Below, in pieces: positions 1-64,000 of a DNA stretch of 64,000 nucleotides. Each line of letters starts with the position of its first letter. Position 1 is the stretch's first letter. The position numbers were made by a program, and so were the translations under genes. This DNA is from Sodalis ligni (GTDB lineage Bacteria; Pseudomonadota; Gammaproteobacteria; Enterobacterales; Enterobacteriaceae), in NCBI RefSeq assembly GCF_016865525.2, contig NZ_CP075169.1:3720337-3784336 (forward strand), written 5' to 3'. The notes below the pieces were generated by a model. The model saw only the letters and a list, made by a program, of their open reading frames with translations. It searched no databases and had not been told where the DNA came from.

Positions 1-477
1 CAGGCGCGCTGGCTGGGGCGAGTCTGGGGATCCGCCCGGCGCGACATCGCCGCGCAGGCCCTCGCCATGCTGCAACAGGTAGGATTGGGACAGGCCGCCG
101 ACAAATATCCCCACCAGCTCTCCGGCGGGATGCAGCAGCGTCTGGCGCTGGCGCAGGCGCTAACCAAAAAACCGCGGATACTGTTGCTGGACGAACCTTT
201 CGGCGCCCTCGATCCGGGTATCCGCCGCGATATGCATCAATTGATCACCGATTTGTGGCGGCAGCACCGGCTGACCATTTTCATGATCACCCACGATCTT
301 AAAGAGGGGTTTTCCCTCGGGTCCCGCCTGTGGGTTTTTGACAAAATCCGTCACGACCCGCAAGCCCCCGATCGCTGGGGCGCCAGCATTACCTATGACA
401 TTCCGTTAGACCGTAATTCGGCCGGGCTGGAACGACAGCTCGACAACATTGTTTATCCGCGGCAGGACGTAGCCTGA
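1..477 (+). CDS. ABC transporter ATP-binding protein, urea carboxylase-associated (5' end outside window)
   Basis: The frame is open from the first base, so this is the C-terminal part of an ABC ATPase of the nitrate/taurine importer type. Visible are the signature LSGGMQQR, the Walker B segment [12 protein letters not shown] and the switch histidine in MITHD; the Walker A motif lies upstream of the window. It ends 21 bp before a urea carboxylase-associated protein gene, the place usually taken by the ATPase of the uptake system linked to urea carboxylase. It probably energises import of urea or a related small amide across the inner membrane. The family is certain; the substrate is inferred only from neighbours. 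Confidence 0.88.
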
Positions 478-498
478 ATCCGCTGATAAGGAGGGATC

Positions 499-1299
499 AT
501 GACCGACAGCAGTAAATTGTTATATCGAACCGTATTGCCGGCCGGAGCGCACTGGTCGCTCCGGCTGCGGCGCGGCACCGCGTTGCGCCTGACCGATATC
601 CGGGGCGGCGCCAATGTGGGCATGCTGTTTTATAACCCTGAGAACCTCTTGGAGCGTTATAACGCGCCGGACACCATGAAGTGCCAGCATACGTTCCGCC
701 TCACCACCGGGCATTGCCTCTATTCAGACATGGGCCGCATTTTCTGCGGAATCGAACAAGATAGTTTCGGCTGGCACGATACGGTATGCGGCACCATGAA
801 CGCGCAGCTTACCGAGCAGCGTTTCGGAGCGTCCGATTACCAGCAGGCGCGCAACGATCGTCACCAGAACGGTTATGACAGTTTCCTGGTGGAACTGACC
901 AAATACGGCCTGGGTAAACGGGATCTGGCCGCCTGCCTGAATGTCTTTTCCCGGGTCAGCGCCGACGAACAGGGCAATTTGCGGCTGGAATCGCCCGCCC
1001 TTCCCGGCGCGTCCGTCACGCTGCGTTTCGCCATGGATACCCTGGTAGTGTTGCATACCTGCCCCCATCCCCTCAGTCAGGCCGGGGCTTATCCCCGTTC
1101 GCCGGTGGAGATAGCCCTGCCGGCCGACCTTGCGCCGCTGCCGGAAGCCTGCCTGACCCGCGAGGAAAACCGGCGCGGACAGGCGAATAACGCGCTGTAC
1201 TATTTAGGAACCATAGCCCCCGCAGGAACCATAGCCCCTGCCGGAACAATGCTCGGCGACAGCCATGCCGCGCCTGCCCAGGAATGCCATCATGATTAA
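499..1299 (+). CDS. Urea carboxylase-associated protein 1 (UAAP1, DUF1989 family)
   Basis: This 266-residue protein belongs to the DUF1989 family that accompanies urea carboxylase; its biochemical role is not firmly established, although paired members have been linked to preparing substrates for urea carboxylase. Family-like stretches include [16 protein letters not shown] near residue 30 and the cysteine-bearing [16 protein letters not shown] near residue 85. An AAGGAGG ribosome site lies just upstream of ATG 499. The C-terminus carries a small in-frame repeat (GTIAPA twice) and overlaps the next gene by 8 bp through ATGATTAA, which suggests translational coupling. Family and context are clear; the exact reaction is not. 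Confidence 0.85.
1207..1248 (+). repeat. Tandem 18-bp repeat inside UAAP1 gene
   Basis: Two copies of an 18-bp unit (1207-1224 and 1225-1242, differing at two third-codon positions) are followed by a 6-bp partial copy. They encode [14 protein letters not shown] in the C-terminal tail. The unit length is a multiple of three, so copy-number change would not shift the frame. Confidence 0.8.
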
Positions 1300-1930
1300 A
1301 ACCAGCCCTCGCCGGACACAGGATACCCTCTACCGGCGCCAAATCAATGCGGGGGATTATTGGCTCTACCGCCTGGAGGCGGGACAGACGCTGAGGATCA
1401 CCGACAGTGAAGGCAATCAGGCGGTGGATACGCTGTTTTTCAACGCCGACGATACCGCTGAACGCTACAGCATGACGGACACCGTGCGGGGACAAAACAA
1501 TCTGTTCCTCACCACCGGCAGCGTGCTGCGCTCCAGCGAGGATCGGCCAATGCTGAAGATCGTCGCCGACACCTGCGGCCGGCACGATACGGTGGGCGGC
1601 GCCTGCGCCACCGAGAGCAATACCGTGCGCTACTCGCTGGAAAAACGCCACATGCACGCCTGTCGAGATAGCTGGATGCTGGCGCTGGCCGAACACCCGG
1701 AATTCGGCCTGACCAAACGGGACCTGGGTCATAATATCAACTTTTTCATGAATGTACCGGTCACGGCCGAGGGCGGGCTGACCTTTGCCGACGGCATTTC
1801 CGCACCGGGCAAGTATGTCGAGCTGGAGGCGGCGATGAATGTATTGGTGCTGATTTCCAATTGTCCGCAGCTCAATAATCCCTGTAATGGCTATAACCCA
1901 ACCCCCATTGAGGTGGCGGTCTGGTCATGA
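1292..1930 (+). CDS. Urea carboxylase-associated protein 2 (UAAP2, DUF1989 family)
   Basis: Paralogue of the preceding UAAP1, about 212 residues from ATG 1292. An in-frame ATG at 1265 also exists, but 1292 has an AGGAA just upstream and gives the overlap of UAAP1 stop and UAAP2 start that is typical of coupled genes. Family segments include [16 protein letters not shown] and [13 protein letters not shown], equivalent to those in UAAP1. It lies 172 bp before urea carboxylase, and the UAAP1-UAAP2-urea carboxylase-allophanate hydrolase order is the standard one. The function is presumably tied to urea carboxylase; the precise reaction is uncertain. Confidence 0.85.
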
Positions 1931-2102
1931 ACAGGGGATATCGGGCGATGCCGGCGGGGCATGCCTAACGTCGCGGAAGGCCGGCGGTGGATATCGCCGC
2001 CTCGGTGTGAAGCGGATCGGTCAATGCGCGACGCGGGACGTCCCGGGAAAATACGCGCCAAAGAGATGCAGGACGACCTGCCGTTAGCCAAGAGAGTTAA
2101 TC

Positions 2103-5100
2103 ATGTTTACATGCATTTTGATCGCCAACCGGGGCGCCATCGCGGTGCGCATTATCCGCACGCTGAAAACATTAGGCATCCGGTCAGTGGCGGTCTATGC
2201 CGAATCGGACAGCCATTCGCTGCATGTCCGCCAGGCGGACGAAGCCTATAGCCTGGGGGAAGGAACCGTCCGCGAGACCTATCTCCACCAGGATAAGCTG
2301 CTGGCCATAGCCGCCCGGTGCGGCGCGCAGGCGATTCACCCCGGTTATGGATTTCTCAGTGAAAACGCCGATTTTGTGCAACGTTGCCAGCAGAACGGCC
2401 TGGTGTTTCTCGGTCCCACCGTCCGGCAGATGGTTACCTTCGGTTTGAAACATCGCGCCCGCGAACTGGCAAAGATCAACCGTGTGCCGCTGCTGCCGGG
2501 CAGCGGACTGTTGGCGGATGCGGATGATGCGCTGCGGGCCGCCGGGGACATAGGCTATCCGGTGATGCTAAAGAGTACCGCCGGCGGGGGCGGCATCGGC
2601 ATGCAGCGTTGCGATGACGCCGCTATGCTCCTTGAGGCATTCAGCCGGGTTAAACGGCTGGCGGGCCATAATTTTGCCGATGACGGCGTTTTCGTCGAAA
2701 AGTACATCGGCGCGGCGCGCCATATCGAGGTACAGATTTTCGGCGATGGCGCGGGCAATGTCATTGCCCTGGGCGAACGTGACTGCTCCACGCAGCGCCG
2801 TAACCAAAAGGTACTGGAGGAGTGTCCCGCGCCGAATTTGCCGGCCCCGGTGCGCCGGGCGTTACATGCCGCCGCCGTGCGCCTGGGCCGGGCGGTCGGT
2901 TACCGCAGCGCCGGTACGGTGGAGTTCGTGTATGACGCCGCCACGGAAGCGTTTTACTTTCTCGAAGTGAATACCCGGCTGCAGGTTGAACATGGCGTCA
3001 CCGAGATGGTGTACGGCGTGGATCTGGTCCAATGGATGATTGAACTGGGCGCGGAATGCCTGCCGCCGCTGGAGACGCTGGCGCCTAACGCGCCGCGTGG
3101 CCACGCGATTCAGGCCAGGTTATATGCGGAAGACCCGGCCAAGCAATTTTCTCCTTGCGCCGGGCTGCTGACCCGGGTGGTATTCCCCCGGCAGGCGCCC
3201 GGCGGCGCGGAACTGCGAATTGATAGCTGGGTTGAGAGCGGCAGCGACGTCTCACCCCATTATGATCCGCTGCTGGCGAAGGTCATCGTTCGGGGAGAAA
3301 CCCGCGACGCCGCCCTGGACGCCCTGGCCGCCGTACTGGCCGACAGCGAATTATACGGTATTGAAACCAATCTCGATTATCTGCGCCATCTGCTGGAACT
3401 GCCGCTGGTGCGGGCGGGCGAAATCCGCACGGCGTCCCTGGGAACGGTACGGTACCGGCCGGCGACGCTGGATGTCGTCTCGCCTGGCACATTGACCAGC
3501 ATCCAGGATTTCCCCGGCCGTACCGGCTACTGGCATGTGGGCGTACCGCCATCGGGTCCTTTCGACAGCCGCGCTTTCCGTCTCGGCAACCACCTGCTAG
3601 GCAACGGCGCTGATGCCGCGGGGCTGGAAATCACCCTGCGCGGGCCGGTGCTGCGCATAAATCATGACTGCTCGCTGGTCATCACCGGCGCGGATATTGA
3701 AGCGGCCCTTGACGGCGCCGCACTCCCCATGTGGCGTGTATGCCGGGTCCGCGCCGGTCAAACGTTAGCGTTGGGCAACGTCTACGGCAACGGCTGCCGC
3801 AGCTACCTGCTGCTGGCGGGGGGATTGCGTTGCCCTGCTTATCTTGGCAGCCGAAGTACCTTTACGCTGGGCCGTTTTGGCGGACATGGCGGGCGTCAAT
3901 TGCGCAGCGGCGATGTTCTTCACTTTACGCCGCCGGACATCGACAGGACCCAACCGGACATGCTGCCCATGGATCTGCGGCCGGCCCTGGCGGGAATCCG
4001 CCCACCGCGGGGGGTATATGGCCCCCAGGGCGCACCGGACTTTTTTACCCCACAGGACATCGACCTGTTTTTCGGCGCGGTCTGGCAGGTTCACTATAAC
4101 TCCAGCCGCACCGGCATCCGGCTGATCGGTCCGAAACCGCAGTGGGCGCGGAGCGACGGCGGCGAAGCGGGTATGCATCCGTCCAATATCCACGATAACG
4201 CCTATGCGTTCGGTACCGTGGACTTTACCGGCGATATGCCGGTGATCCTGGGTCCCGACGGGCCATCCCTGGGCGGGTTCGTCTGCCCGGCGACGGTTAT
4301 CCATGCCGACCTGTGGCAACTGGGCCAGCTCAAAGCCGGCGATCGGGTGCGTTTTGTACCGGTATCGCTGGAACAGGCCGACCAGCTGGCGCAACAGGCG
4401 GAAGAGGACATCGCCGCGTTGCGGGGTTGGGAACCGGGCGCGGCGGCCCGCTGCCGTACTTCACCATTGCTTTGGCACCGGCCCGCGCTATCCCCCTACC
4501 CGGCGGTGAGCTACCGCGCCGCCGGCGATCGGTTCATCCTGGTGGAATACGGTGAACAGGTAGCGGATATTTCGCTGCGTTTTCGCGCCCATGCGTTAAT
4601 GCAATGGCTGGAACGGCATACCTTGCCGGGGATGCAGGAGCTTACGCCGGGGATCCGCTCCCTGCAGATTCACTTCGACAGCCTGCAGTGCCCGCGAGAC
4701 GCCCTGATCGCGCATTTGCAGCAAGGGGAGCAGGCATTAGGGGATTTATCGCAGGTCGACGTTCCCTCCCGCACCGTCTGGCTTCCCTTAAGCTGGGATG
4801 ATGACGCCTGCCGGGAGGCCATCGAGAAATACAGCCAATCGGTACGCCCGGGCGCGCCATGGTGTCCCAGCAATATCGAATTCATTCGACGGATCAACGG
4901 CCTGGACTCGGTGGATCGGGTCAAGGACATCGTCTTCAATGCCCGTTATCTGGTCATGGGGCTGGGAGATGTCTATCTTGGCGCGCCGGTTGCCGTCCCC
5001 CTCAGTCCCCTTCACCGTCTGGTGACCACCAAATACAATCCGGCGCGGACCTGGACTGCGGAGAATTCAGTGGGTATCGGCGGCGCCTATCTTTGCGTTT

Positions 5101-5717
5101 ACGGTATGGAAGGCCCCGGCGGTTACCAGTTTGTCGGACGAACCCTGCAAATGTGGAACCGTGATCGCAAGACCGCTGAATTTACCCAACCCTGGCTGCT
5201 GCGTTTTTTCGATCAAATCCGGTTTTAACCGGTGAGCGCCGCCGAACTCCAGGATATCCGCCAGCGTTTTCCCTACGGACTTTACCCGCTGCGCACCGAA
5301 CCGGGACATTTTCGCCTGGCGGATTACCAGCGGCTGTTAGCGGAACAGCATCAAGACATTACGCAATTCACCCAGCGGCGCCGGCTGGCGTTCGACCAGG
5401 AACTGGCGCGCTGGCGCGCCGAAGGCCAGTTCACCTTTGACAGCGCCCCGCCGGAAGAATCCACCGCGGATACGGATATGCTGCCGCCGGGCTGCCTGGG
5501 CGTGGACAGCCAGGTGGCGGGCAACATCTGGCAGTGGCAGGTAAAACCCGGCGACCGGGTGAAAGAGGGCCAGACCCTGGGAATCCTTGAATCGATGAAA
5601 ATGGAAATTCCCATTCCGGCCCCTGGCGCGGGCCGGGTGCGTCGCGTAGTGCGTACGGCGGGACAGCAGGTCCATGCGGGCCAACTGCTGCTGATACTTG
5701 AACAGGAAGGAGATTAA
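2103..5717 (+). pseudogene. uca: Urea carboxylase, interrupted by an in-frame TAA
   Basis: Urea carboxylase (EC 6.3.4.6) makes allophanate from urea, bicarbonate and ATP using biotin. Residues 1-450 are a biotin carboxylase with the ATP-grasp glycine loop [10 protein letters not shown] KipA-like domain follows ([20 protein letters not shown]), then a KipI-like domain near residue 800. Reading stops after 1041 residues at TAA 5226-5228. The same frame then continues without a gap as P-V-S-A-A-E and ends in a biotin carboxyl carrier domain with the acceptor lysine in ESMKME. The combined length of about 1204 codons matches the usual enzyme. Family members usually have Tyr here (RFYPVS), so this looks like a TAC or TAT to TAA change. 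Reinitiation at GTG 5232 could make a split enzyme. Confidence 0.9.
5232..5717 (+). CDS. Biotin carboxyl carrier portion of urea carboxylase (possible separate polypeptide)
   Basis: If translation restarts at GTG 5232, one codon after the TAA, a 161-residue protein would result. It has the linker that normally joins the carboxyltransferase to the carrier, then a biotinyl domain of about 75 residues with the ESMKM motif, whose lysine carries biotin. No Shine-Dalgarno sequence stands out in the few bases before GTG, so reinitiation after termination would be needed. Free biotin carrier subunits exist in related carboxylases, so a working two-piece enzyme is possible but unproven. The simpler reading is a nonsense mutation in one gene. 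Confidence 0.6.
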   Translation: MSAAELQDIRQRFPYGLYPLRTEPGHFRLADYQRLLAEQHQDITQFTQRRRLAFDQELARWRAEGQFTFDSAPPEESTADTDMLPPGCLGVDSQVAGNIWQWQVKPGDRVKEGQTLGILESMKMEIPIPAPGAGRVRRVVRTAGQQVHAGQLLLILEQEGD

Positions 5718-5804
5718 CCCTCCCGATGAAAACCTGGGCCAGGCGCTCGATCCCGATAATCGGCGCCAAAATCATTTCTTTACCGACCTGACAGGAATCG
5801 GATT

Positions 5805-7613
5805 ATGCAACCTATGACCCTTGGCACACTGCATGAATGGCAACGGCATTACCAAAACGATCCGGACAGCGTAAGGGCGACCTTAACCGCCCTGCTGGAC
5901 GGACTTCCTAAACACGATACGGCATGGATTTATCTGCCCGGCGCCGAAGGTTTGGCGCCGCAGTTGGCCGAACTGGCGCGGCGCTTGGAGGATCTGGGGG
6001 GAGATCCGCTGTCGTTACCGCTCTACGGTATTCCCTTTGCGGTCAAAGACAATATCGATGTGGCCGGCTGGCCCACCAGCGCGGCTTGTCCTGATTTTGT
6101 TTATCAAGCGGAACGGGATGCGGAAGTGGTCGCCCGGCTGCGGGCATGCGGCGCCATCGTCATCGGCAAAACCAATCTGGATCAGTTCGCCACCGGACTG
6201 GTGGGTACGCGGTCTCCATACGGTGCCGTACCCAACAGTTTCAATCCCGCCTATGTCAGCGGCGGCTCAAGTTCCGGATCGGCTTCAGTGGTGGCGCGCG
6301 CGCTGGTTCCTTTCGCGCTGGGGACGGATACCGCCGGCTCCGGTCGCGTTCCGGCCGGATTCAATAATATCGTCGGGCTCAAGCCCACCAAAGGGTGGCT
6401 GTCTACCTCCGGCGTGGTGCCCGCCTGCCGCCTGCAGGACTGCGTCTCTATTTTTGCGTTGACCGTCGACGATGCCCAGCGGATAGCCCATCTAGCCGGC
6501 GGTTATGATAAGAATGATGCCTATTCACGCGGCAATCCCCACACCGCGCCGGCGGCAATGCCCGCCGCGCCGCGCTTCGCCGTACCGCAACGTCTGGAGT
6601 TTTTTGGCGATAGGCACAGCGAACAAGCTTTCCGGCAGGCTTTACGGCAATTGGAAGCCAGCGGCGCCACGCTTGAAAGCATCGATTTCGCCCCTTTCGC
6701 TCAATTGGCGGAACAACTCTACAGTGCCGCCTGGGTAGCCGAGCGCACCGTGGGAATCGGCGATCGTTTGCAGACCAACCCCGATTCATTGGATCCGGTG
6801 GTGCGCGCCATTGTCGCCAACGGTTTTAACTTCAGCGCCTGCGATGCCTGGCGGGCCGAATACCTGCGCGCCGAACTGGCACAAACTATCAACCGGGCGC
6901 TGGCGGGGTATCATGCGCTGGTAGTGCCCACCTCCCCCACCATCCGTACCCTGGAAGAAATGAAACAGGAGCCGGTTCGTTATAATTCGCAGTTCGGTAC
7001 TTACACCAACTTTGTTAATCTGGCCGATCTCTGCGCGCTGGCGCTCCCCTCTTTCTTACGGGATGACGGTTTGCCGGCCGGCATTACCCTGATAGCCCCT
7101 GCCTGGCATGACCACGCGCTGGCGGATTTCGGCCGGCGTTGGCAACAGGCCCTCGGTCTTACGCTGGGGGCGACCGGCCGCCCATTGCCGCCGCCGGACG
7201 CAGGGTTATCCGCTGCGCCGGCCCATCAGGTGCGGGTCGCGGTGGTGGGCGCTCATCTCAGCGGTATGCCGCTCAATTTCCAGCTTACCGACCGGAATGG
7301 AGTACTGGTGGAAAAAACGCAAACCGCGCGGCAATATCGTCTCTATGCCTTGGCGAACACGCAGCCGCCTAAGCCCGGGCTGGTAAAGACCGATGATGGC
7401 GGGTTCATTGAGGTGGAGCTGTGGGATATCCCTCTGGCGCGCTTTGGGGAGTTCGTCGCCGAAATACCGGCCCCCCTGGGCATAGGCACCCTGACGCTGG
7501 CGGACGGTCGCCATGTTAAAGGTTTTATCTGCGAACCGGAGGCGCTGCGCAATGCGAAGGACATTACCGCCTATGGCGGCTGGAGAAACTATATGGCCGC
7601 TATCCCGAAGTAA
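5805..7613 (+). CDS. atzF: Allophanate hydrolase (EC 3.5.1.54)
   Basis: Hydrolyses allophanate, releasing ammonia and CO2; this is the second step after urea carboxylase and the last step of biuret breakdown. The 602-residue protein has an amidase-signature domain with Lys81 (FAVKDN), cis-Ser155 (GGSSSGSA) and nucleophile Ser179 (DTAGSG). The spacing between these residues equals that of characterised AtzF. A C-terminal domain of about 130 residues follows (from about 470, with VRVAVVGAHLSGMPLN), as in full-length allophanate hydrolases. AGGAA precedes ATG 5805. It lies 87 bp after the biotin carrier reading frame and overlaps the convergent regulator tail by 14 bp. It appears intact and could serve both urea and biuret routes. 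Confidence 0.95.
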   Translation: MQPMTLGTLHEWQRHYQNDPDSVRATLTALLDGLPKHDTAWIYLPGAEGLAPQLAELARRLEDLGGDPLSLPLYGIPFAVKDNIDVAGWPTSAACPDFVYQAERDAEVVARLRACGAIVIGKTNLDQFATGLVGTRSPYGAVPNSFNPAYVSGGSSSGSASVVARALVPFALGTDTAGSGRVPAGFNNIVGLKPTKGWLSTSGVVPACRLQDCVSIFALTVDDAQRIAHLAGGYDKNDAYSRGNPHTAPAAMPAAPRFAVPQRLEFFGDRHSEQAFRQALRQLEASGATLESIDFAPFAQLAEQLYSAAWVAERTVGIGDRLQTNPDSLDPVVRAIVANGFNFSACDAWRAEYLRAELAQTINRALAGYHALVVPTSPTIRTLEEMKQEPVRYNSQFGTYTNFVNLADLCALALPSFLRDDGLPAGITLIAPAWHDHALADFGRRWQQALGLTLGATGRPLPPPDAGLSAAPAHQVRVAVVGAHLSGMPLNFQLTDRNGVLVEKTQTARQYRLYALANTQPPKPGLVKTDDGGFIEVELWDIPLARFGEFVAEIPAPLGIGTLTLADGRHVKGFICEPEALRNAKDITAYGGWRNYMAAIPK

Positions 7614-9227
7614 GGCCGAATTTGCGTAGCCGGTAGACCAGCTGGCTCAGCGTCAGGCCCAGTTTCTGCGCCGCACGGGACTTATTACCGTCCGACTGGC
7701 GAAGCGCCTGCAATATTGCCTGCGCATCGTCGGCTTCGATGCGCGCCGCCGGCACCCCCATCCATTTTTTCTCCGGTTCCGGCGCCGGATTTTCCGCCGG
7801 CGCGGACGTGGTGCCCTCTTCGTTTGCCAAGATGGGCGCCACCTCGGCCGCGTCAACCAGGGGCGACTCGGACAGCAGGACCAGGCGGTTTACCACATTT
7901 TGCAATTGGCGAACGTTTCCGGGCCAGGAATAGCGGATCAGGGCGGCTAAAGCATCCCCGAGCAGTGAACCCGCCGTTGAAAAGCAACATTGGCTTCCTC
8001 GATAAAATGCTGAATCAAAATCGGTACATCTTCCGGCCGATCCCGCAGCGAGGGCAGGAAAATCGGCACCACATACAGCCGATAGAAGAGATCCAGCCGA
8101 AATCGGCCTTCCGCCACCCGCTGGCGTAAATCCTGGTTGGTGGCGGCGATGATCCGCACGTTCACCGCCCGTTCCCTGCCACCGATGCGCTGTATGGTTT
8201 TCTCCTGCAATACCCGCAGGAGCTTTGCCTGCAAGTTAAGCGGTAATTCACTTATTTCATCTAAAAAAAGAGTCCCATTGTCAGCCTGTTCAAACTGTCC
8301 GGCTTTTGCCGTCATCGCACCGGTAAAGGCCCCTTTTTCATGACCGAATAATTCGGACTCGAACAGACTTTCCGGCACCGCTGCGCAGTTCATTTTGATA
8401 TATTTGCCCTCGGCGCGCCGGCTTGCGATATGCAACGCGTTGGCAAAAAGCTCCTTGCCGGTGCCCGATTCCCCCACCAGCAATACCGTGACATCGCTAG
8501 CCGCCACCTGTTCGATTTGCCGGATGGCGGTACGGACCTTGACGGAATCGCCATAGATGCCGTACTTGAGCGTATCGTGCTTCAAGGCTTGGCGTAATGC
8601 CCGGTTTTCATGCTCCAGCGCCACGGTGTGGGTTTGCACCCGTTCGGCAATCAGTTCTTCCACCCGCAGCATCTGGCCAATATGTCCCACCACCTCGTGC
8701 ATGATCCCGATATCCGCGGTCAGGTTGCGCGATATGCCGCGAAAACGGTTGGCGCAAAACACCCCGCGGGTTTTACCATCCAGGACTATAGGGAAAAAAA
8801 ACATTGATGTCGTGCCGCTGGGCATCGCGGAACGGGCCACGGACCGCCAAAGATAGGTGGGCTCGGAGTCAATATCCTGAACGATGGTCATCTGGCCCGA
8901 GACAAAGACCTTGCCGGTGACGCCCTCATCCGGACGGAGTATCCCACGGGCTTTTTCCTTTTCGGTCAGGCCATAGGCGCAGCGGATGGATAACAATCCG
9001 CTATTGTCGTCATAGATAAATAGCCTGCCGCGGTTCAGGCCTAAAATCTCCGACAGCAGATGGAAAACTTCCCGCAGATTTTGGTCGGTATCGGTATCCC
9101 GGCTGTATATCTCCGCCATCTCCCGCCGAAAAAACAGCTCATGCTGCGCCCAGTCGACATTCACATGCACATCGGGCGTCAGCGCGGCGCGCGCGGATGA
9201 GACCTGCTGGTGGAAAGCGCGTTTCAT
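7600..9227 (-). pseudogene. Sigma-54-dependent activator, NifA-like (GAF-AAA+-Fis HTH), frameshifted
   Basis: Encodes an enhancer-binding activator of sigma-54 RNA polymerase. The first 426 residues hold a GAF sensor (about 30-180) and an AAA+ domain with Walker A GESGTGKE, the sigma-54 contact GAFTGA and Walker B TLFLDEI. Reading then runs off at HCSGML. The end of the gene is in another frame: YSWPGNVRQLQNVV and a Fis-type helix-turn-helix (NKSRAAQKLGLTLSQLVYRL). One extra T in the T-run on the coding strand (7980-7983) would join both parts, so a single-base deletion is likely. It is divergent from an operon with a good sigma-54 promoter. Without the C-terminal helix-turn-helix, DNA binding should be lost. 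Confidence 0.88.
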
Positions 9228-9273
9228 GGCATACCTTGTGGGAAGCGTTAAGGCCGAATAGCAGGCTAATGTT

Positions 9274-9289
9274 AAATTATTAATAATTT
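9274..9289. promoter_or_regulatory. 16-bp AT-only palindrome, possible activator site
   Basis: AAATTATTAATAATTT is a perfect inverted repeat about 50 bp upstream of the activator start and about 145 bp upstream of the sigma-54 promoter for the ABC operon. That distance suits an upstream activating sequence. Because the stretch is all A/T, chance is a real alternative. Confidence 0.35.
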
Positions 9290-9419
9290 ATTAACTTGTC
9301 AATAATATTGATTTTCTAGACCAGCCAGCCTACCCCAATCCGGCGCACACCTTTCCCATTGGTAAGGACAAGCTGCTGATTTAATTTGTATTATAAATAA
9401 AAAAGAAATTAACCCCATT

Positions 9420-9435
9420 TGGCGCAACTCTTGCT
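9420..9435 (+). promoter_or_regulatory. Sigma-54 (RpoN) promoter, -24/-12
   Basis: TGGCGCAACTCTTGCT fits the sigma-54 consensus TGGCAC-N5-TTGCW: GG at 9421-9422, GC at 9433-9434 and exactly 10 bp between them. Transcription would start near 9446, about 50 bp before the ATG of the ABC ATPase at 9500. The adjacent divergent gene encodes a sigma-54 activator, which supports the call. Confidence 0.75.
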
Positions 9436-9499
9436 TTATTCAATATCACAGGATTCATTCATTTTTAGTTTAATGCTTAACAATGCTAAGGGTAGATTA

Positions 9500-10298
9500 A
9501 TGCACGCGACGGTAACCGACTCGGCTAACTCCTATTCATCGGGGCCAAACACCTCCGTGGTCACCCTAACCCATCTTTGTAAAAATTTCGGTTCTGAGAT
9601 CATCTACGACGATTTCAACTTCGATTTTAAATACGGCACCTTTACCTCCATATTCGGCCCGAACGGCTGCGGCAAATCCACCTTAATCAACATGATGGCC
9701 GGTTTGACGCCTTATGACGGGGACAGATACTCTATAATGGCCGGGATATCAGTAAAGCCACCATCGGGTATGTTTTCCAAAATTATCGCGAGGCGCTCTT
9801 CCCTGGTGGAAGGCCTATGAAAATATCGAATATCCCTCAAAATTAAAGGCATGCCGGCCGCTGAACGACATCAGCGGCTCGATGAACTCATTGAACAATT
9901 CGACATTAAATTTGATCTCAACCGCTACCCTATGAATTTTCCGGCGGGCAGCAACAGCTTATATCAATATTACGGGCCTTAGCGCCCAACCCGGAAATTG
10001 TTTTCCTGGATGAACCTTTCTCCGCTCTGGATTATGAAATGACCCTGTTCATCAGGGATAAATTACAGTTGATATTTACCCAAAGCAAAATTGCCATGGT
10101 ATTGGTCTCTCACGATCTTGAGGACGCGGTATTTTGGCTGAACAAGTATTAATGCTCAGTAAAAGACCTACCCGTGTGGTTGAAATTGTGCCGGTGGACC
10201 TACCCTATCCCAGAAACGACCGAACGCTGCAACTGCCTGAATTTTTAGAGGCCAAACGGCGCAGCCTGGAAATTTTCCAGCAAGAGGTTCATAAATGA
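9500..10298 (+). pseudogene. ABC transporter ATP-binding protein, multiple frameshifts
   Basis: Remnant of a nitrate/taurine-type ABC ATPase. From ATG 9500 the frame carries Walker A (FGPNGCGKST) and breaks near 9720. The rest is found only by changing frame several times: ENIEYPLKLKGMPAAERHQR, a glycine-rich signature piece near 9940, the Walker B region VFLDEPFSALDYE near 10005, the switch segment LVSHDLEDAVF near 10105 and the tail to TGA 10296-10298. At least four indels are needed, so no functional ATPase can be made. Its end overlaps the permease start by ATGA. The importer would need another ATPase to work. Confidence 0.88.
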
Positions 10299-11071
10299 TC
10301 AGGCTTTCATTACGGCGTCACTCTCGTTTTTTTCGCCCCGGTTTTATCGGTCCAATCGTACTGGTTATTATCTGGAGCCTAGCGCATACGGCCCATTGGG
10401 TCACGCCGCGCCTGTTGCCCGGTCCGCTGGAAACCTTTAACGCATTCTTGCAAAGTATCGCCGACGGCAGCCTGTGGGGCGATTTTATCCAAACGGTATT
10501 AAGAACGGTCTATTCTTTCTTGATTGCGGCTATTATCGGCATACCCTTGGGTATTACCATCGGCTCCAGCAAGCTGATATATCGCAGCGTGGAATTTATA
10601 ATTGATTTTTTTCGCTCCACTCCCGCTACCGCGTTATTCCCTTTGTTCCTGCTGATTTTCGGCATCGGCGAAGAGTCAAAGATCGCCATCGCTGCGTTCT
10701 CCGCCTGCCTGGTAATCGTATTCAACGTGGCCTACGGCGTCATGAACGCACGGCAAACCCGCATCCTGGCGGCCAAGGTCATGGGTGCATCCCAATGGCG
10801 CATTCTGCGCGACGTGCTGCTGTACGAATCGCTGCCGCAAACGTTTATCGGTTTAAGGCTCGGGGTTTCTTATGCCCTGGTGGTCATTATTGTCGCTGAA
10901 ATGTTTATCGGTTCATCCACCGGGATGGGACACCGGATCATTGACGCGGAACAAGTCTATAACCTGGCCGAGATGTACAGCTCAATTATAGTAACCGGAT
11001 GCATCGGCTATTTAATCAACTTCATTTTTCTTATCGTCGAACGCCATTTTATTAAATGGTCTGGTAAATAA
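10295..11071 (+). CDS. ABC transporter permease (TauC/SsuC family)
   Basis: Inner-membrane permease of 258 residues with about six hydrophobic helices and the binding-protein-dependent transport signature around MGASQWRILRDVLLYE, the loop that contacts the ATPase. Family members pair with NMT1/SsuA-type binding proteins, as encoded 24 bp downstream. The start overlaps the end of the ATPase pseudogene (ATGA). The gene is intact although its own ATPase is destroyed. Substrate unknown; the downstream double nitrilase-fold gene suggests a nitrogen compound such as a nitrile or amide. Confidence 0.9.
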   Translation: MIRLSLRRHSRFFRPGFIGPIVLVIIWSLAHTAHWVTPRLLPGPLETFNAFLQSIADGSLWGDFIQTVLRTVYSFLIAAIIGIPLGITIGSSKLIYRSVEFIIDFFRSTPATALFPLFLLIFGIGEESKIAIAAFSACLVIVFNVAYGVMNARQTRILAAKVMGASQWRILRDVLLYESLPQTFIGLRLGVSYALVVIIVAEMFIGSSTGMGHRIIDAEQVYNLAEMYSSIIVTGCIGYLINFIFLIVERHFIKWSGK

Positions 11072-11095
11072 ATCATCACCCCATAAGGAAATTGT

Positions 11096-12022
11096 ATGAA
11101 ACGACTGACGTTGCCGGCGGCGGCAACCTCGATGGTTCTTTTATTCTCTGCTCTGCCGTCATGGGCAAATGAAAAAGTCACCGTCGCCTGGTTGCCCATT
11201 ATGCAAACCACCGCTTTTTATATTGCGATGCACGATAAATTATTTGAAAAAGCGGGAATCGATATTAACGCGGTCAAATTCGAGAACCCGAATCAGATTA
11301 TCGATTCACTGGTCTCGGGACAGGCCGATGTCGGCGCGCCGGGCTCGGCCGCCGGTATAGCGGTACTGGCCGAGTCCCGTTTTCCCGGCACCTTCAAGGT
11401 GTTCGGCCTGCAGGGGGGAAGCATCAAATACCATCGCATCAATGACGGCCTGATTGTCGCCAAGGATTCCTCAATAAAAAGTTTCGCCGATCTCAAAGGA
11501 AAAAACATGGGCCAGCTGCCGGGCATTCAGTGGCGGACCCTTGCCCGCTATATGGTGCGTCAGTCCGGCCTGGATCCGGATAAAGACGTGCATATGCAGG
11601 ATATCGCTACCGGCCTGCAGGTGCCGTCGGTGGTTTCCGGCAGCGTTGACGCCACACTGTCCCTGGAGCCGGTCGGCTCCATCGCCGTGGCCGACGGCGA
11701 AGCCAAACGGGCATTGACCAATCCCGCCGAGACCCTGATAGCCGATCCGTTTTATTCCGGCGTCTCGTTATTAACCACAAAATTCATCAAGGAACGGCCC
11801 GAAACGGCGAAAAAGGTGGTCGCGGTATTGGATGAGTCCACCCGTCTGGCCAATGAACGCTTTGATCAATACCGCCCGGTTATCGCCGACTTCACGCCCA
11901 TCAAGCCGGATCAGCTGCCTTTGGTGGCGCAGCCTTACCTGCGGGCCTGGAAAGATATCGATGCCGAGGATATCCATTCTTATCAGGCCCTGGTGGATGT
12001 ATTCGAAAAGAAGGCGTGCTGA
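11096..12022 (+). CDS. ABC transporter substrate-binding protein (NMT1/SsuA-TauA family)
   Basis: Periplasmic binding protein of 308 residues. A classical signal peptide, with KR at the start, a hydrophobic core and SWA at residues 22-24, precedes the mature protein (NEKVTVAWLP). The fold segments are those of NMT1/SsuA-like proteins: FYIAMHDKLFEKAGI near 42, SGQADVGAPGSAAG near 75 and SFADLKGKNMGQLPG near 125. AAGGAA lies before ATG 11096. It follows its permease by 24 bp and precedes the double nitrilase gene by 61 bp. It should determine import specificity; the ligand cannot be read from the sequence. Confidence 0.9.
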   Translation: MKRLTLPAAATSMVLLFSALPSWANEKVTVAWLPIMQTTAFYIAMHDKLFEKAGIDINAVKFENPNQIIDSLVSGQADVGAPGSAAGIAVLAESRFPGTFKVFGLQGGSIKYHRINDGLIVAKDSSIKSFADLKGKNMGQLPGIQWRTLARYMVRQSGLDPDKDVHMQDIATGLQVPSVVSGSVDATLSLEPVGSIAVADGEAKRALTNPAETLIADPFYSGVSLLTTKFIKERPETAKKVVAVLDESTRLANERFDQYRPVIADFTPIKPDQLPLVAQPYLRAWKDIDAEDIHSYQALVDVFEKKAC

Positions 12023-12083
12023 AAAACCTATGGATGTCAAACCGATGATCCTGAACAACAATGATTTTACCAAGTGAGAAACC

Positions 12084-13751
12084 ATGACTATCACCTTTAA
12101 TGCCGCCGTCATTCAGACACTCGCCGTACTCGGCGATATCGAGGCCAATATCGCCCTGGCCGCCGCCGGTGTGCGCGAGGCGGTAAGGCAAGACGCCAAA
12201 CTGATCGTACTGCCGGAATGCATGAACACCGGCTATCTATTTGACTCGGCGGCGCACTGCCGGGCATTGGCCGAACCGGTGGACGGCCGCTATTGCCGGG
12301 CGTTGGCCGCCTTGTGCCGCGAATATAATGTCTTCATCGCCTCCGGCATGACCGAAAAAGCCGAGGATGGCAAAATCTATAATTCCGGTGTGCTGTTTAA
12401 TCCGGCGGGAAACCTTATCTGCCATTATCAGAAACAATTCCTGGCCACCCATGATCAGAACTGGTTTGAGGTCGGCGTGAAGGGCAATCCCTTTGTGGAT
12501 ACCGAACTGGGCCGGTTGGGGTTGCTTATCTGCTTTGACGGGCGCATTCCGGAAATCGCCCGCTGCCTGGCGGCGCAAAAAGTGGATGTGGTGATTGATA
12601 TGGCAAATTTCTTCGCCATGGACCAGGCGGAAATGTGGGTGCCGGCCCGGGCATATGAAAATGGCAGCTGGTATGTGGCCGCCACCAAATCCGGCGTAGA
12701 GCGGAGTATCTACTATCCGGGAGGCAGCATGATTGTCGACCCGCAGGGCCGGGTGCAGGCCAAGGTGCCTTATGATGTCCACGGCGTGGCCAGCGCGCGG
12801 ATAAGCCTGCCGGACCGGGACCGTAAGCCATGGCAATTCGGCGGCGACAAACTGACGGATCGCCGGCCGGAAACCTACGCTATCATCAATCAGCCGTTTG
12901 CAACCACCCCCCTGGCGGCATTGATGGGGGAAGCGCTGATACCTGAAAACAGCACCGTCAAACTGGCGGCGGTTCAGGCCCATGTGAGCGAAAGTCACAC
13001 CCTGGACGACGCGCTGGAGATGATTGAACACGCGGCGTTGCTGGGCATCAGGGTTATGGCGCTGCCCGCCTGGTTCGCCGCCCCGCTTTGGCGCCCGGAT
13101 GCCGATAATGCCGCCCTGTTGGCCCGGGACAGCGGGGCCGTCATCGCCCGCATCGCCGAACTGTGCCGGCGTTACGGCACTATAATCGCCCTGCCCACCG
13201 TAGAGGAACGGCAAGGCGCGCTGCTGCCGGAAATGGTTTTAGTCGGCCCGCGGGGCGTTATCGGACGCCAGGCCCAGGTGCATGCCAACCCCGGCACGCG
13301 CGATTGGGCCGCGGTGGCGGACGGAGGCTTCCAGGTATTCGAGACCGATTTTGGCCGTCTGGGACTGCTTAACGACTATGACGGAATGTTTCCCGAATCC
13401 AGCCGCGTGCTGGCCTTGCTGGGGGCGGAAATTATCCTATGGAGCTGCGCCTGGCGACACCCGAACCAAAGGAACCTGCTGGCGGTGCCGAAGGCTGAGG
13501 ATAATCGCGTTTATGTCGTCTGCGCCAACCGCTGCGACGCCCCCGCCCCCGGCGGTTCGTTTATTATTCCCCCCGCCGGTTTCCCGTCCTGGGATATAGA
13601 CGCCTTGCTACCGCCCAATCCCCGCTGGGGCGCGGTAACCCCCCTGTACGCCAACCGCGCCCTGACCCGGCAAAAAGAGATGATTCCCGGGGTAAATATG
13701 TTGCGCAACCGCCTGACGGACAGTTACGGGATCCTATCGCGCCAACCTTAA
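12084..13751 (+). CDS. Double carbon-nitrogen hydrolase (nitrilase superfamily), second domain degenerate
   Basis: A 555-residue protein with two nitrilase-superfamily domains in tandem; most family members have one of about 280 residues. Domain 1 (1-270) has the full catalytic set: Glu45 (LPECMN), Lys117 (YQKQF) and Cys150 (LLICFDGR). Domain 2 (about 291-555) keeps the fold pattern but has Ala329, Ala397 and Asn430 at these positions (LPAWF, RQAQV, LLNDYDG), so it should be inactive and perhaps structural or regulatory. The first domain probably hydrolyses an amide, carbamoyl or nitrile bond in the cytoplasm. It ends the sigma-54-linked ABC operon, so its substrate is likely the imported compound. 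The exact substrate is unknown. Confidence 0.88.
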   Translation: MTITFNAAVIQTLAVLGDIEANIALAAAGVREAVRQDAKLIVLPECMNTGYLFDSAAHCRALAEPVDGRYCRALAALCREYNVFIASGMTEKAEDGKIYNSGVLFNPAGNLICHYQKQFLATHDQNWFEVGVKGNPFVDTELGRLGLLICFDGRIPEIARCLAAQKVDVVIDMANFFAMDQAEMWVPARAYENGSWYVAATKSGVERSIYYPGGSMIVDPQGRVQAKVPYDVHGVASARISLPDRDRKPWQFGGDKLTDRRPETYAIINQPFATTPLAALMGEALIPENSTVKLAAVQAHVSESHTLDDALEMIEHAALLGIRVMALPAWFAAPLWRPDADNAALLARDSGAVIARIAELCRRYGTIIALPTVEERQGALLPEMVLVGPRGVIGRQAQVHANPGTRDWAAVADGGFQVFETDFGRLGLLNDYDGMFPESSRVLALLGAEIILWSCAWRHPNQRNLLAVPKAEDNRVYVVCANRCDAPAPGGSFIIPPAGFPSWDIDALLPPNPRWGAVTPLYANRALTRQKEMIPGVNMLRNRLTDSYGILSRQP

Positions 13752-14153
13752 TGGGATAATCTCTATGGGTTAACGACAATAGCGTTGTCCGCTGTTGAAT
13801 GGATTTCGTTTTCAACGTTGATTAAATACTGATTTATACAATTAACCATCATCGATGCAGGAATAAATAATGAATAGCCCAAGATAACCCTTTGGATATT
13901 AATATCATATTAACATCAGCGGCCTTAAATATTTATCGAAAAGAATTTCTTATGGTAAGAGATGGTCCCATATTTTGTATGATTCAATCAAAACCACTAT
14001 TTCGGATAAACAGTCAGTTCAAGAAAATCGATGTTTACATTGAGTCGCCGCTATATAACCCGTCAACAATGTCGGGGTATTACTAATTGAACCCAATACT
14101 CTTCCCTGTGCTTGATGCCATAGGAGAGTAATATCTCAATTACCGGAGCCAGC
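13752..14153. other. Intergenic region, no gene recognised
   Basis: About 400 AT-rich bases between the double nitrilase gene and the next ABC operon. A 64-codon open frame (13892-14086) has no recognisable family and no convincing ribosome site. The promoter of the nitrile hydratase operon must lie here, but I see no clear sigma-54 or sigma-70 elements. Confidence 0.5.
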
Positions 14154-15149
14154 ATGAAACCTAACGTCGGATTAATCATCGGTGCCACGTTATTAGGCTT
14201 AACTATTATGCCTGTTCAAGGGGCGGAGACATTAACCCATGTCAAAGTCGGCCATTTGGTGGCGCTGGATATGGCGCCGCTTTTTGTCGCCAAGGAAAGC
14301 GGCTGCTTTACCCGCCAAGGGCTGGACGTGGAGACGGTGTTTTTTGCCAATCCCGGCGACAATAACGCGGCGCTGGCAGGCGGCGCCATCGATTTTAGTA
14401 TCAATCCATTTACTCTGCCGTTTTTTGCCGCCAACAGCGGTGTGCCGATCCGGGTGATTTCCGCCGCCGGGGGCTGGGGCATCATGGAGGTGGTGGCTAA
14501 AGGCTCGCTGGGTTTACACAGCATGGCGGATTTAAAAACCTATATCCAACAACACCCCGGCCATCCCTTGAAGATAGCCACGCTGCAGGGGGATACGCTG
14601 GAGCTGATCCTTGACCGGCAATTCGCCCGCAACGGTATCGATCCCAAAAGCGTGCGACTGGTCTATTTCAATGATTTGCTGGCGATGGTGGAAGCCTACC
14701 GCAGCGGCCAGGTGGATATTCTGAGCCATATCAAGCCCTATACCACCGATATGGAGGTGAATAAAGGCTCCACCTTGTTAACCAATAATGCCGAAACCTG
14801 GTCGTTATATTCCCCCAATGCAGTGGTTAGCGTGCTGGATAAAACCCTTAGCCAGCGAAAAATCGTGGTCAGGGAATTTCTGAGCGGGCTTATCTGCGGG
14901 GCGGACATTATCAATAAAAACCCCGACCAGGCGGTGAGCTATCTGGATAAGGGCCACTATTTCCGCGTCTCCCCCGCCGTACTGACGCGGGCGTTCAAGT
15001 CCGCTCCTGCTCCCATCAGTTTCACGCCGGATCTGGCCTCGATTCAGAGCGTGGTGGACGATCTGGGTAAACTCGGCTACATCAAAGGCGGTGCGCGCGC
15101 CGAGGATATCTTCCGTCTGGATATGATCCGCGGTCTGGAGAAGAAATGA
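14154..15149 (+). CDS. ABC transporter substrate-binding protein (NMT1 family)
   Basis: Periplasmic binding protein of 331 residues. The signal peptide (MKPNVGLIIGATLLGLTI then VQGAE) is followed by NMT1-type segments: LVALDMAPLFVAKESGCFTR, GAIDFSINPFTLPFF and LKIATLQGDTLEL near 140. The start is ATG 14154; a GGAG stands in the AT-rich leader 8 bp before. It overlaps the permease start by ATGA at 15146-15149. As first gene of the operon that includes nitrile hydratase and biuret hydrolase, it probably binds a nitrile- or amide-bearing nitrogen source; this is inference from context. Confidence 0.9.
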   Translation: MKPNVGLIIGATLLGLTIMPVQGAETLTHVKVGHLVALDMAPLFVAKESGCFTRQGLDVETVFFANPGDNNAALAGGAIDFSINPFTLPFFAANSGVPIRVISAAGGWGIMEVVAKGSLGLHSMADLKTYIQQHPGHPLKIATLQGDTLELILDRQFARNGIDPKSVRLVYFNDLLAMVEAYRSGQVDILSHIKPYTTDMEVNKGSTLLTNNAETWSLYSPNAVVSVLDKTLSQRKIVVREFLSGLICGADIINKNPDQAVSYLDKGHYFRVSPAVLTRAFKSAPAPISFTPDLASIQSVVDDLGKLGYIKGGARAEDIFRLDMIRGLEKK

Positions 15150-15943
15150 GCCAGTCAGACACCGGCGTTCAAAGGTACCTGCCCGTGATGGTCGGTACCG
15201 CCTCCATCGCCTGCCTGGTGCTTATTTGGGAGTTCTGCGCCGGCAACAGCGATTCATCACTGGCGGCGGTCTTGCCTCCGCCGAGCCATTTCCTCGCCGA
15301 GATTGCCCAAAGCGATTTTCGCATCGGGCTCGGCAGCCAGTCCACGCCGGTGAGCCAGTCGGTGCTCGCCACCTTCATCCGGGTATTTAGCGGATTATTT
15401 ATCGCGTTTATCGCCGCGATTTTAACCGCCATGCTGCTGAGCCTGTCAAAAGTCGTCAACTGGGTTGTCAGTCCCTTGATCTATTTACTGTCGCCCATCG
15501 CGCCCATTGCCTGGATCCCCACCGCCATTACCCTGTTCGGCATCGGTAACCCGACCGCAGTCTTTATCGTCTTCATGGGCGTCTTTTTTATCCTGACCAT
15601 CGGCACGCTGGCCGAGATCCGCCGGTTGCCGGAGGAATTCCATATCGTCGCCGACGATCTCGGCGCCGGACCATGGCAACGCTGGTTATGGGTGGTGCTG
15701 CCCGCCATCCTGCCCGGCGCATTCACCCTGCTGCGCACTAATTTTATCGCGGCCTGGATGGCGGTGCTGGTGGCGGAAATGGTCGGCCTGCATGACGGTA
15801 TGGGCGCCATTATCATGATGGGCCGCAATCTTTTTAATAACGATCTGATCATGTTCGGCATGGTGATTATCGGCCTGTCCGGCTTTGTCGTGGATCGCAT
15901 CCTGGCCTTTATCGGCAAACATCTGCTGTGGTGGAGGGTCTAG
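15146..15943 (+). CDS. ABC transporter permease (TauC/SsuC family)
   Basis: Inner-membrane permease of 265 residues with about six hydrophobic helices. The conserved cytoplasmic loop is visible near residue 165 (ADDLGAGPWQRWLWVVLPAI). The segment SPIAPIAWIPTAITLFGIG is typical of nitrate/taurine-type permeases. It overlaps the binding protein gene by 4 bp, and its last codons carry the ribosome site of the ATPase gene, so the three are translated as one unit. It supplies the channel for the substrate handled by the downstream nitrile hydratase and biuret hydrolase. Confidence 0.9.
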   Translation: MSQSDTGVQRYLPVMVGTASIACLVLIWEFCAGNSDSSLAAVLPPPSHFLAEIAQSDFRIGLGSQSTPVSQSVLATFIRVFSGLFIAFIAAILTAMLLSLSKVVNWVVSPLIYLLSPIAPIAWIPTAITLFGIGNPTAVFIVFMGVFFILTIGTLAEIRRLPEEFHIVADDLGAGPWQRWLWVVLPAILPGAFTLLRTNFIAAWMAVLVAEMVGLHDGMGAIIMMGRNLFNNDLIMFGMVIIGLSGFVVDRILAFIGKHLLWWRV

Positions 15944-15945
15944 GA

Positions 15946-16700
15946 ATGAACAGCGCGTCTGATAACCCTCTGTTCCGCATCGCTGATTTCAGCGTGATGT
16001 ACCCCGGCGCCACACCGCTGAGCCATCTTGATCTGACGATCCGCCCTCATGAGATTACCTGCATTCTGGGTAAATCAGGATGCGGTAAAACCACGCTGCT
16101 CAAAGCGCTGGGAGGATTTATCGCCGGCAACGCCGGGGGCGGCATCTTCTTTGACGGCGACAGGCTGACGGGACCGAACAGGCACAGCGTAATGATTTTC
16201 CAGGAAAACAACCTCTACCCCTGGCTGACGGTGAAGGGCAATGTGGCTTTCGGACTGCGCTTTTCAGCACCGGGGTTATCCCGTCAACAGCGCGATAAAC
16301 GGGTTGGCGCCATGCTGGAAACCGTTGGTCTGACCGAGTCGGCCGGACGCTATCCCCATCAGTTATCCGGCGGCATGCGGCAGCGAACTGCGATTGCGCG
16401 GGCACTGGTGGCGGATCCCCGGTGCTGCTGCTGGACGAACCCTTCAGCGCCCTGGATATCAGCCTGCGCCGGCGGATGCAGGGACTGCTCGGGCAGCTGT
16501 GGCGGGACACCCGAATGTCCATGGTGATGGTCACACATAATATCGAGGAGGCGATCACCGTCGGCCACCGGATTATCGTCATGGGCGGACAACCGGCGGC
16601 CATCCTGCTTGAGCAGGATACCGGCGCCGCGGAATTCGGCGATCGGTATTCGAACGCGTTTCTTCAGCTGCAACAGCACATCGAATCCATTATTTACTGA
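15946..16700 (+). pseudogene. ABC transporter ATP-binding protein, single frameshift before Walker B
   Basis: ATPase of the second importer. From ATG 15946 (GGAGG at about 9 bp) the frame shows Walker A (LGKSGCGKTT), the Q-loop (IFQENNLYPW) and signature LSGGMRQR, then turns to nonsense after ADPR. Walker B (LLLDEPFSALD), the switch (VTHNIEEA) and the rest are in another frame from about 16422. Adding one G at GG 16421-16422 restores VADPRVLLLDEP. This is therefore a one-base deletion (or a sequencing error) in a gene that is otherwise complete. If real, the protein is cut before Walker B and inactive. Confidence 0.9.
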
Positions 16701-16722
16701 CATTATTTACCGGGAGGCGGCG

Positions 16723-17403
16723 ATGAACGGTATTCATGATATGGGCGGCTTGCATGGATTCGGCACGGTGGAAGTCGAATTTGATGAACCGGTTTTCCAT
16801 AGCGAATGGGAAAGCCGGGTGTTCTGTATCACCCAGGTACTGGATACGCTGGAAATCTGGAACCTTGACGAGCATCGCCATGAGATAGAGCGGATGAATC
16901 CGGTGGATTACCTGGCCGCGGGTTACTACGGCCGCTGGCTGTTTGCCATGGAGCAACTGCTGGACAGGAAAGGCATCGTCAGCCGGGAGGAAATGGAACA
17001 GCGGATCGCCGAATATCGCGCCGATGTACGTCATTACAGCCCCCTGGACAATTCCCGCCGCCGTTGGCCGCTGGCGCCGGGGGAACGGGTACGTTGGGGC
17101 GCCTGGCGCAAAGAAGTGCAGGTAACGCCGCGCTTCGCTGCACAACAACAGGTTCGGGTACGTAATATCCATCCCCCCGGCCATACCCGGGTGACGAATT
17201 ATGTGCGGGGAAAAACCGGCACTATCGTCCAGGTCTATGATCAGGCCTGGGTGTTTCCCGACACCCGCGCCCATTATCAGGGAGAGAATGTCCAGCCGGT
17301 GTACAGCGTCCGGTTTTCGGCCCGGACCTTGTGGGGCGTGCAGGCCGAAGCGGACGTTTTTAATCACATCGACCTTAGCGAAGATCATCTTGAATCCCTG
17401 TAA
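16723..17403 (+). CDS. nthB: Nitrile hydratase beta subunit
   Basis: Nitrile hydratase (EC 4.2.1.84) adds water to nitriles to give amides; this is the non-metal subunit. The 226-residue protein begins with the hallmark MNGIHDMGGLHGFG, which fixes the start at 16723, and GGGAGG lies 7 bp before it. Other family segments are ERMNPVDYLAAGYY near 50 and, in the C-terminal SH3-like half, GHTRVTNYVRGKTG and AHYQGENVQPVYSV. It lies 22 bp after the ATPase gene and 11 bp before the alpha subunit. The beta-alpha-accessory order is that of cobalt-type enzymes. Intact. Confidence 0.95.
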   Translation: MNGIHDMGGLHGFGTVEVEFDEPVFHSEWESRVFCITQVLDTLEIWNLDEHRHEIERMNPVDYLAAGYYGRWLFAMEQLLDRKGIVSREEMEQRIAEYRADVRHYSPLDNSRRRWPLAPGERVRWGAWRKEVQVTPRFAAQQQVRVRNIHPPGHTRVTNYVRGKTGTIVQVYDQAWVFPDTRAHYQGENVQPVYSVRFSARTLWGVQAEADVFNHIDLSEDHLESL

Positions 17404-17414
17404 GGAAAATAGTC

Positions 17415-18032
17415 ATGAGTGATAAATCCAGTCAGGAAAAACCCTGGCAAGCCGTGCGCATCGAAGCGATGGAGAGCCTGCTGGCGGGCGCCGGCATCAT
17501 TGATCCCAATCGTGTCGACGATATCGTCCATCGTTACGAAAAAAACGTCGGCCCTCACACCGGGGCGCGGGTAGTGGCCCATGCCTGGGTCGACAGCGGC
17601 TTCAAACAGCGTCTGCTGCGGGACGGGCTGGCCGCCTGCGCCGAACTGGGCATCGGCGGGCCGGAAACCGAGTATCTGAAAGTCGTGGAAAACAGCGCCA
17701 CTGTCCACAATGTGGTGGTATGCACGCTCTGTTCATGCTACCCATGGCCTATCCTCGGCCTGCCCCCCGCCTGGTATAAATCCAGCGCCTACCGCTCGCG
17801 TATCGTCCGAGAACCACGCCGGGTGCTGGCCGAAATGGGGCTGGCATTGCCGCCGCAGGTCACCCTGCGCGTCTGGGATAGCGTATCTGAAATCCGCTAT
17901 CTGGTGTTGCCGGAGCGGCCGGCGAATACCGGCCATCTTGATGAAACGGCCCTCGCGGCGCTGGTTACCCGTGATTCCATGATAGGCGTCGCCCGGCTGA
18001 GCACGCCGGAGCACGGAGGAACACGACCATGA
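17415..18032 (+). CDS. nthA: Nitrile hydratase alpha subunit, cobalt type
   Basis: Catalytic, metal-binding subunit of nitrile hydratase, 205 residues. The claw-setting motif VCTLCSC has Cys103, Cys106, Ser107 and Cys108 as metal ligands; the two later cysteines are normally oxidised after translation. Thr rather than Ser after the first Cys marks the cobalt type. The conserved stretch LGLPPAWYK and VREPRRVLAEMG follow. AAGGAA precedes the ATG. The stop overlaps the accessory gene start by 4 bp. Context suggests the natural substrate is a small imported nitrogen-rich nitrile rather than an industrial nitrile; that is inference. Confidence 0.95.
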   Translation: MSDKSSQEKPWQAVRIEAMESLLAGAGIIDPNRVDDIVHRYEKNVGPHTGARVVAHAWVDSGFKQRLLRDGLAACAELGIGGPETEYLKVVENSATVHNVVVCTLCSCYPWPILGLPPAWYKSSAYRSRIVREPRRVLAEMGLALPPQVTLRVWDSVSEIRYLVLPERPANTGHLDETALAALVTRDSMIGVARLSTPEHGGTRP

Positions 18033-18415
18033 ATTCGCCGGAAATGTTAAAAGACGCCTTAAACGATACGCAGGCGCTGCGGTCCATTGTCTTTCCCAAT
18101 CCCTGGGCCGCGCGGGCCTTCGGCCTGACCCTGGCGGCGGTGGAGAAAAATCTGTTCAGTTTGCAGGCGTTTCAGCATGCGCTAATCGAACGGATCGCCG
18201 AGTCGGAATCCCGGGGCGAGTCCATCACCGACGAAGAGCGCTACTATAGCTGCTGGGTCGATGCGTTAACCGTGCTTCTGGATAGAACGCCGCAGATAAG
18301 CCTGGCGTCGCGGGATGATGAGGAGCGGAAAATCCGCGAACATACGCACCAGGCGCATTTGCATCAGGAGGCCCATTTTCCCCCACGGCCATTACTCATC
18401 GTGGAGGGAAAATGA
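18029..18415 (+). CDS. Nitrile hydratase accessory (activator) protein
   Basis: Small protein of 128 residues needed in other bacteria to insert cobalt and mature the alpha subunit. Family marks are FPNPWAARAFGLTLA near residue 23, FSLQAFQHALIERIAE near 43 and RYYSCWVDALTVLLD near 73. The C-terminus is histidine-rich (HTHQAHLHQEAH), fitting a metal-handling role. It overlaps the alpha subunit gene before it and the biuret hydrolase gene after it by 4 bp each, so the production of these proteins is tightly coupled. Confidence 0.88.
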   Translation: MNSPEMLKDALNDTQALRSIVFPNPWAARAFGLTLAAVEKNLFSLQAFQHALIERIAESESRGESITDEERYYSCWVDALTVLLDRTPQISLASRDDEERKIREHTHQAHLHQEAHFPPRPLLIVEGK

Positions 18416-19137
18416 TTATTACCGGCGAGCCCTATGATTTTCCTATTTCAGGGGAGATGATCCCGGCGCGCAGCGCGCTGCTGATCATTGATATGCAGCG
18501 GGATTTTTGCGATCCGCAGGGTTACATGAATCATCGCGGCGATGATATTACCGCCGCGCGGGCGATTATCCCGACTATCGTCCAGGTGCGCGCGGCGGCC
18601 ACCCAAGTGGGCATCAGGGTCATTTATACCCGCGAGGGACATCGCCCCGACCTGTCCGATTTGCCACAGAGCAAACGGCTTAAAACCGCCAGGGCGGGTG
18701 CGGAAATCGGCATGCGCGGCCCATTGGGCCGATTGCTGGTCCGCGGTGAACCAGGCTGGGATCTGGTGCCGGAACTGCGGCCGCGGGACGGGGAAGCCGT
18801 GATAGATAAACCGGGAACCGGCGCCTTTCATGGTACCGATCTCCATCATATCCTAACGACAAGCGGGATCCAGAACCTCATACTTACCGGCGTCACCACC
18901 GGCGTATGCGTTTCATCCACGGCGCGGGAAGCCAGCGATCGGGGCTATGGCGTACTGGTGCTGAGCGATTGCTGCGCCGAACCGGATCCCTCCAACCATG
19001 CCATGGCGATAAGGTTGCTAAAAATTGAAGGGGGGTATATGGCCACCGTTTCCACTTCATTACGGTTCCTCTGCGCCTTAAGGAATTATCCGCCGACCTT
19101 GCTGCCCACCCCGTCGAAAGACGGTCATCATGAGTGA
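18412..19137 (+). CDS. biuH: Biuret amidohydrolase (isochorismatase-like cysteine hydrolase)
   Basis: Likely hydrolyses biuret to allophanate and ammonia. The 241-residue protein has the isochorismatase-family triad Asp27 (IIDMQRDF), Lys133 (IDKPGTGAF) and Cys166 (TTGVCVS), with the spacing of characterised biuret hydrolases. The stretches TREGHRPDLSDLP and RGEPGWDLVPEL also resemble that group more than general isochorismatases. Its product is the substrate of allophanate hydrolase at 5805-7613. It overlaps the nitrile hydratase accessory gene by 4 bp, an unusual partnership. Ureidoacrylate hydrolase (RutB-like) is the main alternative. Confidence 0.82.
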   Translation: MIITGEPYDFPISGEMIPARSALLIIDMQRDFCDPQGYMNHRGDDITAARAIIPTIVQVRAAATQVGIRVIYTREGHRPDLSDLPQSKRLKTARAGAEIGMRGPLGRLLVRGEPGWDLVPELRPRDGEAVIDKPGTGAFHGTDLHHILTTSGIQNLILTGVTTGVCVSSTAREASDRGYGVLVLSDCCAEPDPSNHAMAIRLLKIEGGYMATVSTSLRFLCALRNYPPTLLPTPSKDGHHE

Positions 19138-19178
19138 CGCACCCAGGTATTTTCTTCGGTGCAGAGCAGGTGAGAATA

Positions 19179-20133
19179 ATGATTATCAGCGATATCGATT
19201 TGAAACTGCTTAGGGTTTTAAAGATGGTCGTGGAAGCCAATGGATTTTCGAATGCCCGTGCGTTGCTTAACGTTTCCCAGTCCACCATCAGCGCGCAAAT
19301 GTCCCAACTTGAGATCAGGCTGGGATTTATACTCTGCCAGCGTGGACGCGGCGGCTTTCAGCTTACGGCCAAGGGAGAGGAGTTTTACCGCTACACGCTG
19401 CAGTTTTTTCAGTCTTTACATGAATTTCAGGTCAGAACCACCGAACTCAAGGATGGATTGACCGGCACATTGCGTATCGGTTTTTTAGATAATGTCATTA
19501 CCGATCCGGAAAACCCGCTCAGTCGGGCCATAGAAAAATTGATGTCGCTACCGCAAAACACCCTCCATCTGGTTCTGGAGACGCTTTCGCCGCCCGAACT
19601 GGAAAAAAGGGTCTTCGACAATAGCCTGGATGTGGCCATAGGAATATTCCCCAGCCGTATCCCCGGCCTCTGTTACCAATCGCTGTATTATGAGCGCGAT
19701 ATTCTTGTTTGCCGCAAGGATCACCCGCTGACACGGATGGATAGCGCGCAACGTATCATCGAAGCGATCCCCCGAATACCCCGCGTGGTTCGAACCTTTT
19801 TCGACGATAACGAATTCCCTGCAAATATTCAATGACACAGTATCCGCCAGCGTGACTAATCTGGAAGCCTCCGCCATGCTGGTAATGACCGGTCATTACA
19901 TCGGCTTTTTCCCAAACCATTATATCCAGCGCTGGCTTGAAACCGGTGACTTAATCTGCCTGATACCGGATCGCATCAGCCGTCAGTCGCACTTTGAACT
20001 TATCATCCGCGACAGGAAGCAGCCATTGCCCATCGCGCTGGATGCATTTTTGCGCTGCGTATACAGTATTCGGGACCAGCGGGAAAGAAACCGGGCGCTC
20101 AATGAAGAGCGGGCCGCAAGCGGCGATGGATAG
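19179..20133 (+). pseudogene. LysR-family regulator, frameshifted
   Basis: From ATG 19179 an N-terminal winged helix (SQSTISAQMSQLEIRLGF) and the first part of the effector domain (GTLRIGFLDNVITDPENPLS) read normally until DDNEFPANIQ and a stop at 19835. The remaining effector domain, SLQIFNDTVSASVTNLEAS and GHYIGFFPNHYIQRWLETG, is in the next frame. The break lies near 19810-19825 and looks like one inserted base or two deleted ones. The gene starts 41 bp after biuret hydrolase in the same direction and probably once controlled the nitrile hydratase operon. The truncated product would bind DNA but not sense its effector. Confidence 0.87.
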
Positions 20134-20233
20134 CAGGTTTTATCTTTCCAGCCAGGCTTTCAAGGAAGCAATATCGATGACAAAGCGATACTTCACATCC
20201 CTTTTCAGCATCCGTTTCCATGCGTAAAAGGAG

Positions 20234-21252
20234 CTAGGGCATGGCGGTGCTGGCGCGCATGACCAGCTGCGTGGCAAGTGTAGCGGAATCATCCGCTTTC
20301 CTGCCCTGAAGCGCCGACCAGATTTGTTTGCCGGCCAAGATGCCCATCTCCTGGTAAGGTAGCTCTACGGTGGTCAAGGCCGGTGAGCAAATTTCGGCAA
20401 GGACGCCCCCGCCGAGGCTCGCAACGGCCAATTGCGCAGGCACGGATATTCCCCGCGCATGGCAGGAGGAGATGGCCCCGCAGGCCACCTCGTCAGACGT
20501 GCAGATCAGTAAATCCAGCTCGGGCCAGTCAAGCAGGATCTTCGGCAAAAGATTTTTCCCAGTGCTGAAATCGGGCGGTAGAGAAGAACTGACAACCCGA
20601 TGGGGCGACTGATTTAACGACAGCATAGCCGAATGCCAGCCGCTGAGGATTTGCTGATGTATGTGGTGCTCATGGGCGGCACACAGCAGAGCGATATTTT
20701 TAAATCCCTTGATGGCCAGGGCATTAATCAGTTGTTTAATGGCCAGGCCGTAATTGGCACCGACGCTCATCATGACGGGCGCAGGAGTAACGCCGCCGAT
20801 TTCCAGCACCGGGATGCCGGCGGTGAGCAATAGCCGGCGGCTTTCCAATGAATTATCGAAATTATATAGCACCATGGCGGCCGGATTATAGGACAGCAGC
20901 TTTTCAATTAATCTGGACCCATGGGGGGCGGCGTAGTTATCCTCGGACAATAGCACGTCGTAACCACGAGGCCGGAGCACCGATTGAAGGGCTTGAGAAA
21001 TAATGGCGCAGCCAGGCGAGGTCAATGCCGGCGTCGCCATGGCTACCAGCCGCGAGGATGCCGAAGCCAGGGTGCTGGCTGCAAGATTGGTGACATAGCC
21101 GAGTTCGGTTACCGCCGCGTCGATCTTTTCCCGAAGTTTTGGCGACACTTTTCCGGTTCCCGTAGCGCACGCGAGGCGGTCATGGTGCTGACACCCGCCA
21201 TATTTGCCACATCAGCCAGGGTACTTTTACCAGAATTGCGACGCTGCTTCAC
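20234..21252 (-). pseudogene. LacI-family regulator (GntR-like), frameshifted
   Basis: Repressor with an N-terminal helix-turn-helix (STLADVANMAGVSTMTASRA) from a probable GTG start at 21252, preceded by AGGAAAG. The frame breaks after REPEK. The periplasmic-binding-protein-like sensor continues in another frame as SPKLREKIDAAVTELGYVTN and runs to 20234. One more A in the A-run on the coding strand (plus-strand T-run 21149-21152) would restore a protein of about 339 residues. It is divergent from an ascorbate-type PTS operon, and two LacI-type palindromes lie between them. Losing the sensor domain should derepress that operon. Confidence 0.88.
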
Positions 21253-21443
21253 CTTTTTCTTTCCTTTTCGGCAGTTAATTGGCCCGGTTTTTAAAATGGA
21301 TTTTATCATAACTACAGCGCAAGGACTGCCCGACTGACAGGCGATCGCAACATTCCCGTTATTTTCCATGGCAATCCTGTATCGGTCCCTATCACCGTCC
21401 CTTGATAGGTTTCCCTCACTGTACAACAAAATCAGCCCCAAAA

Positions 21444-21488
21444 TGTTAGCGGTAACAATATTTTCCCTTCACCTTTGTTAGCGCTAAC
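21444..21488. promoter_or_regulatory. Two LacI-type operators
   Basis: TGTTAGCGGTAACA (21444-21457) is a near-perfect palindrome of the GntR/LacI operator kind, and GTTAGCGCTAAC (21477-21488) is a perfect one. Their centres are 32 bp apart, about three helical turns. They lie between the divergent LacI gene and the PTS operon. Confidence 0.72.
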
Positions 21489-21491
21489 TTT

Positions 21492-21507
21492 TGAGATTTA
21501 TATCACA
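21492..21507 (+). promoter_or_regulatory. CRP-like site
   Basis: TGAGATTTATATCACA matches TGTGA-N6-TCACA at nine of ten fixed positions. It lies right after the second LacI operator and about 60 bp before the EIIA start, as expected for a catabolite-activated sugar operon. Confidence 0.55.
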
Positions 21508-21565
21508 GAATAAGGATTACTTTTTCGCCTACACTCCAAGCATCTTCAGCAAATAGGGACTCGTG

Positions 21566-22009
21566 ATGCTTGCCAAATGGTTAACCGCCGAAAGGATCGC
21601 CATTGTGGAACAGGTCGTCGACTGGCGCGGCGCTATTGAATTGTCCGCCCGTCCATTACTGTCGGAAGGCGCGATTGCCCCTGGCTACATTCAGGCGATT
21701 TTCGCCTCACATGAGGCAATTGGGCCCTATTATGTGTTAGCGCCCGGGCTGGCGATGCCCCATGCCCGCCCCGAAGAAGGTGTTAACCGCACGGCGCTAT
21801 CTCTGCTGCATATTCGCCAGGGCGTCAGTTTCGGATCCCTGGAAAATGACCCGGTGCATGTGGTGATTTTGCTCTGCGCCCAAAACGGTGATGAGCATCT
21901 GAGCATGATATCCCAGTTGGCCGAACTGTTCAGCAACGAAGAAGATCTCCAGGCACTCCTTGGCGCGGATACCCTTGCGGCTATCCAGGCTTTGATTGAT
22001 AAATACTGA
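21566..22009 (+). CDS. PTS EIIA component, ascorbate (UlaC)/mannitol-fructose type
   Basis: Cytoplasmic phosphocarrier of 147 residues, accepting phosphate from HPr and passing it to EIIB. The phosphorylated histidine is His66 in GLAMPHARPEEG. ATG 21566 is preferred over GTG 21563 because AGGGA sits at proper distance. Downstream are EIIB (broken) and an UlaA-type EIIC, giving the gene order IIA-IIB-IIC. Ascorbate or a related sugar acid is the likely substrate, but no downstream catabolic genes are present to settle it. Intact. Confidence 0.88.
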   Translation: MLAKWLTAERIAIVEQVVDWRGAIELSARPLLSEGAIAPGYIQAIFASHEAIGPYYVLAPGLAMPHARPEEGVNRTALSLLHIRQGVSFGSLENDPVHVVILLCAQNGDEHLSMISQLAELFSNEEDLQALLGADTLAAIQALIDKY

Positions 22010-22028
22010 TGTTTATTAAGGGATATAT

Positions 22029-22292
22029 ATGAAAAGATTCTGATCGTATGTGGTAATGGTTTAGGCAGTAGTTTCATCGTGGAAATGAATGTCAAAAATC
22101 CTTAAAGAATTAGGTAAGGAAGCGGAAGTCAGTCATACGGATTTAAGTTCGGCCAAATCCGAATCTGCGGATATTTATATTGGGTCCAATGATATCATTT
22201 CCGGATTGGATAATGGCGTTCGTCATGTTTTTGGTCTGAGTAACCTTTTAGATAACAATAAAATAAAAGAGATACTTGCCAATAATTTATAA
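22029..22292 (+). pseudogene. PTS EIIB component (UlaB-like), two frameshifts
   Basis: Expected product of about 88 residues: after ATG 22029 the sequence should give ILIVCGNGLGSSF with the phosphocysteine, then VEMNV, then LKELGKEAEVSHTDLSSA through to ILANNL. Three frames are needed. The first break is in the A-run at 22032-22035 (one A missing) and the second is in the A-run at 22094-22098. Both are in homopolymers. Without repair or slippage the phosphate chain from EIIA to EIIC is broken and the transporter cannot work. Confidence 0.86.
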
Positions 22293-22324
22293 TTCCTCTA
22301 CATGGTAGTTCCATGGAGTTTACA

Positions 22325-23584
22325 ATGCTCTCATTTATTATTAATGATGTATTAGGTACGCCTGCAATACTGGTGGGATTATTCTCTTTTTGCGGATTGC
22401 TGCTGCAGAAAAAATCTTTCTCCGATACGATATCCGGTACGCTAAAAACAATTATGGGGTTCCTGATATTAATCGCTGGCGCAGGTGTCATTGCCACCAC
22501 CTTGACCAGTTTTAGTGAACTCTTTATCCATTCCTTTAATATCCAGGGCGTTGTGCCGAATAATGATGTGGTAGCCGCGCTGGCACAGAAAAATTTCGGC
22601 CCTGCCGCCGCCATGATCATGATATTCGGCATGCTTGTGAATATTATCCTGGCTCGGATCACTCCCCTTAAATATATTTTCCTGACCGGACACCATACCC
22701 TGTATATGGCGGCCATGTTATCGGTAATCCTCACCACCGGCGGACTCAGCGGAGGAGTGCTGGTCACTCTTGGCGCCATTATCCTCGGGGCGCTAATGGT
22801 CATTTCACCGGCCATGCTGCAGCCGTTTACCCGCAAAATCACCGGCAGTGATGATTTTGCCCTAGGCCACTTTGGTTCGACGGGTTATTTATGTGCCGCT
22901 CTAGTGGGCAAAATTGTCGGCAAAAATAGCCGATCGACCGAAGAATTCAATGTACCGAAATATCTCAAATTCCTGCATGACTCGTCCATCGCCATCGCGT
23001 TGACAATGACGATCCTGTTTATCATCCTGGTTTTGGTAGCCGGTAAAAACTTTACCGAATCCGAAGTCAGCGGTGGACAGAACTACATTATTTTCGCCAT
23101 TATCCAGGCGATTACCTTTGCTGCGGGGGTTTATATTATTCTGGCCGGGGTGCGCATGGTCATTGCAGAAATCGTGCCGGCCTTTAAAGGCATTGCCGAT
23201 AAAGTAGTCAAGGATGCCAAGCCGGCCCTGGATTGCCCGACGGTATTTCCCTTTGCGCCCAACGCGGTGATTATCGGTTTTTTAAGCAGCTTTTGTGCCG
23301 GGCTTATCAGCATGTTTTTCTTCCCGCTATTGGGGTTAAGCATTATTGTCCCGGGCCTGGTGCCCCATTTTTTCACCGGCGCTACGGCGGGCGTGTATGG
23401 TAATTCCACCGGTGGATGGCGGGGAGCGATTATCGGCGCTTTTGCCAACGGCTTGATCATTTCGTTCCTGCCGGCAATATTATTATCGGTACTGGGGAAT
23501 CTTTCCGCCTCCACCACCTTTGGCGATGCTGATTTTGGTATCGTCGGTATTGCGCTGGGCAAATTCATGATGCTATTTCATTAA
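22325..23584 (+). CDS. PTS EIIC component, ascorbate-type (UlaA/SgaT family)
   Basis: Integral membrane permease of 419 residues with about ten or eleven hydrophobic segments. UlaA-family marks include ITPLKYIFLTGHHTLYMAA near 115 and GHFGSTGYLCAALVG near 185. ATG 22325 is chosen over 22313 because GGAG at 22315-22318 lies 7 bp before it and would be inside the longer frame. It moves and phosphorylates its sugar using EIIB. The frame is intact, but the EIIB partner encoded just upstream is not. Confidence 0.88.
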   Translation: MLSFIINDVLGTPAILVGLFSFCGLLLQKKSFSDTISGTLKTIMGFLILIAGAGVIATTLTSFSELFIHSFNIQGVVPNNDVVAALAQKNFGPAAAMIMIFGMLVNIILARITPLKYIFLTGHHTLYMAAMLSVILTTGGLSGGVLVTLGAIILGALMVISPAMLQPFTRKITGSDDFALGHFGSTGYLCAALVGKIVGKNSRSTEEFNVPKYLKFLHDSSIAIALTMTILFIILVLVAGKNFTESEVSGGQNYIIFAIIQAITFAAGVYIILAGVRMVIAEIVPAFKGIADKVVKDAKPALDCPTVFPFAPNAVIIGFLSSFCAGLISMFFFPLLGLSIIVPGLVPHFFTGATAGVYGNSTGGWRGAIIGAFANGLIISFLPAILLSVLGNLSASTTFGDADFGIVGIALGKFMMLFH

Positions 23585-24147
23585 ATAACTTTTGATTAAA
23601 CCATCCCCCATTGATTGACCCGGCCGCTTGCTTACCCTGTAGCCGGGTTAGTCCGTTATTCCCTGATAACGGATTGTCCATCCATTCATCCTCTGCCGTC
23701 GGCGCCGGATATGTTACATAAAGACTATCAGATTTCAAATTACCTTTACTACCCCAGCGGAAAACAGCATACACAGGCTTTCACGTTGCTCAGCAATGCC
23801 TTGCGGTACCGTAACTCAAAGTCCCGGACCTGTTTCAAAAGCTTAAAGGCACGCCTGATAGTCCATGTATAGTTGGTATACTGAATATGGCGGTAGATGG
23901 TGCCCTTGCCAGGCCGGGTTATCACAACCACCACCGGGGCAGGGGTGGCATGGGCAAAATCTTTGATGGCCCAGTCCATACGCGCGGCAAAACCGTGCTG
24001 GCATGCCTCCCGCCAACGCCAAACGATAGACATAATTTATTTTGATAGTAAACAATTTTCCTTGTGGATATATACATCCTGGTGTCATGATTGTCATTAA
24101 TACTGATATTCATTTCCGCTACCGGTTAGGAGGCTTAGTTTTTAAAC
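23585..24147. other. Intergenic region with possible gene remnant
   Basis: About 560 bases without a convincing gene. A small hairpin TCCGTTAT/ATAACGGA (23652-23659 and 23666-23673) follows the PTS operon; it has no good T-run. On the minus strand a 95-codon frame (23749-24033) reads like protein in part (AARMDWAIKDFAHATPAPV) but I cannot assign it; it may be a decayed gene. Confidence 0.4.
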
Positions 24148-24875
24148 ATGGCCAGAGCAAAACGTCCGACAGATGAAAATATGCAGGCCGCGGCCACACT
24201 GTGCGCCAGGGATCGCAGCGCGGTTTATGAAAAATTGATGAATGCCATCTCGGAACACCGCCTTAAGCCGGGCACCAAACTTACGGAAGAAAAGCTGGCG
24301 GCCATTTTCAAGGTTTCCCGCACCGTGGTCAGAGAGGCCCTGCAGCAAATGGCTTTCGAGCGGGTGGTGGAAATCCTGCCCAACCGCGGCGCGTTTATTG
24401 CCAGCCCCACCATTGCGGAAGCTAAAGAATTTTTCCAGGCCCGGCGCTATGTCGAGGTTCCCTTGCTGGAAAATATATGTAAGCGAGTGACCGCGCAGGA
24501 AATCACGCTGCTGCGCCAGCACGTTAAACAGGAAGAAAAGCCAGGCATTCAGGCGATCGCCGCAAGATTGTGCGCCTGTCCGGCGAGTTTCATGTGCTGC
24601 TGGCCTCCTGGCGGGAAATCGTTTTCTTGAAAGAACGGTACGCGGCCTGCAGTTATTGACGTGCTTGACTATCCTGCTGTATGACACCCCACGGACGTTA
24701 CCTGCCAGCACAATGAACATGAACGGCTGGTGGATGCGGTAGAGGCGCGGGACAGCATGCGCGCGCAAAACTGATGCTGGATCACCTGCTGGGGATCGAA
24801 AATTCGCTGCATCTGGATGAGCCGGAAGAAAAGGAGGAAGATCTGGAAGAGATCCTGCTCGGCACTGGAAACTAA
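24148..24875 (+). pseudogene. GntR-family (FCD-type) regulator, multiple frameshifts
   Basis: An N-terminal winged helix-turn-helix is clear (SAVYEKLMNAISEHRLKPGT, KLAAIFKVSRTVVREALQQM, RGAFIASPT). The C-terminal ligand domain is present only across several frames: RLSGEFHVLLASWRE near 24570, NEHERLVDAVEARDSMRA near 24715, and a tail HLLGIENSLHLDEPEEKEED ending TAA 24873-24875. At least three indels separate them. It precedes the third ABC operon and may have regulated it, as FCD-type GntR proteins often do for pyrimidine or amide catabolism. No longer functional as a sensor. Confidence 0.85.
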
Positions 24876-24952
24876 ATTTCTTATATCTAGGGCATCTGGC
24901 CCCGAAGCCTTAATTCCCCCTAGCCCTTACATCTACCGGTTTTTCCCTGTAG

Positions 24953-24980
24953 AAAGAGCGCGTTAGGCGCTCTTTTTTTT
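24953..24980 (+). terminator. Rho-independent terminator
   Basis: AAAGAGCGC (24953-24961) pairs with GCGCTCTTT (24967-24975) over a GTTAG loop: a perfect 9-bp stem followed by T residues to 24980. It lies about 80 bp after the GntR remnant and separates it from the ABC operon. Confidence 0.9.
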
Positions 24981-25210
24981 CACTTTATTCTTTTATTTCT
25001 TTTCGCTCGGAAAACGCTAAATATAAGAAATGCATATCGCAATAATAAAACTGATGAACCATTTAAATAATTATTGACTTCAATTTTGCATGATCTTATT
25101 GTCAAAATTAATCCATATCCTCTGCCGCAACTATCTCGACGCCAATTAGCTCGACGCCAATTCGCCGCAGATAATTGTTAACAATCTTTGAGTATTTTGT
25201 GGAGCACTGC

Positions 25211-26098
25211 ATGTCTGAACTGGTATTGGCCCATGGTGAGGCGCTTTCCAATCTGCCGTTATTCGTGGCGCAGGCATGCGGTTACTTTCGCGACCGGGGA
25301 TTAACGGTAATGGTGCCGAAACTCAGCGGCACGGCGTCGACCATTGCATTACTCAGAAGCGGCGCGGCGCAAATAGGCACCACGGGATTTACCCAGCCGC
25401 TGTGCGATTTCAACGCCGCTGACCCGTTGCGCATTATCGCTGGAAGCGGCGTCGGCGGCATGGCGGTAATGATTCATCCGGACAGCGTGGCCGCGGCGCC
25501 CGCCACCCTGCGCTTTGGCACCTTCTTCGAGGATCCGATGGAGGTGCTGCTGCACGATGCTATCAACCATTACCAGGGGGTCTGGCAACGCAGCGATATA
25601 CGCTATTTCGACACCCTCCAGCAGGGGATAACCGCCATGCAGCGGCGTGAAATCGACGCCTGCACCTTTATCGAGCCGGTAATAGGCCAGCTCGAACTGC
25701 TGGGATTCAAAAAAATGTGCGACGCCGCCGACGTCTGGGGAACCGGTTATCCCGATACCGTACTGGTTACGCGCCAGAGTTTTTTGCATCAGTACCCGGA
25801 TGTGGTGGATGCGGTGATAAAGGCTCTGCTGCAGGCGGAAAATGCGATAAAGGCCGATCCACAGGGCGCCTTGTCAAGCGTGGCGCGATTTTACCCCGGC
25901 GTTCCCCTGGCGGTGATGACGCAGGGTCTGTCACGGCAGCCTTCACAAATCGATATCCGTTCCCTTGCCGGCACCATTATCGGCCGGTTCGACGCACTGG
26001 CTGCAATGGGCAGGCTGGTACCGCCGGATAATCCGTATGCCGTGCTTGATTTTAGCCGCTTATCCGCCCTGCTGTCGCAAACGGAATATACGCACTAA
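25211..26098 (+). CDS. ABC-type substrate-binding protein (NMT1 family) without signal peptide
   Basis: NMT1-family binding fold of 295 residues: VLAHGEALSNLPLFVAQACG near 4, GAAQIGTTGFTQPLCDF near 58 and FGTFFEDPMEVLLHD near 102. ATG 25211 is chosen because GGAG lies 7 bp before it; a longer frame from 25175 does not add a signal peptide either. The protein therefore seems cytoplasmic, unlike the three other binding proteins in the window. It is followed by another NMT1-type gene with its permease and ATPase. It may be an intracellular ligand sensor, or the export signal has been lost. Confidence 0.82.
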   Translation: MSELVLAHGEALSNLPLFVAQACGYFRDRGLTVMVPKLSGTASTIALLRSGAAQIGTTGFTQPLCDFNAADPLRIIAGSGVGGMAVMIHPDSVAAAPATLRFGTFFEDPMEVLLHDAINHYQGVWQRSDIRYFDTLQQGITAMQRREIDACTFIEPVIGQLELLGFKKMCDAADVWGTGYPDTVLVTRQSFLHQYPDVVDAVIKALLQAENAIKADPQGALSSVARFYPGVPLAVMTQGLSRQPSQIDIRSLAGTIIGRFDALAAMGRLVPPDNPYAVLDFSRLSALLSQTEYTH

Positions 26099-26301
26099 CG
26101 CGCGGCTTCGCCGAACCTTAAACCGCGACAGCTATCCGCTGGACGTTATGCCTTGCTGGCAGGGGTTCGTTCGCACTTTTTTAAACACCAGGAGCCAAAA
26201 AGATTTTTCAAACAAAACTGGTTTTCCCGCGGTTTCTGGCCTTTGATATAATTCCCGGCCTTTTTCTGAAACACAGGCCGCTGGCACCCGCCGCCTGGGC
26301 G

Positions 26302-27255
26302 TTGGGCAAGTACCTTATCAGCGCCCCCGCCCAGGCGGCGGATATAACAACTTTCAAGGCAACGCACGGCACGGGCTTGTGCAATTGTCCCTTCTTCCTG
26401 GTAAAGGAGCGCGGACTGGCGAAAAACGTCGCTCTGGATTTTGTCACCACCCCGACCAATGCCGATATAGCCGCCTTGTTCGGCGCCGGTCTGGTTGACG
26501 TAACCGTGGTGCCTTACACCAACTTCATTACGCTATTCGCCCAGGGCGCGCCTATCAAGATCGTCGCCGGCTCAGGGGTACAGGGCTGCGTGATAGTCAG
26601 CCAGCAGGGTATCGATTCCGCCGAAAAGCTGCGCGGCAAGACGCTGGGAACCTTTCAGGCGGATACGCTGGAAATGCTGCCTTACGATTATCTGAAAAAA
26701 GCGGGCATGAGCTTTGCCGACGTCAAGGTACGTTACTTCGGTACCTCGCCGGAGCTGGCTCAGGCCTTTATCAACGGCAATATCGACGCCATGTGCCATA
26801 TCGAGCCTTACGCTACCCAGGCGCTGCAGGCGCGTCCGGGCGCGGTACGTCTTTCCGACGGCGTCGATATCTATGGCAAGAACTACAGCGATTGCGTACT
26901 GGCGGTAAGCGCCTCCGTGCTGGCAGAGAATCGCGAAGCGGTGAAGGCGCTTATCAAGGGCATGATGATCGGCCAGCATCAGGAAGAGACCGACCGCGCC
27001 TCGGCGGTCAAAGATACCGTGGGCAAATACTTCAAGACCAGCTACGAAGCCACCCTGGACGCCGCCACAAAACAGCCGGCGATGATCGACCAACGGCAGA
27101 ACCAGGATTTTATCCTGCAGCGCGCCAATAACCTCAAAGAGCTGCGTTACATCCAGAAGGTGCCGGGAGCGGATATCTTCGACTGGTCATTGCTCAATGA
27201 AGTGATTAAGGAAAATCCCGACTTGTATGCCTCGCTGGAGCTGAAAAGCGCATGA
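26302..27255 (+). CDS. ABC transporter substrate-binding protein (NMT1/SsuA family), start uncertain
   Basis: Binding protein of the third importer. The frame is open upstream to about 26185, and translation of that part is hydrophobic and ends in APAQAAD, a good signal-peptidase site, so the true start is probably near 26200. There GGAG (26191-26194) is followed by lysine codons but no ATG, GTG or TTG; TTG 26302 is the first standard start and would cut off most of the signal. Mature-domain features are FKATHGTGLCNCPFFLVKE, VDVTVVPYTNF and RGKTLGTFQADTLEM. It overlaps the permease by ATGA. The start codon may have mutated. Confidence 0.82.
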   Translation: MGKYLISAPAQAADITTFKATHGTGLCNCPFFLVKERGLAKNVALDFVTTPTNADIAALFGAGLVDVTVVPYTNFITLFAQGAPIKIVAGSGVQGCVIVSQQGIDSAEKLRGKTLGTFQADTLEMLPYDYLKKAGMSFADVKVRYFGTSPELAQAFINGNIDAMCHIEPYATQALQARPGAVRLSDGVDIYGKNYSDCVLAVSASVLAENREAVKALIKGMMIGQHQEETDRASAVKDTVGKYFKTSYEATLDAATKQPAMIDQRQNQDFILQRANNLKELRYIQKVPGADIFDWSLLNEVIKENPDLYASLELKSA

Positions 27256-28172
27256 ATGTGAATACCCTGCCAAAGCCGGTAAAAGCGGGCGGTGTTTCAC
27301 CGGTCGCAGTCAATCCTCCGGTGAGGAAAACCCGCCGCCGCGGCTGGGCGGATTTTTTCTCGCGCCTCGGCTGGGGCGTGGCTTCCGTCGCCCTGTTTGC
27401 CGGGATTTGGGAAGCGATATGGGCTTTTGGGGGATTGAATCCGCTGTTATTACCGCCGCCGCATATCTTCCTGGCGAATTTTGCCCAGCAGGCGCAATAT
27501 TTTATCCCCACCGATGTTATCGGCCAGGTCACCAACGACACCGCCTTGTTGTCGTTGGGTAAAACCATCATCGCCACGGTTGGACGCGTGATGGCGGGCT
27601 TGGCCCTGGGTTTTGTCCTAAGCCTGATAAGCGGCCTGGCCATTTGCTATTTCCGCCTGTTCGGCAAGCTGGTATTGCCGACCATCACCCTGCTGGCGCC
27701 CATCTCCCCCATCGCCTGGCTGCCGGTGGCCATCTTTATCTTCGGCATCGGCAATCCGCCGGCGATTTTCATGGTGTTTATTTCACTGTTTTTTGTCATG
27801 ACGGTATCCACGATCAGCCAGATTGAGAGTGTGAGCAAAACGCACCTCAACGTGGCGGCGGTGATGGGGGCAACCCGGGCGCAGACTTTCCGTTACGTCA
27901 TTATCCCCGCCATCCTGCCTTCGTTATTCTTCGTGTTGCGCATGAACCTGTTCGGCGCATGGATGATTGTGCTGGTGGCGGAAGCGACAGGCGTAGGCAG
28001 CGGACTGGGACAAATCGTTATGCAGGCGCGCAATACCTTTAATTCCAGCCTGTCATTTTTCACCATGACCATCATCGGCATTACCGGATTCGTTTTCGAT
28101 CTGCTGCTGCGCTATATGCAGAAGAAGCTTCTTTACTGGATACCTGAAAACAACGCCGGAGGCCGGAAATGA
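27252..28172 (+). CDS. ABC transporter permease (TauC/SsuC family)
   Basis: Inner-membrane permease of 306 residues with a proline- and arginine-rich cytoplasmic N-terminus (about 35 residues) and about six hydrophobic helices. The ATPase-contact loop is AAVMGATRAQTFRYVIIPAI near residue 200. The segment SPIAWLPVAIFIFGIGNPPA matches the permease at 15146, so the two importers are related. It overlaps both flanking genes by ATGA (27252-27255 and 28169-28172). Intact. Confidence 0.92.
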   Translation: MNVNTLPKPVKAGGVSPVAVNPPVRKTRRRGWADFFSRLGWGVASVALFAGIWEAIWAFGGLNPLLLPPPHIFLANFAQQAQYFIPTDVIGQVTNDTALLSLGKTIIATVGRVMAGLALGFVLSLISGLAICYFRLFGKLVLPTITLLAPISPIAWLPVAIFIFGIGNPPAIFMVFISLFFVMTVSTISQIESVSKTHLNVAAVMGATRAQTFRYVIIPAILPSLFFVLRMNLFGAWMIVLVAEATGVGSGLGQIVMQARNTFNSSLSFFTMTIIGITGFVFDLLLRYMQKKLLYWIPENNAGGRK

Positions 28173-28975
28173 CGAACAATACCAGCACGCAACCGCCATT
28201 GATCGATTGCAGCCGCGTGGGTAAAACCTGGGTTGATGCGCAAGGCGCTGCCGTCGTCGCATTGAATAATGTCGATTTACAGGTAGCGCGGGGGGAGTTT
28301 GTCGTGCTGCTCGGTCCCAGCGGCTGCGGTAAAAGCACCCTGCTGTATATGATAGCCGGGCTGGAATCGGTCAGCGAAGGATCGATCCGCTGTGGTGGAG
28401 CCGAGGTGTCCCAACCGGGCACCGATCGCGGATTTGTCTTTCAGGACGCGTCTCTCTATCCCTGGCTGACGGTAGCGGAAAATGTCGCCTTCGGCCTGAA
28501 GATGCAGGGCATGTCTAAAGAACAAAGGTTGAAACGGGCGCAGTCCATCCTGCAAAACGTCGGCCTTGCCGATGCCGCGGATAAACGACCCGATCAGCTT
28601 TCCGGCGGCATGCGCCAGCGGGTGGCGATGGCCAGGGCGTTGGCGCTAAATCCCGAGGCGCTGCTGCTGGATGAACCTTTTGCGGCATTGGATGTGCAAA
28701 CGCGGGCGAAAATGCAGGATTTTCTGATCCGTATCTGGCGGCAAACCGGCGTATCAATGATTTTTGTCACTCACCATATTGATGAAGCCGTAGCGCTGGC
28801 CGATCGCGTGGTGGTCTTTACCGCGCGTCCCGGCGGCATTAAAGAAATCATCCCTATCGATCTCCCGCGGCCGCGCGATCCCAAAAGCCCCCTGTTCCAT
28901 CAGCTCAGCGATCATCTAATCGACTTGCTGCGTGATGAAGTCGATCGCGCCTTTGCCGAACAGGAGGTGGGCTGA
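28169..28975 (+). CDS. ABC transporter ATP-binding protein (TauB/SsuB family)
   Basis: ATPase of 268 residues, the only complete one of the three NMT1-type importers visible here. Walker A is LGPSGCGKST (near 50), Q-loop VFQDASLYPW, signature LSGGMRQR, Walker B LLLDEPFAALD and switch VTHHIDEA. It overlaps the permease by 4 bp and shares its last base with the next gene's start. It could in principle also power the two importers whose own ATPases are broken, since ATPases of this family sometimes serve several permeases; that is speculation. Confidence 0.93.
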   Translation: MTNNTSTQPPLIDCSRVGKTWVDAQGAAVVALNNVDLQVARGEFVVLLGPSGCGKSTLLYMIAGLESVSEGSIRCGGAEVSQPGTDRGFVFQDASLYPWLTVAENVAFGLKMQGMSKEQRLKRAQSILQNVGLADAADKRPDQLSGGMRQRVAMARALALNPEALLLDEPFAALDVQTRAKMQDFLIRIWRQTGVSMIFVTHHIDEAVALADRVVVFTARPGGIKEIIPIDLPRPRDPKSPLFHQLSDHLIDLLRDEVDRAFAEQEVG

Positions 28976-29856
28976 TGACATCTCCCCGCCTGCCGGTTGC
29001 CGCGCTGCAAATGCCGCCGGGCCGCGAGGATCTGGCGTTTAATCGCCAGATGCTGGAGGCGGCCATTACCCGCGCGGCTAAAGACGGCGCACGGCTGGTG
29101 GCGCTGCCCGAGCTGGCCTTGACGCCCTATTTCTGCGCCGCGCCGGCGGAAAAATACCGACGGTGGGCCGAATCCGTCCAGGGTGAGAGCAGCGGCTGGT
29201 GCGCGGAGCTGGCCCGACGGCTCGGGTGCGCCATATTGCTGCCGCTCTATGAGCACCACAGCCAAAGCGGCTGTTATCACAATGCCGTTATCGGCTTTGA
29301 CCGCCAGGGGAAAAGGCTGGGCAACGGCGCCCTGGCCAGGAAACTGCATTTGCCGGTCAACGATTATCCACCGCCCGGTTTTGACGAGGCCGCGCATTTC
29401 ACCCCAGGCGACGAACTGCAAACATTTGAAATCGAAGGCTGGCGGTGCGCGGTGCTGATTTGTTATGACCGGCGTTTCCCCGAATGCTGGCGCGCGCTGC
29501 GACGGGCGGGCGTTGAACTGGTTATCGTGCCGGTCGCCGGCAGCGGCGGCGATGATGCGGCATTCTTTTTAGGCGAGCTGCGTACCCATGCCAAAGAAAA
29601 CGGCCTGATAGTCCTTTGCGCCAATAAAGTGGGCGAGGAATGGCTGGACGGTATGGCGACGGACAATTACGGCGAGTCATGCGTGATCAATGCCGACGGC
29701 GCAATCCTGGCGCACCGTTCCCGAACGCAGGGACCGGGCGTGGTGAACGCTACGCTGGAGCATCAGCAACTCGTTCAGATTCGCAAGCAGCTACGCTATT
29801 TCGACGATCGCCGCGGCGATTTATTTGGGCCCGTGCCGCACGGCTGGGTGCGTTGA
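28975..29856 (+). CDS. Carbon-nitrogen hydrolase (nitrilase superfamily, N-carbamoyl amidase-like)
   Basis: Cytoplasmic amidase of 293 residues. The catalytic set is Glu46 (ALPELALTP), Lys123 (ARKLHLP) and Cys163 (LICYDRRFPE). HFTPGDELQTFEIEG and the RRFPE stretch are like N-carbamoylputrescine amidase and beta-ureidopropionase. It starts on the last base of the ATPase gene and is followed 25 bp later by an amidohydrolase, so the two enzymes likely act in sequence on an imported ring compound: ring opening or deamination, then carbamoyl removal. The substrate is not determined. Confidence 0.87.
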   Translation: MTSPRLPVAALQMPPGREDLAFNRQMLEAAITRAAKDGARLVALPELALTPYFCAAPAEKYRRWAESVQGESSGWCAELARRLGCAILLPLYEHHSQSGCYHNAVIGFDRQGKRLGNGALARKLHLPVNDYPPPGFDEAAHFTPGDELQTFEIEGWRCAVLICYDRRFPECWRALRRAGVELVIVPVAGSGGDDAAFFLGELRTHAKENGLIVLCANKVGEEWLDGMATDNYGESCVINADGAILAHRSRTQGPGVVNATLEHQQLVQIRKQLRYFDDRRGDLFGPVPHGWVR

Positions 29857-29881
29857 TTTTACCGCTACAGGATATCCCCCT

Positions 29882-31426
29882 ATGACTGAGTCACTGATAT
29901 TAGCCGGCACGCTGATCCAGGGGATCGGCGACGATGGTCGCCCGATCGCTGTGGAACAGGCCGCGCTTTACCAAAAAGACGGCGTCATCCGTGACATCGG
30001 CAAGGCCGATGATTTAACAGCCGCCTATCCGCAGGCCCGGCGTTACGGTTCCATGCAGCACGTCTTGATGCCGGGATTTGTCAACAGCCATCATCATGTG
30101 GGTTTAACCCCGTTGCAGCTGGGTTCGCCCGATTATGCGCTGGAATTGTGGTTTGCCAGCCGTATGGGCGCGCGCGAGGTGGATTTGCGGCTGGATACGC
30201 TCTATTCCGCTTTTGAGATGATCGCATCCGGCATCACCACGGTACAGCATATCCACGGCTGGCGGCCGGGAACGCTGGAAACGATACACCAGGCGGCCGG
30301 CGCGGTGCTTGCCGCCTACCGTGAGATTGGCATGCGCGCCTCCTATAGCTTTGCGGTGCGTGAGCAGAATCTACTGGTCTATGAAGCCGATGAGCAGTTC
30401 GTGGCCCGCGTGCCGGCTGAAATCCGCCCGCAGTTGACCGCCCATCTGAAAAAGCAGCGGCTGCCGCTGGACGATCATCTTAAGCTGTTCCGTATGCTGG
30501 CGGCAGATAATCATGGACAGCCGCTCACCCGGATCCAGCTGGCGCCCGCCAACCTGCACTGGTGCGGCGATGAGGCATTACAGGCCATTAAAGCGGAAGC
30601 GGATAATGCCGGCGTGCCGATGCATATGCATCTGGTCGAGACCGCCTACCAGCGTGAATATGCGCGCAGGCGTACCGGCGGCACGGCACTGGCGCATTTG
30701 CATAAGCTGGGTTTGCTGGGGCCGTCGCTGACCCTTGGACATGGCGTCTGGCTAAATGAAGCGGATATCGAGCTGGCGGCGGCGACCGGCACCTGCGTGT
30801 GCCATAACTGCAGCTCCAATCTGCGCCTGCGCAGCGGCGTGGCGCCGCTGAACGCCTTTCGCCGGCATGGGCTGACCGTGGGATTGGGGCTGGATGAAGC
30901 CGGCATCAACGATGATCGCGATATGCTGCAGGAGATGCGTCTGGCGTTACGCGTACACCGCGTACCCGGCATGGACGACGATGAAGTGCCATCCTGCGGT
31001 GAAATCGTGCGCATGGCAACGGAAGGCGGCGCCAAAACCACGCCCTTCGCCGGGCGCATTGGCCGTCTGGAGCCGGGTAAACTGGCGGATGCGGTGCTGT
31101 TTGACTGGAAAAGTATTACCTGGCCCTATCAGGATGACGATATCCCCCTGCTGGATGTGCTGGTCCACCGTGCGCGCGGCAAGGATATCGAGAGCGTATT
31201 TATTGCGGGGGAAGAAATCTGCCATCAGGGTCAATTCACCCGGGTGGATCGCACGGAGGTGCTCAATGAAATCGCGCAAAAACTGGCCGCGCCACGCACC
31301 GCCGACGAGCAGGCGCGCCTTGAGCTGGGCAAAGCGGTCTTCGCGCACGTGAAAGACTTTTACCGCGATTACCTGGCGCAGGAAACGCCGCGCGAACCCT
31401 TCTACGCGCCGTCGTCCCGGCGTTGA
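29882..31426 (+). CDS. Metal-dependent amidohydrolase (AtzA/cytosine deaminase-like)
   Basis: Amidohydrolase of 514 residues from ATG 29882. Metal ligands and catalytic residues are placed as in the AtzA/TrzN/cytosine deaminase branch: His70 and His72 (NSHHHVG), His250 with Glu253 (MHLVET), His287 (LGHGVWL) and Asp338 (GLDEAG). The C-terminal beta-sandwich segment GRLEPGKLADAVLFD is present. Likely deaminates or hydrolyses a nitrogen heterocycle (triazine, pyrimidine or guanidine-like). It ends the third ABC operon, right after a nitrilase-family amidase. It is intact. Its length is a little above the usual 450-480 residues because of the C-terminal extension. Confidence 0.87.
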   Translation: MTESLILAGTLIQGIGDDGRPIAVEQAALYQKDGVIRDIGKADDLTAAYPQARRYGSMQHVLMPGFVNSHHHVGLTPLQLGSPDYALELWFASRMGAREVDLRLDTLYSAFEMIASGITTVQHIHGWRPGTLETIHQAAGAVLAAYREIGMRASYSFAVREQNLLVYEADEQFVARVPAEIRPQLTAHLKKQRLPLDDHLKLFRMLAADNHGQPLTRIQLAPANLHWCGDEALQAIKAEADNAGVPMHMHLVETAYQREYARRRTGGTALAHLHKLGLLGPSLTLGHGVWLNEADIELAAATGTCVCHNCSSNLRLRSGVAPLNAFRRHGLTVGLGLDEAGINDDRDMLQEMRLALRVHRVPGMDDDEVPSCGEIVRMATEGGAKTTPFAGRIGRLEPGKLADAVLFDWKSITWPYQDDDIPLLDVLVHRARGKDIESVFIAGEEICHQGQFTRVDRTEVLNEIAQKLAAPRTADEQARLELGKAVFAHVKDFYRDYLAQETPREPFYAPSSRR

Positions 31427-31480
31427 TGGGATAACATCCCGCCCGCGACCCGGAAGCACTGCGGCCCATGACGGCGGGAA

Positions 31481-32506
31481 TCAGGTAGATTCCCGTTCAA
31501 TCAGTTCAAAACCGATATCTCTCACCGCGTCAATGGACTCTTTTCCCTCGATTTTATCCGCCAGCATAGTCGCGGCATCTATGCCGACACGCCAGCGATC
31601 GATTTTCACCGTTGAAATGGAAGGACTATGATGCTGGGAAAAATCCAGGTCGCCAAAACCCATGACGGCTATATCCCCAGGCACTTTTAGCCCCCGATGG
31701 TTCGCCTCGATGATGGCACCCTGGGCGAGCGTATCGGAGCTGCAGATGACGGCATCAATCTGATGCCCGGATTCAAGCAGTTGGCGCAATCCGCTCCGGC
31801 CCTTCGACAGAGCGGCCGGCAGCGGAACGGATACTGACGGGATAGCGTCCAGCTTGTTTTCGTGCAATACGTCGAGCACCCCTTTTTTACGCACCGCCGC
31901 CCGTTTGTCCTCGGTCCAAATGAGGCCGATGTTTTTATAGCCTTTTTCACACATATACCGGGCTATTTTATTGCCTACCCTTTCATGGGAGAAGCCCACC
32001 AGCATATCCAGGGGAGTGGGGGTTAAATCCCATATTTCCACCACCGGCAGCTCGGAAGATAAAAGAATGCGTTTTAACCTCGGCGCATGCTGTATTCCGG
32101 TTAATACCACGCCTTCCGGGCGCCGCGAAAGGATCGCCGAGACGATGTCGGCCTCCCGTTCTTCCGTATAGCCGCTTACGCATAACAGCATATGATAACC
32201 GCGTTCCGCCAACCGATCGCTTAAGGCCTGAACGGTATCCACAAACATATTATTATTGATTTGCGGCACTACCACGGCAATCAGCTTACTGCGCCTTGAC
32301 GCCAGTCCCCCCGCCAGCAGGTTTGGGATATAGCCTGTGGCGGCAATCGCCTCCCTGACCTTTTCCAGCGTAAGGGCGCGCACAAGATGAGGATTATTTA
32401 ATGCCCTGCTCACCGTCATGGGAGACAGGCCGGCCCTGAGCGCGACATCTTCAAGGGTGGGAGACTTCGCTTTCCCCGCGTTTTTCTGCGTATTTTTAGC
32501 CATCAT
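31481..32506 (-). CDS. LacI-family transcriptional regulator
   Basis: Repressor of 341 residues from ATG 32506 (AGGA at about 10 bp upstream). A longer frame to 32731 exists but would run through the operator and has no family similarity. The helix-turn-helix is TLEDVALRAGLSPMTVSRAL, with hinge NLLAGGLASRRSKLIAVVVP, then a sugar-binding type sensor domain. It is divergent from L-talarate/galactarate dehydratase. Two related palindromes in the 428-bp gap are probable operators, suggesting it controls the galactarate-type genes and itself. Intact, unlike its targets. Confidence 0.9.
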   Translation of the reverse strand: MMAKNTQKNAGKAKSPTLEDVALRAGLSPMTVSRALNNPHLVRALTLEKVREAIAATGYIPNLLAGGLASRRSKLIAVVVPQINNNMFVDTVQALSDRLAERGYHMLLCVSGYTEEREADIVSAILSRRPEGVVLTGIQHAPRLKRILLSSELPVVEIWDLTPTPLDMLVGFSHERVGNKIARYMCEKGYKNIGLIWTEDKRAAVRKKGVLDVLHENKLDAIPSVSVPLPAALSKGRSGLRQLLESGHQIDAVICSSDTLAQGAIIEANHRGLKVPGDIAVMGFGDLDFSQHHSPSISTVKIDRWRVGIDAATMLADKIEGKESIDAVRDIGFELIEREST

Positions 32507-32718
32507 ACCGGTCCTTGAGCGACGCTTAAACAGTGTTACCGCGGATAGAGTACCGTAAAAACAGTGCAAACCCCAAAAACAAAGACTTCCCTTCTTACCC
32601 CCCGCCGTGAAGAAAAGGGTCACCACCGCCCCGGCCGCGAAAGCGATGCCCATCGTTTTAATTACCCGCTTTTCCAGCGTCCTTGGCACCGGTATCGGCC
32701 GGAGCCGCGCATTGTTAT

Positions 32719-32736
32719 AATGATTGCGCAATCATT
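32719..32736. promoter_or_regulatory. LacI-type operator O1
   Basis: AATGATTGCGCAATCATT is a perfect 18-bp palindrome with the central CG typical of LacI-family operators. It lies 213 bp upstream of the LacI start and shares GCGCAATCATTTAC with a second site at 32881-32894. Confidence 0.75.
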
Positions 32737-32865
32737 TACCATATGAATTAATTGTTTATGCCCATGACGGTGCAATATCGGGTGATTTACCCGCCGATTA
32801 ACCAGAAATATTTTGTGATCAGCCCCGCACATAAACCCGGAAAATATAGTGTATTTCTGCGGTTC

Positions 32866-32891
32866 GCGCTAAAAATGTTAGCGCAATCATT
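32866..32891. promoter_or_regulatory. LacI-type operator O2 with overlapping inverted repeat
   Basis: AATGTTAGCGCAATCATT (32874-32891) matches O1 at 16 of 18 positions and ends 43 bp before the dehydratase start. A second inverted repeat, GCGCTAA/TTAGCGC (32866-32872 and 32878-32884), overlaps it. The O1-O2 centre distance is 155 bp, allowing DNA looping. Confidence 0.65.
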
Positions 32892-32934
32892 TACTGATGA
32901 ATTGAATAAGTCCCCCCTATGAGGAGAAATGAAT

Positions 32935-34130
32935 ATGACAGCCAGCGCTAACTCTGATGCGGTATCCTACGCCAAGGTATCGCATGTGCGTACCGCCGCT
33001 GAAAGCGGGGATCGCATCGTATGGGTCAAGATTTCGTTGGCGTTTTTGCCCCTGGCAACCCCCGTCAGCGATGCCAAGGTACTGACCGGCCGGCAAAAAC
33101 CCCTCACCGAAGTGGCGATTATTTTTGCCCAGCTTCTCACCCGCGACGGTTTCGAGGGCATTGGCTTTAGTTATTCCAAACGCGCCGGAGGCCAGGGCAT
33201 CTATGCCCATGCCAAGGAAATCGCCGATAACCTGCTGGGTGAGGACCCTAACGATATCGATAAGATCTACACCAAGCTTTTGTGGGCCGGCGCCTCGGTG
33301 GGCCGCAGCGGAATGGCGGTGCAGGCCATTTCGCCTTTGACATTGCCCTTTGGGATATGAAGGCCAAGCGGGCCGGATTGCCGCTGGCGAAATTATTGGG
33401 CGCCCATCGGGACTCGGTCCGGTGCTATAACACCTCCGGCGGCTTCCTGCACACGCCGCTGGATCAGGTGATAAAAAATGTGGCCATATCCAGGGAAAGC
33501 GGCATCGGCGGCATTAAAATCAAAGTCGGTCAGCCGGATACCGCCGAGGATCTGAAGCGGTTAACCGCGGTGCGTCAAGAGCTGGGGGATGATTTCCCGC
33601 TAATGGTGGATGCGAATCAACAATGGGATCGGGAAACCGCCATGCGTATCGGACGGAAGATGGAGGCCTTCAATCTGGTGTGGATTGAAGAGCCGCTGGA
33701 TGCCTATGACGTTGAGGGCCACGCCGCGTTAACCACCGCCCTTGATACCCCCATCGCCACCGGAGAAATGCTTACCAGCTTCCGCGAGCATGAACAGCTG
33801 ATCCTGGGGAATGCCAGTGATTTCGTTCAACCCGACGCCCCGCGCGTAGGCGGCATCTCGCCATTCCTGAAAATCATGGACCTGGCCGCCAGAAACGGCC
33901 GCAAACTGGCGCCGCATTTCGCCATGGAGATTCATTTGCATCTTGCGGCGGCATATCCCATCGAGCCCTGGCTTGAGCATTTCGAGTGGCTGAACCCGTT
34001 GTTCAATGAGCAATTGGAGCTACGCGACGGCCGCATGCTGATTTCTGACCGCCATGGCCTTGGATTTACCTTAAGCGAACAGGCCTTGGCATGGACGGTG
34101 CAACAGGCCGAATTCGGTAAGCGTCCTTAA
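32935..34130 (+). pseudogene. L-talarate/galactarate dehydratase (enolase superfamily), frameshifted
   Basis: Very like the enterobacterial L-talarate/galactarate dehydratase, which dehydrates C6 aldaric acids. ATG 32935 has GAGGAG 8 bp before. The first 140 codons (VSDAKVLTGRQKPLTE, FSYSKRAGGQGIYAH) read normally to AISP and then stop at 33360. The rest continues in another frame: DIALWDMKAKRAGLPL, GIKIKVGQ with the catalytic lysines, VDANQQW and WIEEPL metal ligands, TGEML, and APHFAME. One T added to TTT 33336-33338 gives AISPFDIALWDM and a full enzyme of about 398 residues. A single-base deletion in a homopolymer is the whole damage. Confidence 0.92.
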
Positions 34131-34148
34131 TTTACCGCTTTTCAAAAG

Positions 34149-34177
34149 CCGATGTGTTTTTTAATACATCGGTTTTT
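34149..34177 (+). terminator. Probable rho-independent terminator
   Basis: CCGATGT (34149-34155) pairs with ACATCGG (34166-34172), with a 10-nt T-rich loop, followed by TTTTT (34173-34177). It lies 18 bp after the dehydratase stop and before the MFS gene, so read-through or a second promoter would be needed for the transporter. Confidence 0.6.
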
Positions 34178-34241
34178 AGGACATTTTTATTAAAAAATAA
34201 AAAATAACCTTCTAGACTTAACATTATGTCAGAGGCCCTAC

Positions 34242-35539
34242 ATGAAAGAAAAACCGGTAAAAAAAACCAACATAAGATATATAACGCTGTTTTTCCTGTT
34301 TGCCGCTACCGTATTTAATTATTCCGATCGGGCAACGCTTTCTGTCGTCGCGCCTTTTATGAGTAAAGAATTTAATTTCTCTCCCGAAATGATGGGTGTG
34401 GCGTTTTCAGTATTCGGCATTTCATACGTAATAATGCAAATACCCGGCGGCTGGTTATTAGATAGATTCGGCTCACGGCTGGTTTATGGCTACGCCTTAA
34501 TAGGCTGGTCCCTGGTCACCATGCTGCAAGGGACGATATATTTATTTTCCGCGCCGCTGATGGCTCTAATCATTTTAAGATTACTCATGGGGGCGATTGA
34601 AGCGCCGGCTTTCCCCGCCAATAGCCGCCTGAGCGTTCAATGGTTTCCCAATAATGAGCGTGGCTTCGTCACGGCGATTTACCAGGCGGCACAATATATA
34701 TCGTTAGCGCTTATAACGCCATTGATGACCTTTATATTAAACATAGGCAACTGGCATCACGTTTTTATTATATAGGCTTAATTGGCATCATACTGGGCGG
34801 ATTATGGCTGACGTATGTCCGAGACCCCTTGCGCCACAAAAACGTCAATCAGGCCGAGATTGACTATATCAGGGACGGCGGCGGCGAGCCGGAATTAGGT
34901 TTTAATACGCAAAAAGGAACCGTGACGCTTGAACAGATAAAAAAAGTCTGCATTAACAGAATGATGATCGGCGTATACATCGGCCAATTTTGTTTGACCT
35001 CCATTACCTGGTTCTTTCTGACCTGGTTTCCTACTTATCTTTATCAAGCAAAAGGCATGTCGATACTGAAAGTGGGGATGATAGCCTCTATTCCCGCCGT
35101 CGCCGGTTTTATCGGCGGCATTATCGGCGGCGTTTTTTCCGATTACCTGCTCACGAAAGGCTACAGCCTTACGGTGGCAAGGAAAGCCCCCATAATCTGC
35201 GGCATGCTATTGTCATGCGCCATTATCACGGCAAATTATACGCAGTCAGATACTCTCGTCGTGGGCGCCATGAGTATCGCTTTCTTCGCAAAAGGATTTG
35301 GTAACCTCGGCTGGTGCGTGTTGAGCGACACATCGCCGAAAGAGGTGCTCGGCATCGCCGGCGGCGTATTTAACATGTGCGGCAATCTGGCGGGCATCGT
35401 AACACCGCTGATCATCGGGTTTATTTTGTCTTGGACCAAATCCTTTGATATGGCGATTCTTTATGTAGGCTCCATGGGGCTGCTGGGCCTGCTCTCCTAT
35501 CTGCTGATTGTCGGTAAAATAGAGAGGCAGCACATTTAG
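34242..35539 (+). pseudogene. MFS transporter, galactarate/glucarate type (GudP/GarP-like), frameshifted
   Basis: Anion:cation symporter-family carrier of about 432 residues. The first 177 codons contain the early family marks (FNYSDRATLSVVAPFM, GGWLLDRFGSR, PAFPANSRLSVQWFP) and stop at TAG after HHVFII. The next frame continues with YYIGLIGIILGGLWL and seems complete to 35539. One T added to the T-run at 34762-34766 restores HHVFYYIGLIG. It follows the talarate/galactarate dehydratase and presumably imported its substrate. Both genes of the pathway are thus broken by one-base deletions, while their LacI regulator is intact. Confidence 0.9.
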
Positions 35540-35577
35540 TCTCTCTTGGGCATCTGCGCGCGGATTCTAGGCGGTCG

Positions 35578-36336
35578 TCAGCGGTAGTACACGGCGATAT
35601 GCTGATTATTCAGCCATTCAATGGCTACCGGCGTATCAAAAATGTCCTCCAGGATCGCCGGCGTCATAATGTGCGCCGGCGTCCCCTGATAAATCACCCG
35701 GCCTTCCTTCATGGCGATGATGTCATCCGAATAGACCGAGGCGAAATTGATATCATGGATCACCAGGACGATGGTTTTACCCAGCTCATCCGCCGCGCGG
35801 CGGAGCTGCTTCATCATCGCCACCGCGTGTTTCATGTCCAGGTTATTAAGCGGTTCGTCCAGCAGGACATATTTCGTATCCTGGCACAGCACCATCGCCA
35901 CATAGGTCCGCTGGCGCTGCCCGCCGGAGAGCTCATCCAGATAGCGATGCTGCAAATCGGTCAGGTTCAGGAAGTCCATCGCCGCGGCGATGCGTCCGCG
36001 ATCGTCCTCATTCAGCCGTCCCTTGGTGTAGGGATAACGGCCGAACCCCACCAGATCCGCCACGGTTAAACGGCTGGTAAACTGATTCTCCTGCCGCAAT
36101 ACCGACAGGTATGTCGCCAGCTTATCCCCCGGCGTGGTGGCCACATCCAGGCCATTGACCCTTACCTGTCCGCCATCCGCCGGCAGCAGGCGGCTGATGA
36201 CCGAAAGCAGGCTTGACTTGCCCGCGCCGTTGGGACCGATTATCGAGGTGATCCCGCCCTCGGCAATGGTCGCCGTAATCCCTTTCAGTACGGCGACATC
36301 GCCATAGCGTTTGCTGACATTCCTGATCTCAATCAC
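35578..36336 (-). CDS. Iron-siderophore ABC transporter ATP-binding protein
   Basis: ATPase of 252 residues in the FecE/FepC/VctC class. Walker A GPNGAGKSS, signature LSGGQRQR, Walker B VLLDEPLNNLD and switch VIHDINFAS are complete. It resembles the catechol-siderophore ATPases VctC/CeuD. It overlaps the permease by 4 bp and is the last gene of the operon. No binding protein and no second permease are found, so this is the tail end of a deleted uptake system; the protein may still be made but has lost its partners. Confidence 0.9.
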   Translation of the reverse strand: MIEIRNVSKRYGDVAVLKGITATIAEGGITSIIGPNGAGKSSLLSVISRLLPADGGQVRVNGLDVATTPGDKLATYLSVLRQENQFTSRLTVADLVGFGRYPYTKGRLNEDDRGRIAAAMDFLNLTDLQHRYLDELSGGQRQRTYVAMVLCQDTKYVLLDEPLNNLDMKHAVAMMKQLRRAADELGKTIVLVIHDINFASVYSDDIIAMKEGRVIYQGTPAHIMTPAILEDIFDTPVAIEWLNNQHIAVYYR

Positions 36337-37265
36337 AGGGTGGCCTTTTTCAATAGCAAAAACAGGAACAGGGAACCGCCGAGGAACTCAATGACCACCG
36401 ACAACGCACCGGACATTTTCAGCAGGTGTTCCAGAATCAATTGGCCGCTCACCAGGGAAATGATGCCGAGCAGGAAGGCGGTGGGCAGCAGAAAACGGTG
36501 CTGATGGGATCCGCCGATGAGATAAGCCAGGTTCGCCACCATAAACCCCAGGAAGGTCAGAGGGCCCACCAGCGCGGTGGAAATGGCCACCAGCACCGAC
36601 ACCAGCAGCAGGATGGCGATCACGTTGTGCCGGTAATCAATGCCCAGGCTAACGGCGGTATCACGCCCCAGCGCCAAAACATCAAAGCGAAAACGCATAC
36701 GCCAAATGATAGGCGCCGCCGCCAATACCACGGCCGCCGATACCCCCAGCAGCTCCGGCGGCGCACGGGTAAAGGTGGCGAACATCCGCCCCTGCAGGAT
36801 GGCAAACTCGCCGGGGGTGAGCAGCCGCTGCAGCAGAGTGGCAAAACTGCGAAACAGGGTGCCGCAGATAATCCCCACCAGCAGCAACAGATGCAGGTCA
36901 TTGCCCCGCCCGATAAACAGCCAGCGATACAACAACGCGGAAAACAGCACCAGCAGCAGCGATTCGCAAAGGAATGTCCCGACGACACCGAGCAAACTGA
37001 TGCCTGGTGCATCGATAAAAAAAATCATGGCGGTCTGCAGCAGAACGAATAGCGCCTCAAAACCCATAATCGACGGCGTCAGGACTCGATTATGGGTGAC
37101 CGTCTGGAATAACAGGGTTGAGACGCCGGCGGCAAAGGCCACCAGCAGCATGGTGGCCAGGATCAGGGCGCGATGCACCAGGATATAGTGCAGATTGCCG
37201 CCCAGATTTACCGTCATGAACAGCGCCATGACCGCCAGCGACGACGTCGAGCTGCAGGACTTCAT
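36333..37265 (-). CDS. Iron-siderophore ABC permease, 5' end replaced (truncated operon)
   Basis: FecCD-family permease with eight or nine hydrophobic helices, similar to VctG/CeuC ([40 protein letters not shown]). The 310-codon frame starts with MKSCSSTSS, which is the antisense of an inositol dehydrogenase tail; family similarity begins only around [14 protein letters not shown]. The true N-terminus, about the first 10-15 residues, and the promoter are therefore gone. In complete operons a binding protein and another permease precede this gene. A deletion junction lies around 37235-37250. Confidence 0.82.
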
Positions 37266-37416
37266 TAACGGTGTAACAAAATCGGAACTGACCGGCCCTT
37301 CCGCCTGGGACGGCTATGCAGCCTCAGTAGCCGCGGACGCCTGCATAGCGGCGCAAAAAACGCCTGGCGTGGTACAGATATAACTGCCGCCCCGTCCGGC
37401 ATTTTACCCACATTAA
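37240..37416 (+). pseudogene. 3' remnant of inositol 2-dehydrogenase (iolG-like)
   Basis: About 58 codons of an inositol dehydrogenase C-terminus: [38 protein letters not shown] and then VVQI. An in-frame TAA (37381-37383) follows, and the frame continues as [10 protein letters not shown] to TAA 37414-37416. IolG proteins usually end with a similar LPxxPAFY, with Glu before it, so GAA probably became TAA. The 5' part has been lost and replaced by the siderophore permease, read from the other strand. iolE lies 84 bp downstream, in keeping with an iol origin. Confidence 0.8.
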
Positions 37417-37499
37417 ATCTCAATGCCCTTTTATTAAGCGCAGCGGGCAGCCGCGCTGGACAATCATTCTATTATCGTTCAATTCAAGGTGCCATCATC

Positions 37500-38396
37500 A
37501 TGGATAAAAACAAAGTCAAACTCGCCATCGCCCCCATCGGCTGGACCAATGACGACATGCCCGATTTAGGCAAGGAAAATACCTTTCAGCAGACAGTGAG
37601 CGAAATGGCGCTGGCCGGTTTTATCGGCAGCGAAGTGGGCAGTAAATATCCCCGCGATCCTAAAATCCTTAAACCGATGCTGGATATCCGGGGTATTCAG
37701 ATTTGCAACGCCTGGTTCAGCACTTTTTTTGCCGACGGACTAAAAGCCAAAACCATCGATGAATTCATCACCCACCGCGATTTCCTGCATGCCATGGGGG
37801 CGAAAGTCATCGGTTGTTCCGAGCAATCGCGCAGTACCCAGGGGACGCCAAAACCGGTACTGGAGGGACGTCCCGACTTTACCGACAGGGAGTGGAGTTT
37901 GGTGGCTAGCGGCTATAACGAGCTGGCGGATCTCGCCGCTGAAAAGGGCATGACCGTCGGCCTGCACCACCATATGGGCACCGGCATCCAGACCGCCGAG
38001 GAAATAGACCATTTTCTGGATCTGGTGGATGACGATGTTTACCTGCTCTATGACACCGGCCATGCCTACTACTCGGAAGGTTCGCAGGAAGCGATGCTTC
38101 GCATCCTGGAAAAGCATCTGCCGCGCATCAATCACGTTCATCTGAAAGATGTGCGGGATAAGGTCGTGGCCGAGGTTCGCGCCCATAAGCTCAGTTTTCT
38201 GGACGGCGTAAAGAAAGGCACCTTTACCGTGCCGGGCGACGGGGTGATTGATTTCAAGCCGGTATTCAGGCTGCTGGATGATTTTGGGTATAAAGGTTGG
38301 CTGGTGGTGGAAGCAGAACAAGACCCTGCCAAAGCCAATCCTTTTGAATATGCGGTTAAAGCCAGGCGATACATTCGCGAGGTCGCGGGCATTTAA
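37500..38396 (+). CDS. iolE: Inosose dehydratase (2-keto-myo-inositol dehydratase)
   Basis: Second step of myo-inositol catabolism (EC 4.2.1.44): 2-keto-myo-inositol to 3D-trihydroxycyclohexanedione. The 298-residue TIM-barrel protein has the IolE marks [12 protein letters not shown] (8-19), [12 protein letters not shown] near 160, [11 protein letters not shown] near 182 and [10 protein letters not shown] near 210, the last two holding metal ligands. It follows the iolG remnant, and no iolB, C or D is in the window, so the pathway is incomplete here. The gene itself is intact. A decayed inositol operon is the best reading. Confidence 0.93.
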
Positions 38397-38514
38397 CGCC
38401 GGTCATCCTTGCATAATGGTTAAATACTTTCCGCCAGGCGTTTTTTGCCCCGTGGTTATCGGTTGCCCCCTATGACGCATTTGATGGGCAAAATAAAAGT
38501 ACGGAGAATCATTC

Positions 38515-39636
38515 ATGAAAGAAGTCAGAATTGGATTAGTGGGTACGGGTTATATTGGCCGTTGCCATGCAATTGCCTATGCCCAGGCTCCCACTGTTTT
38601 TCCGTTAAAAGGAATAATAGTCAAAGAAATGCTGGCGGAAATAAATGAAGACCTGGCGGAAAAAAAAGCAAAGGACTTTGGCTTCACGCGTTTTACAGCT
38701 GACTGGCATCAGTTGGTAAGCGATCCGCGCATTGATGTCGTTGATATTTGTGTGCCCAACTTTCTTCATAAAGAGGTCGCTATTGAAGCCATCAAGCATG
38801 GCAAACATGTCTATAGCGAAAAGCCTTTGGCGCTGACTGCGGCCGACGCCGCTGAGATGGTTGCAGCCGCCAAAAAAGCCAACGTCAAGACGCTGGTGGG
38901 TTTTAATTATATGAAAAACCCGGCGGCACAGCTCGCCAGGCAGATCATAGAAAATGGTGAAATTGGCGAAATAGTGCATTTTTACGGGACGCATAACGAG
39001 GATTATTTAGCCAGCCCGCAGACGCCCATTGATTGGCATTGCAAGAGAGCATTAGCCGGCCTGGGCGCTCTGGGGGATCTTGCGGCGCACATTGTTAATA
39101 TGGCTCATTACCTTATCGGCAATATCCGTGAGGTTGCCGGCGATATGCAAACTGTTATCGCTGAACGCCCCGATCCTCAAGCTCCGTCTAAACGGGCCAA
39201 AGTGGAAAATGAGGACCAAGCGAGCGCGTTAATCCGTTTTGAGTCCGGTGTCATGGGCGTGATTGAAACATCACGGATCGCCAGCGGGTGCAAGATGGGA
39301 TTAACGTATGTGGTCACCGGAACGAAGGGATCGATTACCTATACGCAGGAGAGAATGGCTGAATTAAAACTATATCGGCATGATGAGCCCGTGGAAAGGC
39401 AGGGTTTCAAAACAATCTTGGTCGGACCTTCACATCCTGACTATGCCCCTTTCTGTGTCTCTGCCGGGCATGGATTTGGTTTTAACGATCAGAAGACGAT
39501 CGAAATCAGGGATTTGATTGATGGTATAGCAGCCGGCGATAAATTGTGGCCCGACTTTGAAGAAGGCTTGCGGGTTTCAAAAGTGCTGGAAGCTATTGCC
39601 CAGTCAGCGCAGGAACGCCGGTGGGTCCAGCTATAG
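38515..39636 (+). CDS. Gfo/Idh/MocA-family NAD(P)-dependent oxidoreductase (inositol-type)
   Basis: Cytoplasmic sugar or cyclitol dehydrogenase of 373 residues. The Rossmann motif is GLVGTGYIGRCH (7-18), the EKP signature with Lys103 is in YSEKPLAL, and the C-terminal part has GALGDLAAHIVNMAHYLIG near 183. GGAG lies 9 bp upstream of ATG 38515. It sits between iolE and an IolT-type transporter, so it may oxidise scyllo- or chiro-inositol or an inositol epimer; it could compensate for the lost iolG. Substrate not decided by sequence. Confidence 0.87.
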   Translation: MKEVRIGLVGTGYIGRCHAIAYAQAPTVFPLKGIIVKEMLAEINEDLAEKKAKDFGFTRFTADWHQLVSDPRIDVVDICVPNFLHKEVAIEAIKHGKHVYSEKPLALTAADAAEMVAAAKKANVKTLVGFNYMKNPAAQLARQIIENGEIGEIVHFYGTHNEDYLASPQTPIDWHCKRALAGLGALGDLAAHIVNMAHYLIGNIREVAGDMQTVIAERPDPQAPSKRAKVENEDQASALIRFESGVMGVIETSRIASGCKMGLTYVVTGTKGSITYTQERMAELKLYRHDEPVERQGFKTILVGPSHPDYAPFCVSAGHGFGFNDQKTIEIRDLIDGIAAGDKLWPDFEEGLRVSKVLEAIAQSAQERRWVQL

Positions 39637-39781
39637 AATTCGATAATGGCGAAGGGGCAAGGGTGAGAAATCAAACCAGTGGTAGCACCGGAATCAATCT
39701 CACTGCTGACTCATATGTATGTAATATAAATTTAATTAAGGAAATAATTAAGAACACTCGACCCCTTCATCACCTTTAATT

Positions 39782-39814
39782 TACCGGCGGCTAAAGATAT
39801 TTTAGCCGCCGGTA
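39782..39814 (+). other. Perfect 14-bp hairpin in leader of the inositol-type transporter
   Basis: TACCGGCGGCTAAA (39782-39795) and TTTAGCCGCCGGTA (39801-39814) flank a 5-nt loop, 25 bp before ATG 39840. There is no T-run, so it is not a normal terminator; it could be an operator, mRNA-stabilising stem or control element for translation. It might also end the upstream transcript. Confidence 0.6.
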
Positions 39815-39839
39815 GAGAATAAAATAAAAAGGTAGAAAA

Positions 39840-41243
39840 ATGACTCTTATCTCTCATATAGATCTCAATATAGACCAAAGAAAACGGCTACACCAAATAA
39901 CGCTCGTTGCTACTTTTGGCGGTTTGCTTTTCGGTTATGACACGGGTGTTATTAATGGTGCTTTCCCTTCCTTAAAGGAAGGTATGGCCCTCACACCGAC
40001 GACAGAAGGCCTCGTCATGAGCGTACTGTTAATCGGGGCCGCTATTGGCAGTATTTGTGGCGGCAAGCTGTCCGATTATTTTGGACGTCGTAAATATCTA
40101 TTATATCTATCCTTTGTTTTCTTTTTCGGCGCCATGATCTCTGCATTATCACCCACGATCACCATCCTATTGATTGCCCGTTTTTTACTTGGTTATGCCG
40201 TAGGGGGAGCATCGGTCACGGCGCCAACATTCATATCTGAAGTTGCGCCGACGGAAATGCGAGGGAAACTCACCGGCTTGAATGAAGTAGCCATTGTCAT
40301 CGGCCAGCTGGCCGCCTTTGCGATCAATGCCATCATTGGCTACGTCTGGGGGCACCTGCCTAACGTTTGGCGATATATGTTAATAGTCCAGGCAATACCC
40401 GCCATGAGTTTGCTTATCGGCATGTGGCGCGCACCGGAAAGCCCCCGCTGGCTGGTGAGTAAAAATCGTAAGGAAGAAGCTTTAGCAATTTTAAAACAAA
40501 TTCGACCCGTAGAAAGAGCAAAAAAGGAATTTGAAGATATCGTAACATTAATTAATATTGAAGCAGAAAAAAAGCTGCATTCCGGAGGATCGCTGTCAAT
40601 TATTCTTAACACGCCCTGGATTTTCAAACTACTCCTGGTTGGTATCGCCTGGGCAGCTTTGCAGCAAACAACCGGGGTGAATGTCATCATGTATTATGGT
40701 ACGGAAATACTGCGAACAGCAGGTTTTTCCGAAAGAACTTCATTAATATGCAATGTGTTAAATGGTGTCTTTTCTGTCGGCGGCATGGTTATTGGGGTGG
40801 TGTTTCTGGTTGACCGGTTTAAGCGCAAGACGCTGATTATTTCTGGTTTCGCCCTTATGGCAACGTTGCATCTTATCATAGCGGGCGTTGACTATTACCT
40901 TACGGGTGATTTGAAAGCCACGGCTATTTGGTTGCTAGGAGCATTATTTGTCGGCGTCATGCAGGGTACCATGGGGTTCCTTACCTGGGTGGTATTGGCT
41001 GAACTTTTCCCACTGAAATTTCGCGGGCTATCAATGGGCATTTCGGTATTTTTTATGTGGATCATGAATGCCATTGTTAGCTATTTATTCCCGGTCCTTC
41101 AGGCCAAACTCGGTTTAGGGCCCGTATTCCTGATCTTTGCGATCATCAACTATCTGGTAATTTTATTTGTCATATTCGCATTACCGGAAACATCAAATAA
41201 ATCATTGGAACAATTAGAAGAAGAGCTGTCTTCTGGCAAGTAA
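39840..41243 (+). CDS. iolT: Sugar porter MFS transporter, myo-inositol type
   Basis: Proton symporter of 467 residues with twelve hydrophobic segments. Sugar-porter signatures are FGGLLFGYDTGVINGAF (28-44), DYFGRRK in loop 2-3, PESPRWL near 198, the LQQTTGVNVIMYYG motif near 275 and PETSNKSLEQLEEEL at the end. This composition is that of IolT/IolF and related inositol or pentose carriers. It lies after iolE and the dehydrogenase and probably imports inositol or an isomer. Intact; a hairpin stands just before the start. Confidence 0.88.
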   Translation: MTLISHIDLNIDQRKRLHQITLVATFGGLLFGYDTGVINGAFPSLKEGMALTPTTEGLVMSVLLIGAAIGSICGGKLSDYFGRRKYLLYLSFVFFFGAMISALSPTITILLIARFLLGYAVGGASVTAPTFISEVAPTEMRGKLTGLNEVAIVIGQLAAFAINAIIGYVWGHLPNVWRYMLIVQAIPAMSLLIGMWRAPESPRWLVSKNRKEEALAILKQIRPVERAKKEFEDIVTLINIEAEKKLHSGGSLSIILNTPWIFKLLLVGIAWAALQQTTGVNVIMYYGTEILRTAGFSERTSLICNVLNGVFSVGGMVIGVVFLVDRFKRKTLIISGFALMATLHLIIAGVDYYLTGDLKATAIWLLGALFVGVMQGTMGFLTWVVLAELFPLKFRGLSMGISVFFMWIMNAIVSYLFPVLQAKLGLGPVFLIFAIINYLVILFVIFALPETSNKSLEQLEEELSSGK

Positions 41244-41295
41244 AAAGGTGCTCTATGCGAAATCAATATAAATTATATCGTAAAGGAGACAGATT

Positions 41296-41725
41296 ATGAT
41301 AGACAATGTTTCAATCGATAACCTTCACTTAGGTTGTCAAGCCAAAAACAAAGCTGAAGTCTTGTATATGGTGGCGAGGATTTTTGGAAAAGGGATACGT
41401 AAACCAGGCCTGCGCTGCTTTTCTCAACGAAAGAGAGCAACAGGTATCGACGTTCTTAGGGAATGGTATTACCCTTCCTCATCTGCCAAAATCGGCCAAT
41501 AATATCATTATCAAAAAAGGCGTTGAGATTTTTCAATTTCCGGATGGCGTCATCTGGGACAGAAACAATGTCATGTTTATCGCTATTGGTGTTATTGCTA
41601 AAGAAAAGGAGCATATAGATGTGCTAAAACAAGTCGCATCGATTTTTAGTGATGAGATCATAGCAAATGCATTATCACTCATCTCAAATAAAGAGGATTT
41701 TCTTCGAGTGCTAAATCGAGGATAG
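41296..41725 (+). pseudogene. PTS EIIA domain protein (mannitol/fructose type), frameshifted
   Basis: From ATG 41296 (AAAGGAG 8 bp before) the frame gives SIDNLHLGCQAKNKAEVLYM then derails. From about 41384 the next frame gives EKGYVNQACAAFLNEREQ and STFLGNGITLPH, with the phosphorylated histidine, to TAG 41725. The break is at the T-run 41381-41385; removing one T or adding two joins the halves into a protein of about 143 residues. No EIIB or EIIC is nearby, so it was an orphan EIIA that may have regulated the adjacent transporter rather than carried sugar. Confidence 0.85.
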
Positions 41726-41748
41726 GTGTAATTTCAGTTAATCTGCAT

Positions 41749-41786
41749 ACTCATAGATACCGACCCGTACCCCGGTATCTATGAGT
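41749..41786 (+). terminator. Long perfect inverted repeat, probable terminator
   Basis: ACTCATAGATACCG (41749-41762) pairs perfectly with CGGTATCTATGAGT (41773-41786) over a 10-nt loop; TTTTT follows 8 nt later. It lies 24 bp after the EIIA remnant and faces the convergent protease-nuclease gene. The delayed T-run makes terminator function likely but not sure. Confidence 0.55.
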
Positions 41787-41985
41787 AGACCTCTTTTTAT
41801 CCCTCGAATTCCCATTTGTTTGCCCTACTTATCCTAAACCGGCCCTGGCGCGGGCGATTGCCGTCGGTTACCTAACCACTGGCCCGTGCAATGAAATGCC
41901 AGTCCATGATTAAGCGCTCTGCCAGCGCGTCAGGATTATCATTTTTTTTAGCAGCAGCGTATTAGTGTCTTGACCGCCGTTGTCG

Positions 41986-43899
41986 TTAAAAAACGATCTC
42001 GGCGCTGGAACTGATTTCCACTATGGTCCTCGGCTCGCGCATAAAAGCGTTGATACCCTGCCCGGTAGTCGCCATTTCGGGATGCTGCATGACATCAACC
42101 GCCCCATAGGCGGAGAAGTCGAGCGCGGTTCGTGCAGTGAGCTGCGGCACGCTGACCTGGTAGATGCGAAAAGGGTCCAGGTCGAGGCTTTCAAGATCGT
42201 TTAGCAGATTGTCTTGCGAAAGAACGAAAGCCGAGCAGCGCAATTGACCATCACCGGCCCGATAAGCGATCAGCTTCTAGAAGGCGCGAGGTAAGCGTAT
42301 CTCGCGGTAGGCGGGATCTTCGTTGCCGAATACCGGCCCGCCAAGGATGGCAAGCTTGAGGTCCTGCACATCCGCCTGATCAAAAACCAGGTTCTCCAGC
42401 TCACCCCACAGGCCCTTGCGGGACGACTGGTTAAAGCGTTGGTGCTGGGGCGTAATGTTGGTGAAATAGAAGGAATCCTTGTTTGCCTGCCTTGCCTCTT
42501 CAATATCGCCCCAGCAGAGATCCGCCCGGCGGGCGATATGCCCGCGATCAAGCCGGTTGTCCTTGTACAGCTCATCTCCAATCTGATATTTGCCGTCGAT
42601 GCGCGGATCAAGCGCAAACCCTAGCCTGGGAAGCTTGACCATCCGCGAGCCATCAATATTCCAGGCCACATAGCGCGCCATGCGGCGGGCAGCGCTGAGG
42701 CACACCGAAAAATGGGTATAGGGGAGGGTCTGGCCGCGGCCGAAATTCACCGCGTCGCGCTTGAAGGCCGTTGAAAGCCCTGGTTCCGGAGCAGGTATTC
42801 CGAGAAAATCAGGATCATAGCCGTTTCGGACAACGGCCGTTTCAATAAAAGGCAAATTTTTCGCATCAGAATGAGGCGGCGTAAGCAAGAAGTCGAGCTT
42901 CTTCTGTACTGATGCCGGATAGCACGCGAGCGCGTACTCGTCCGGATTGCCGTCGGCGTTGCCGGCGAAGTGCAATCCCGCGAAGATATCGGTCGGCTTG
43001 CCATTCTCGGCGATAAGCCAGGCCGAGCCGGAATCGCCGCCCTTGCTGATACCGCCATCCGAGGAAGGATGAGCCGGATCGGGGCCGATTTCAAAGCCGC
43101 CGATCGCCTGCTCGCCCTTGGGAAGGCCATAATTGATACGCGCCATTACATCAATGCGGCGAACCTTGCCATAGGTCACCCCGGTGGTGCGCCCCGACTT
43201 GACGACCGGATCGCCGAGCTCGACTTGCGCCATGCGGGTAGGCATCACATCCAGCTCCAAAACCGAAGCGTCATACCCGCGCAGGCGGATTCCGGCAAGG
43301 GCGCAATCCCCAGCCGGCCCCAGATGACTGCGCAGGAGTTCGCCGGCCACGTTGCGGGCAGTGTTGTTGTCGTCGAAAGGCCCTGGTTGAACGATGGTGC
43401 CGCCGACCTGACCGGCATTCCCGTGCAGGACATGCCAGTTCGACAGAATGACGGGCATGCCGGTGGAGCGATCGTAGACAATCAAACCGATCGTCCCCGC
43501 CGTCCCCGCCAGATGAGAAACGCTGACGCCCGGACGGATGGGATCGATGCGTTCCCGGCGCGCATCCATTTGTTCCGGCTTGACGAGCTTGAACGAAGGA
43601 TCATAAGAACGCTGTATTACGTCGGTGGGTATCATAACGCCTTCGATTTCGATAGCCTGCGGAATCGGCAGGCTACCGAGGGACTGTAGGGCGGATTCGC
43701 CCTTCGCTCCGACGGTGAATTGAATGCAAACGGGTCCATCCCCATTCTTCAAGCCAATGCCAACGGACGTGATATTGGGATCCTTGAGGTAGTCGGCGCC
43801 CTTTGCCCGTATGTGCCTGCGCAGGGCTTCTAGATCCGGCCCCGGCGATCCGCCTTTCTTGCGTGATGATTTAGCTTTGGCCATCCGGCGTTCTCCCAT
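41986..43899 (-). pseudogene. Trypsin-like protease / DNA-RNA non-specific endonuclease fusion, interrupted by amber TAG
   Basis: Starts at ATG 43899 (GGGAGG 8 bp before). A lysine- and arginine-rich N-terminus of about 20 residues and an unassigned segment precede a trypsin-like domain with all three catalytic residues: His156 (LSNWHVLHG), Asp198 (PAGDCALAG) and Ser290 (GGDSGSA). After a linker comes a beta-beta-alpha-metal nuclease domain with the DRGH motif (451-454), then FTNITPQHQRFNQ and WGELE. TAG at 42277-42279 follows PRAF after 540 residues. The same frame continues with KLIAYRAGDGQLRCSAF to 41986, giving about 637 codons. NUC-domain proteins usually have Trp there, so TGG to TAG is likely. 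No signal peptide is evident. Role unknown; defence or toxin activity is a guess. Confidence 0.85.
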
Positions 43900-44455
43900 G
43901 ATTATAACCTCCCTGTATTGAATACCCTCATTACGCCATCATCGCGGAACACTGCCCCCATTGGCAACCCCGAACTGTTCCATTTTGAATTTTGCGAATC
44001 ACCCCTTATTCATGAACAATCGTCCGCCCCTGCATTGCCCGGCCGGAGACCCGGCGCAAGCTTGGTTATCTAATTTACTAAATAATATAAAATAGAAGAG
44101 TATATGCTGATGGCGATTATGGTGCGGTGGCGGCTGATAAGGTTGCAAAAGAACCAAATCCTCAGCGGAGGTATTTTCCGCCCATATTAGCGGGCGCCAT
44201 AATATATCGGCAAGGCCGGCCGCGGCCAAGGTACTTTCAAGAGTATGGGCTGACCATTAGTAATATTCTGCCGTCTTTACCCTATATTCCCGCACGTGTC
44301 CCCGCAGCGAACCGCTATTAAAACGGGCTATCGCATCTTTAGATGGCGGACCGTGCTTTCAATTATTCCTTGGCGCTGTGCCGGCGGGTATGAATTCGCA
44401 GGATAACGTGCTATTTCAGGTAGATGTTGCTTTTATTTATGATAGACCGCACAAT

Positions 44456-44476
44456 CATATGTTCAACTAACGTTCA
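44456..44476 (+). promoter_or_regulatory. TGTTCA-type repeat, copy 1 (upstream of polyol MFS)
   Basis: CATATGTTCA followed 11 bp on by ACGTTCA. It belongs to the same motif family as the exact 14-bp element at 44635-44648 and its reverse complement before the RpiB-like gene. Confidence 0.45.
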
Positions 44477-44515
44477 TTTATTACATAATATTTCTCTCAG
44501 CCCGCCTCTCAAGAA

Positions 44516-44531
44516 AGCGATATAAATCACA
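44516..44531 (+). promoter_or_regulatory. CRP-like site upstream of polyol MFS
   Basis: AGCGATATAAATCACA matches TGTGA-N6-TCACA at eight of ten fixed positions. It lies between two TGTTCA-type sites about 350 bp before the MFS start. A weak call. Confidence 0.3.
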
Positions 44532-44634
44532 TTTTAGAAAGTTAATAGCGTTACTTGTCTATTTTATAACGGGTTCATGCGCTAAATCACACTTTCAAAT
44601 CTTCACTGTGGACAACAAAGGCGATTAAGTGGAT

Positions 44635-44648
44635 TGTTCATATGTTCA
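44635..44648 (+). promoter_or_regulatory. TGTTCATATGTTCA element upstream of polyol MFS
   Basis: Direct repeat of TGTTCA spaced by 8 bp. Its exact reverse complement TGAACATATGAACA is at 46607-46620, 15 bp before the RpiB-like gene, so a shared regulator is probable. SorC, DeoR or RpiR-type proteins are candidates; a broken RpiR gene lies at 50755-51610. Confidence 0.65.
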
Positions 44649-44879
44649 AGTATATAACTTATGATCAAAAATCTTAACCTTTCATAAAGACGAGAGCGAA
44701 AACATGTACCGAAAGTTTATCACGCCCTTACCAGCGGCCACTCACTGGCCGGGTTCAAAAGGCTGCCGTAGGCCGCACGCCCTATATCACATTCTGCACG
44801 TTCTTCGCCATCCTGGTTTTGCCAGGATATATCGGGTAAACGGGACATTCTTGATGAATAAAGCGGATTGGAGGGTTCT

Positions 44880-46208
44880 ATGCTAGACGGAATGATCAAA
44901 CGGATTGGGCTGTCGCCAAAGCTTATGCTAGGTTATGCCGGCGTGCTGGTATTTATGATGGGCGAAGGATTGGAACAAGGATGGCTTTCACCCTATCTGA
45001 TCAACAAAGGATTGACTATTCAGGAAGCCGCGCTGTTATTCAGTGTTTATGGTCTTTTTGCCGCCATCTCCGCCTGGTTTTCCGGTGTATTGGCGGAAAT
45101 CTTTGGCGCGCGCCGGACCATGCTCACCGGGTTTATACTATTCATCATCGGTTCGGTCTTTTTTCTGTCGTTCGGCCTGCCCAGCAATAATCTTTCTATC
45201 ATGATCCCCACTTACGCGCTGCGCGGTTTGGGATATCCGTTATTTGCCTATGGTTTCCTGGTATGGGTTGCCTATGAGGCGCCGCCGAAAAAATTGGGTT
45301 CGGCGGTGGGAATTTTCTGGTTCGTTTACAGCGGCGGGCTGAGCGTGCTGGGGGTACTTTACTCCAGTATTGTATTACCGTACCTGGGGGAGATTCACAC
45401 TCTCTGGAGCGCGCTGGCATTCGTCGCGATCGGCGCGATGATTGCTTTATTGTTGAATCGGGGCGAGAGCCATGCCGGTAAAGACAGCCATCAGGAAAAA
45501 ACGTCGATAAAGTATGTGCTCAAAGGCATCACCATCGCCTTTGAAAACCCGAAAATTGGCCTGGGAGGCATTGTCCGTACCATAAATACCTCGGCGGCCT
45601 ATGGCTTTGTGGTATTTATGCCGATGTACATGATGGAGATCGGTTTTACCCGCGCCAATTGGTTACAAATGTATGCGGCTTTATGGACGATGAATATCAT
45701 CTTCAATCTTATCTTCGGCATTATCAGCGATCGCCTGGGCTGGCGTAATGTCGTGATGTGGTTTGGCTGTGCCGGTTGTGCCATCACCACGCTGATGTTT
45801 TATTATATCCCGCATTTCCTGGGGCCAAACTATCTTCTCACCGTCATTTCCGCCGGATTATTCGGTATCTGCCTTGCGGCATTTGTTCCTCTGTCGGCCA
45901 TTATGCCTTCACTGGCGCCGGAGAATAAAGGCGCGGCCATGTCGGTACTGAATCTGGGCGCCGGGCTGAGTACGTTTGTCGGTCCTGCCGTGGTGGGACT
46001 CTTTATCGGTAGCTTAGGCAGCGGCGGCGTTATCTGGATTTATACCGGCCTATACCTCTTTGCCGGCGCATTGATGAAATTTATTACCTTGCCAAAAGCG
46101 CTCCCGGAAACGACAAAAATTGTTTATACCACCGCCGAAAACAACGTCCGGCCGAGGGTGAACAATAATGAGGGAGGACTTATAGTCAACCAGCAATCTG
46201 AACACTAA
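44880..46208 (+). CDS. MFS transporter, polyol permease type (ribitol/arabinitol RbtT/DalT-like)
   Basis: Carrier of 442 residues from ATG 44880; GGAGGG lies just before, inside a longer possible frame from 44868. Twelve hydrophobic segments; marks include GEGLEQGWLSPYLINKGLT near 28, AEIFGARRTMLTGF near 68 and ALRGLGYPLFAYGFLVWVA near 113. The pattern fits pentitol permeases. Downstream, after a gap of about 430 bp, come an RpiB-like isomerase, transaldolase and a transketolase stub, which suit pentitol or tetritol breakdown into the pentose phosphate pool. Intact. Confidence 0.85.
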   Translation: MLDGMIKRIGLSPKLMLGYAGVLVFMMGEGLEQGWLSPYLINKGLTIQEAALLFSVYGLFAAISAWFSGVLAEIFGARRTMLTGFILFIIGSVFFLSFGLPSNNLSIMIPTYALRGLGYPLFAYGFLVWVAYEAPPKKLGSAVGIFWFVYSGGLSVLGVLYSSIVLPYLGEIHTLWSALAFVAIGAMIALLLNRGESHAGKDSHQEKTSIKYVLKGITIAFENPKIGLGGIVRTINTSAAYGFVVFMPMYMMEIGFTRANWLQMYAALWTMNIIFNLIFGIISDRLGWRNVVMWFGCAGCAITTLMFYYIPHFLGPNYLLTVISAGLFGICLAAFVPLSAIMPSLAPENKGAAMSVLNLGAGLSTFVGPAVVGLFIGSLGSGGVIWIYTGLYLFAGALMKFITLPKALPETTKIVYTTAENNVRPRVNNNEGGLIVNQQSEH

Positions 46209-46409
46209 ATGGGTTGTCCCCCCCCCTTAAGTCACCGCCCCCTATTCATGAGGTAGCGGTGGCGGCATAGCATCCGGGCAGGCCTTTACATATCCCAGAA
46301 TCGCGTCTTCAACCATATGGTCTGGATCGTTGATAATTCTATTCATTACGGCCTCGTCTTCTCTAAAGTAAGAAATTATTGAATGGTATAACCACCGCTG
46401 ACAATCAAC

Positions 46410-46620
46410 CATATGAACAACTATAAAACATATGAACAGTCAAATTATTGACAAAGACTGCCACGCCTACGGATAAATTTCGCTACACACCTCGAACCTT
46501 TTCTCCTGGTCGCTTAAAAATAGCGATATACCCCGCATAATGGCAATTTCTCTAAAAGAATGGCTCGCAAATGGCAAAAGAAACGATGTATCATAAGAAC
46601 ACATTATGAACATATGAACA
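46410..46620 (-). promoter_or_regulatory. Cluster of TGAACA-type sites upstream of RpiB-like gene
   Basis: CATATGAACA occurs ending at 46419 and again ending at 46438, a related AAGAACA near 46594-46600, and TGAACATATGAACA at 46607-46620. The last is the exact inverse of 44635-44648. The remainder of the gap 46209-46634 holds no gene I can see. Confidence 0.6.
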
Positions 46621-46634
46621 TATGAGAGAACGAT

Positions 46635-47085
46635 ATGAAAACCTCGATTGCCATCGGCTGTGACGACGCCGCCGTGGAACTTAAGCTTCTTTGAAGGAAT
46701 TCCTTAAAACAAAGGAATAGAGGTGGTTGACTACAACATCCCCCAAGGAAGCGACTATCCGGATATCGCGTTTCAAGTCGCGCTGGCTATTAAGGAAGGC
46801 AAACATCAGCGCGGCATTCTGCTGTGCGGTACCGGCATCGGCATGAGCATCGTGGCGAATAAAGTCCCCGGTATCCGCGCCGCACAATGTTATGACACCT
46901 ACTCCGCACAACGGGCCCGCAAGAGCAATAACGCGCAAATCATTACTCTCGGTGCGCGGGTAACCGGACCGGAACTGGCAAAAACCATCATCGAAGCCTG
47001 GCTGGAATCCGAGTTCGCCGGTGGCGGTTCAGCCCCCAAAGTAGAAAAAATCGGCTACTACGAACGCCTCGCCGGCCGGAACTGA
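46635..47085 (+). pseudogene. RpiB/LacAB-family sugar-phosphate isomerase, two frameshifts
   Basis: From ATG 46635 the frame reads SIAIGCDDAAVELKL and stops; KEFLKTK is in a second frame and EVVDYNIPQGSDYPDIAF to the end in a third. Two single-base deletions, near 46686-46690 and at the A-run 46711-46713, explain it. The active-site cysteine region LLCGTGIGMSI, and the tail with KSNNAQIITLGARVTGPELA, mark a ribose-5-phosphate isomerase B or tetrulose/pentulose-phosphate isomerase of about 150 residues. GTG 46723 could begin a shorter, inactive protein. It leads the operon with transaldolase. Confidence 0.87.
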
Positions 47086-47144
47086 AACCGCTGTGCAGAG
47101 GTACCCTAGTTTCATTTCTTTAGATTGAGTTAAGGAACTTCCAG

Positions 47145-48095
47145 ATGAATCAATTAGACGCACTCAAGCAAATGACCGTCGTGGTTGCCGACAGCGGTGA
47201 TATCGACTCTATCCGCCGGTTTGAACCCCAGGACGCCACAACCAACCCTTCCCTGATCCTGAAAGCCGCCGCGCTGTCTCAATACAAGCCCCTGATTATC
47301 GAAGCGCTGGATTACGCCCGCAAGCAGGGCGGCTGCAAGGAAACCCGGCTCATCAACGCCTGTGACAAGCTGGCGGTCAATATTGGTCTTGAAATTCTGA
47401 AAACCGTGCCCGGCCGTATCTCCACTGAAGTTGACGCCCGCATGTCGTTCGACCGCGGCATGTGCGTCGCCAAGGCCCGCAAGCTGATAGCCCTGTATCA
47501 GCAACAAGGCATCGATAAATCCCGCATCCTCATCAAGCTGGCTTCAACCTGGGAGGGCATCAGGGCGGCGGAAGTGCTGGAAAAGGAAGGCATCAATACC
47601 AATCTGACGCTATTGTTTTCCTTCGCCCAGGCTCGCGCCTGCGCCGAAGCGGGCGTATTTTTGATTTCACCGTTCGTCGGCCGTATCTATGACTGGCATC
47701 AGGCCAGGCAACCGGCCGCCGACTATGATCCCGAGCAGGATCCGGGGGTGAAATCGGTACGCGCTATCTATGACTACTACAAACGGCACCGCTACGAAAC
47801 CGTGATCATGGGCGCCAGCTTTCGCCGCGTACAACAGGTTCTGGCGCTGGCCGGCTGCGATCGGCTGACCATTGCGCCGAACCTGCTGGCAGAACTCAGG
47901 CAAAGCGACCAGGGGTTTGAACGTAAGCTGATACCCAGCGCTGAAGCCGTTCTTCAACCTTCGCCGCTGACCGAGGCCGAGTTCCGCTGGCTGCATAATG
48001 AGGACGCCATGGCGGTGGAAAAGCTCGCTGAAGGTATCCGCCTGTTTGCTGTCGACCAGCGCAAGCTGGAAGACTTGCTGACCGCTGAACTGTAA
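47145..48095 (+). CDS. talA: Transaldolase A
   Basis: Transfers a dihydroxyacetone unit between sugar phosphates (EC 2.2.1.2). The 316-residue protein resembles enterobacterial TalA throughout: [20 protein letters not shown], the Schiff-base Lys131 in [31 protein letters not shown] and the ending [20 protein letters not shown] stands before the ATG. It follows the RpiB-like gene by 59 bp and precedes a transketolase stub by about 20 bp; talA-tkt pairs are usual in enterobacteria. Intact. Confidence 0.95.
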
Positions 48096-48102
48096 TTATC
48101 CC

Positions 48103-48124
48103 GGATAACATAGCTATGTTATCC
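48103..48124. repeat. 22-bp perfect palindrome over the transketolase start
   Basis: GGATAACATAGCTATGTTAT and CC form an uninterrupted self-complementary 22-mer beginning 8 bp after the transaldolase stop. It contains the ATG (48116) of the transketolase stub. It could be an RNA hairpin that blocks initiation or a scar of rearrangement. Confidence 0.7.
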
Positions 48125-48238
48125 CGCAAAAGGCTTGCCAACGCCATCCGCGCCCTTAGCATGGATGCGATACAAAAGGCCAAATCCGGTCATCCGGGCG
48201 CCACCATCCCTTGCCACGACCCCGAGTGCGGCCTTTAA
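48116..48238 (+). pseudogene. Transketolase 5' stub
   Basis: About 30 codons match the N-terminus of TktA/Tkt[21 protein letters not shown] then KSGHPGA. The following codons ([11 protein letters not shown], stop at 48236-48238) are unrelated, and the expected 630 residues are missing. The DcuC gene begins its tail 100 bp further. An internal and 3' deletion has removed nearly the whole gene. Confidence 0.88.
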
Positions 48239-48337
48239 CCAGAGAAGCCGGTATTAGCACTCAGGCGGTCTGGTAGAAGACAACGCGCGGCGGGGATCAG
48301 TCAACCGGCGGATAGCCGCGGGGATCCTGCGCCGCGC

Positions 48338-49708
48338 TCAGTTCAGCAGGCCATTGCAGATAAGCATCGCCAGCATACCGCCGATGGCGGGGATAAAGGT
48401 CCGCCGGACAATCATAAACGGGGAACACTCGCCGGCCTTACTGACGGCGATAATGACGCCGGCCACCGGTGATATGGCCCGTCCCATCCCGGCCATAAGC
48501 TGCATCGGCAGAATCATGCGTACCGCGTTTTCGCCGAATTTGGCCGCAATGCCCGGCGCCAGGCCGGAAAACGAAAAAAACGCCGCCACGCCGGACCCGG
48601 TCAGGGCCGCGGTCACACACACCAGCAGCGCCATTACCACGGTCATGCTGGCAAAACCATAGCCGGCGGTCTGGACCGTATGGATGATAAAATCCACGGC
48701 GCCGATGATTTGCAGTCCCTGGGCAAACACATCCGCGCACACCAGCAAAGAAACGATACTGGCGAACATATTGCCCATGCCCTTGAAAAACACCTGCACG
48801 CCCCGGCATGCCGTTTTAACATCCCGTTTCACCAGCAGTTCGCAGAAAAAGGCCAGTAACGCCCCGATTATCATGGCGGTCACCACATCAATTTTGATAC
48901 TGCTGACAATCAAGGGACTGAAAACCAGCACCAGCACCACCGGGAAAACCGGCAGCAGGGCATAAAAGCCCGGCACCCGCTCAACCGGCCCATCGGCGGG
49001 ATGCTCCGGTTCCTGCTCGCCGGCCGCAAATCCCTCTTTGGCATCAAAATAGCGGGCGGTGAAAAAGATCAATATGGCCACGGTCAGCATAACGCCGACG
49101 GCAACCGGCAGCTGGTAATGGGCAAAATACACCGCCGCCTCCATATTGGCGTGCTTGGCCGCCAGGTTAGCGGTGCCCACCGCCGGGCCGAGATCCATAA
49201 AAGCCGACATCCCTATCATGGAAGCCGCGGCCGCTTTGCTGACCCCTAGGCGCACCAGAACCGGAAAAAAAGTCACCAGCAATAACATGGCGAGACCCGC
49301 GGCGCTGGAGATGGCGACGTGCAGCAATTGGGACAAAATATACCCTATGGACAAAATGACATAGGGCGCCTTTATCATTTGCAACGGCTTGATGCACAGA
49401 TTCACCATGGCGTTGGAGGCTTTGATATGATCCATATAATCAGCGAATCCCCCGGCCGCCATGATGATCAACCCCACGCCGGCCACCTGGGTAGTCAATG
49501 ATTCTTTGACAAAAGCGAAAATATCCCCGCCCACCCAGCCGATGGAAACCGCTTTGCCATATAAAATTGAGCGCTGCGGAAAAAATATCGCCGTCATCAA
49601 CAACAGGCTCAATCCCGCCAGCAGCAGCACCGTTTGCGGCTGATAATTTTTAATAATGAACCAGGCGGCAAAGGCGGTAACAATCATCCCGATAATAAAT
49701 CCGGCCAT
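48338..49708 (-). CDS. dcuC: C4-dicarboxylate transporter, DcuC family
   Basis: Inner-membrane anaerobic C4-dicarboxylate carrier of 456 residues with about twelve hydrophobic segments. DcuC marks include GFADYMDHIKASNAMVNL near 87, ISSAAGLAMLLLVTFFPVL near 133 and GMGRAISPVAGVIIAVSKAG near 410. GGAGGAG precedes ATG 49708. It lies 12 bp downstream of an alpha/beta hydrolase in the same direction, so the two are likely one transcript; the hydrolase may free a dicarboxylate or related acid. Intact. Confidence 0.9.
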   Translation of the reverse strand: MAGFIIGMIVTAFAAWFIIKNYQPQTVLLLAGLSLLLMTAIFFPQRSILYGKAVSIGWVGGDIFAFVKESLTTQVAGVGLIIMAAGGFADYMDHIKASNAMVNLCIKPLQMIKAPYVILSIGYILSQLLHVAISSAAGLAMLLLVTFFPVLVRLGVSKAAAASMIGMSAFMDLGPAVGTANLAAKHANMEAAVYFAHYQLPVAVGVMLTVAILIFFTARYFDAKEGFAAGEQEPEHPADGPVERVPGFYALLPVFPVVLVLVFSPLIVSSIKIDVVTAMIIGALLAFFCELLVKRDVKTACRGVQVFFKGMGNMFASIVSLLVCADVFAQGLQIIGAVDFIIHTVQTAGYGFASMTVVMALLVCVTAALTGSGVAAFFSFSGLAPGIAAKFGENAVRMILPMQLMAGMGRAISPVAGVIIAVSKAGECSPFMIVRRTFIPAIGGMLAMLICNGLLN

Positions 49709-49720
49709 ACTCTCCTCCTT

Positions 49721-50554
49721 TTATTCCGTGCCATCATTGGCGATGAAGTCTCGCAGCAGAGAATTGTAATAGCCGGGAGCCTGAAAATACGGCGCATGCG
49801 CCAATCCCGGCATTTTGATATGCCGGGTAAAAGCAACCCCCGCCAGCAGGTCGGCGGTCAGCCGCGGCTGAACCACCGGGTCTTTTTCCCCCGTCAGTAT
49901 CAGCGTCGGTTGGGATATTTTCGGCAACAGCGGTCGGTTATCGGCAAGCTGTAGCATTCTCGAGGCGCGCCTGAGCCCTTCCGGATGGGTCTCGGCGGCG
50001 ATATGAGCCGCATAGGACAGCACCTCGGCCGGGATATCAGGAAAGGGCAATAAATCACGGGCCCGGTTCCAGCCATAGGCCTCGGGGCCTATTTCCTGTA
50101 ACTCCCGCAAACGCTTTTCCAGCTTTTCGGAGGCCGGCGCGTTTTCCGGCGCTCCGTATCCGGGATGCGTACAGGATAATACCAGACGCCGTATTTTCTC
50201 CGGATACCGCACCGCGTACCGGCTGGCAACCGTCCCGCCCATGGAGTGGCCCACCAGAGTTATTTTTTTATCGCCGTATCGCCCGATAAATTCATGTAAT
50301 GCCAGGACATATGCATCGATATCCGCCGGCACCAGCGCGGATTCCCCATACCCCGGCGCATCCCATGCAGCGACATGATAAGCGCCGGACAGCCCGGCAA
50401 ACTGGAATGCCCAGGCTTTTGAACTGCCCAACAGTCCGTGCAGGAAAATCACCACGTCGCCTTTGCCGCAGCATCGATACGATAGCATACCCTGGCTGGT
50501 GACCATTAATTGCTGTGGCGGACAGGCAGGAACCTCTTTACTTTCAATATTCAT
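49721..50554 (-). CDS. Alpha/beta hydrolase
   Basis: Serine hydrolase of 277 residues. Oxyanion hole motif FLHGLLGSS near 38, nucleophile Ser104 in VGHSMGG, acid in TGEKDPVV near 222 and His in GLAHAPYF near 255 make a complete triad. It resembles carbon-carbon-bond and ester hydrolases of the MhpC type, but the substrate is unknown. It precedes DcuC by 12 bp and is preceded by a broken RpiR regulator on the same strand, about 200 bp upstream. Confidence 0.85.
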   Translation of the reverse strand: MNIESKEVPACPPQQLMVTSQGMLSYRCCGKGDVVIFLHGLLGSSKAWAFQFAGLSGAYHVAAWDAPGYGESALVPADIDAYVLALHEFIGRYGDKKITLVGHSMGGTVASRYAVRYPEKIRRLVLSCTHPGYGAPENAPASEKLEKRLRELQEIGPEAYGWNRARDLLPFPDIPAEVLSYAAHIAAETHPEGLRRASRMLQLADNRPLLPKISQPTLILTGEKDPVVQPRLTADLLAGVAFTRHIKMPGLAHAPYFQAPGYYNSLLRDFIANDGTE

Positions 50555-50754
50555 AATTAGAACCTTGTAATGTAAATTAGATAATAATTATCTTGAATTA
50601 ATCCCGTAGTACTATGCTTAGACAATACAATAACCGGCAACACGCTGCCTGAGAGTACTGTATTATTAATAAAGTAAAAGCCGGAGCGCGTAAAAACATT
50701 TAAAGGCGTCGGCCTGATGGTCAATGGTTGGAATGAAATCGCGGTCAGCGCATA

Positions 50755-51610
50755 TTATTTGTTGAATACATTAAATTCCTCAAATAAGGATTCCATCACC
50801 TGGAAATTATCTCCCAGCTCTTTACCTGTCACCTCTCCCATATAATTTACCAACGCTTCAATCAGAACGAAGCCGGCGCTTCGGCTGTTGAATAGCCCTT
50901 TATGCCGGCTTTCCGTAAGCAACACCACGCTGGCGAAATGGCTGAAGGGGTTAACCTCACGGTCGGTTATCACCACCGTATCTCCCCGATGCTGGTGAAA
51001 CCATCGCACCAGGCGTGTGGTGACGCTTGAAAACCGGAAATAGGAAATGGCCAATAACACGTCGCCCCGGCGGGAATCCACCAGCTTATGGGGCAGATTA
51101 CCGATATTGGCATCAAGCAACACGATATCTTTCTTGATATAGCGGCCCAACAAATAAAAATACTCCGCCAGTGCGTTAGCGCTCGCGCTGCCGATAACAT
51201 AGAGCCTTTTTTCAGGGTCGCAAAGCAGTGCGATCGCCTTTTCAAGGTCCTGAGCATTCATTTTATTCAACGTATCAGTGATATTATCCGTGACGTCGGA
51301 GAAATGCCTTTGCACATAAGCCATGCCGCTTTGCAGATTATTTTCTTTATTAAACCGTTCTATAGGGAAATATTTCGGTAAAGCTCGGGTTTTATCGTGG
51401 CTTTTTAAAATCCTGAAAACCATTAAAACCGATTTTTATCATGAAACGGCCCAAGGTGGACTTTGCGATGTTTATTTCACTGCAGATATCAACCACTTTA
51501 CTGTACGGAAGGGAAAGAAAGTGCTTGTCAAGATAATCGATGACGCGCCGATCGGTCGCAGTCAAATTATCCAATTGAGCGACACGTTGAAAGAATTCTG
51601 TTTTGTTCAT
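50755..51610 (-). pseudogene. RpiR-family regulator (HTH + SIS), frameshifted
   Basis: The N-terminal HTH_6 domain (LTATDRRVIDYLDKHFLSLP, EINIAKSTLGRFMIKIGFNG) starts at ATG 51610 and ends at TAA after FKKPR. The rest is in another frame: SHDKTRALPKYFPIERFNKE, then the SIS sugar-phosphate domain with LYVIGSASANALAEYF and GDVLLAISYFRFS. The break is in the T-run 51402-51406 (A-run on the coding strand); removing one A gives DFKSHDKTR. RpiR proteins sense sugar phosphates. It could have controlled the hydrolase-DcuC genes or the RpiB/polyol genes. Confidence 0.87.
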
Positions 51611-51820
51611 GCCATTCTTCCCCGATGTAAATCCCTGAGATATTAATAACGCAACCCAAAAGTTATTAAAGGGGAATTAGGAATTCCCCTTTCAGAATGT
51701 GCGTCATCTCTCATTCCCAGGGTTCGGTCCGGTCCCTGGTGTCAGGATACATGTCCCCCCATCAGAAACTCTAATGGAATAATGGGGACACGCTGTAGCG
51801 GTGGGAGTAAAACATCTATA

Positions 51821-52756
51821 TCAGAGGGTAAACACAGTGCGGCAGCGGCTGTCATCCTCATTCCAGGCATTTTCTACTTCGCTTAACGGACGCAAACGGA
51901 ATGGAATGGAGAAATCGCTCTGTGCAGCGGCTTGCAGGAGTTCACCCACTGAAGCAACCAACTCTGCATTTGATACGCTACCCAGACCACTCCCCATTAA
52001 GGTCAACCCTGAAGAGCGCAGCAATTTGCTGTGCAATGAAATTTCTTGGCCGCTCAACGAGCCGATTTGCACAAAGCGCACCACCTTGTCGCCTCCGGCA
52101 ACGGCAGACATCATGATATCCAGTGCGCTCTGTCCCCAGAGATAATCCAGTACCACATCGATACCCGCCTCCATCAATGCCGGCAGTTGCGCCGATAATT
52201 CATCCAGCGCAAGAGTGATATCCGCGCCTTGGGTACGGAGTTTTTCCAGCACTTCTTTATTACGTCCGGTTGCAATGATTTTACCGGCGCCCAAGTGACG
52301 GGCTATCCGCACTGCCAGGCTGCCGGATGTGCCGGTGGCACCATTAATCAGAACCGTTTCACCTTTGCGCAGCTGCGCCCGGCGCGTTAATCCCGTCCAA
52401 GATGACATACCGGGATTACCTATTGCGGCCGCCATTGAAAAGTCAAGCGTTCCCGGTAGCGGCACGATACTTTTGGCCGTAACCAGCGTCATCTGCGCCA
52501 TACTGCCAAAGGGAGAACCAAATGCGAAAAAAAAGACCGGATCGCCGTTACCGAGATAACCGGCGCCATCGATCCCGGGTATAAACGGATATTGTATGTC
52601 GGAGCTGTAATGGGTACCCGCAGCCCGTGCTTTAGCCAACTGACTTATCGCGGCAGCTTTTACCTTGACCACCAGATGCTGTTCGTCAGCGAGTGGATCG
52701 CGGAAATCACCGTAGATCGGCGTTTCACCTTTCCCATTTACAATGGCTGCTTTCAT
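51821..52756 (-). CDS. Medium-chain dehydrogenase/reductase (quinone oxidoreductase-like, zinc-free)
   Basis: NAD(P)H-dependent reductase of 311 residues from ATG 52756 (GAAGGTGA before it). The GroES-like half has PFIPGIDGAGYLGNGDPV, and the Rossmann half has INGATGTSGSLAVRIARHLG near 138. The usual zinc-binding cysteines are lacking, as in quinone reductases of this family. It is divergent from a MarR gene, and a palindrome covers the shared promoter, so it is probably induced by a quinone or phenolic stressor. Intact. Confidence 0.88.
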   Translation of the reverse strand: MKAAIVNGKGETPIYGDFRDPLADEQHLVVKVKAAAISQLAKARAAGTHYSSDIQYPFIPGIDGAGYLGNGDPVFFFAFGSPFGSMAQMTLVTAKSIVPLPGTLDFSMAAAIGNPGMSSWTGLTRRAQLRKGETVLINGATGTSGSLAVRIARHLGAGKIIATGRNKEVLEKLRTQGADITLALDELSAQLPALMEAGIDVVLDYLWGQSALDIMMSAVAGGDKVVRFVQIGSLSGQEISLHSKLLRSSGLTLMGSGLGSVSNAELVASVGELLQAAAQSDFSIPFRLRPLSEVENAWNEDDSRCRTVFTL

Positions 52757-52785
52757 TTTTATCACCTTCTCTTTATTAAATATAA

Positions 52786-52798
52786 GTGTATAATACAC
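52786..52798. promoter_or_regulatory. MarR operator-like palindrome
   Basis: GTGTATAATACAC is a perfect odd palindrome in the 63-bp gap between the divergent reductase and MarR genes, overlapping likely -10 elements. The position fits autorepression and control of the reductase by MarR. Confidence 0.62.
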
Positions 52799-52819
52799 AC
52801 ATTAACCTGAACGGCGTCA

Positions 52820-53302
52820 ATGAAAAAAGTGCAAAATACACATAAAATCGCAAATTTCGAAGAATTACATGATGATATGCTGGCTATCGTCGGTGCTTTT
52901 AACCGTCCGCAACGGGATGAAGTGATGATAAAAGAATCCGGTATTCATCTTGACCGCGCGTTGTTTCCACTTCTGGTGCTGATAAGCCGTTTTGGTCCAA
53001 TGGGCGTTGGAGAGCTCGCCGACCGGGTAGGCCGTGATTACACCACGGTGAGCCGTCAGGTGGCAAAACTAGAGAAAACCGGTCTGGCGCGGCGACAAAA
53101 GAATGTAAAGGACAAACGGATCAATGAAGCCGCCATTACCGCAGAAGGGAAAAAGATGACCGATAAAATTGATGAAACGCGCGCACAAATTTATGGCAGC
53201 ATCTTCCGGAACTGGCCAAATGATGAGAGCAGTGAACTGGAAAGACTGTTGAAAAAGTTTATAGCGGATTTCACCACGCTGGAGGGAAAAAAAACCGGTT
53301 GA
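52820..53302 (+). CDS. MarR-family transcriptional regulator
   Basis: Winged-helix dimeric repressor of 160 residues. The recognition region is PMGVGELADRVGRDYTTVSR (60-79) and the wing is KNVKDKRINEAAITAEGKK near 97, including the DKR motif of this family. It is divergent from the quinone-reductase-like gene, its likely target. Ligand unknown. The ATG at 52820 lacks a strong ribosome site but is the only one giving the complete N-terminal helix. Confidence 0.9.
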   Translation: MKKVQNTHKIANFEELHDDMLAIVGAFNRPQRDEVMIKESGIHLDRALFPLLVLISRFGPMGVGELADRVGRDYTTVSRQVAKLEKTGLARRQKNVKDKRINEAAITAEGKKMTDKIDETRAQIYGSIFRNWPNDESSELERLLKKFIADFTTLEGKKTG

Positions 53303-53395
53303 ATCGAGGGCAGCCCCCGGAATGTCCACGATCCCAAGGGCTGTCTATTTCGCCCAGTACGCTTACGCTTACAGTCAGGGCAAGGTTCTGTTTTC

Positions 53396-54226
53396 TTACT
53401 TGATATCGGTTGACTGCGACAGCTCCCGCCATTCGCCCGCGCTGCGGTGAAGCTCATCTGCCCGCGCCGCCAGCGTCTCGTAGGCGTTCGTTCCCGCCGC
53501 CCATCGCACCGGCGGCTTCTCATCCCCAGCGAGCCTGACCACGGCCCGGCCGAATTTAACCGGATCGCCATCCTGGTTGTGGTTCGCATTATCTAGAGCC
53601 TCGCGCTTGGCCCGGCTCGACTGTTGATAATCATCCACGACGAGATCGCCATAGCTCACCGAGGTGGACTCGAGGAAATCGGTGCGAAAAGGCCCCGGAT
53701 GGATGCAGGTCGCCTTGATGCCGAAAGGTTCAAGTTCGATGCTCAGGGATTCGGACCAGCCCGAGACCGCAAACTTCGTCGCGCAATAGATGGATGCACC
53801 GTCAAATCCGGTGATACCGCAGGTGGAAGAGACGGTAATGACATGGCCGGAACGCTGCGCTCGCATTAAGGGCAGCACTGCTCGCGTGACATTGAACACG
53901 CCGAACACATTCGTCTCGAACTGTTTACGGATAAGTTCTGGCGACAGCTCTTCAAACGCGCCCAGTTGACCGTAGCCGGCGTTATTGACCAGAATGTCCA
54001 GTCGGCCAAACTGCCCAACCGCCGCGTTCACCGCCCTTTCCGCCGATGCATCGGACGTAACGTCCAACTGAACCGCAGACAACCGCGCGCCATATCCCTC
54101 CAGTGCGGCAAGTATTTGCCCGGGCCGGCGAGCGGTGGCAACCACGTTGTGTCCGGCTTCCAATGCTGCACGCGCAATTTCGAGGCCGAGTCCGCGACTC
54201 GCACCCGTAATAAACCAAGTCTTCAT
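53396..54226 (-). CDS. Short-chain dehydrogenase/reductase (SDR)
   Basis: NAD(P)-dependent oxidoreductase of 276 residues. The cofactor motif is TGASRGLGLEIA (7-18), NNAGYGQ lies near 85, and the catalytic residues are Ser in VSSTCGITG near 138 and YCATK near 152. The C-terminal extension (VDDYQQSSRAKREALDNANH) is typical of the classical SDRs often next to AraC regulators. It is divergent from such an AraC gene (54524), which presumably controls it. Substrate unknown. Intact. Confidence 0.9.
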   Translation of the reverse strand: MKTWFITGASRGLGLEIARAALEAGHNVVATARRPGQILAALEGYGARLSAVQLDVTSDASAERAVNAAVGQFGRLDILVNNAGYGQLGAFEELSPELIRKQFETNVFGVFNVTRAVLPLMRAQRSGHVITVSSTCGITGFDGASIYCATKFAVSGWSESLSIELEPFGIKATCIHPGPFRTDFLESTSVSYGDLVVDDYQQSSRAKREALDNANHNQDGDPVKFGRAVVRLAGDEKPPVRWAAGTNAYETLAARADELHRSAGEWRELSQSTDIK

Positions 54227-54523
54227 TAACGTTTTCTCCCCGGTGACTGAAGCTGCGAATCGCAGCTCATGGGCCAGATACTAAAGCCTGCGCCGAAACC
54301 GGCAAAGACACGTTCCTTCCCATTCGCTGCCTGATTCTCTTGCTGCCGCCCTGCACAGGCCGTAGCCTGACAATTTAATGCGTACCAAAGGCCGGCTGGC
54401 GCAAAGGCTATAGACGGGAGAGGGATTGGACGGGATTTATTGCCCAATAGTATTGATCGCCCTATAATTTGTGGCGCCATCGCTTGTATCGGCACTTTCA
54501 GTGTGTTTCAGGAGATCCCGGCC

Positions 54524-55432
54524 ATGCCCGCCCCGCCCATTCATTGTTCACGCCAAAGGCTGGCCGCCAGGATCCTGTCGCTGACTGCCGATACCGAAGT
54601 GCTGCCGACAGCAATTCCCCATGTCACCCTGTTCAGGCGACCGGGTCCGGTGGCGCCACAGGCGGTGGTCTATGAGCCGAGTCTTGCGATTATCGCCCAA
54701 GGTAAAAAAAGGACCCTTGTCGGGAACGAGACCTATATTCACGACGATGCCCATTTTTTGCTGACATCCATAGACCTCCCCACGATTGCGGAGGTGCTGG
54801 ATGCCAGCAGGGGCGCGCCCTATCTCTCCATACTGCTGAAACTCGATTTGCAGGCGGTGCGCGAATTGATGGCAGAGATCGATACGCTCGAAGTCGATCC
54901 GACCCCGCAAGGCACCGGTCTGGCCATAGGCCCATCGACGGAGGCTTTGTTCGAAGATGCGGTTCGACTGCTTGAACTGCTGGACACACCGCAGGACATT
55001 CCTATCCTCGGGCGGCTTATTCTCAGGGGCATTTTTTATCGGGTTCTGACCAGCCCCGCCGGCGCTCGCCTTCGGCAGATTATCCATACCGGCACGCAAA
55101 GCCATCGTATCGCCAAGGCGGTCAATTGGTTAAGGGAAAACTATCTGCAGCCGCTTCGGGTTGAGGAGCTGGCAGCCGTGGCCAACATGGGGGTCTCCAC
55201 GCTTCATCACCACTTTCGGTCCCTTACGGCTATGTCGCCTCTGCAATACCAAAAACAGCTGCGTTTGCATGAGGCGCGCCGACTCATGTTGAGTGAAGAA
55301 CTCAATGTGAAGGCAGCGGCGATACGCGTGGGCTATGAGAGCACCACGCAGTTCGGCAGAGAGTATCGGCGCCAGTTCGGCGCGCCGCCCCTGGCTGACA
55401 TCAAAGCGCTGCGAAGCAAAGACACAGCGTAA
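54524..55432 (+). CDS. AraC-family transcriptional regulator
   Basis: Activator of 302 residues from ATG 54524 (AGGAG at about 10 bp). The N-terminal AraC_N effector domain has VVYEPSLAIIAQGKKRTLVG near 48. The C-terminal double helix-turn-helix has RVEELAAVANMGVSTLHHHF and AAAIRVGYESTTQFGREYRR. This is the YqhC-like group, which commonly regulates neighbouring aldehyde or ketone reductases, here the divergent SDR. An upstream frame from 54440 adds no family sequence. The 297-bp gap holds the shared promoters. Confidence 0.9.
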   Translation: MPAPPIHCSRQRLAARILSLTADTEVLPTAIPHVTLFRRPGPVAPQAVVYEPSLAIIAQGKKRTLVGNETYIHDDAHFLLTSIDLPTIAEVLDASRGAPYLSILLKLDLQAVRELMAEIDTLEVDPTPQGTGLAIGPSTEALFEDAVRLLELLDTPQDIPILGRLILRGIFYRVLTSPAGARLRQIIHTGTQSHRIAKAVNWLRENYLQPLRVEELAAVANMGVSTLHHHFRSLTAMSPLQYQKQLRLHEARRLMLSEELNVKAAAIRVGYESTTQFGREYRRQFGAPPLADIKALRSKDTA

Positions 55433-55503
55433 TCATCGGCGGGACTAACGCCATGAAAGACGTTTTATTACGACCCTCGCTAAATGATGTGCCTGAGGAT
55501 GAA

Positions 55504-56013
55504 TTATGATGTGCCGCTCTGGAGGAGTTTACACCATGTCCTTATACGTTCATCTGTAAGATCGGCTTGGTTAACTTCATCAATCGCCAAGCCGACAAAT
55601 TCCTTTTATTTTCCATCAATGATTTTTGTATTGAACTCATAACCGACAATAGGCCACCGGCCTATTACCTGAGCGCCCTGCTCGATTACTATATCATGCA
55701 ATATTCCCATCGCATCCACAAACCATTCGGAATAACCCAATTGATCGCCCAAGCCAAAAAAAGCCACTGTCTTATGGGTGAAATCGAGTCCATCAATCTG
55801 TTTCCATGCATTTTGCCATGAGGACTGTATTTCACCGTAATCCCAGGTAGGAAGTCCAAATATAATGAAATCATAGTCCATTACAGTATTCAATTTTATA
55901 TCTTCAATATCAAAGAGGTCTGCATTCTCAAAACCAGGACATTCCGATATTTTAGCGGCAACCCGTTCGGTATAACGCGTGGTACTGCCATAAACGATGC
56001 ATGTCTTTAACAT
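55504..56013 (-). pseudogene. Flavodoxin (long-chain), interrupted by in-frame TAA
   Basis: Small FMN electron carrier. From ATG 56013 it reads MLKTCIVYGSTTRYTERVAA with the phosphate-binding loop, then FGLPTWDYGEIQSSW and FGLGDQLGYSEWF, and stops after IIDGK at TAA 55606-55608 (135 residues). The same frame continues [20 protein letters not shown] to TAA 55504, which is exactly the missing end of long-chain flavodoxins; total 169 codons. A nonsense substitution is the likely cause. It lies 55 bp after the MFS gene, last in the large operon, and may have fed electrons to the FAD oxidoreductase. Confidence 0.87.
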
Positions 56014-56068
56014 GGTTTCCTCATGAGAAAAATCGGTGCCGGTGTTATCCGGCACAGGTTTCGCCGGG

Positions 56069-57349
56069 TTATGCCACAACGGGTCTGGCGTCGGCTTTAT
56101 CGTGCTGCGGGTCAACAATCGTCACCCAGATAACGGCAGCGGCGATGAGATCCAGCACGCTCAGAGCGATAAAAAACGGGGTATAGCCAATCTGGTGCAC
56201 CAATAGTCCCATCACCAGGGTGAACAAGAGTTGGCCCAGCCAAGCGGCAGAGCCGGCCATGCCGCTTACGGTAGCGACCTGGTTCTTTTTGAACAGGTCA
56301 GAGGCCAGCGTCATGGCCATGGTGGAGAGCATTTGATGCGCAAACCCTCCCACACTGATTAGGGCAATCGCGGCATAGGCGTTCTGGACAAAACCCACGG
56401 CACAGAGCGACGTCATCAGTACCGCGCCGATGGTGAAACTGATACGGCGCGAATTGACCGTTGTAATGTTAAATTTGGTGATGAGTATGTTTGACAACAT
56501 CCCGCCCGCAATGCAGCCGATATCCGCCGCCAGGAAAGGCAGCCAGGCAAACATGGCGATGTCTTTCAGCGGCAGATTTCTGACCTGGATCAGATAGAGC
56601 GGGAGCCAGAAGCTCAGCGTGGCCCACACCGGGTCGGAGAGAAAACGCGTTGTGGCAATACCCCAAAAATTACGCTTGCGCAGTAATTCTTTCAGTTTCG
56701 GGCGTTTCTCGCCATCCGCCTGCAGACTCGCCTCTTGACCGGAGTAAATGTACTCGCTCTCCGCCTCACCCAGCCAGCGGTGTTTTTCCGGCGGCCGATA
56801 CAAATAAAGCCACAAGAAAGCAAAGATGATGCCCAACCCGCCGGTGATTAAAAATGCCGCCTGCCAGTGATAGGTAAGAATCGCCCAGACCACAATGGGC
56901 GGGGCCAGCATCGCCCCGAATGAAGTACCGATATTAAACAAGCCGCCCGCGATACCGCGCTCTTTGGAGGGGAACCATTCCGAGGCGGTTTTAATCCCGG
57001 CCGGGATGGCCGCGGCTTCGCTGAAGCCAAGCAGGCCACGACAAAATGCCAGGGTATGCCAGTTAAATGCTAATGCGTGCGCCATATTGGCAAATGACCA
57101 TGCTATGGCAAAAATAAAAAACCCAACTCTTAATCCCAGCGTATCAAGAATATAGCCGCAAATAGGCTGGGCGGCAGTATATGCCATTTGGAATGACATA
57201 ATTACCCATGAATATTCTTTTTCGCCGATATGCAATTCTTTAAAAATTGTGGATGCCGCCACCCCCAATGAGCTTCTGGCAAGATAATTGATGGCCGTGC
57301 CGAGCGCCACCATACCAATTATCCACCATCTCAGGCCTTTTACTTTCAT
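56069..57349 (-). CDS. MFS transporter, hexuronate (ExuT)-like anion:cation symporter
   Basis: Carrier of 426 residues from ATG 57349 (AAGGTGAAAG before it), with twelve hydrophobic segments. It resembles ExuT along its length: KGLRWWIIGMVALGTAINYL, IPAGIKTASEWFPSKERGIA and GFAHQMLSTMAMTLASDLF. The substrate is thus likely a hydroxylated carboxylate. It is in the operon of the FAD oxidoreductase, CoA-transferase and other catabolic genes, 76 bp after the oxidoreductase, and should import the compound they degrade. Intact. Confidence 0.9.
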   Translation of the reverse strand: MKVKGLRWWIIGMVALGTAINYLARSSLGVAASTIFKELHIGEKEYSWVIMSFQMAYTAAQPICGYILDTLGLRVGFFIFAIAWSFANMAHALAFNWHTLAFCRGLLGFSEAAAIPAGIKTASEWFPSKERGIAGGLFNIGTSFGAMLAPPIVVWAILTYHWQAAFLITGGLGIIFAFLWLYLYRPPEKHRWLGEAESEYIYSGQEASLQADGEKRPKLKELLRKRNFWGIATTRFLSDPVWATLSFWLPLYLIQVRNLPLKDIAMFAWLPFLAADIGCIAGGMLSNILITKFNITTVNSRRISFTIGAVLMTSLCAVGFVQNAYAAIALISVGGFAHQMLSTMAMTLASDLFKKNQVATVSGMAGSAAWLGQLLFTLVMGLLVHQIGYTPFFIALSVLDLIAAAVIWVTIVDPQHDKADARPVVA

Positions 57350-57425
57350 TCTTTCACCTTTTTGGAAGACAGGAGTACAGTACATAATTTTCCTAAAGGA
57401 ATTATGTATGTAAGATTATTCAATC

Positions 57426-59501
57426 TTAATTGCTGGAATAAATTTTACCGGTCAAGAAATCCGGCCAGTTTTTCTCAAAAACTATTTTTCTGATATCAAT
57501 CATTTTTCTGAGTGGTTTTTTATTAATAACGAATGTGTCCTCCTTATAGCTTATCGTTAATTTGACATGTTTATCTTCTTCTCGCTCCGGCCTGAAACGC
57601 CATTCTTCACAAATTCCATGCCGGGTGTCAGGAACACATCCCCCGGCACTGTCCAGAATGATCCGCGCACCGCGACTGCCGCCCCCTTCCAGCACGTAGT
57701 GTTCCAACATAGTCAGCACCGCCGACGAAGCCAGCGCCAAATGGCGCCACATAAACAGTTCACTGACTTCAGCCGCATGACTTATGGATATACCGCCGGC
57801 ATAGACTTTCCCTTTCAGAAGGTCTGCCTGCTCGCGAGCAGAGGAAATATCCGCGGCTGAACACAGAAAGCCCGCGTAATCGGACATCCGATTTTGTATA
57901 TCATCACGGATGTCACGCAAGGACATCCCTCCGTCATTATTGATGGACTGCCGAATAACAGTATTTATCTGGCGGAGGGCCTCGCCGGCAAACGCCGCCG
58001 GGGTTTCCGGCGTCACCCGCTGGCCGGTGCCGGCGATGTAGCGGGCGGTTCGTACCGCGAAGACCTGTCCCGCATTGAGTGCCGCCCCGCCCGGACGCGT
58101 CACGCCATGAGTACCGGCCGCTTCCCCGACGGCATGACAGCCCGGCAAAGAGGACTGTCCCCAGATATCAACCTCTATGCCGCCATTCATGTGCTGATTG
58201 TTCATAGCGAGCTGAAGCGGTGCGGCGGCCAAATCATAGCCATGCATGCCATACAATGAGATGGCCAGGGGGTTCATCTGACGCAGACGCTCAATGGGCA
58301 AACCGGCCAGCGCGTCATTGCTTTCCAGATAGGTCCTGACATCCTCATCCAGTCGGCTCAAGTCAAAAGGCAGATCCACGGGCACGGGCTCTGGGTTACG
58401 CAGAAAATCCATGAACACCTTGCGACCCAGCGTTTGCTGTTTCGCTATGGCCATATCCACCAGGCTGGACCCGAAATCGAGCGTACGCGTAGCGTGGAAG
58501 GGCCACTGATATCCTTTGCGGAAGATATTCGAGGCCAGCTCCTGTGTAGTCCGGTAATATTCAGCCAGGAAATTATATTCCCTGCCCCTTTCGTCCGCTG
58601 AGTAGATATAAGGGATAACCTGAACATAGGTCCCCGACAGGTTCCATGGGAAAGCGGTTCGGGGAGTGCCGATGCCAAACTGGCTTTCGATAATATTGGC
58701 CAGGCTTATCCCCTCTTCGAGGGCCAGGCCCAGCGACCCAAAACATTTCTTCGGATAAACACTGTCCCGGTACATCTCACCCGGACCACCGGTGGCCAGT
58801 ACGACATTGGGTGTGAGAATCACGGCGAGGCCGTAGGTGTTTTGGCTACGGGAACCGGTAGCGACCACCAGCCCCGCACAGCGTTCCGTACCGGTATCGT
58901 CATGGCGGCGCAGAAGCTTCAGTGCGGTCGCGCCGCTCAGCAAAGGAATGTTCAGTTGCCGGACTTCATCCAACAGCACTTTCACCATCAGACGAGAGGT
59001 TCTCGGACCACAGGAGGTGGCCCGGCCCGCCTCGTCATGGTCAGTCTGATAACGCAGGATCCCGCCGAGCTTATCCTCCGGCAGCTCCAGCCCGAGATAC
59101 TGCAGACCCGCCAGGGTATGAATGGAGCCCACCGCTTCAACATAGGCGGTATCGGCATCCATGCCGCCTCCGCTGCCCAGAGCCTCGGCCAGTTTCAGAA
59201 AATTGTCCCCTTTGCCGGAGGTGGCCGCGGTAAAGAGGGTTTGTTTATCCGATCCTGAACAGGCAGAGGTCCCCATATAAAGTCCTGCTGTGGCGATCAG
59301 TACGTCAAGGCCGCGGCGTCTGAGCTCTACGGCGGCACGCAAGCCCGCCGCCCCCGTGCCAACCACCACGGCATCGGCACGGTAGACCGGATAGCTTTCA
59401 CCGTCCTGTTCCAGAACGTCGTTGTATTCTGCGGTATTAAAACCTTTCGGGAAATTTACGCGGGTTAGCGCGTCGAGGATGTCTGCGCTGACGTGGCTCA
59501 T
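57426..59501 (-). CDS. FAD-dependent oxidoreductase (fumarate reductase/succinate dehydrogenase flavoprotein family)
   Basis: Flavoprotein of 691 residues, longer than usual for the family (about 570-600). FAD-binding motif VVVGTGAAGLRAAVELRRRG (45-64); SACSGSDKQTLF near 78, TPNVVLATGGPGEMY near 230 and GEAAGTHGVTRPGGAALNAG near 452 follow the FAD_binding_2 pattern. No heme or iron-sulfur cysteines are apparent, so a soluble electron partner, perhaps the flavodoxin of the same operon, is plausible. Starts one base after the CoA-transferase stop. It likely reduces or dehydrogenates a ring or enoate in this unassigned pathway. Confidence 0.87.
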   Translation of the reverse strand: MSHVSADILDALTRVNFPKGFNTAEYNDVLEQDGESYPVYRADAVVVGTGAAGLRAAVELRRRGLDVLIATAGLYMGTSACSGSDKQTLFTAATSGKGDNFLKLAEALGSGGGMDADTAYVEAVGSIHTLAGLQYLGLELPEDKLGGILRYQTDHDEAGRATSCGPRTSRLMVKVLLDEVRQLNIPLLSGATALKLLRRHDDTGTERCAGLVVATGSRSQNTYGLAVILTPNVVLATGGPGEMYRDSVYPKKCFGSLGLALEEGISLANIIESQFGIGTPRTAFPWNLSGTYVQVIPYIYSADERGREYNFLAEYYRTTQELASNIFRKGYQWPFHATRTLDFGSSLVDMAIAKQQTLGRKVFMDFLRNPEPVPVDLPFDLSRLDEDVRTYLESNDALAGLPIERLRQMNPLAISLYGMHGYDLAAAPLQLAMNNQHMNGGIEVDIWGQSSLPGCHAVGEAAGTHGVTRPGGAALNAGQVFAVRTARYIAGTGQRVTPETPAAFAGEALRQINTVIRQSINNDGGMSLRDIRDDIQNRMSDYAGFLCSAADISSAREQADLLKGKVYAGGISISHAAEVSELFMWRHLALASSAVLTMLEHYVLEGGGSRGARIILDSAGGCVPDTRHGICEEWRFRPEREEDKHVKLTISYKEDTFVINKKPLRKMIDIRKIVFEKNWPDFLTGKIYSSN

Positions 59502-59502
59502 A

Positions 59503-61041
59503 TCACTCCTCCATCGCAGAAAACAGCCCGATATCCATTATCGCGGGGTTGCGAATAATGGGCTTAAATTTCATATAGGGCAGGATATCGCGCTCCATAT
59601 TCACACCAGGGGCAATCTCAGCCAGTTCCACACCGTCGGGCGTCAGACGGAATACGGCGCGCTCGGTGATGTACAGCACTTTCTGCCCGGACTGGCGGGC
59701 ATAATCGCCGCTGAAAGTGATCTTCTCAACGTTGCTCACCAGTTTTGGGATTTCACCCGCTTTCTCGATGGTGAGCCCCTCCGGCGTAACCGCTACTTTG
59801 CTGCCTTTGGCGTCAAAGGTACCGCAGAACACCACTTTCTTGGCGTTTTGAGCAATTTCCAGGAAACCGCCCGGGCCGATCAGGTTACCGTTCAGGTGCG
59901 AGACGTTGACGTTACCGTGTTGGTCCATTTCACCCATTCCCAAGAAGGTGACGTCAATACCGCCGCCGCTGTAAAAGTCAAACTGGTCCAGGGAGGAGAC
60001 AATGGCATCGGCATTGCGGGCGCACCCGAACAGGGCATCATCCAACATCAGGCCGTTATGAACGCCCTGCTCGACGCTCAGCCAGAGTGATTTGTAGGGT
60101 ATTCCCTCACGCAATGCAATCCCGGGTATTCCCCCCGGAATACCGAAACCGAAATTGGTAGATGCCCCGCTCAGCAGTTCCCGAGCGGCACGGCGGGCGA
60201 TAAGACGGCGAACGGGATGCTGCACGAGGGCAATGCCCTCCCGGGAAGACAACCGTTTTTGCTGACCGCTGATGGACAGGTCATATCCCCCCAGATATGT
60301 CTGCTCCTGCTTCCGGTATTCCACCAGGCTGTCCACCAATACCCCGGGGATAAGGACATGACGGGGATTCAGGCTGCCCGGTTCCACCAGGTCGCGAACC
60401 TGCGCAAACACGTTTCCGCCGGAGTTGTGCGCAGCCAGCGCCATGGAATAAACATCCATATCAATGGCTTCTTCCTCCAGGCTGATGTTACCGTTCGGAT
60501 CGGCATAGGTGCCGCGAACGACGGCGTAATCCACTTTAAACGGACGGTAGCGAAGTTTTGTCTCCCCATCGATTTCCACCAATTCCACCAATTCATCCTT
60601 GGTGATAGGGTTTGCTTTACCGCCGCCGTTCCGCGGATCAACATACGAACCGAGCCCCACATGAGTGAACAGTCCCGGACGGCCGGCGCCAATTTCACGC
60701 AGTAAAGCCTGAATAACTCCGCCCGGGAAGCAATACGCCTCGATGTCTTCATTTTTCACCAGCGCCTGCATGGCGGGTGACCAGGTAAAATGCCCGGCGA
60801 TAACGCGTTTGAGCATGCCTTTATGGGCGAAGCGGTTTGAACCTTTATGGTCCCGATCGCCTATGCCCAGGGAGTGAACCAGCGTCAGGTTGCAAGGGTG
60901 GCCGGTATCCAGAAAGCGCTTTTCAATGGCTGCCAATAGATGGTCCGCTTCAACCATGCCGCCACCATTGCCGCTGATGGCAATGGTAGTATTGTCCTGA
61001 ATCCGGGCAGCAATCTGCTGGGGTGTCGTTAACTTGTTCAT
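59503..61041 (-). CDS. Family I CoA-transferase (acetate/propionate CoA-transferase type)
   Basis: Transfers CoA from acetyl- or another acyl-CoA to a carboxylic acid. Single chain of 512 residues holding both halves that are split in AtoD/AtoA. The catalytic glutamate is Glu324 in LSVEQGVHNG, and the oxyanion motif is FGFGIPGGIPGIAL (297-310). SGNGGGMVEADHLL starts the first half. It is 14 bp after the enoyl-CoA hydratase gene and one base before the FAD oxidoreductase, so it activates the pathway acid before hydratase or reductase chemistry. YdiF-like. Intact. Confidence 0.9.
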   Translation of the reverse strand: MNKLTTPQQIAARIQDNTTIAISGNGGGMVEADHLLAAIEKRFLDTGHPCNLTLVHSLGIGDRDHKGSNRFAHKGMLKRVIAGHFTWSPAMQALVKNEDIEAYCFPGGVIQALLREIGAGRPGLFTHVGLGSYVDPRNGGGKANPITKDELVELVEIDGETKLRYRPFKVDYAVVRGTYADPNGNISLEEEAIDMDVYSMALAAHNSGGNVFAQVRDLVEPGSLNPRHVLIPGVLVDSLVEYRKQEQTYLGGYDLSISGQQKRLSSREGIALVQHPVRRLIARRAARELLSGASTNFGFGIPGGIPGIALREGIPYKSLWLSVEQGVHNGLMLDDALFGCARNADAIVSSLDQFDFYSGGGIDVTFLGMGEMDQHGNVNVSHLNGNLIGPGGFLEIAQNAKKVVFCGTFDAKGSKVAVTPEGLTIEKAGEIPKLVSNVEKITFSGDYARQSGQKVLYITERAVFRLTPDGVELAEIAPGVNMERDILPYMKFKPIIRNPAIMDIGLFSAMEE

Positions 61042-61055
61042 ATTGCCGGTCCCGA

Positions 61056-61835
61056 TTAATTATCTGTAAAGGTGGGGATTGAGGTTTGCTTGCTGGCGAA
61101 AGCATCGGTCGCGCTCCGGCAGTCCACGGTAGCGGACATCAGTGCCGCCAATAATTGATGGTCAAATGAGGTATGTTTGTCGGTAATGCTATTCACCAGT
61201 TGCTTGATATGAGCAAGGGCCACCGGGCCACATTTTTTCACCTCTTCGATACGGGCCACCCGCCACGCGGGCACATTATCTTTTTCCACCACCGCATTAA
61301 TCAGACCGGCTCTGGCCGCCTCCTCCGCCGTCAGACGTTTGCCGAGCAATAGCATTTCACGGGCAGTGGCCTGGGACACCGTGCTGAGGATGCGCTCAAT
61401 TCCCATCCAGCCGGGGATCATGCCCAATGTCACTTCCGGTGTTGAGAATTTGGCGTGGGGCGGGAAATACGGATATCGCAGCAGAGGGCCAGTTCAAGTC
61501 CCCGCCGATGGCATGGCCGTTGATATTGGCCACGGTCAGTTTGGGCAGGTTACGCAGGCGATTGAATACTTCATTCCCCGCTTGATCCATTTTCTGCCCA
61601 TATCCAGAGGCGAATAGGCCGACCAGGAAGTGATATCACCGCCGGCGCAAAAAAATTTGTCGCCTTTGGCCGTAACTTCCACCAGCCGTATATGTTTGCC
61701 TGATTCAATTTCAGAAAGAATAACGTCCAGCTCTTCAATGAGTTCTTCATTGATGGCATGGCATTTATCTTCCCGGTTCAGAATAATGGCGCAATAATTA
61801 TCGCTTTGTTGGAACTCAATGGTTCTATTACTCAT
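61056..61835 (-). pseudogene. Enoyl-CoA hydratase/isomerase, multiple frameshifts
   Basis: Crotonase-fold enzyme of about 260 residues. From ATG 61835 the frame gives SNRTIEFQQSDNYCAIILNR and the oxyanion segment FFCAGGDITSW, then breaks near 61595. GNEVFNRLRNLPKLTVANIN and NGHAIGGDLN are in a second frame. EVTLGMIPGWMGIERIL to the end (TFTDN at 61056) is in a third, with a further change in between near 61445-61495. At least three single-base indels, mostly in G, C or A runs. The genes before and after it are close and in the same direction, so the operon has lost a central step. Confidence 0.88.
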
Positions 61836-61846
61836 AATAAATATCC

Positions 61847-62692
61847 TTAGCAATGCTCGGAAATTCTTTCGACGCTGACATCCAGAATCCGGCTTTGATT
61901 TTTCTTCCACCAGTTATTGGCGGAAAATATTTCCAGTTCAACCAGACCATCAAATCCGGCAGCTTCCACCTGCGCGCGTATCGCACGAATATCGATGACG
62001 CCATCTCCTGGCATGCCCCGGTCGCTCACCAGATCGGTAGTAGGAACCAGCCAATCAGAAACGTGAAACGCCAAAATGCGGTTGCCGGCGCGCGTTAATT
62101 GTTCTGCCAGATAAGGATCCCACCAGAGGTGATAGACATCGACAGCGACCCCAAGACGACATTCCCCATCGGGATCCAGTTCATCGCACCAGTCCAAGGC
62201 CTGGCGCAAGGTGCACAGGCAGGAACGATCCGCTGCTGTCATCGGGTGCAGCGGCTCCAGGGCGATGGGCACGCCGACATCCCTGGAGTGAGGGAGTAAC
62301 TGACGGATACCCTCTTTGACCTGCCGATGCGCCTCTGCCAGATTTTTCGAACCGCTGGGCAATCCGCCGACGACCTGCATGTAGCAGTTCGCGCTCAGCT
62401 CTGCGGCGGTATCCAATGCCCGGCGGTTTTCGTCAACGGCCTGCAGGCGCTCGGCCAGGGTCGGCGCTGTGTAATAGGTGCTCCGGCACAGGCCGGATAC
62501 CGACATATGGCAATTTTTCAGCCGGCGGGCGACATCCTGCACGTTGCGACCGTCCAGTTCACGCCGCCAGGGGGCGATCCCGCCGATGCCACGCTGTGCG
62601 CAGTCATCAATAATGGCTTCAAGAGGCGCCTGATAGCCCAGCGTTGCGGTATTGATGCTGTAGAGCGCCGGCTTTCCGGAAATATCTCTCAT
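61847..62692 (-). CDS. Sugar phosphate isomerase/epimerase-like TIM-barrel protein
   Basis: Xylose isomerase-like TIM barrel (AP endonuclease family 2) of 281 residues from ATG 62692. Metal-ligand segments are IALEPLHPM near 153, GVAVDVYHLWWDP near 183, ILAFHVSDWL near 208 and GLVELEIFS near 258. Such proteins isomerise, epimerise or dehydrate keto-sugars and dehydroshikimate-like compounds. It lies 14 bp after the SDR and 11 bp before the enoyl-CoA hydratase gene. A cyclic polyol acid is a possible substrate, by inference from the hexuronate-type carrier. Intact. Confidence 0.85.
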   Translation of the reverse strand: MRDISGKPALYSINTATLGYQAPLEAIIDDCAQRGIGGIAPWRRELDGRNVQDVARRLKNCHMSVSGLCRSTYYTAPTLAERLQAVDENRRALDTAAELSANCYMQVVGGLPSGSKNLAEAHRQVKEGIRQLLPHSRDVGVPIALEPLHPMTAADRSCLCTLRQALDWCDELDPDGECRLGVAVDVYHLWWDPYLAEQLTRAGNRILAFHVSDWLVPTTDLVSDRGMPGDGVIDIRAIRAQVEAAGFDGLVELEIFSANNWWKKNQSRILDVSVERISEHC

Positions 62693-62706
62693 TTTTCGCA
62701 CCTTGC

Positions 62707-63491
62707 TCAGAAATGAGGAACGCTTAAACCACCATCGATGGCGATCGGCACGCCACAGGTATAAGGCATTCTGCCTTCCGCCATTGCGCGCACGGCAGAC
62801 GCGATATCCGCCGGATAACCCCAACGCCCTTGAGGCACCAGCCCTTTGGCAATCAGTTCGTCGTAATACGCCGTAGCAGGAAGGGTCATGTCGGTTTTGA
62901 TAAGACCCGGACGGATTTCATAGACACCAATGTTGTCTTTGATCAGGCGCAAAGCGAACAGGCGGGCAGCGGTCGACACCGCCGTTTTCGCCATGGTGTA
63001 TTCGCCGCGGTTGAGCGCCAGCATGACGGCATTGATGGAGCTGATGAAAATGATCGAACGGTAACCGTCAGGCAGCACACCCTGGGCGAGCAAGCGGCGG
63101 CTGAATGACTGGGTCAGAAAGAACGGCGCACGGGTATTCACGGCGAAATTTTCATCGAAGCTGTCTTGTTGCATATCAAGGAGGTCGCCGCGGCTTTTAA
63201 CGGAGATCCCTGCATTGTTCACCAGACAGTCCAAACGGCCCCATTTGCCCTGGGCGGTATCCAGCAGTTCTTCGTGTACAGATACATCGGCGATATCCGC
63301 GCTGAAACAGGCCGCCTCAACGCCCGCAGCTTCGCACTCCACCTGTACCAGCTTGAGCTTTGCCACACTGTCCGTGTCCGGGCGATCGTTAATGAGCAGG
63401 TTAAAGCCTGCCGCCGCCAGTTCCAGCGCACACCCCTTACCAATACCCCGTGCCGCCCCGGTGATGATGACGACTGGTTTTCGCTTACCAT
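62707..63491 (-). pseudogene. SDR oxidoreductase (FabG-like), frameshifted near the start
   Basis: ATG 63491 has AGGAG 9 bp before and encodes MVSE; the next frame then gives KPVVIITGAARGIGKGCALE, the cofactor motif. The break is in the T-run 63478-63481; one more A on the coding strand gives MVSEKPVVIITG and a protein of about 261 residues. The rest is complete: NNAGISV, ISSINAV, the catalytic YTMAK and an ending DGGLSVPHF. A later in-frame start (GTG 63366) would lack the NAD-binding loop. First gene of the operon, facing the TetR gene. Confidence 0.88.
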
Positions 63492-63556
63492 TTTAACTCC
63501 TGAAGTTGGAACCACATGTACTTGAGCACATGATGAACTTGAAAGAAAAAAGATCA

Positions 63557-63570
63557 ACCAACTAGTTGGT
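63557..63570. promoter_or_regulatory. TetR-type operator palindrome
   Basis: ACCAACTAGTTGGT is a perfect 14-bp palindrome between the SDR-led operon (start 63491) and the divergent TetR gene (start 63722). Position and form suit the binding site of that regulator. Confidence 0.7.
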
Positions 63571-63721
63571 AAAATGTGAAAACGATCACGATCGCTCATA
63601 ATTATATGAAAATAAGGTGTTTTTTATTTTCCCTGGCTCGGGTATTATCTCAAGGTCAATCCCGCCGTACTGGTGTATAGTGGAAACATTGACAGAACGT
63701 AATTTTAGCGTTGGAGTCAAG

Positions 63722-64000
63722 ATGTACTTTAATACCGATTCAATAACCAATCTTAAGGACAAACTTTTATTATGTGCCATCAATGAATTTGCTGAGTATG
63801 GCTATGAGGGCGCAAGAATCGACAATATCGTTAACGCCGCGGACTGCAGTAAACAAACGCTCTACCACCATTACGGTAATAAAGAGAAACTTTTTATAGC
63901 GGTTATTGAATACAGCTGGAATGATATACGCACAAAAGAAATGGCCGTTACGTTAACGGCGGGCGATCCCGAAGGAAACTTGAGCAAACTTATCGATTTC
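63722..64000 (+). CDS. TetR/AcrR-family regulator (3' end outside window)
   Basis: ATG 63722 opens 93 codons that run off the window edge. The N-terminal helix-turn-helix is typical: NLKDKLLLCAINEFAEYGYE, ARIDNIVNAADCSKQTLYHH and YGNKEKLFIAVIEYSW. It is divergent from the seven-gene minus-strand operon and, with the palindrome at 63557-63570, probably represses it until a pathway acid or its CoA ester appears. No damage is visible in the part seen. Confidence 0.9.
   Translation, partial: MYFNTDSITNLKDKLLLCAINEFAEYGYEGARIDNIVNAADCSKQTLYHHYGNKEKLFIAVIEYSWNDIRTKEMAVTLTAGDPEGNLSKLIDF

What the first reader, a model, noticed from the sequence alone, without database searches (positions are those of the whole stretch)
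41986..43899. Trypsin-like protease fused to a DRGH nuclease, with an amber codon replacing a Trp
One reading frame encodes a full serine-protease triad (His156, Asp198, Ser290) and then a non-specific endonuclease domain (DRGH). TAG at 42277 interrupts it, but the frame continues with the conserved end of the nuclease. I know of no characterised protein with this architecture. A protease able to release or activate a nuclease is an attractive defence, toxin or programmed-damage design. The gene stands alone between sugar genes, with AT-rich flanks, as expected of an acquired cassette.
Basis: partly seen in the sequence, partly recalled or inferred. Interest (0 to 1): 0.75.

Follow-up and report, generated by a model that had tools for sequence, protein, structure and literature searches.

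The report
Disabled NAL1-type protease–nuclease fusion gene
A solitary, probably horizontally acquired bacterial gene encodes a predicted serine protease joined to a predicted DNA/RNA-cutting enzyme and is cut short here by a stop codon; its many uninterrupted relatives likely serve as intracellular self-destruct or defence enzymes, and the protease half is predicted to fold like NAL1, a protease that sets leaf width in rice.

The parts
41986..43899 (-). whole reading frame of the protease-nuclease gene, interrupted by one stop
   Evidence: the genome search reports one TAG inside
42877..43899 (-). protease half, residues 1-341: basic tail, N-terminal domain (about 20-118) and PA-fold serine protease (about 119-341; H156, D198, S290)
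42826..42876 (-). linker, about residues 342-358, in part modelled as disordered
   Evidence: pLDDT under 50 at 344-354 in the P0001 model
41989..42825 (-). EndoG/NucA-type nuclease module, residues 359-637 (DRGH 451-454, N481, N490, E502), interrupted at codon 541
42277..42279 (-). in-frame TAG at codon 541, an aromatic position (W/F/Y) in relatives
41986..43987 (.). block shared with the congeneric genome G002 (88.3% over 2002 columns): gene plus about 88 bp upstream
41878..41949 (-). remnant of the C-terminal end of a LacI-family regulator gene just 3' of the cassette (24 residues, 87.5% identity to the whole gene of a congener)
   Evidence: LacI family by Pfam PF00356/PF00532 in the whole genes

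Best explanation
This is a solitary, probably horizontally acquired gene for a two-domain enzyme, a predicted NAL1-type serine protease tethered to a predicted EndoG/NucA-type nuclease, that is broken in this genome by a premature stop and whose uninterrupted relatives likely act inside the cell as a protease-switched self-destruct or conflict effector. Shown: the frame, the TAG, the invariant catalytic residues of both domains across 139 relatives, no CTA anticodon among 74 tRNA matches, patchy distribution within the genus, different insertion sites, no recurrent partner gene in the 42 loci scanned. Predicted: the NAL1-like fold including an extra N-terminal domain, the disordered linker, and a cytoplasmic location (no hydrophobic N-terminal segment). 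Inferred and untested: a trigger (infection, DNA damage or stress) switches on the protease; it then cleaves host or invader proteins, perhaps also its own linker; freed or re-oriented nuclease degrades nucleic acid, so the cell dies or the invader's genome is cut. Unlike LypABC, sensing and killing would lie in one protein, without an NLR partner. In this strain the truncated product would keep the protease but lose about a quarter of the nuclease profile, so it is probably non-functional.
Against: No activity, trigger or phenotype was tested. Association with defence genes is anecdotal: one clear case, no PADLOC family in more than 2 of 83 neighbours, and ordinary metabolic surroundings on a Rhizobium and a Tsukamurella plasmid. 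No PADLOC or NCBIfam model matches P0001 or the window piece; the relative P0014 gives only a chance-level Cas7 match (E 0.055 and 0.21). In LypC the nuclease activity was dispensable, against 'nuclease as killer'. The NAL1 match is by fold only; profile searches did not reach NAL1. pTM is 0.56, so the relative domain placement is unknown. Flanking genes in other genomes include many hydrolases and metabolic enzymes, which would also fit a degradative role.
Confidence: 0.55

Rival explanations
1. The protein is a solitary offshoot of the LypC / NucA-trypsin systems that still works with an NLR-like regulator encoded elsewhere in the genome, the protease being the executor and the nuclease a structural or accessory part.
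For: Nuclease modules are clearly homologous (hhalign 265 columns, probability 100, E 1e-63); BLASTP of P0001 with a Trypsin_2-type fusion runs through both halves at 30% identity (E 9e-47) and the two share a GLHFAG stretch after the catalytic Ser. LypC needs its serine but not its nuclease residues, and is unstable without the nuclease domain.
Against: The protease halves alone align over only 29 columns (probability 89.7), and only 1 of the 120 listed Trypsin_2-type proteins is found by BLASTP from the protease half at E<=1e-3; Trypsin_2-type fusions match PF13365 while P0001 does not; no recurrent neighbour family; the nuclease tree separates type i with 100/99 support. The genome was not searched for NLR genes elsewhere.
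Confidence: 0.2
2. A degradative or nutritional enzyme that breaks down protein-nucleic-acid complexes, released by lysis or an unknown route.
For: Neighbours in other genomes include subtilase, astacin, M6 and papain-type peptidases, haem peroxidase, PhoD, patatin and RTX proteins; many Endonuclease_NS enzymes are secreted (recalled).
Against: A hydrophobic N-terminal segment is seen in 0 of 139 relatives, and the N-terminal tail is basic; patchy distribution.
Confidence: 0.15
3. The TAG is a sequencing or assembly error, or is translated by readthrough, so the gene is intact in this strain.
For: A single lesion; the frame is otherwise perfect; only one further residue differs from P0001 after the TAG.
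Against: No CTA anticodon among 74 tRNA matches, although only 150 of 227 first-look candidates were scored. Base accuracy of the assembly could not be checked.
Confidence: 0.1

Closest known systems
NucA-trypsin conflict system ('System 3', Kaur et al. 2020 eLife, PMC7159879; section 32 and search passages read)
   Same: serine peptidase and Endonuclease_NS domains, sometimes in one polypeptide; predicted conflict role; mostly alphaproteobacteria
   Different: described with peptidase paralogues in operons, in subsets with EAD1 proteins or STAND NTPases; this lineage is a lone gene whose protease is predicted NAL1-type. Their supplementary lists were not available, so I cannot say whether type-i proteins were among their examples.
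LypC of Caulobacter crescentus LypABC (Banks et al. 2026 Nat Microbiol, PMC13236601; section 9, abstract and passages read)
   Same: N-terminal trypsin-like peptidase, flexible linker, C-terminal endonuclease, similar length
   Different: part of a CARD-NLR-like tripartite operon; its published His471-Asn505 spacing of 34 was seen in 21 of 120 Trypsin_2-type proteins and 2 of 120 type-i proteins, which all have an Asn at 36. The LypC sequence itself could not be fetched.
Rice NAL1 (NARROW LEAF 1), PDB 8pmi, 7y77, 8has and others
   Different: plant protein without a nuclease; rice and maize NAL1 degrade TOPLESS-type corepressors (passages of PMC12915138); no sequence-level match
EndoG / Anabaena NucA / Serratia nuclease
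   Same: catalytic residues and fold
   Different: those are exported or organellar stand-alone nucleases (recalled); here the nuclease is tethered to a protease with no hydrophobic N-terminal segment

Membership tests
DNA/RNA non-specific endonuclease (PF01223) | profile match above the curated cut-off and intact catalytic residues | tested here: met
   5.7e-39, 135.6 bits against cut-off 23; D451, G453, H454, N481, N490 and E502 in 139 of 139. The strain's own product is truncated at profile position 165 of 223.
PA-clan serine protease | His/Asp/Ser triad on a chymotrypsin-like fold | tested here: met
Trypsin-like peptidase domain Trypsin_2 (PF13365) | profile match | tested here: not met
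   no match at E<=0.1 for P0001, while six nuclease fusions of the other type match at 9.7e-12 to 2.2e-20
NAL1-type protease | N-terminal domain plus protease arranged as in rice NAL1 | tested here: met
   best structural match, model 16-344, clearly above bare proteases; predicted model only
NAL1-type protease | sequence-level homology to NAL1 | tested here: inconclusive
   no NAL1 row at E<=0.01 or E<=10
NAL1-type protease | oligomeric assembly | not testable with these tools
   monomer prediction only
LypC / CARD-NLR-like system | serine peptidase-linker-endonuclease protein | tested here: met
   description
LypC / CARD-NLR-like system | encoded with LypA (CARD-peptidase-ATPase) and LypB (NLR-like) | tested here: not met
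   transporter genes flank it in the window; MFS, cyclase and an unassigned protein in G002; no recurrent partner in 83 neighbours
LypC / CARD-NLR-like system | sequence membership in the LypC lineage | tested here: inconclusive
   LypC sequence not available; published residue spacing is commoner in the Trypsin_2 type (21 of 120) than in type i (2 of 120)
NucA-trypsin system (Kaur System 3) | NucA-type nuclease plus trypsin-like peptidase, fused or in one operon | tested here: met
   by architecture only; recurrent EAD1, STAND or peptidase partners were not seen

The most novel reading that the evidence does not exclude
Type-i proteins are complete one-gene suicide or defence devices: an oligomeric NAL1-like protease cage senses a trigger by itself, cuts its tethers and releases EndoG-like nucleases, a single-polypeptide parallel to caspase-triggered DNA degradation; and plant NAL1, a regulator of leaf and grain traits, descends from this bacterial conflict-protease lineage.
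Probability: 0.15. Interest if true: 0.8.

Novelty: new variant of a known kind. Interest (0 to 1): 0.45.

Why it matters
It splits 'trypsin + NucA' proteins into at least two types that share one nuclease module but carry different proteases. One (Trypsin_2 type) includes a case with operon partners like those of the published NucA-trypsin system; the other (predicted NAL1-type) stands alone, in phyla from Proteobacteria to archaeal MAGs. If the lone type is a self-contained cell-death enzyme, it is a simple testable model of protease-controlled nuclease killing, and it would give a bacterial relative for a plant protease known mainly through crop traits.

Tried and rejected
Programmed amber recoding: no CTA-anticodon tRNA, and relatives carry an ordinary aromatic residue, so rejected as the likely reading. 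Homologues ending at the TAG: refuted (138 of 139 continue). Phage or virus origin: 1 weak protease-only viral hit and 3 nuclease-only phage hits. A plasmid-borne family: 85 plasmid records match but only 5 over at least 80% of the protein. Linkage to a contractile injection or phage-tail cluster, seen beside the gene on a Streptomyces canus plasmid (only baseplate J and AHH gave Pfam matches there): 1 of 80 other loci (L041) shares genes of that cluster, so not general. Single ancient fusion or independent fusions: the nuclease tree gives type i as one group (100/99) and the Trypsin_2 fusions as two, but the root is unsupported and BLASTP still joins the two types through both halves, so this is undecided. 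A first quick tree had one mis-cut row (P0101) and one long row (L183); for P0101 was recut and L183 dropped, and 4 intended rows (1 solo nuclease, 3 Trypsin_2 type) yielded no segment in the script and are missing. A class search for LypC-like operons (26 of 385 genomes with a match) was not followed further. The first structure model (35 rows, pLDDT 72.8) was poor in the nuclease and was replaced. A first neighbour clustering was muddied by shadow ORFs of GC-rich genomes; the later neighbour set was filtered by codon-position GC and may still hold some. The E. coli collection gave no match. Literature: judging by the listings, no paper joins NAL1-type proteases with a nuclease or with bacterial conflict; most subscription papers and all preprints are outside that library. 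Trypsin specificity: the residue six before the catalytic Ser is Ile/Val/Leu in 139 of 139, not the Asp of trypsin (numbering recalled), so 'trypsin-like' should be read as fold only.

Full report
OBSERVATION. The minus-strand frame 43899-41986 holds 637 codons plus a terminal stop, with one internal TAG at 42279-42277, codon 541. The genome is a single 6.44-Mb contig, and this is its only Endonuclease_NS match. The 540-aa piece alone still gives PF01223 at 1.6e-32 but stops at profile position 165 of 223; the 96-aa tail alone matches nothing.

THE FAMILY IS REAL AND RUNS THROUGH THE STOP. A search with the 540-aa piece found 1815 proteins at E<=1e-3 among 7996 scored candidates; of the 120 listed, 118 are 600-675 aa. 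In an alignment of 139 relatives (those 120 proteins and 19 locus translations), H156, D198, S290, D451, G453, H454, N481, N490, E502 and K542 are invariant; the TAG position is W in 132, F in 4 and Y in 3; 138 continue at least 20 residues beyond it. The nearest relative, P0001, differs at five positions including the stop. Against the congeneric G002 gene, dN and dS are 0.048 and 0.395 before the stop, 0.092 and 0.442 after it: purifying selection on both sides, so the break is recent.

NO SUPPRESSION SEEN. All 74 tRNA matches of the genome (150 of 227 first-look candidates were scored) were fetched and typed; no CTA anticodon appears. The likely product is a truncated protein that lacks about a quarter of the nuclease profile.

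ACQUISITION. GC is 0.586 in the gene, 0.416 and 0.445 in the flanks, 0.545 in the whole window (profile): the flanks are AT-rich, but the gene itself is near the mean. Of five other genomes of the genus, one (G002) has the gene, complete; four have no match (G004 is only 83% complete). The block shared with G002 is 2002 columns at 88.3%, window 41986-43987, and nothing else of 39500-47000 aligns with the surrounding 20 kb in G002. Directly 3' of the gene lie 24 residues (87.5% identity) of the C-terminal end of a LacI-family gene that is whole in G001 and G004 (Pfam LacI). So the gene moved as a small unit and sits in or beside a destroyed regulator gene. Nearest relatives include proteins named from Sodalis, Brenneria and Pantoea and from a Sphingobium MAG, with Rhizobium, Agrobacterium and Roseobacter-group proteins further on.

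TWO KINDS OF PROTEASE ON ONE NUCLEASE. A phylum sample (398 genomes, 53 with some match) found this full-length type only in the window's own genome, but turned up proteins that share the nuclease module: alone, with a lamin-tail domain, or fused to a Trypsin_2 protease. A search with one of the last found 1774 proteins at E<=1e-3; all but one of the 120 listed carry PF13365 plus PF01223. Profile comparison: nucleases align over 265 columns (probability 100), proteases over 29 (89.7). Against a clean split: BLASTP of P0001 with P0126 runs through both halves at 30% identity. In a nuclease tree of 82 rows the type with the NAL1-like half forms one group (100/99) and the Trypsin_2 fusions two (98/99 and 98/91); the root is weak. 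One Trypsin_2 fusion (L195) is followed by a 255-aa protein with sub-threshold lysozyme-like matches and two further Trypsin_2 proteins, much like operons that Kaur et al. describe.

CONTEXT. For type i, 174 stretches matched a peptide pattern in a scan of 84,980 species genomes and 160 encode a relative; the best 80 were kept: among them alphaproteobacteria, actinobacteria, Bacteroidota, acidobacteria, Chloroflexi, a Desulfobacca MAG and two Nitrosocosmicus MAGs. In 42 of those 80 loci I scanned near neighbour ORFs of at least 150 codons, mostly the nearest on each side, 83 in all: no Pfam family occurs in more than 3 (25 of 134 families shown) and no PADLOC family in more than 2. Individual neighbours include PARIS AriAB plus a patatin-like phospholipase (L014), tyrosinase-like proteins, haem peroxidase, subtilase and M6 peptidase; on a Tsukamurella plasmid the surroundings are metabolic. 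It is a lone gene without fixed partners in this sample.

LITERATURE. Kaur et al. 2020 (section 32 and passages read) define NucA-trypsin systems, including fusions, and predict a proteolytic cascade that deploys the nuclease; a 2021 paper by that line of work names them again (PMC8195603, passages). Banks et al. 2026 (section 9 read) show that LypC's catalytic serine is essential for GTA-linked lysis, that its nuclease residues H471 and N505 are dispensable, and that deleting the nuclease domain destabilises the protein. The architecture is therefore known and partly characterised; the predicted NAL1-type, partnerless type is the new part as far as my searches go.

MECHANISM. Most likely (inferred): a cytoplasmic enzyme held inactive until a trigger activates the protease, which cuts cell or invader proteins and possibly its own linker, with the nuclease degrading nucleic acid. 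The LypC precedent warns that the protease may be the main executor. In the window's strain the gene is probably dead.

Noticed in passing
window 41878-41949: Remnant of the C-terminal end of a LacI-family repressor gene (24 residues, 87.5% identity to a congener's full-length gene), with sugar-transporter genes nearby.
   Followed up: partly
L014 7388-9013 and 11913-14333: In Rhizobium anhuiense the uninterrupted homologue lies between a fused AriAB (PARIS defence, E 1.4e-100) and a patatin-like phospholipase gene on the same strand.
   Followed up: partly
L195 6528-13054: Trypsin_2-nuclease fusion followed by a lysozyme-like (sub-threshold) protein and two more Trypsin_2 proteins: looks like a Kaur 'System 3' operon.
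   Followed up: partly
L234 10451-37520: On a Streptomyces canus plasmid the homologue sits between a patatin-like gene and a baseplate-J/AHH/LysM tail-like cluster; three proteins of that cluster have relatives near the homologue in Arthrobacter (L041).
   Followed up: partly
L078 4272-6176 and L084 7740-9650: Two Nitrosocosmicus (archaeal) MAGs carry the same fusion with codon-position GC like their neighbours; in L078 an M6 peptidase gene lies beside it.
   Followed up: partly
L175, L177: The same nuclease family followed by a lamin-tail domain (PF00932; above the cut-off in L177, below it in L175) in other proteobacteria.
   Followed up: partly
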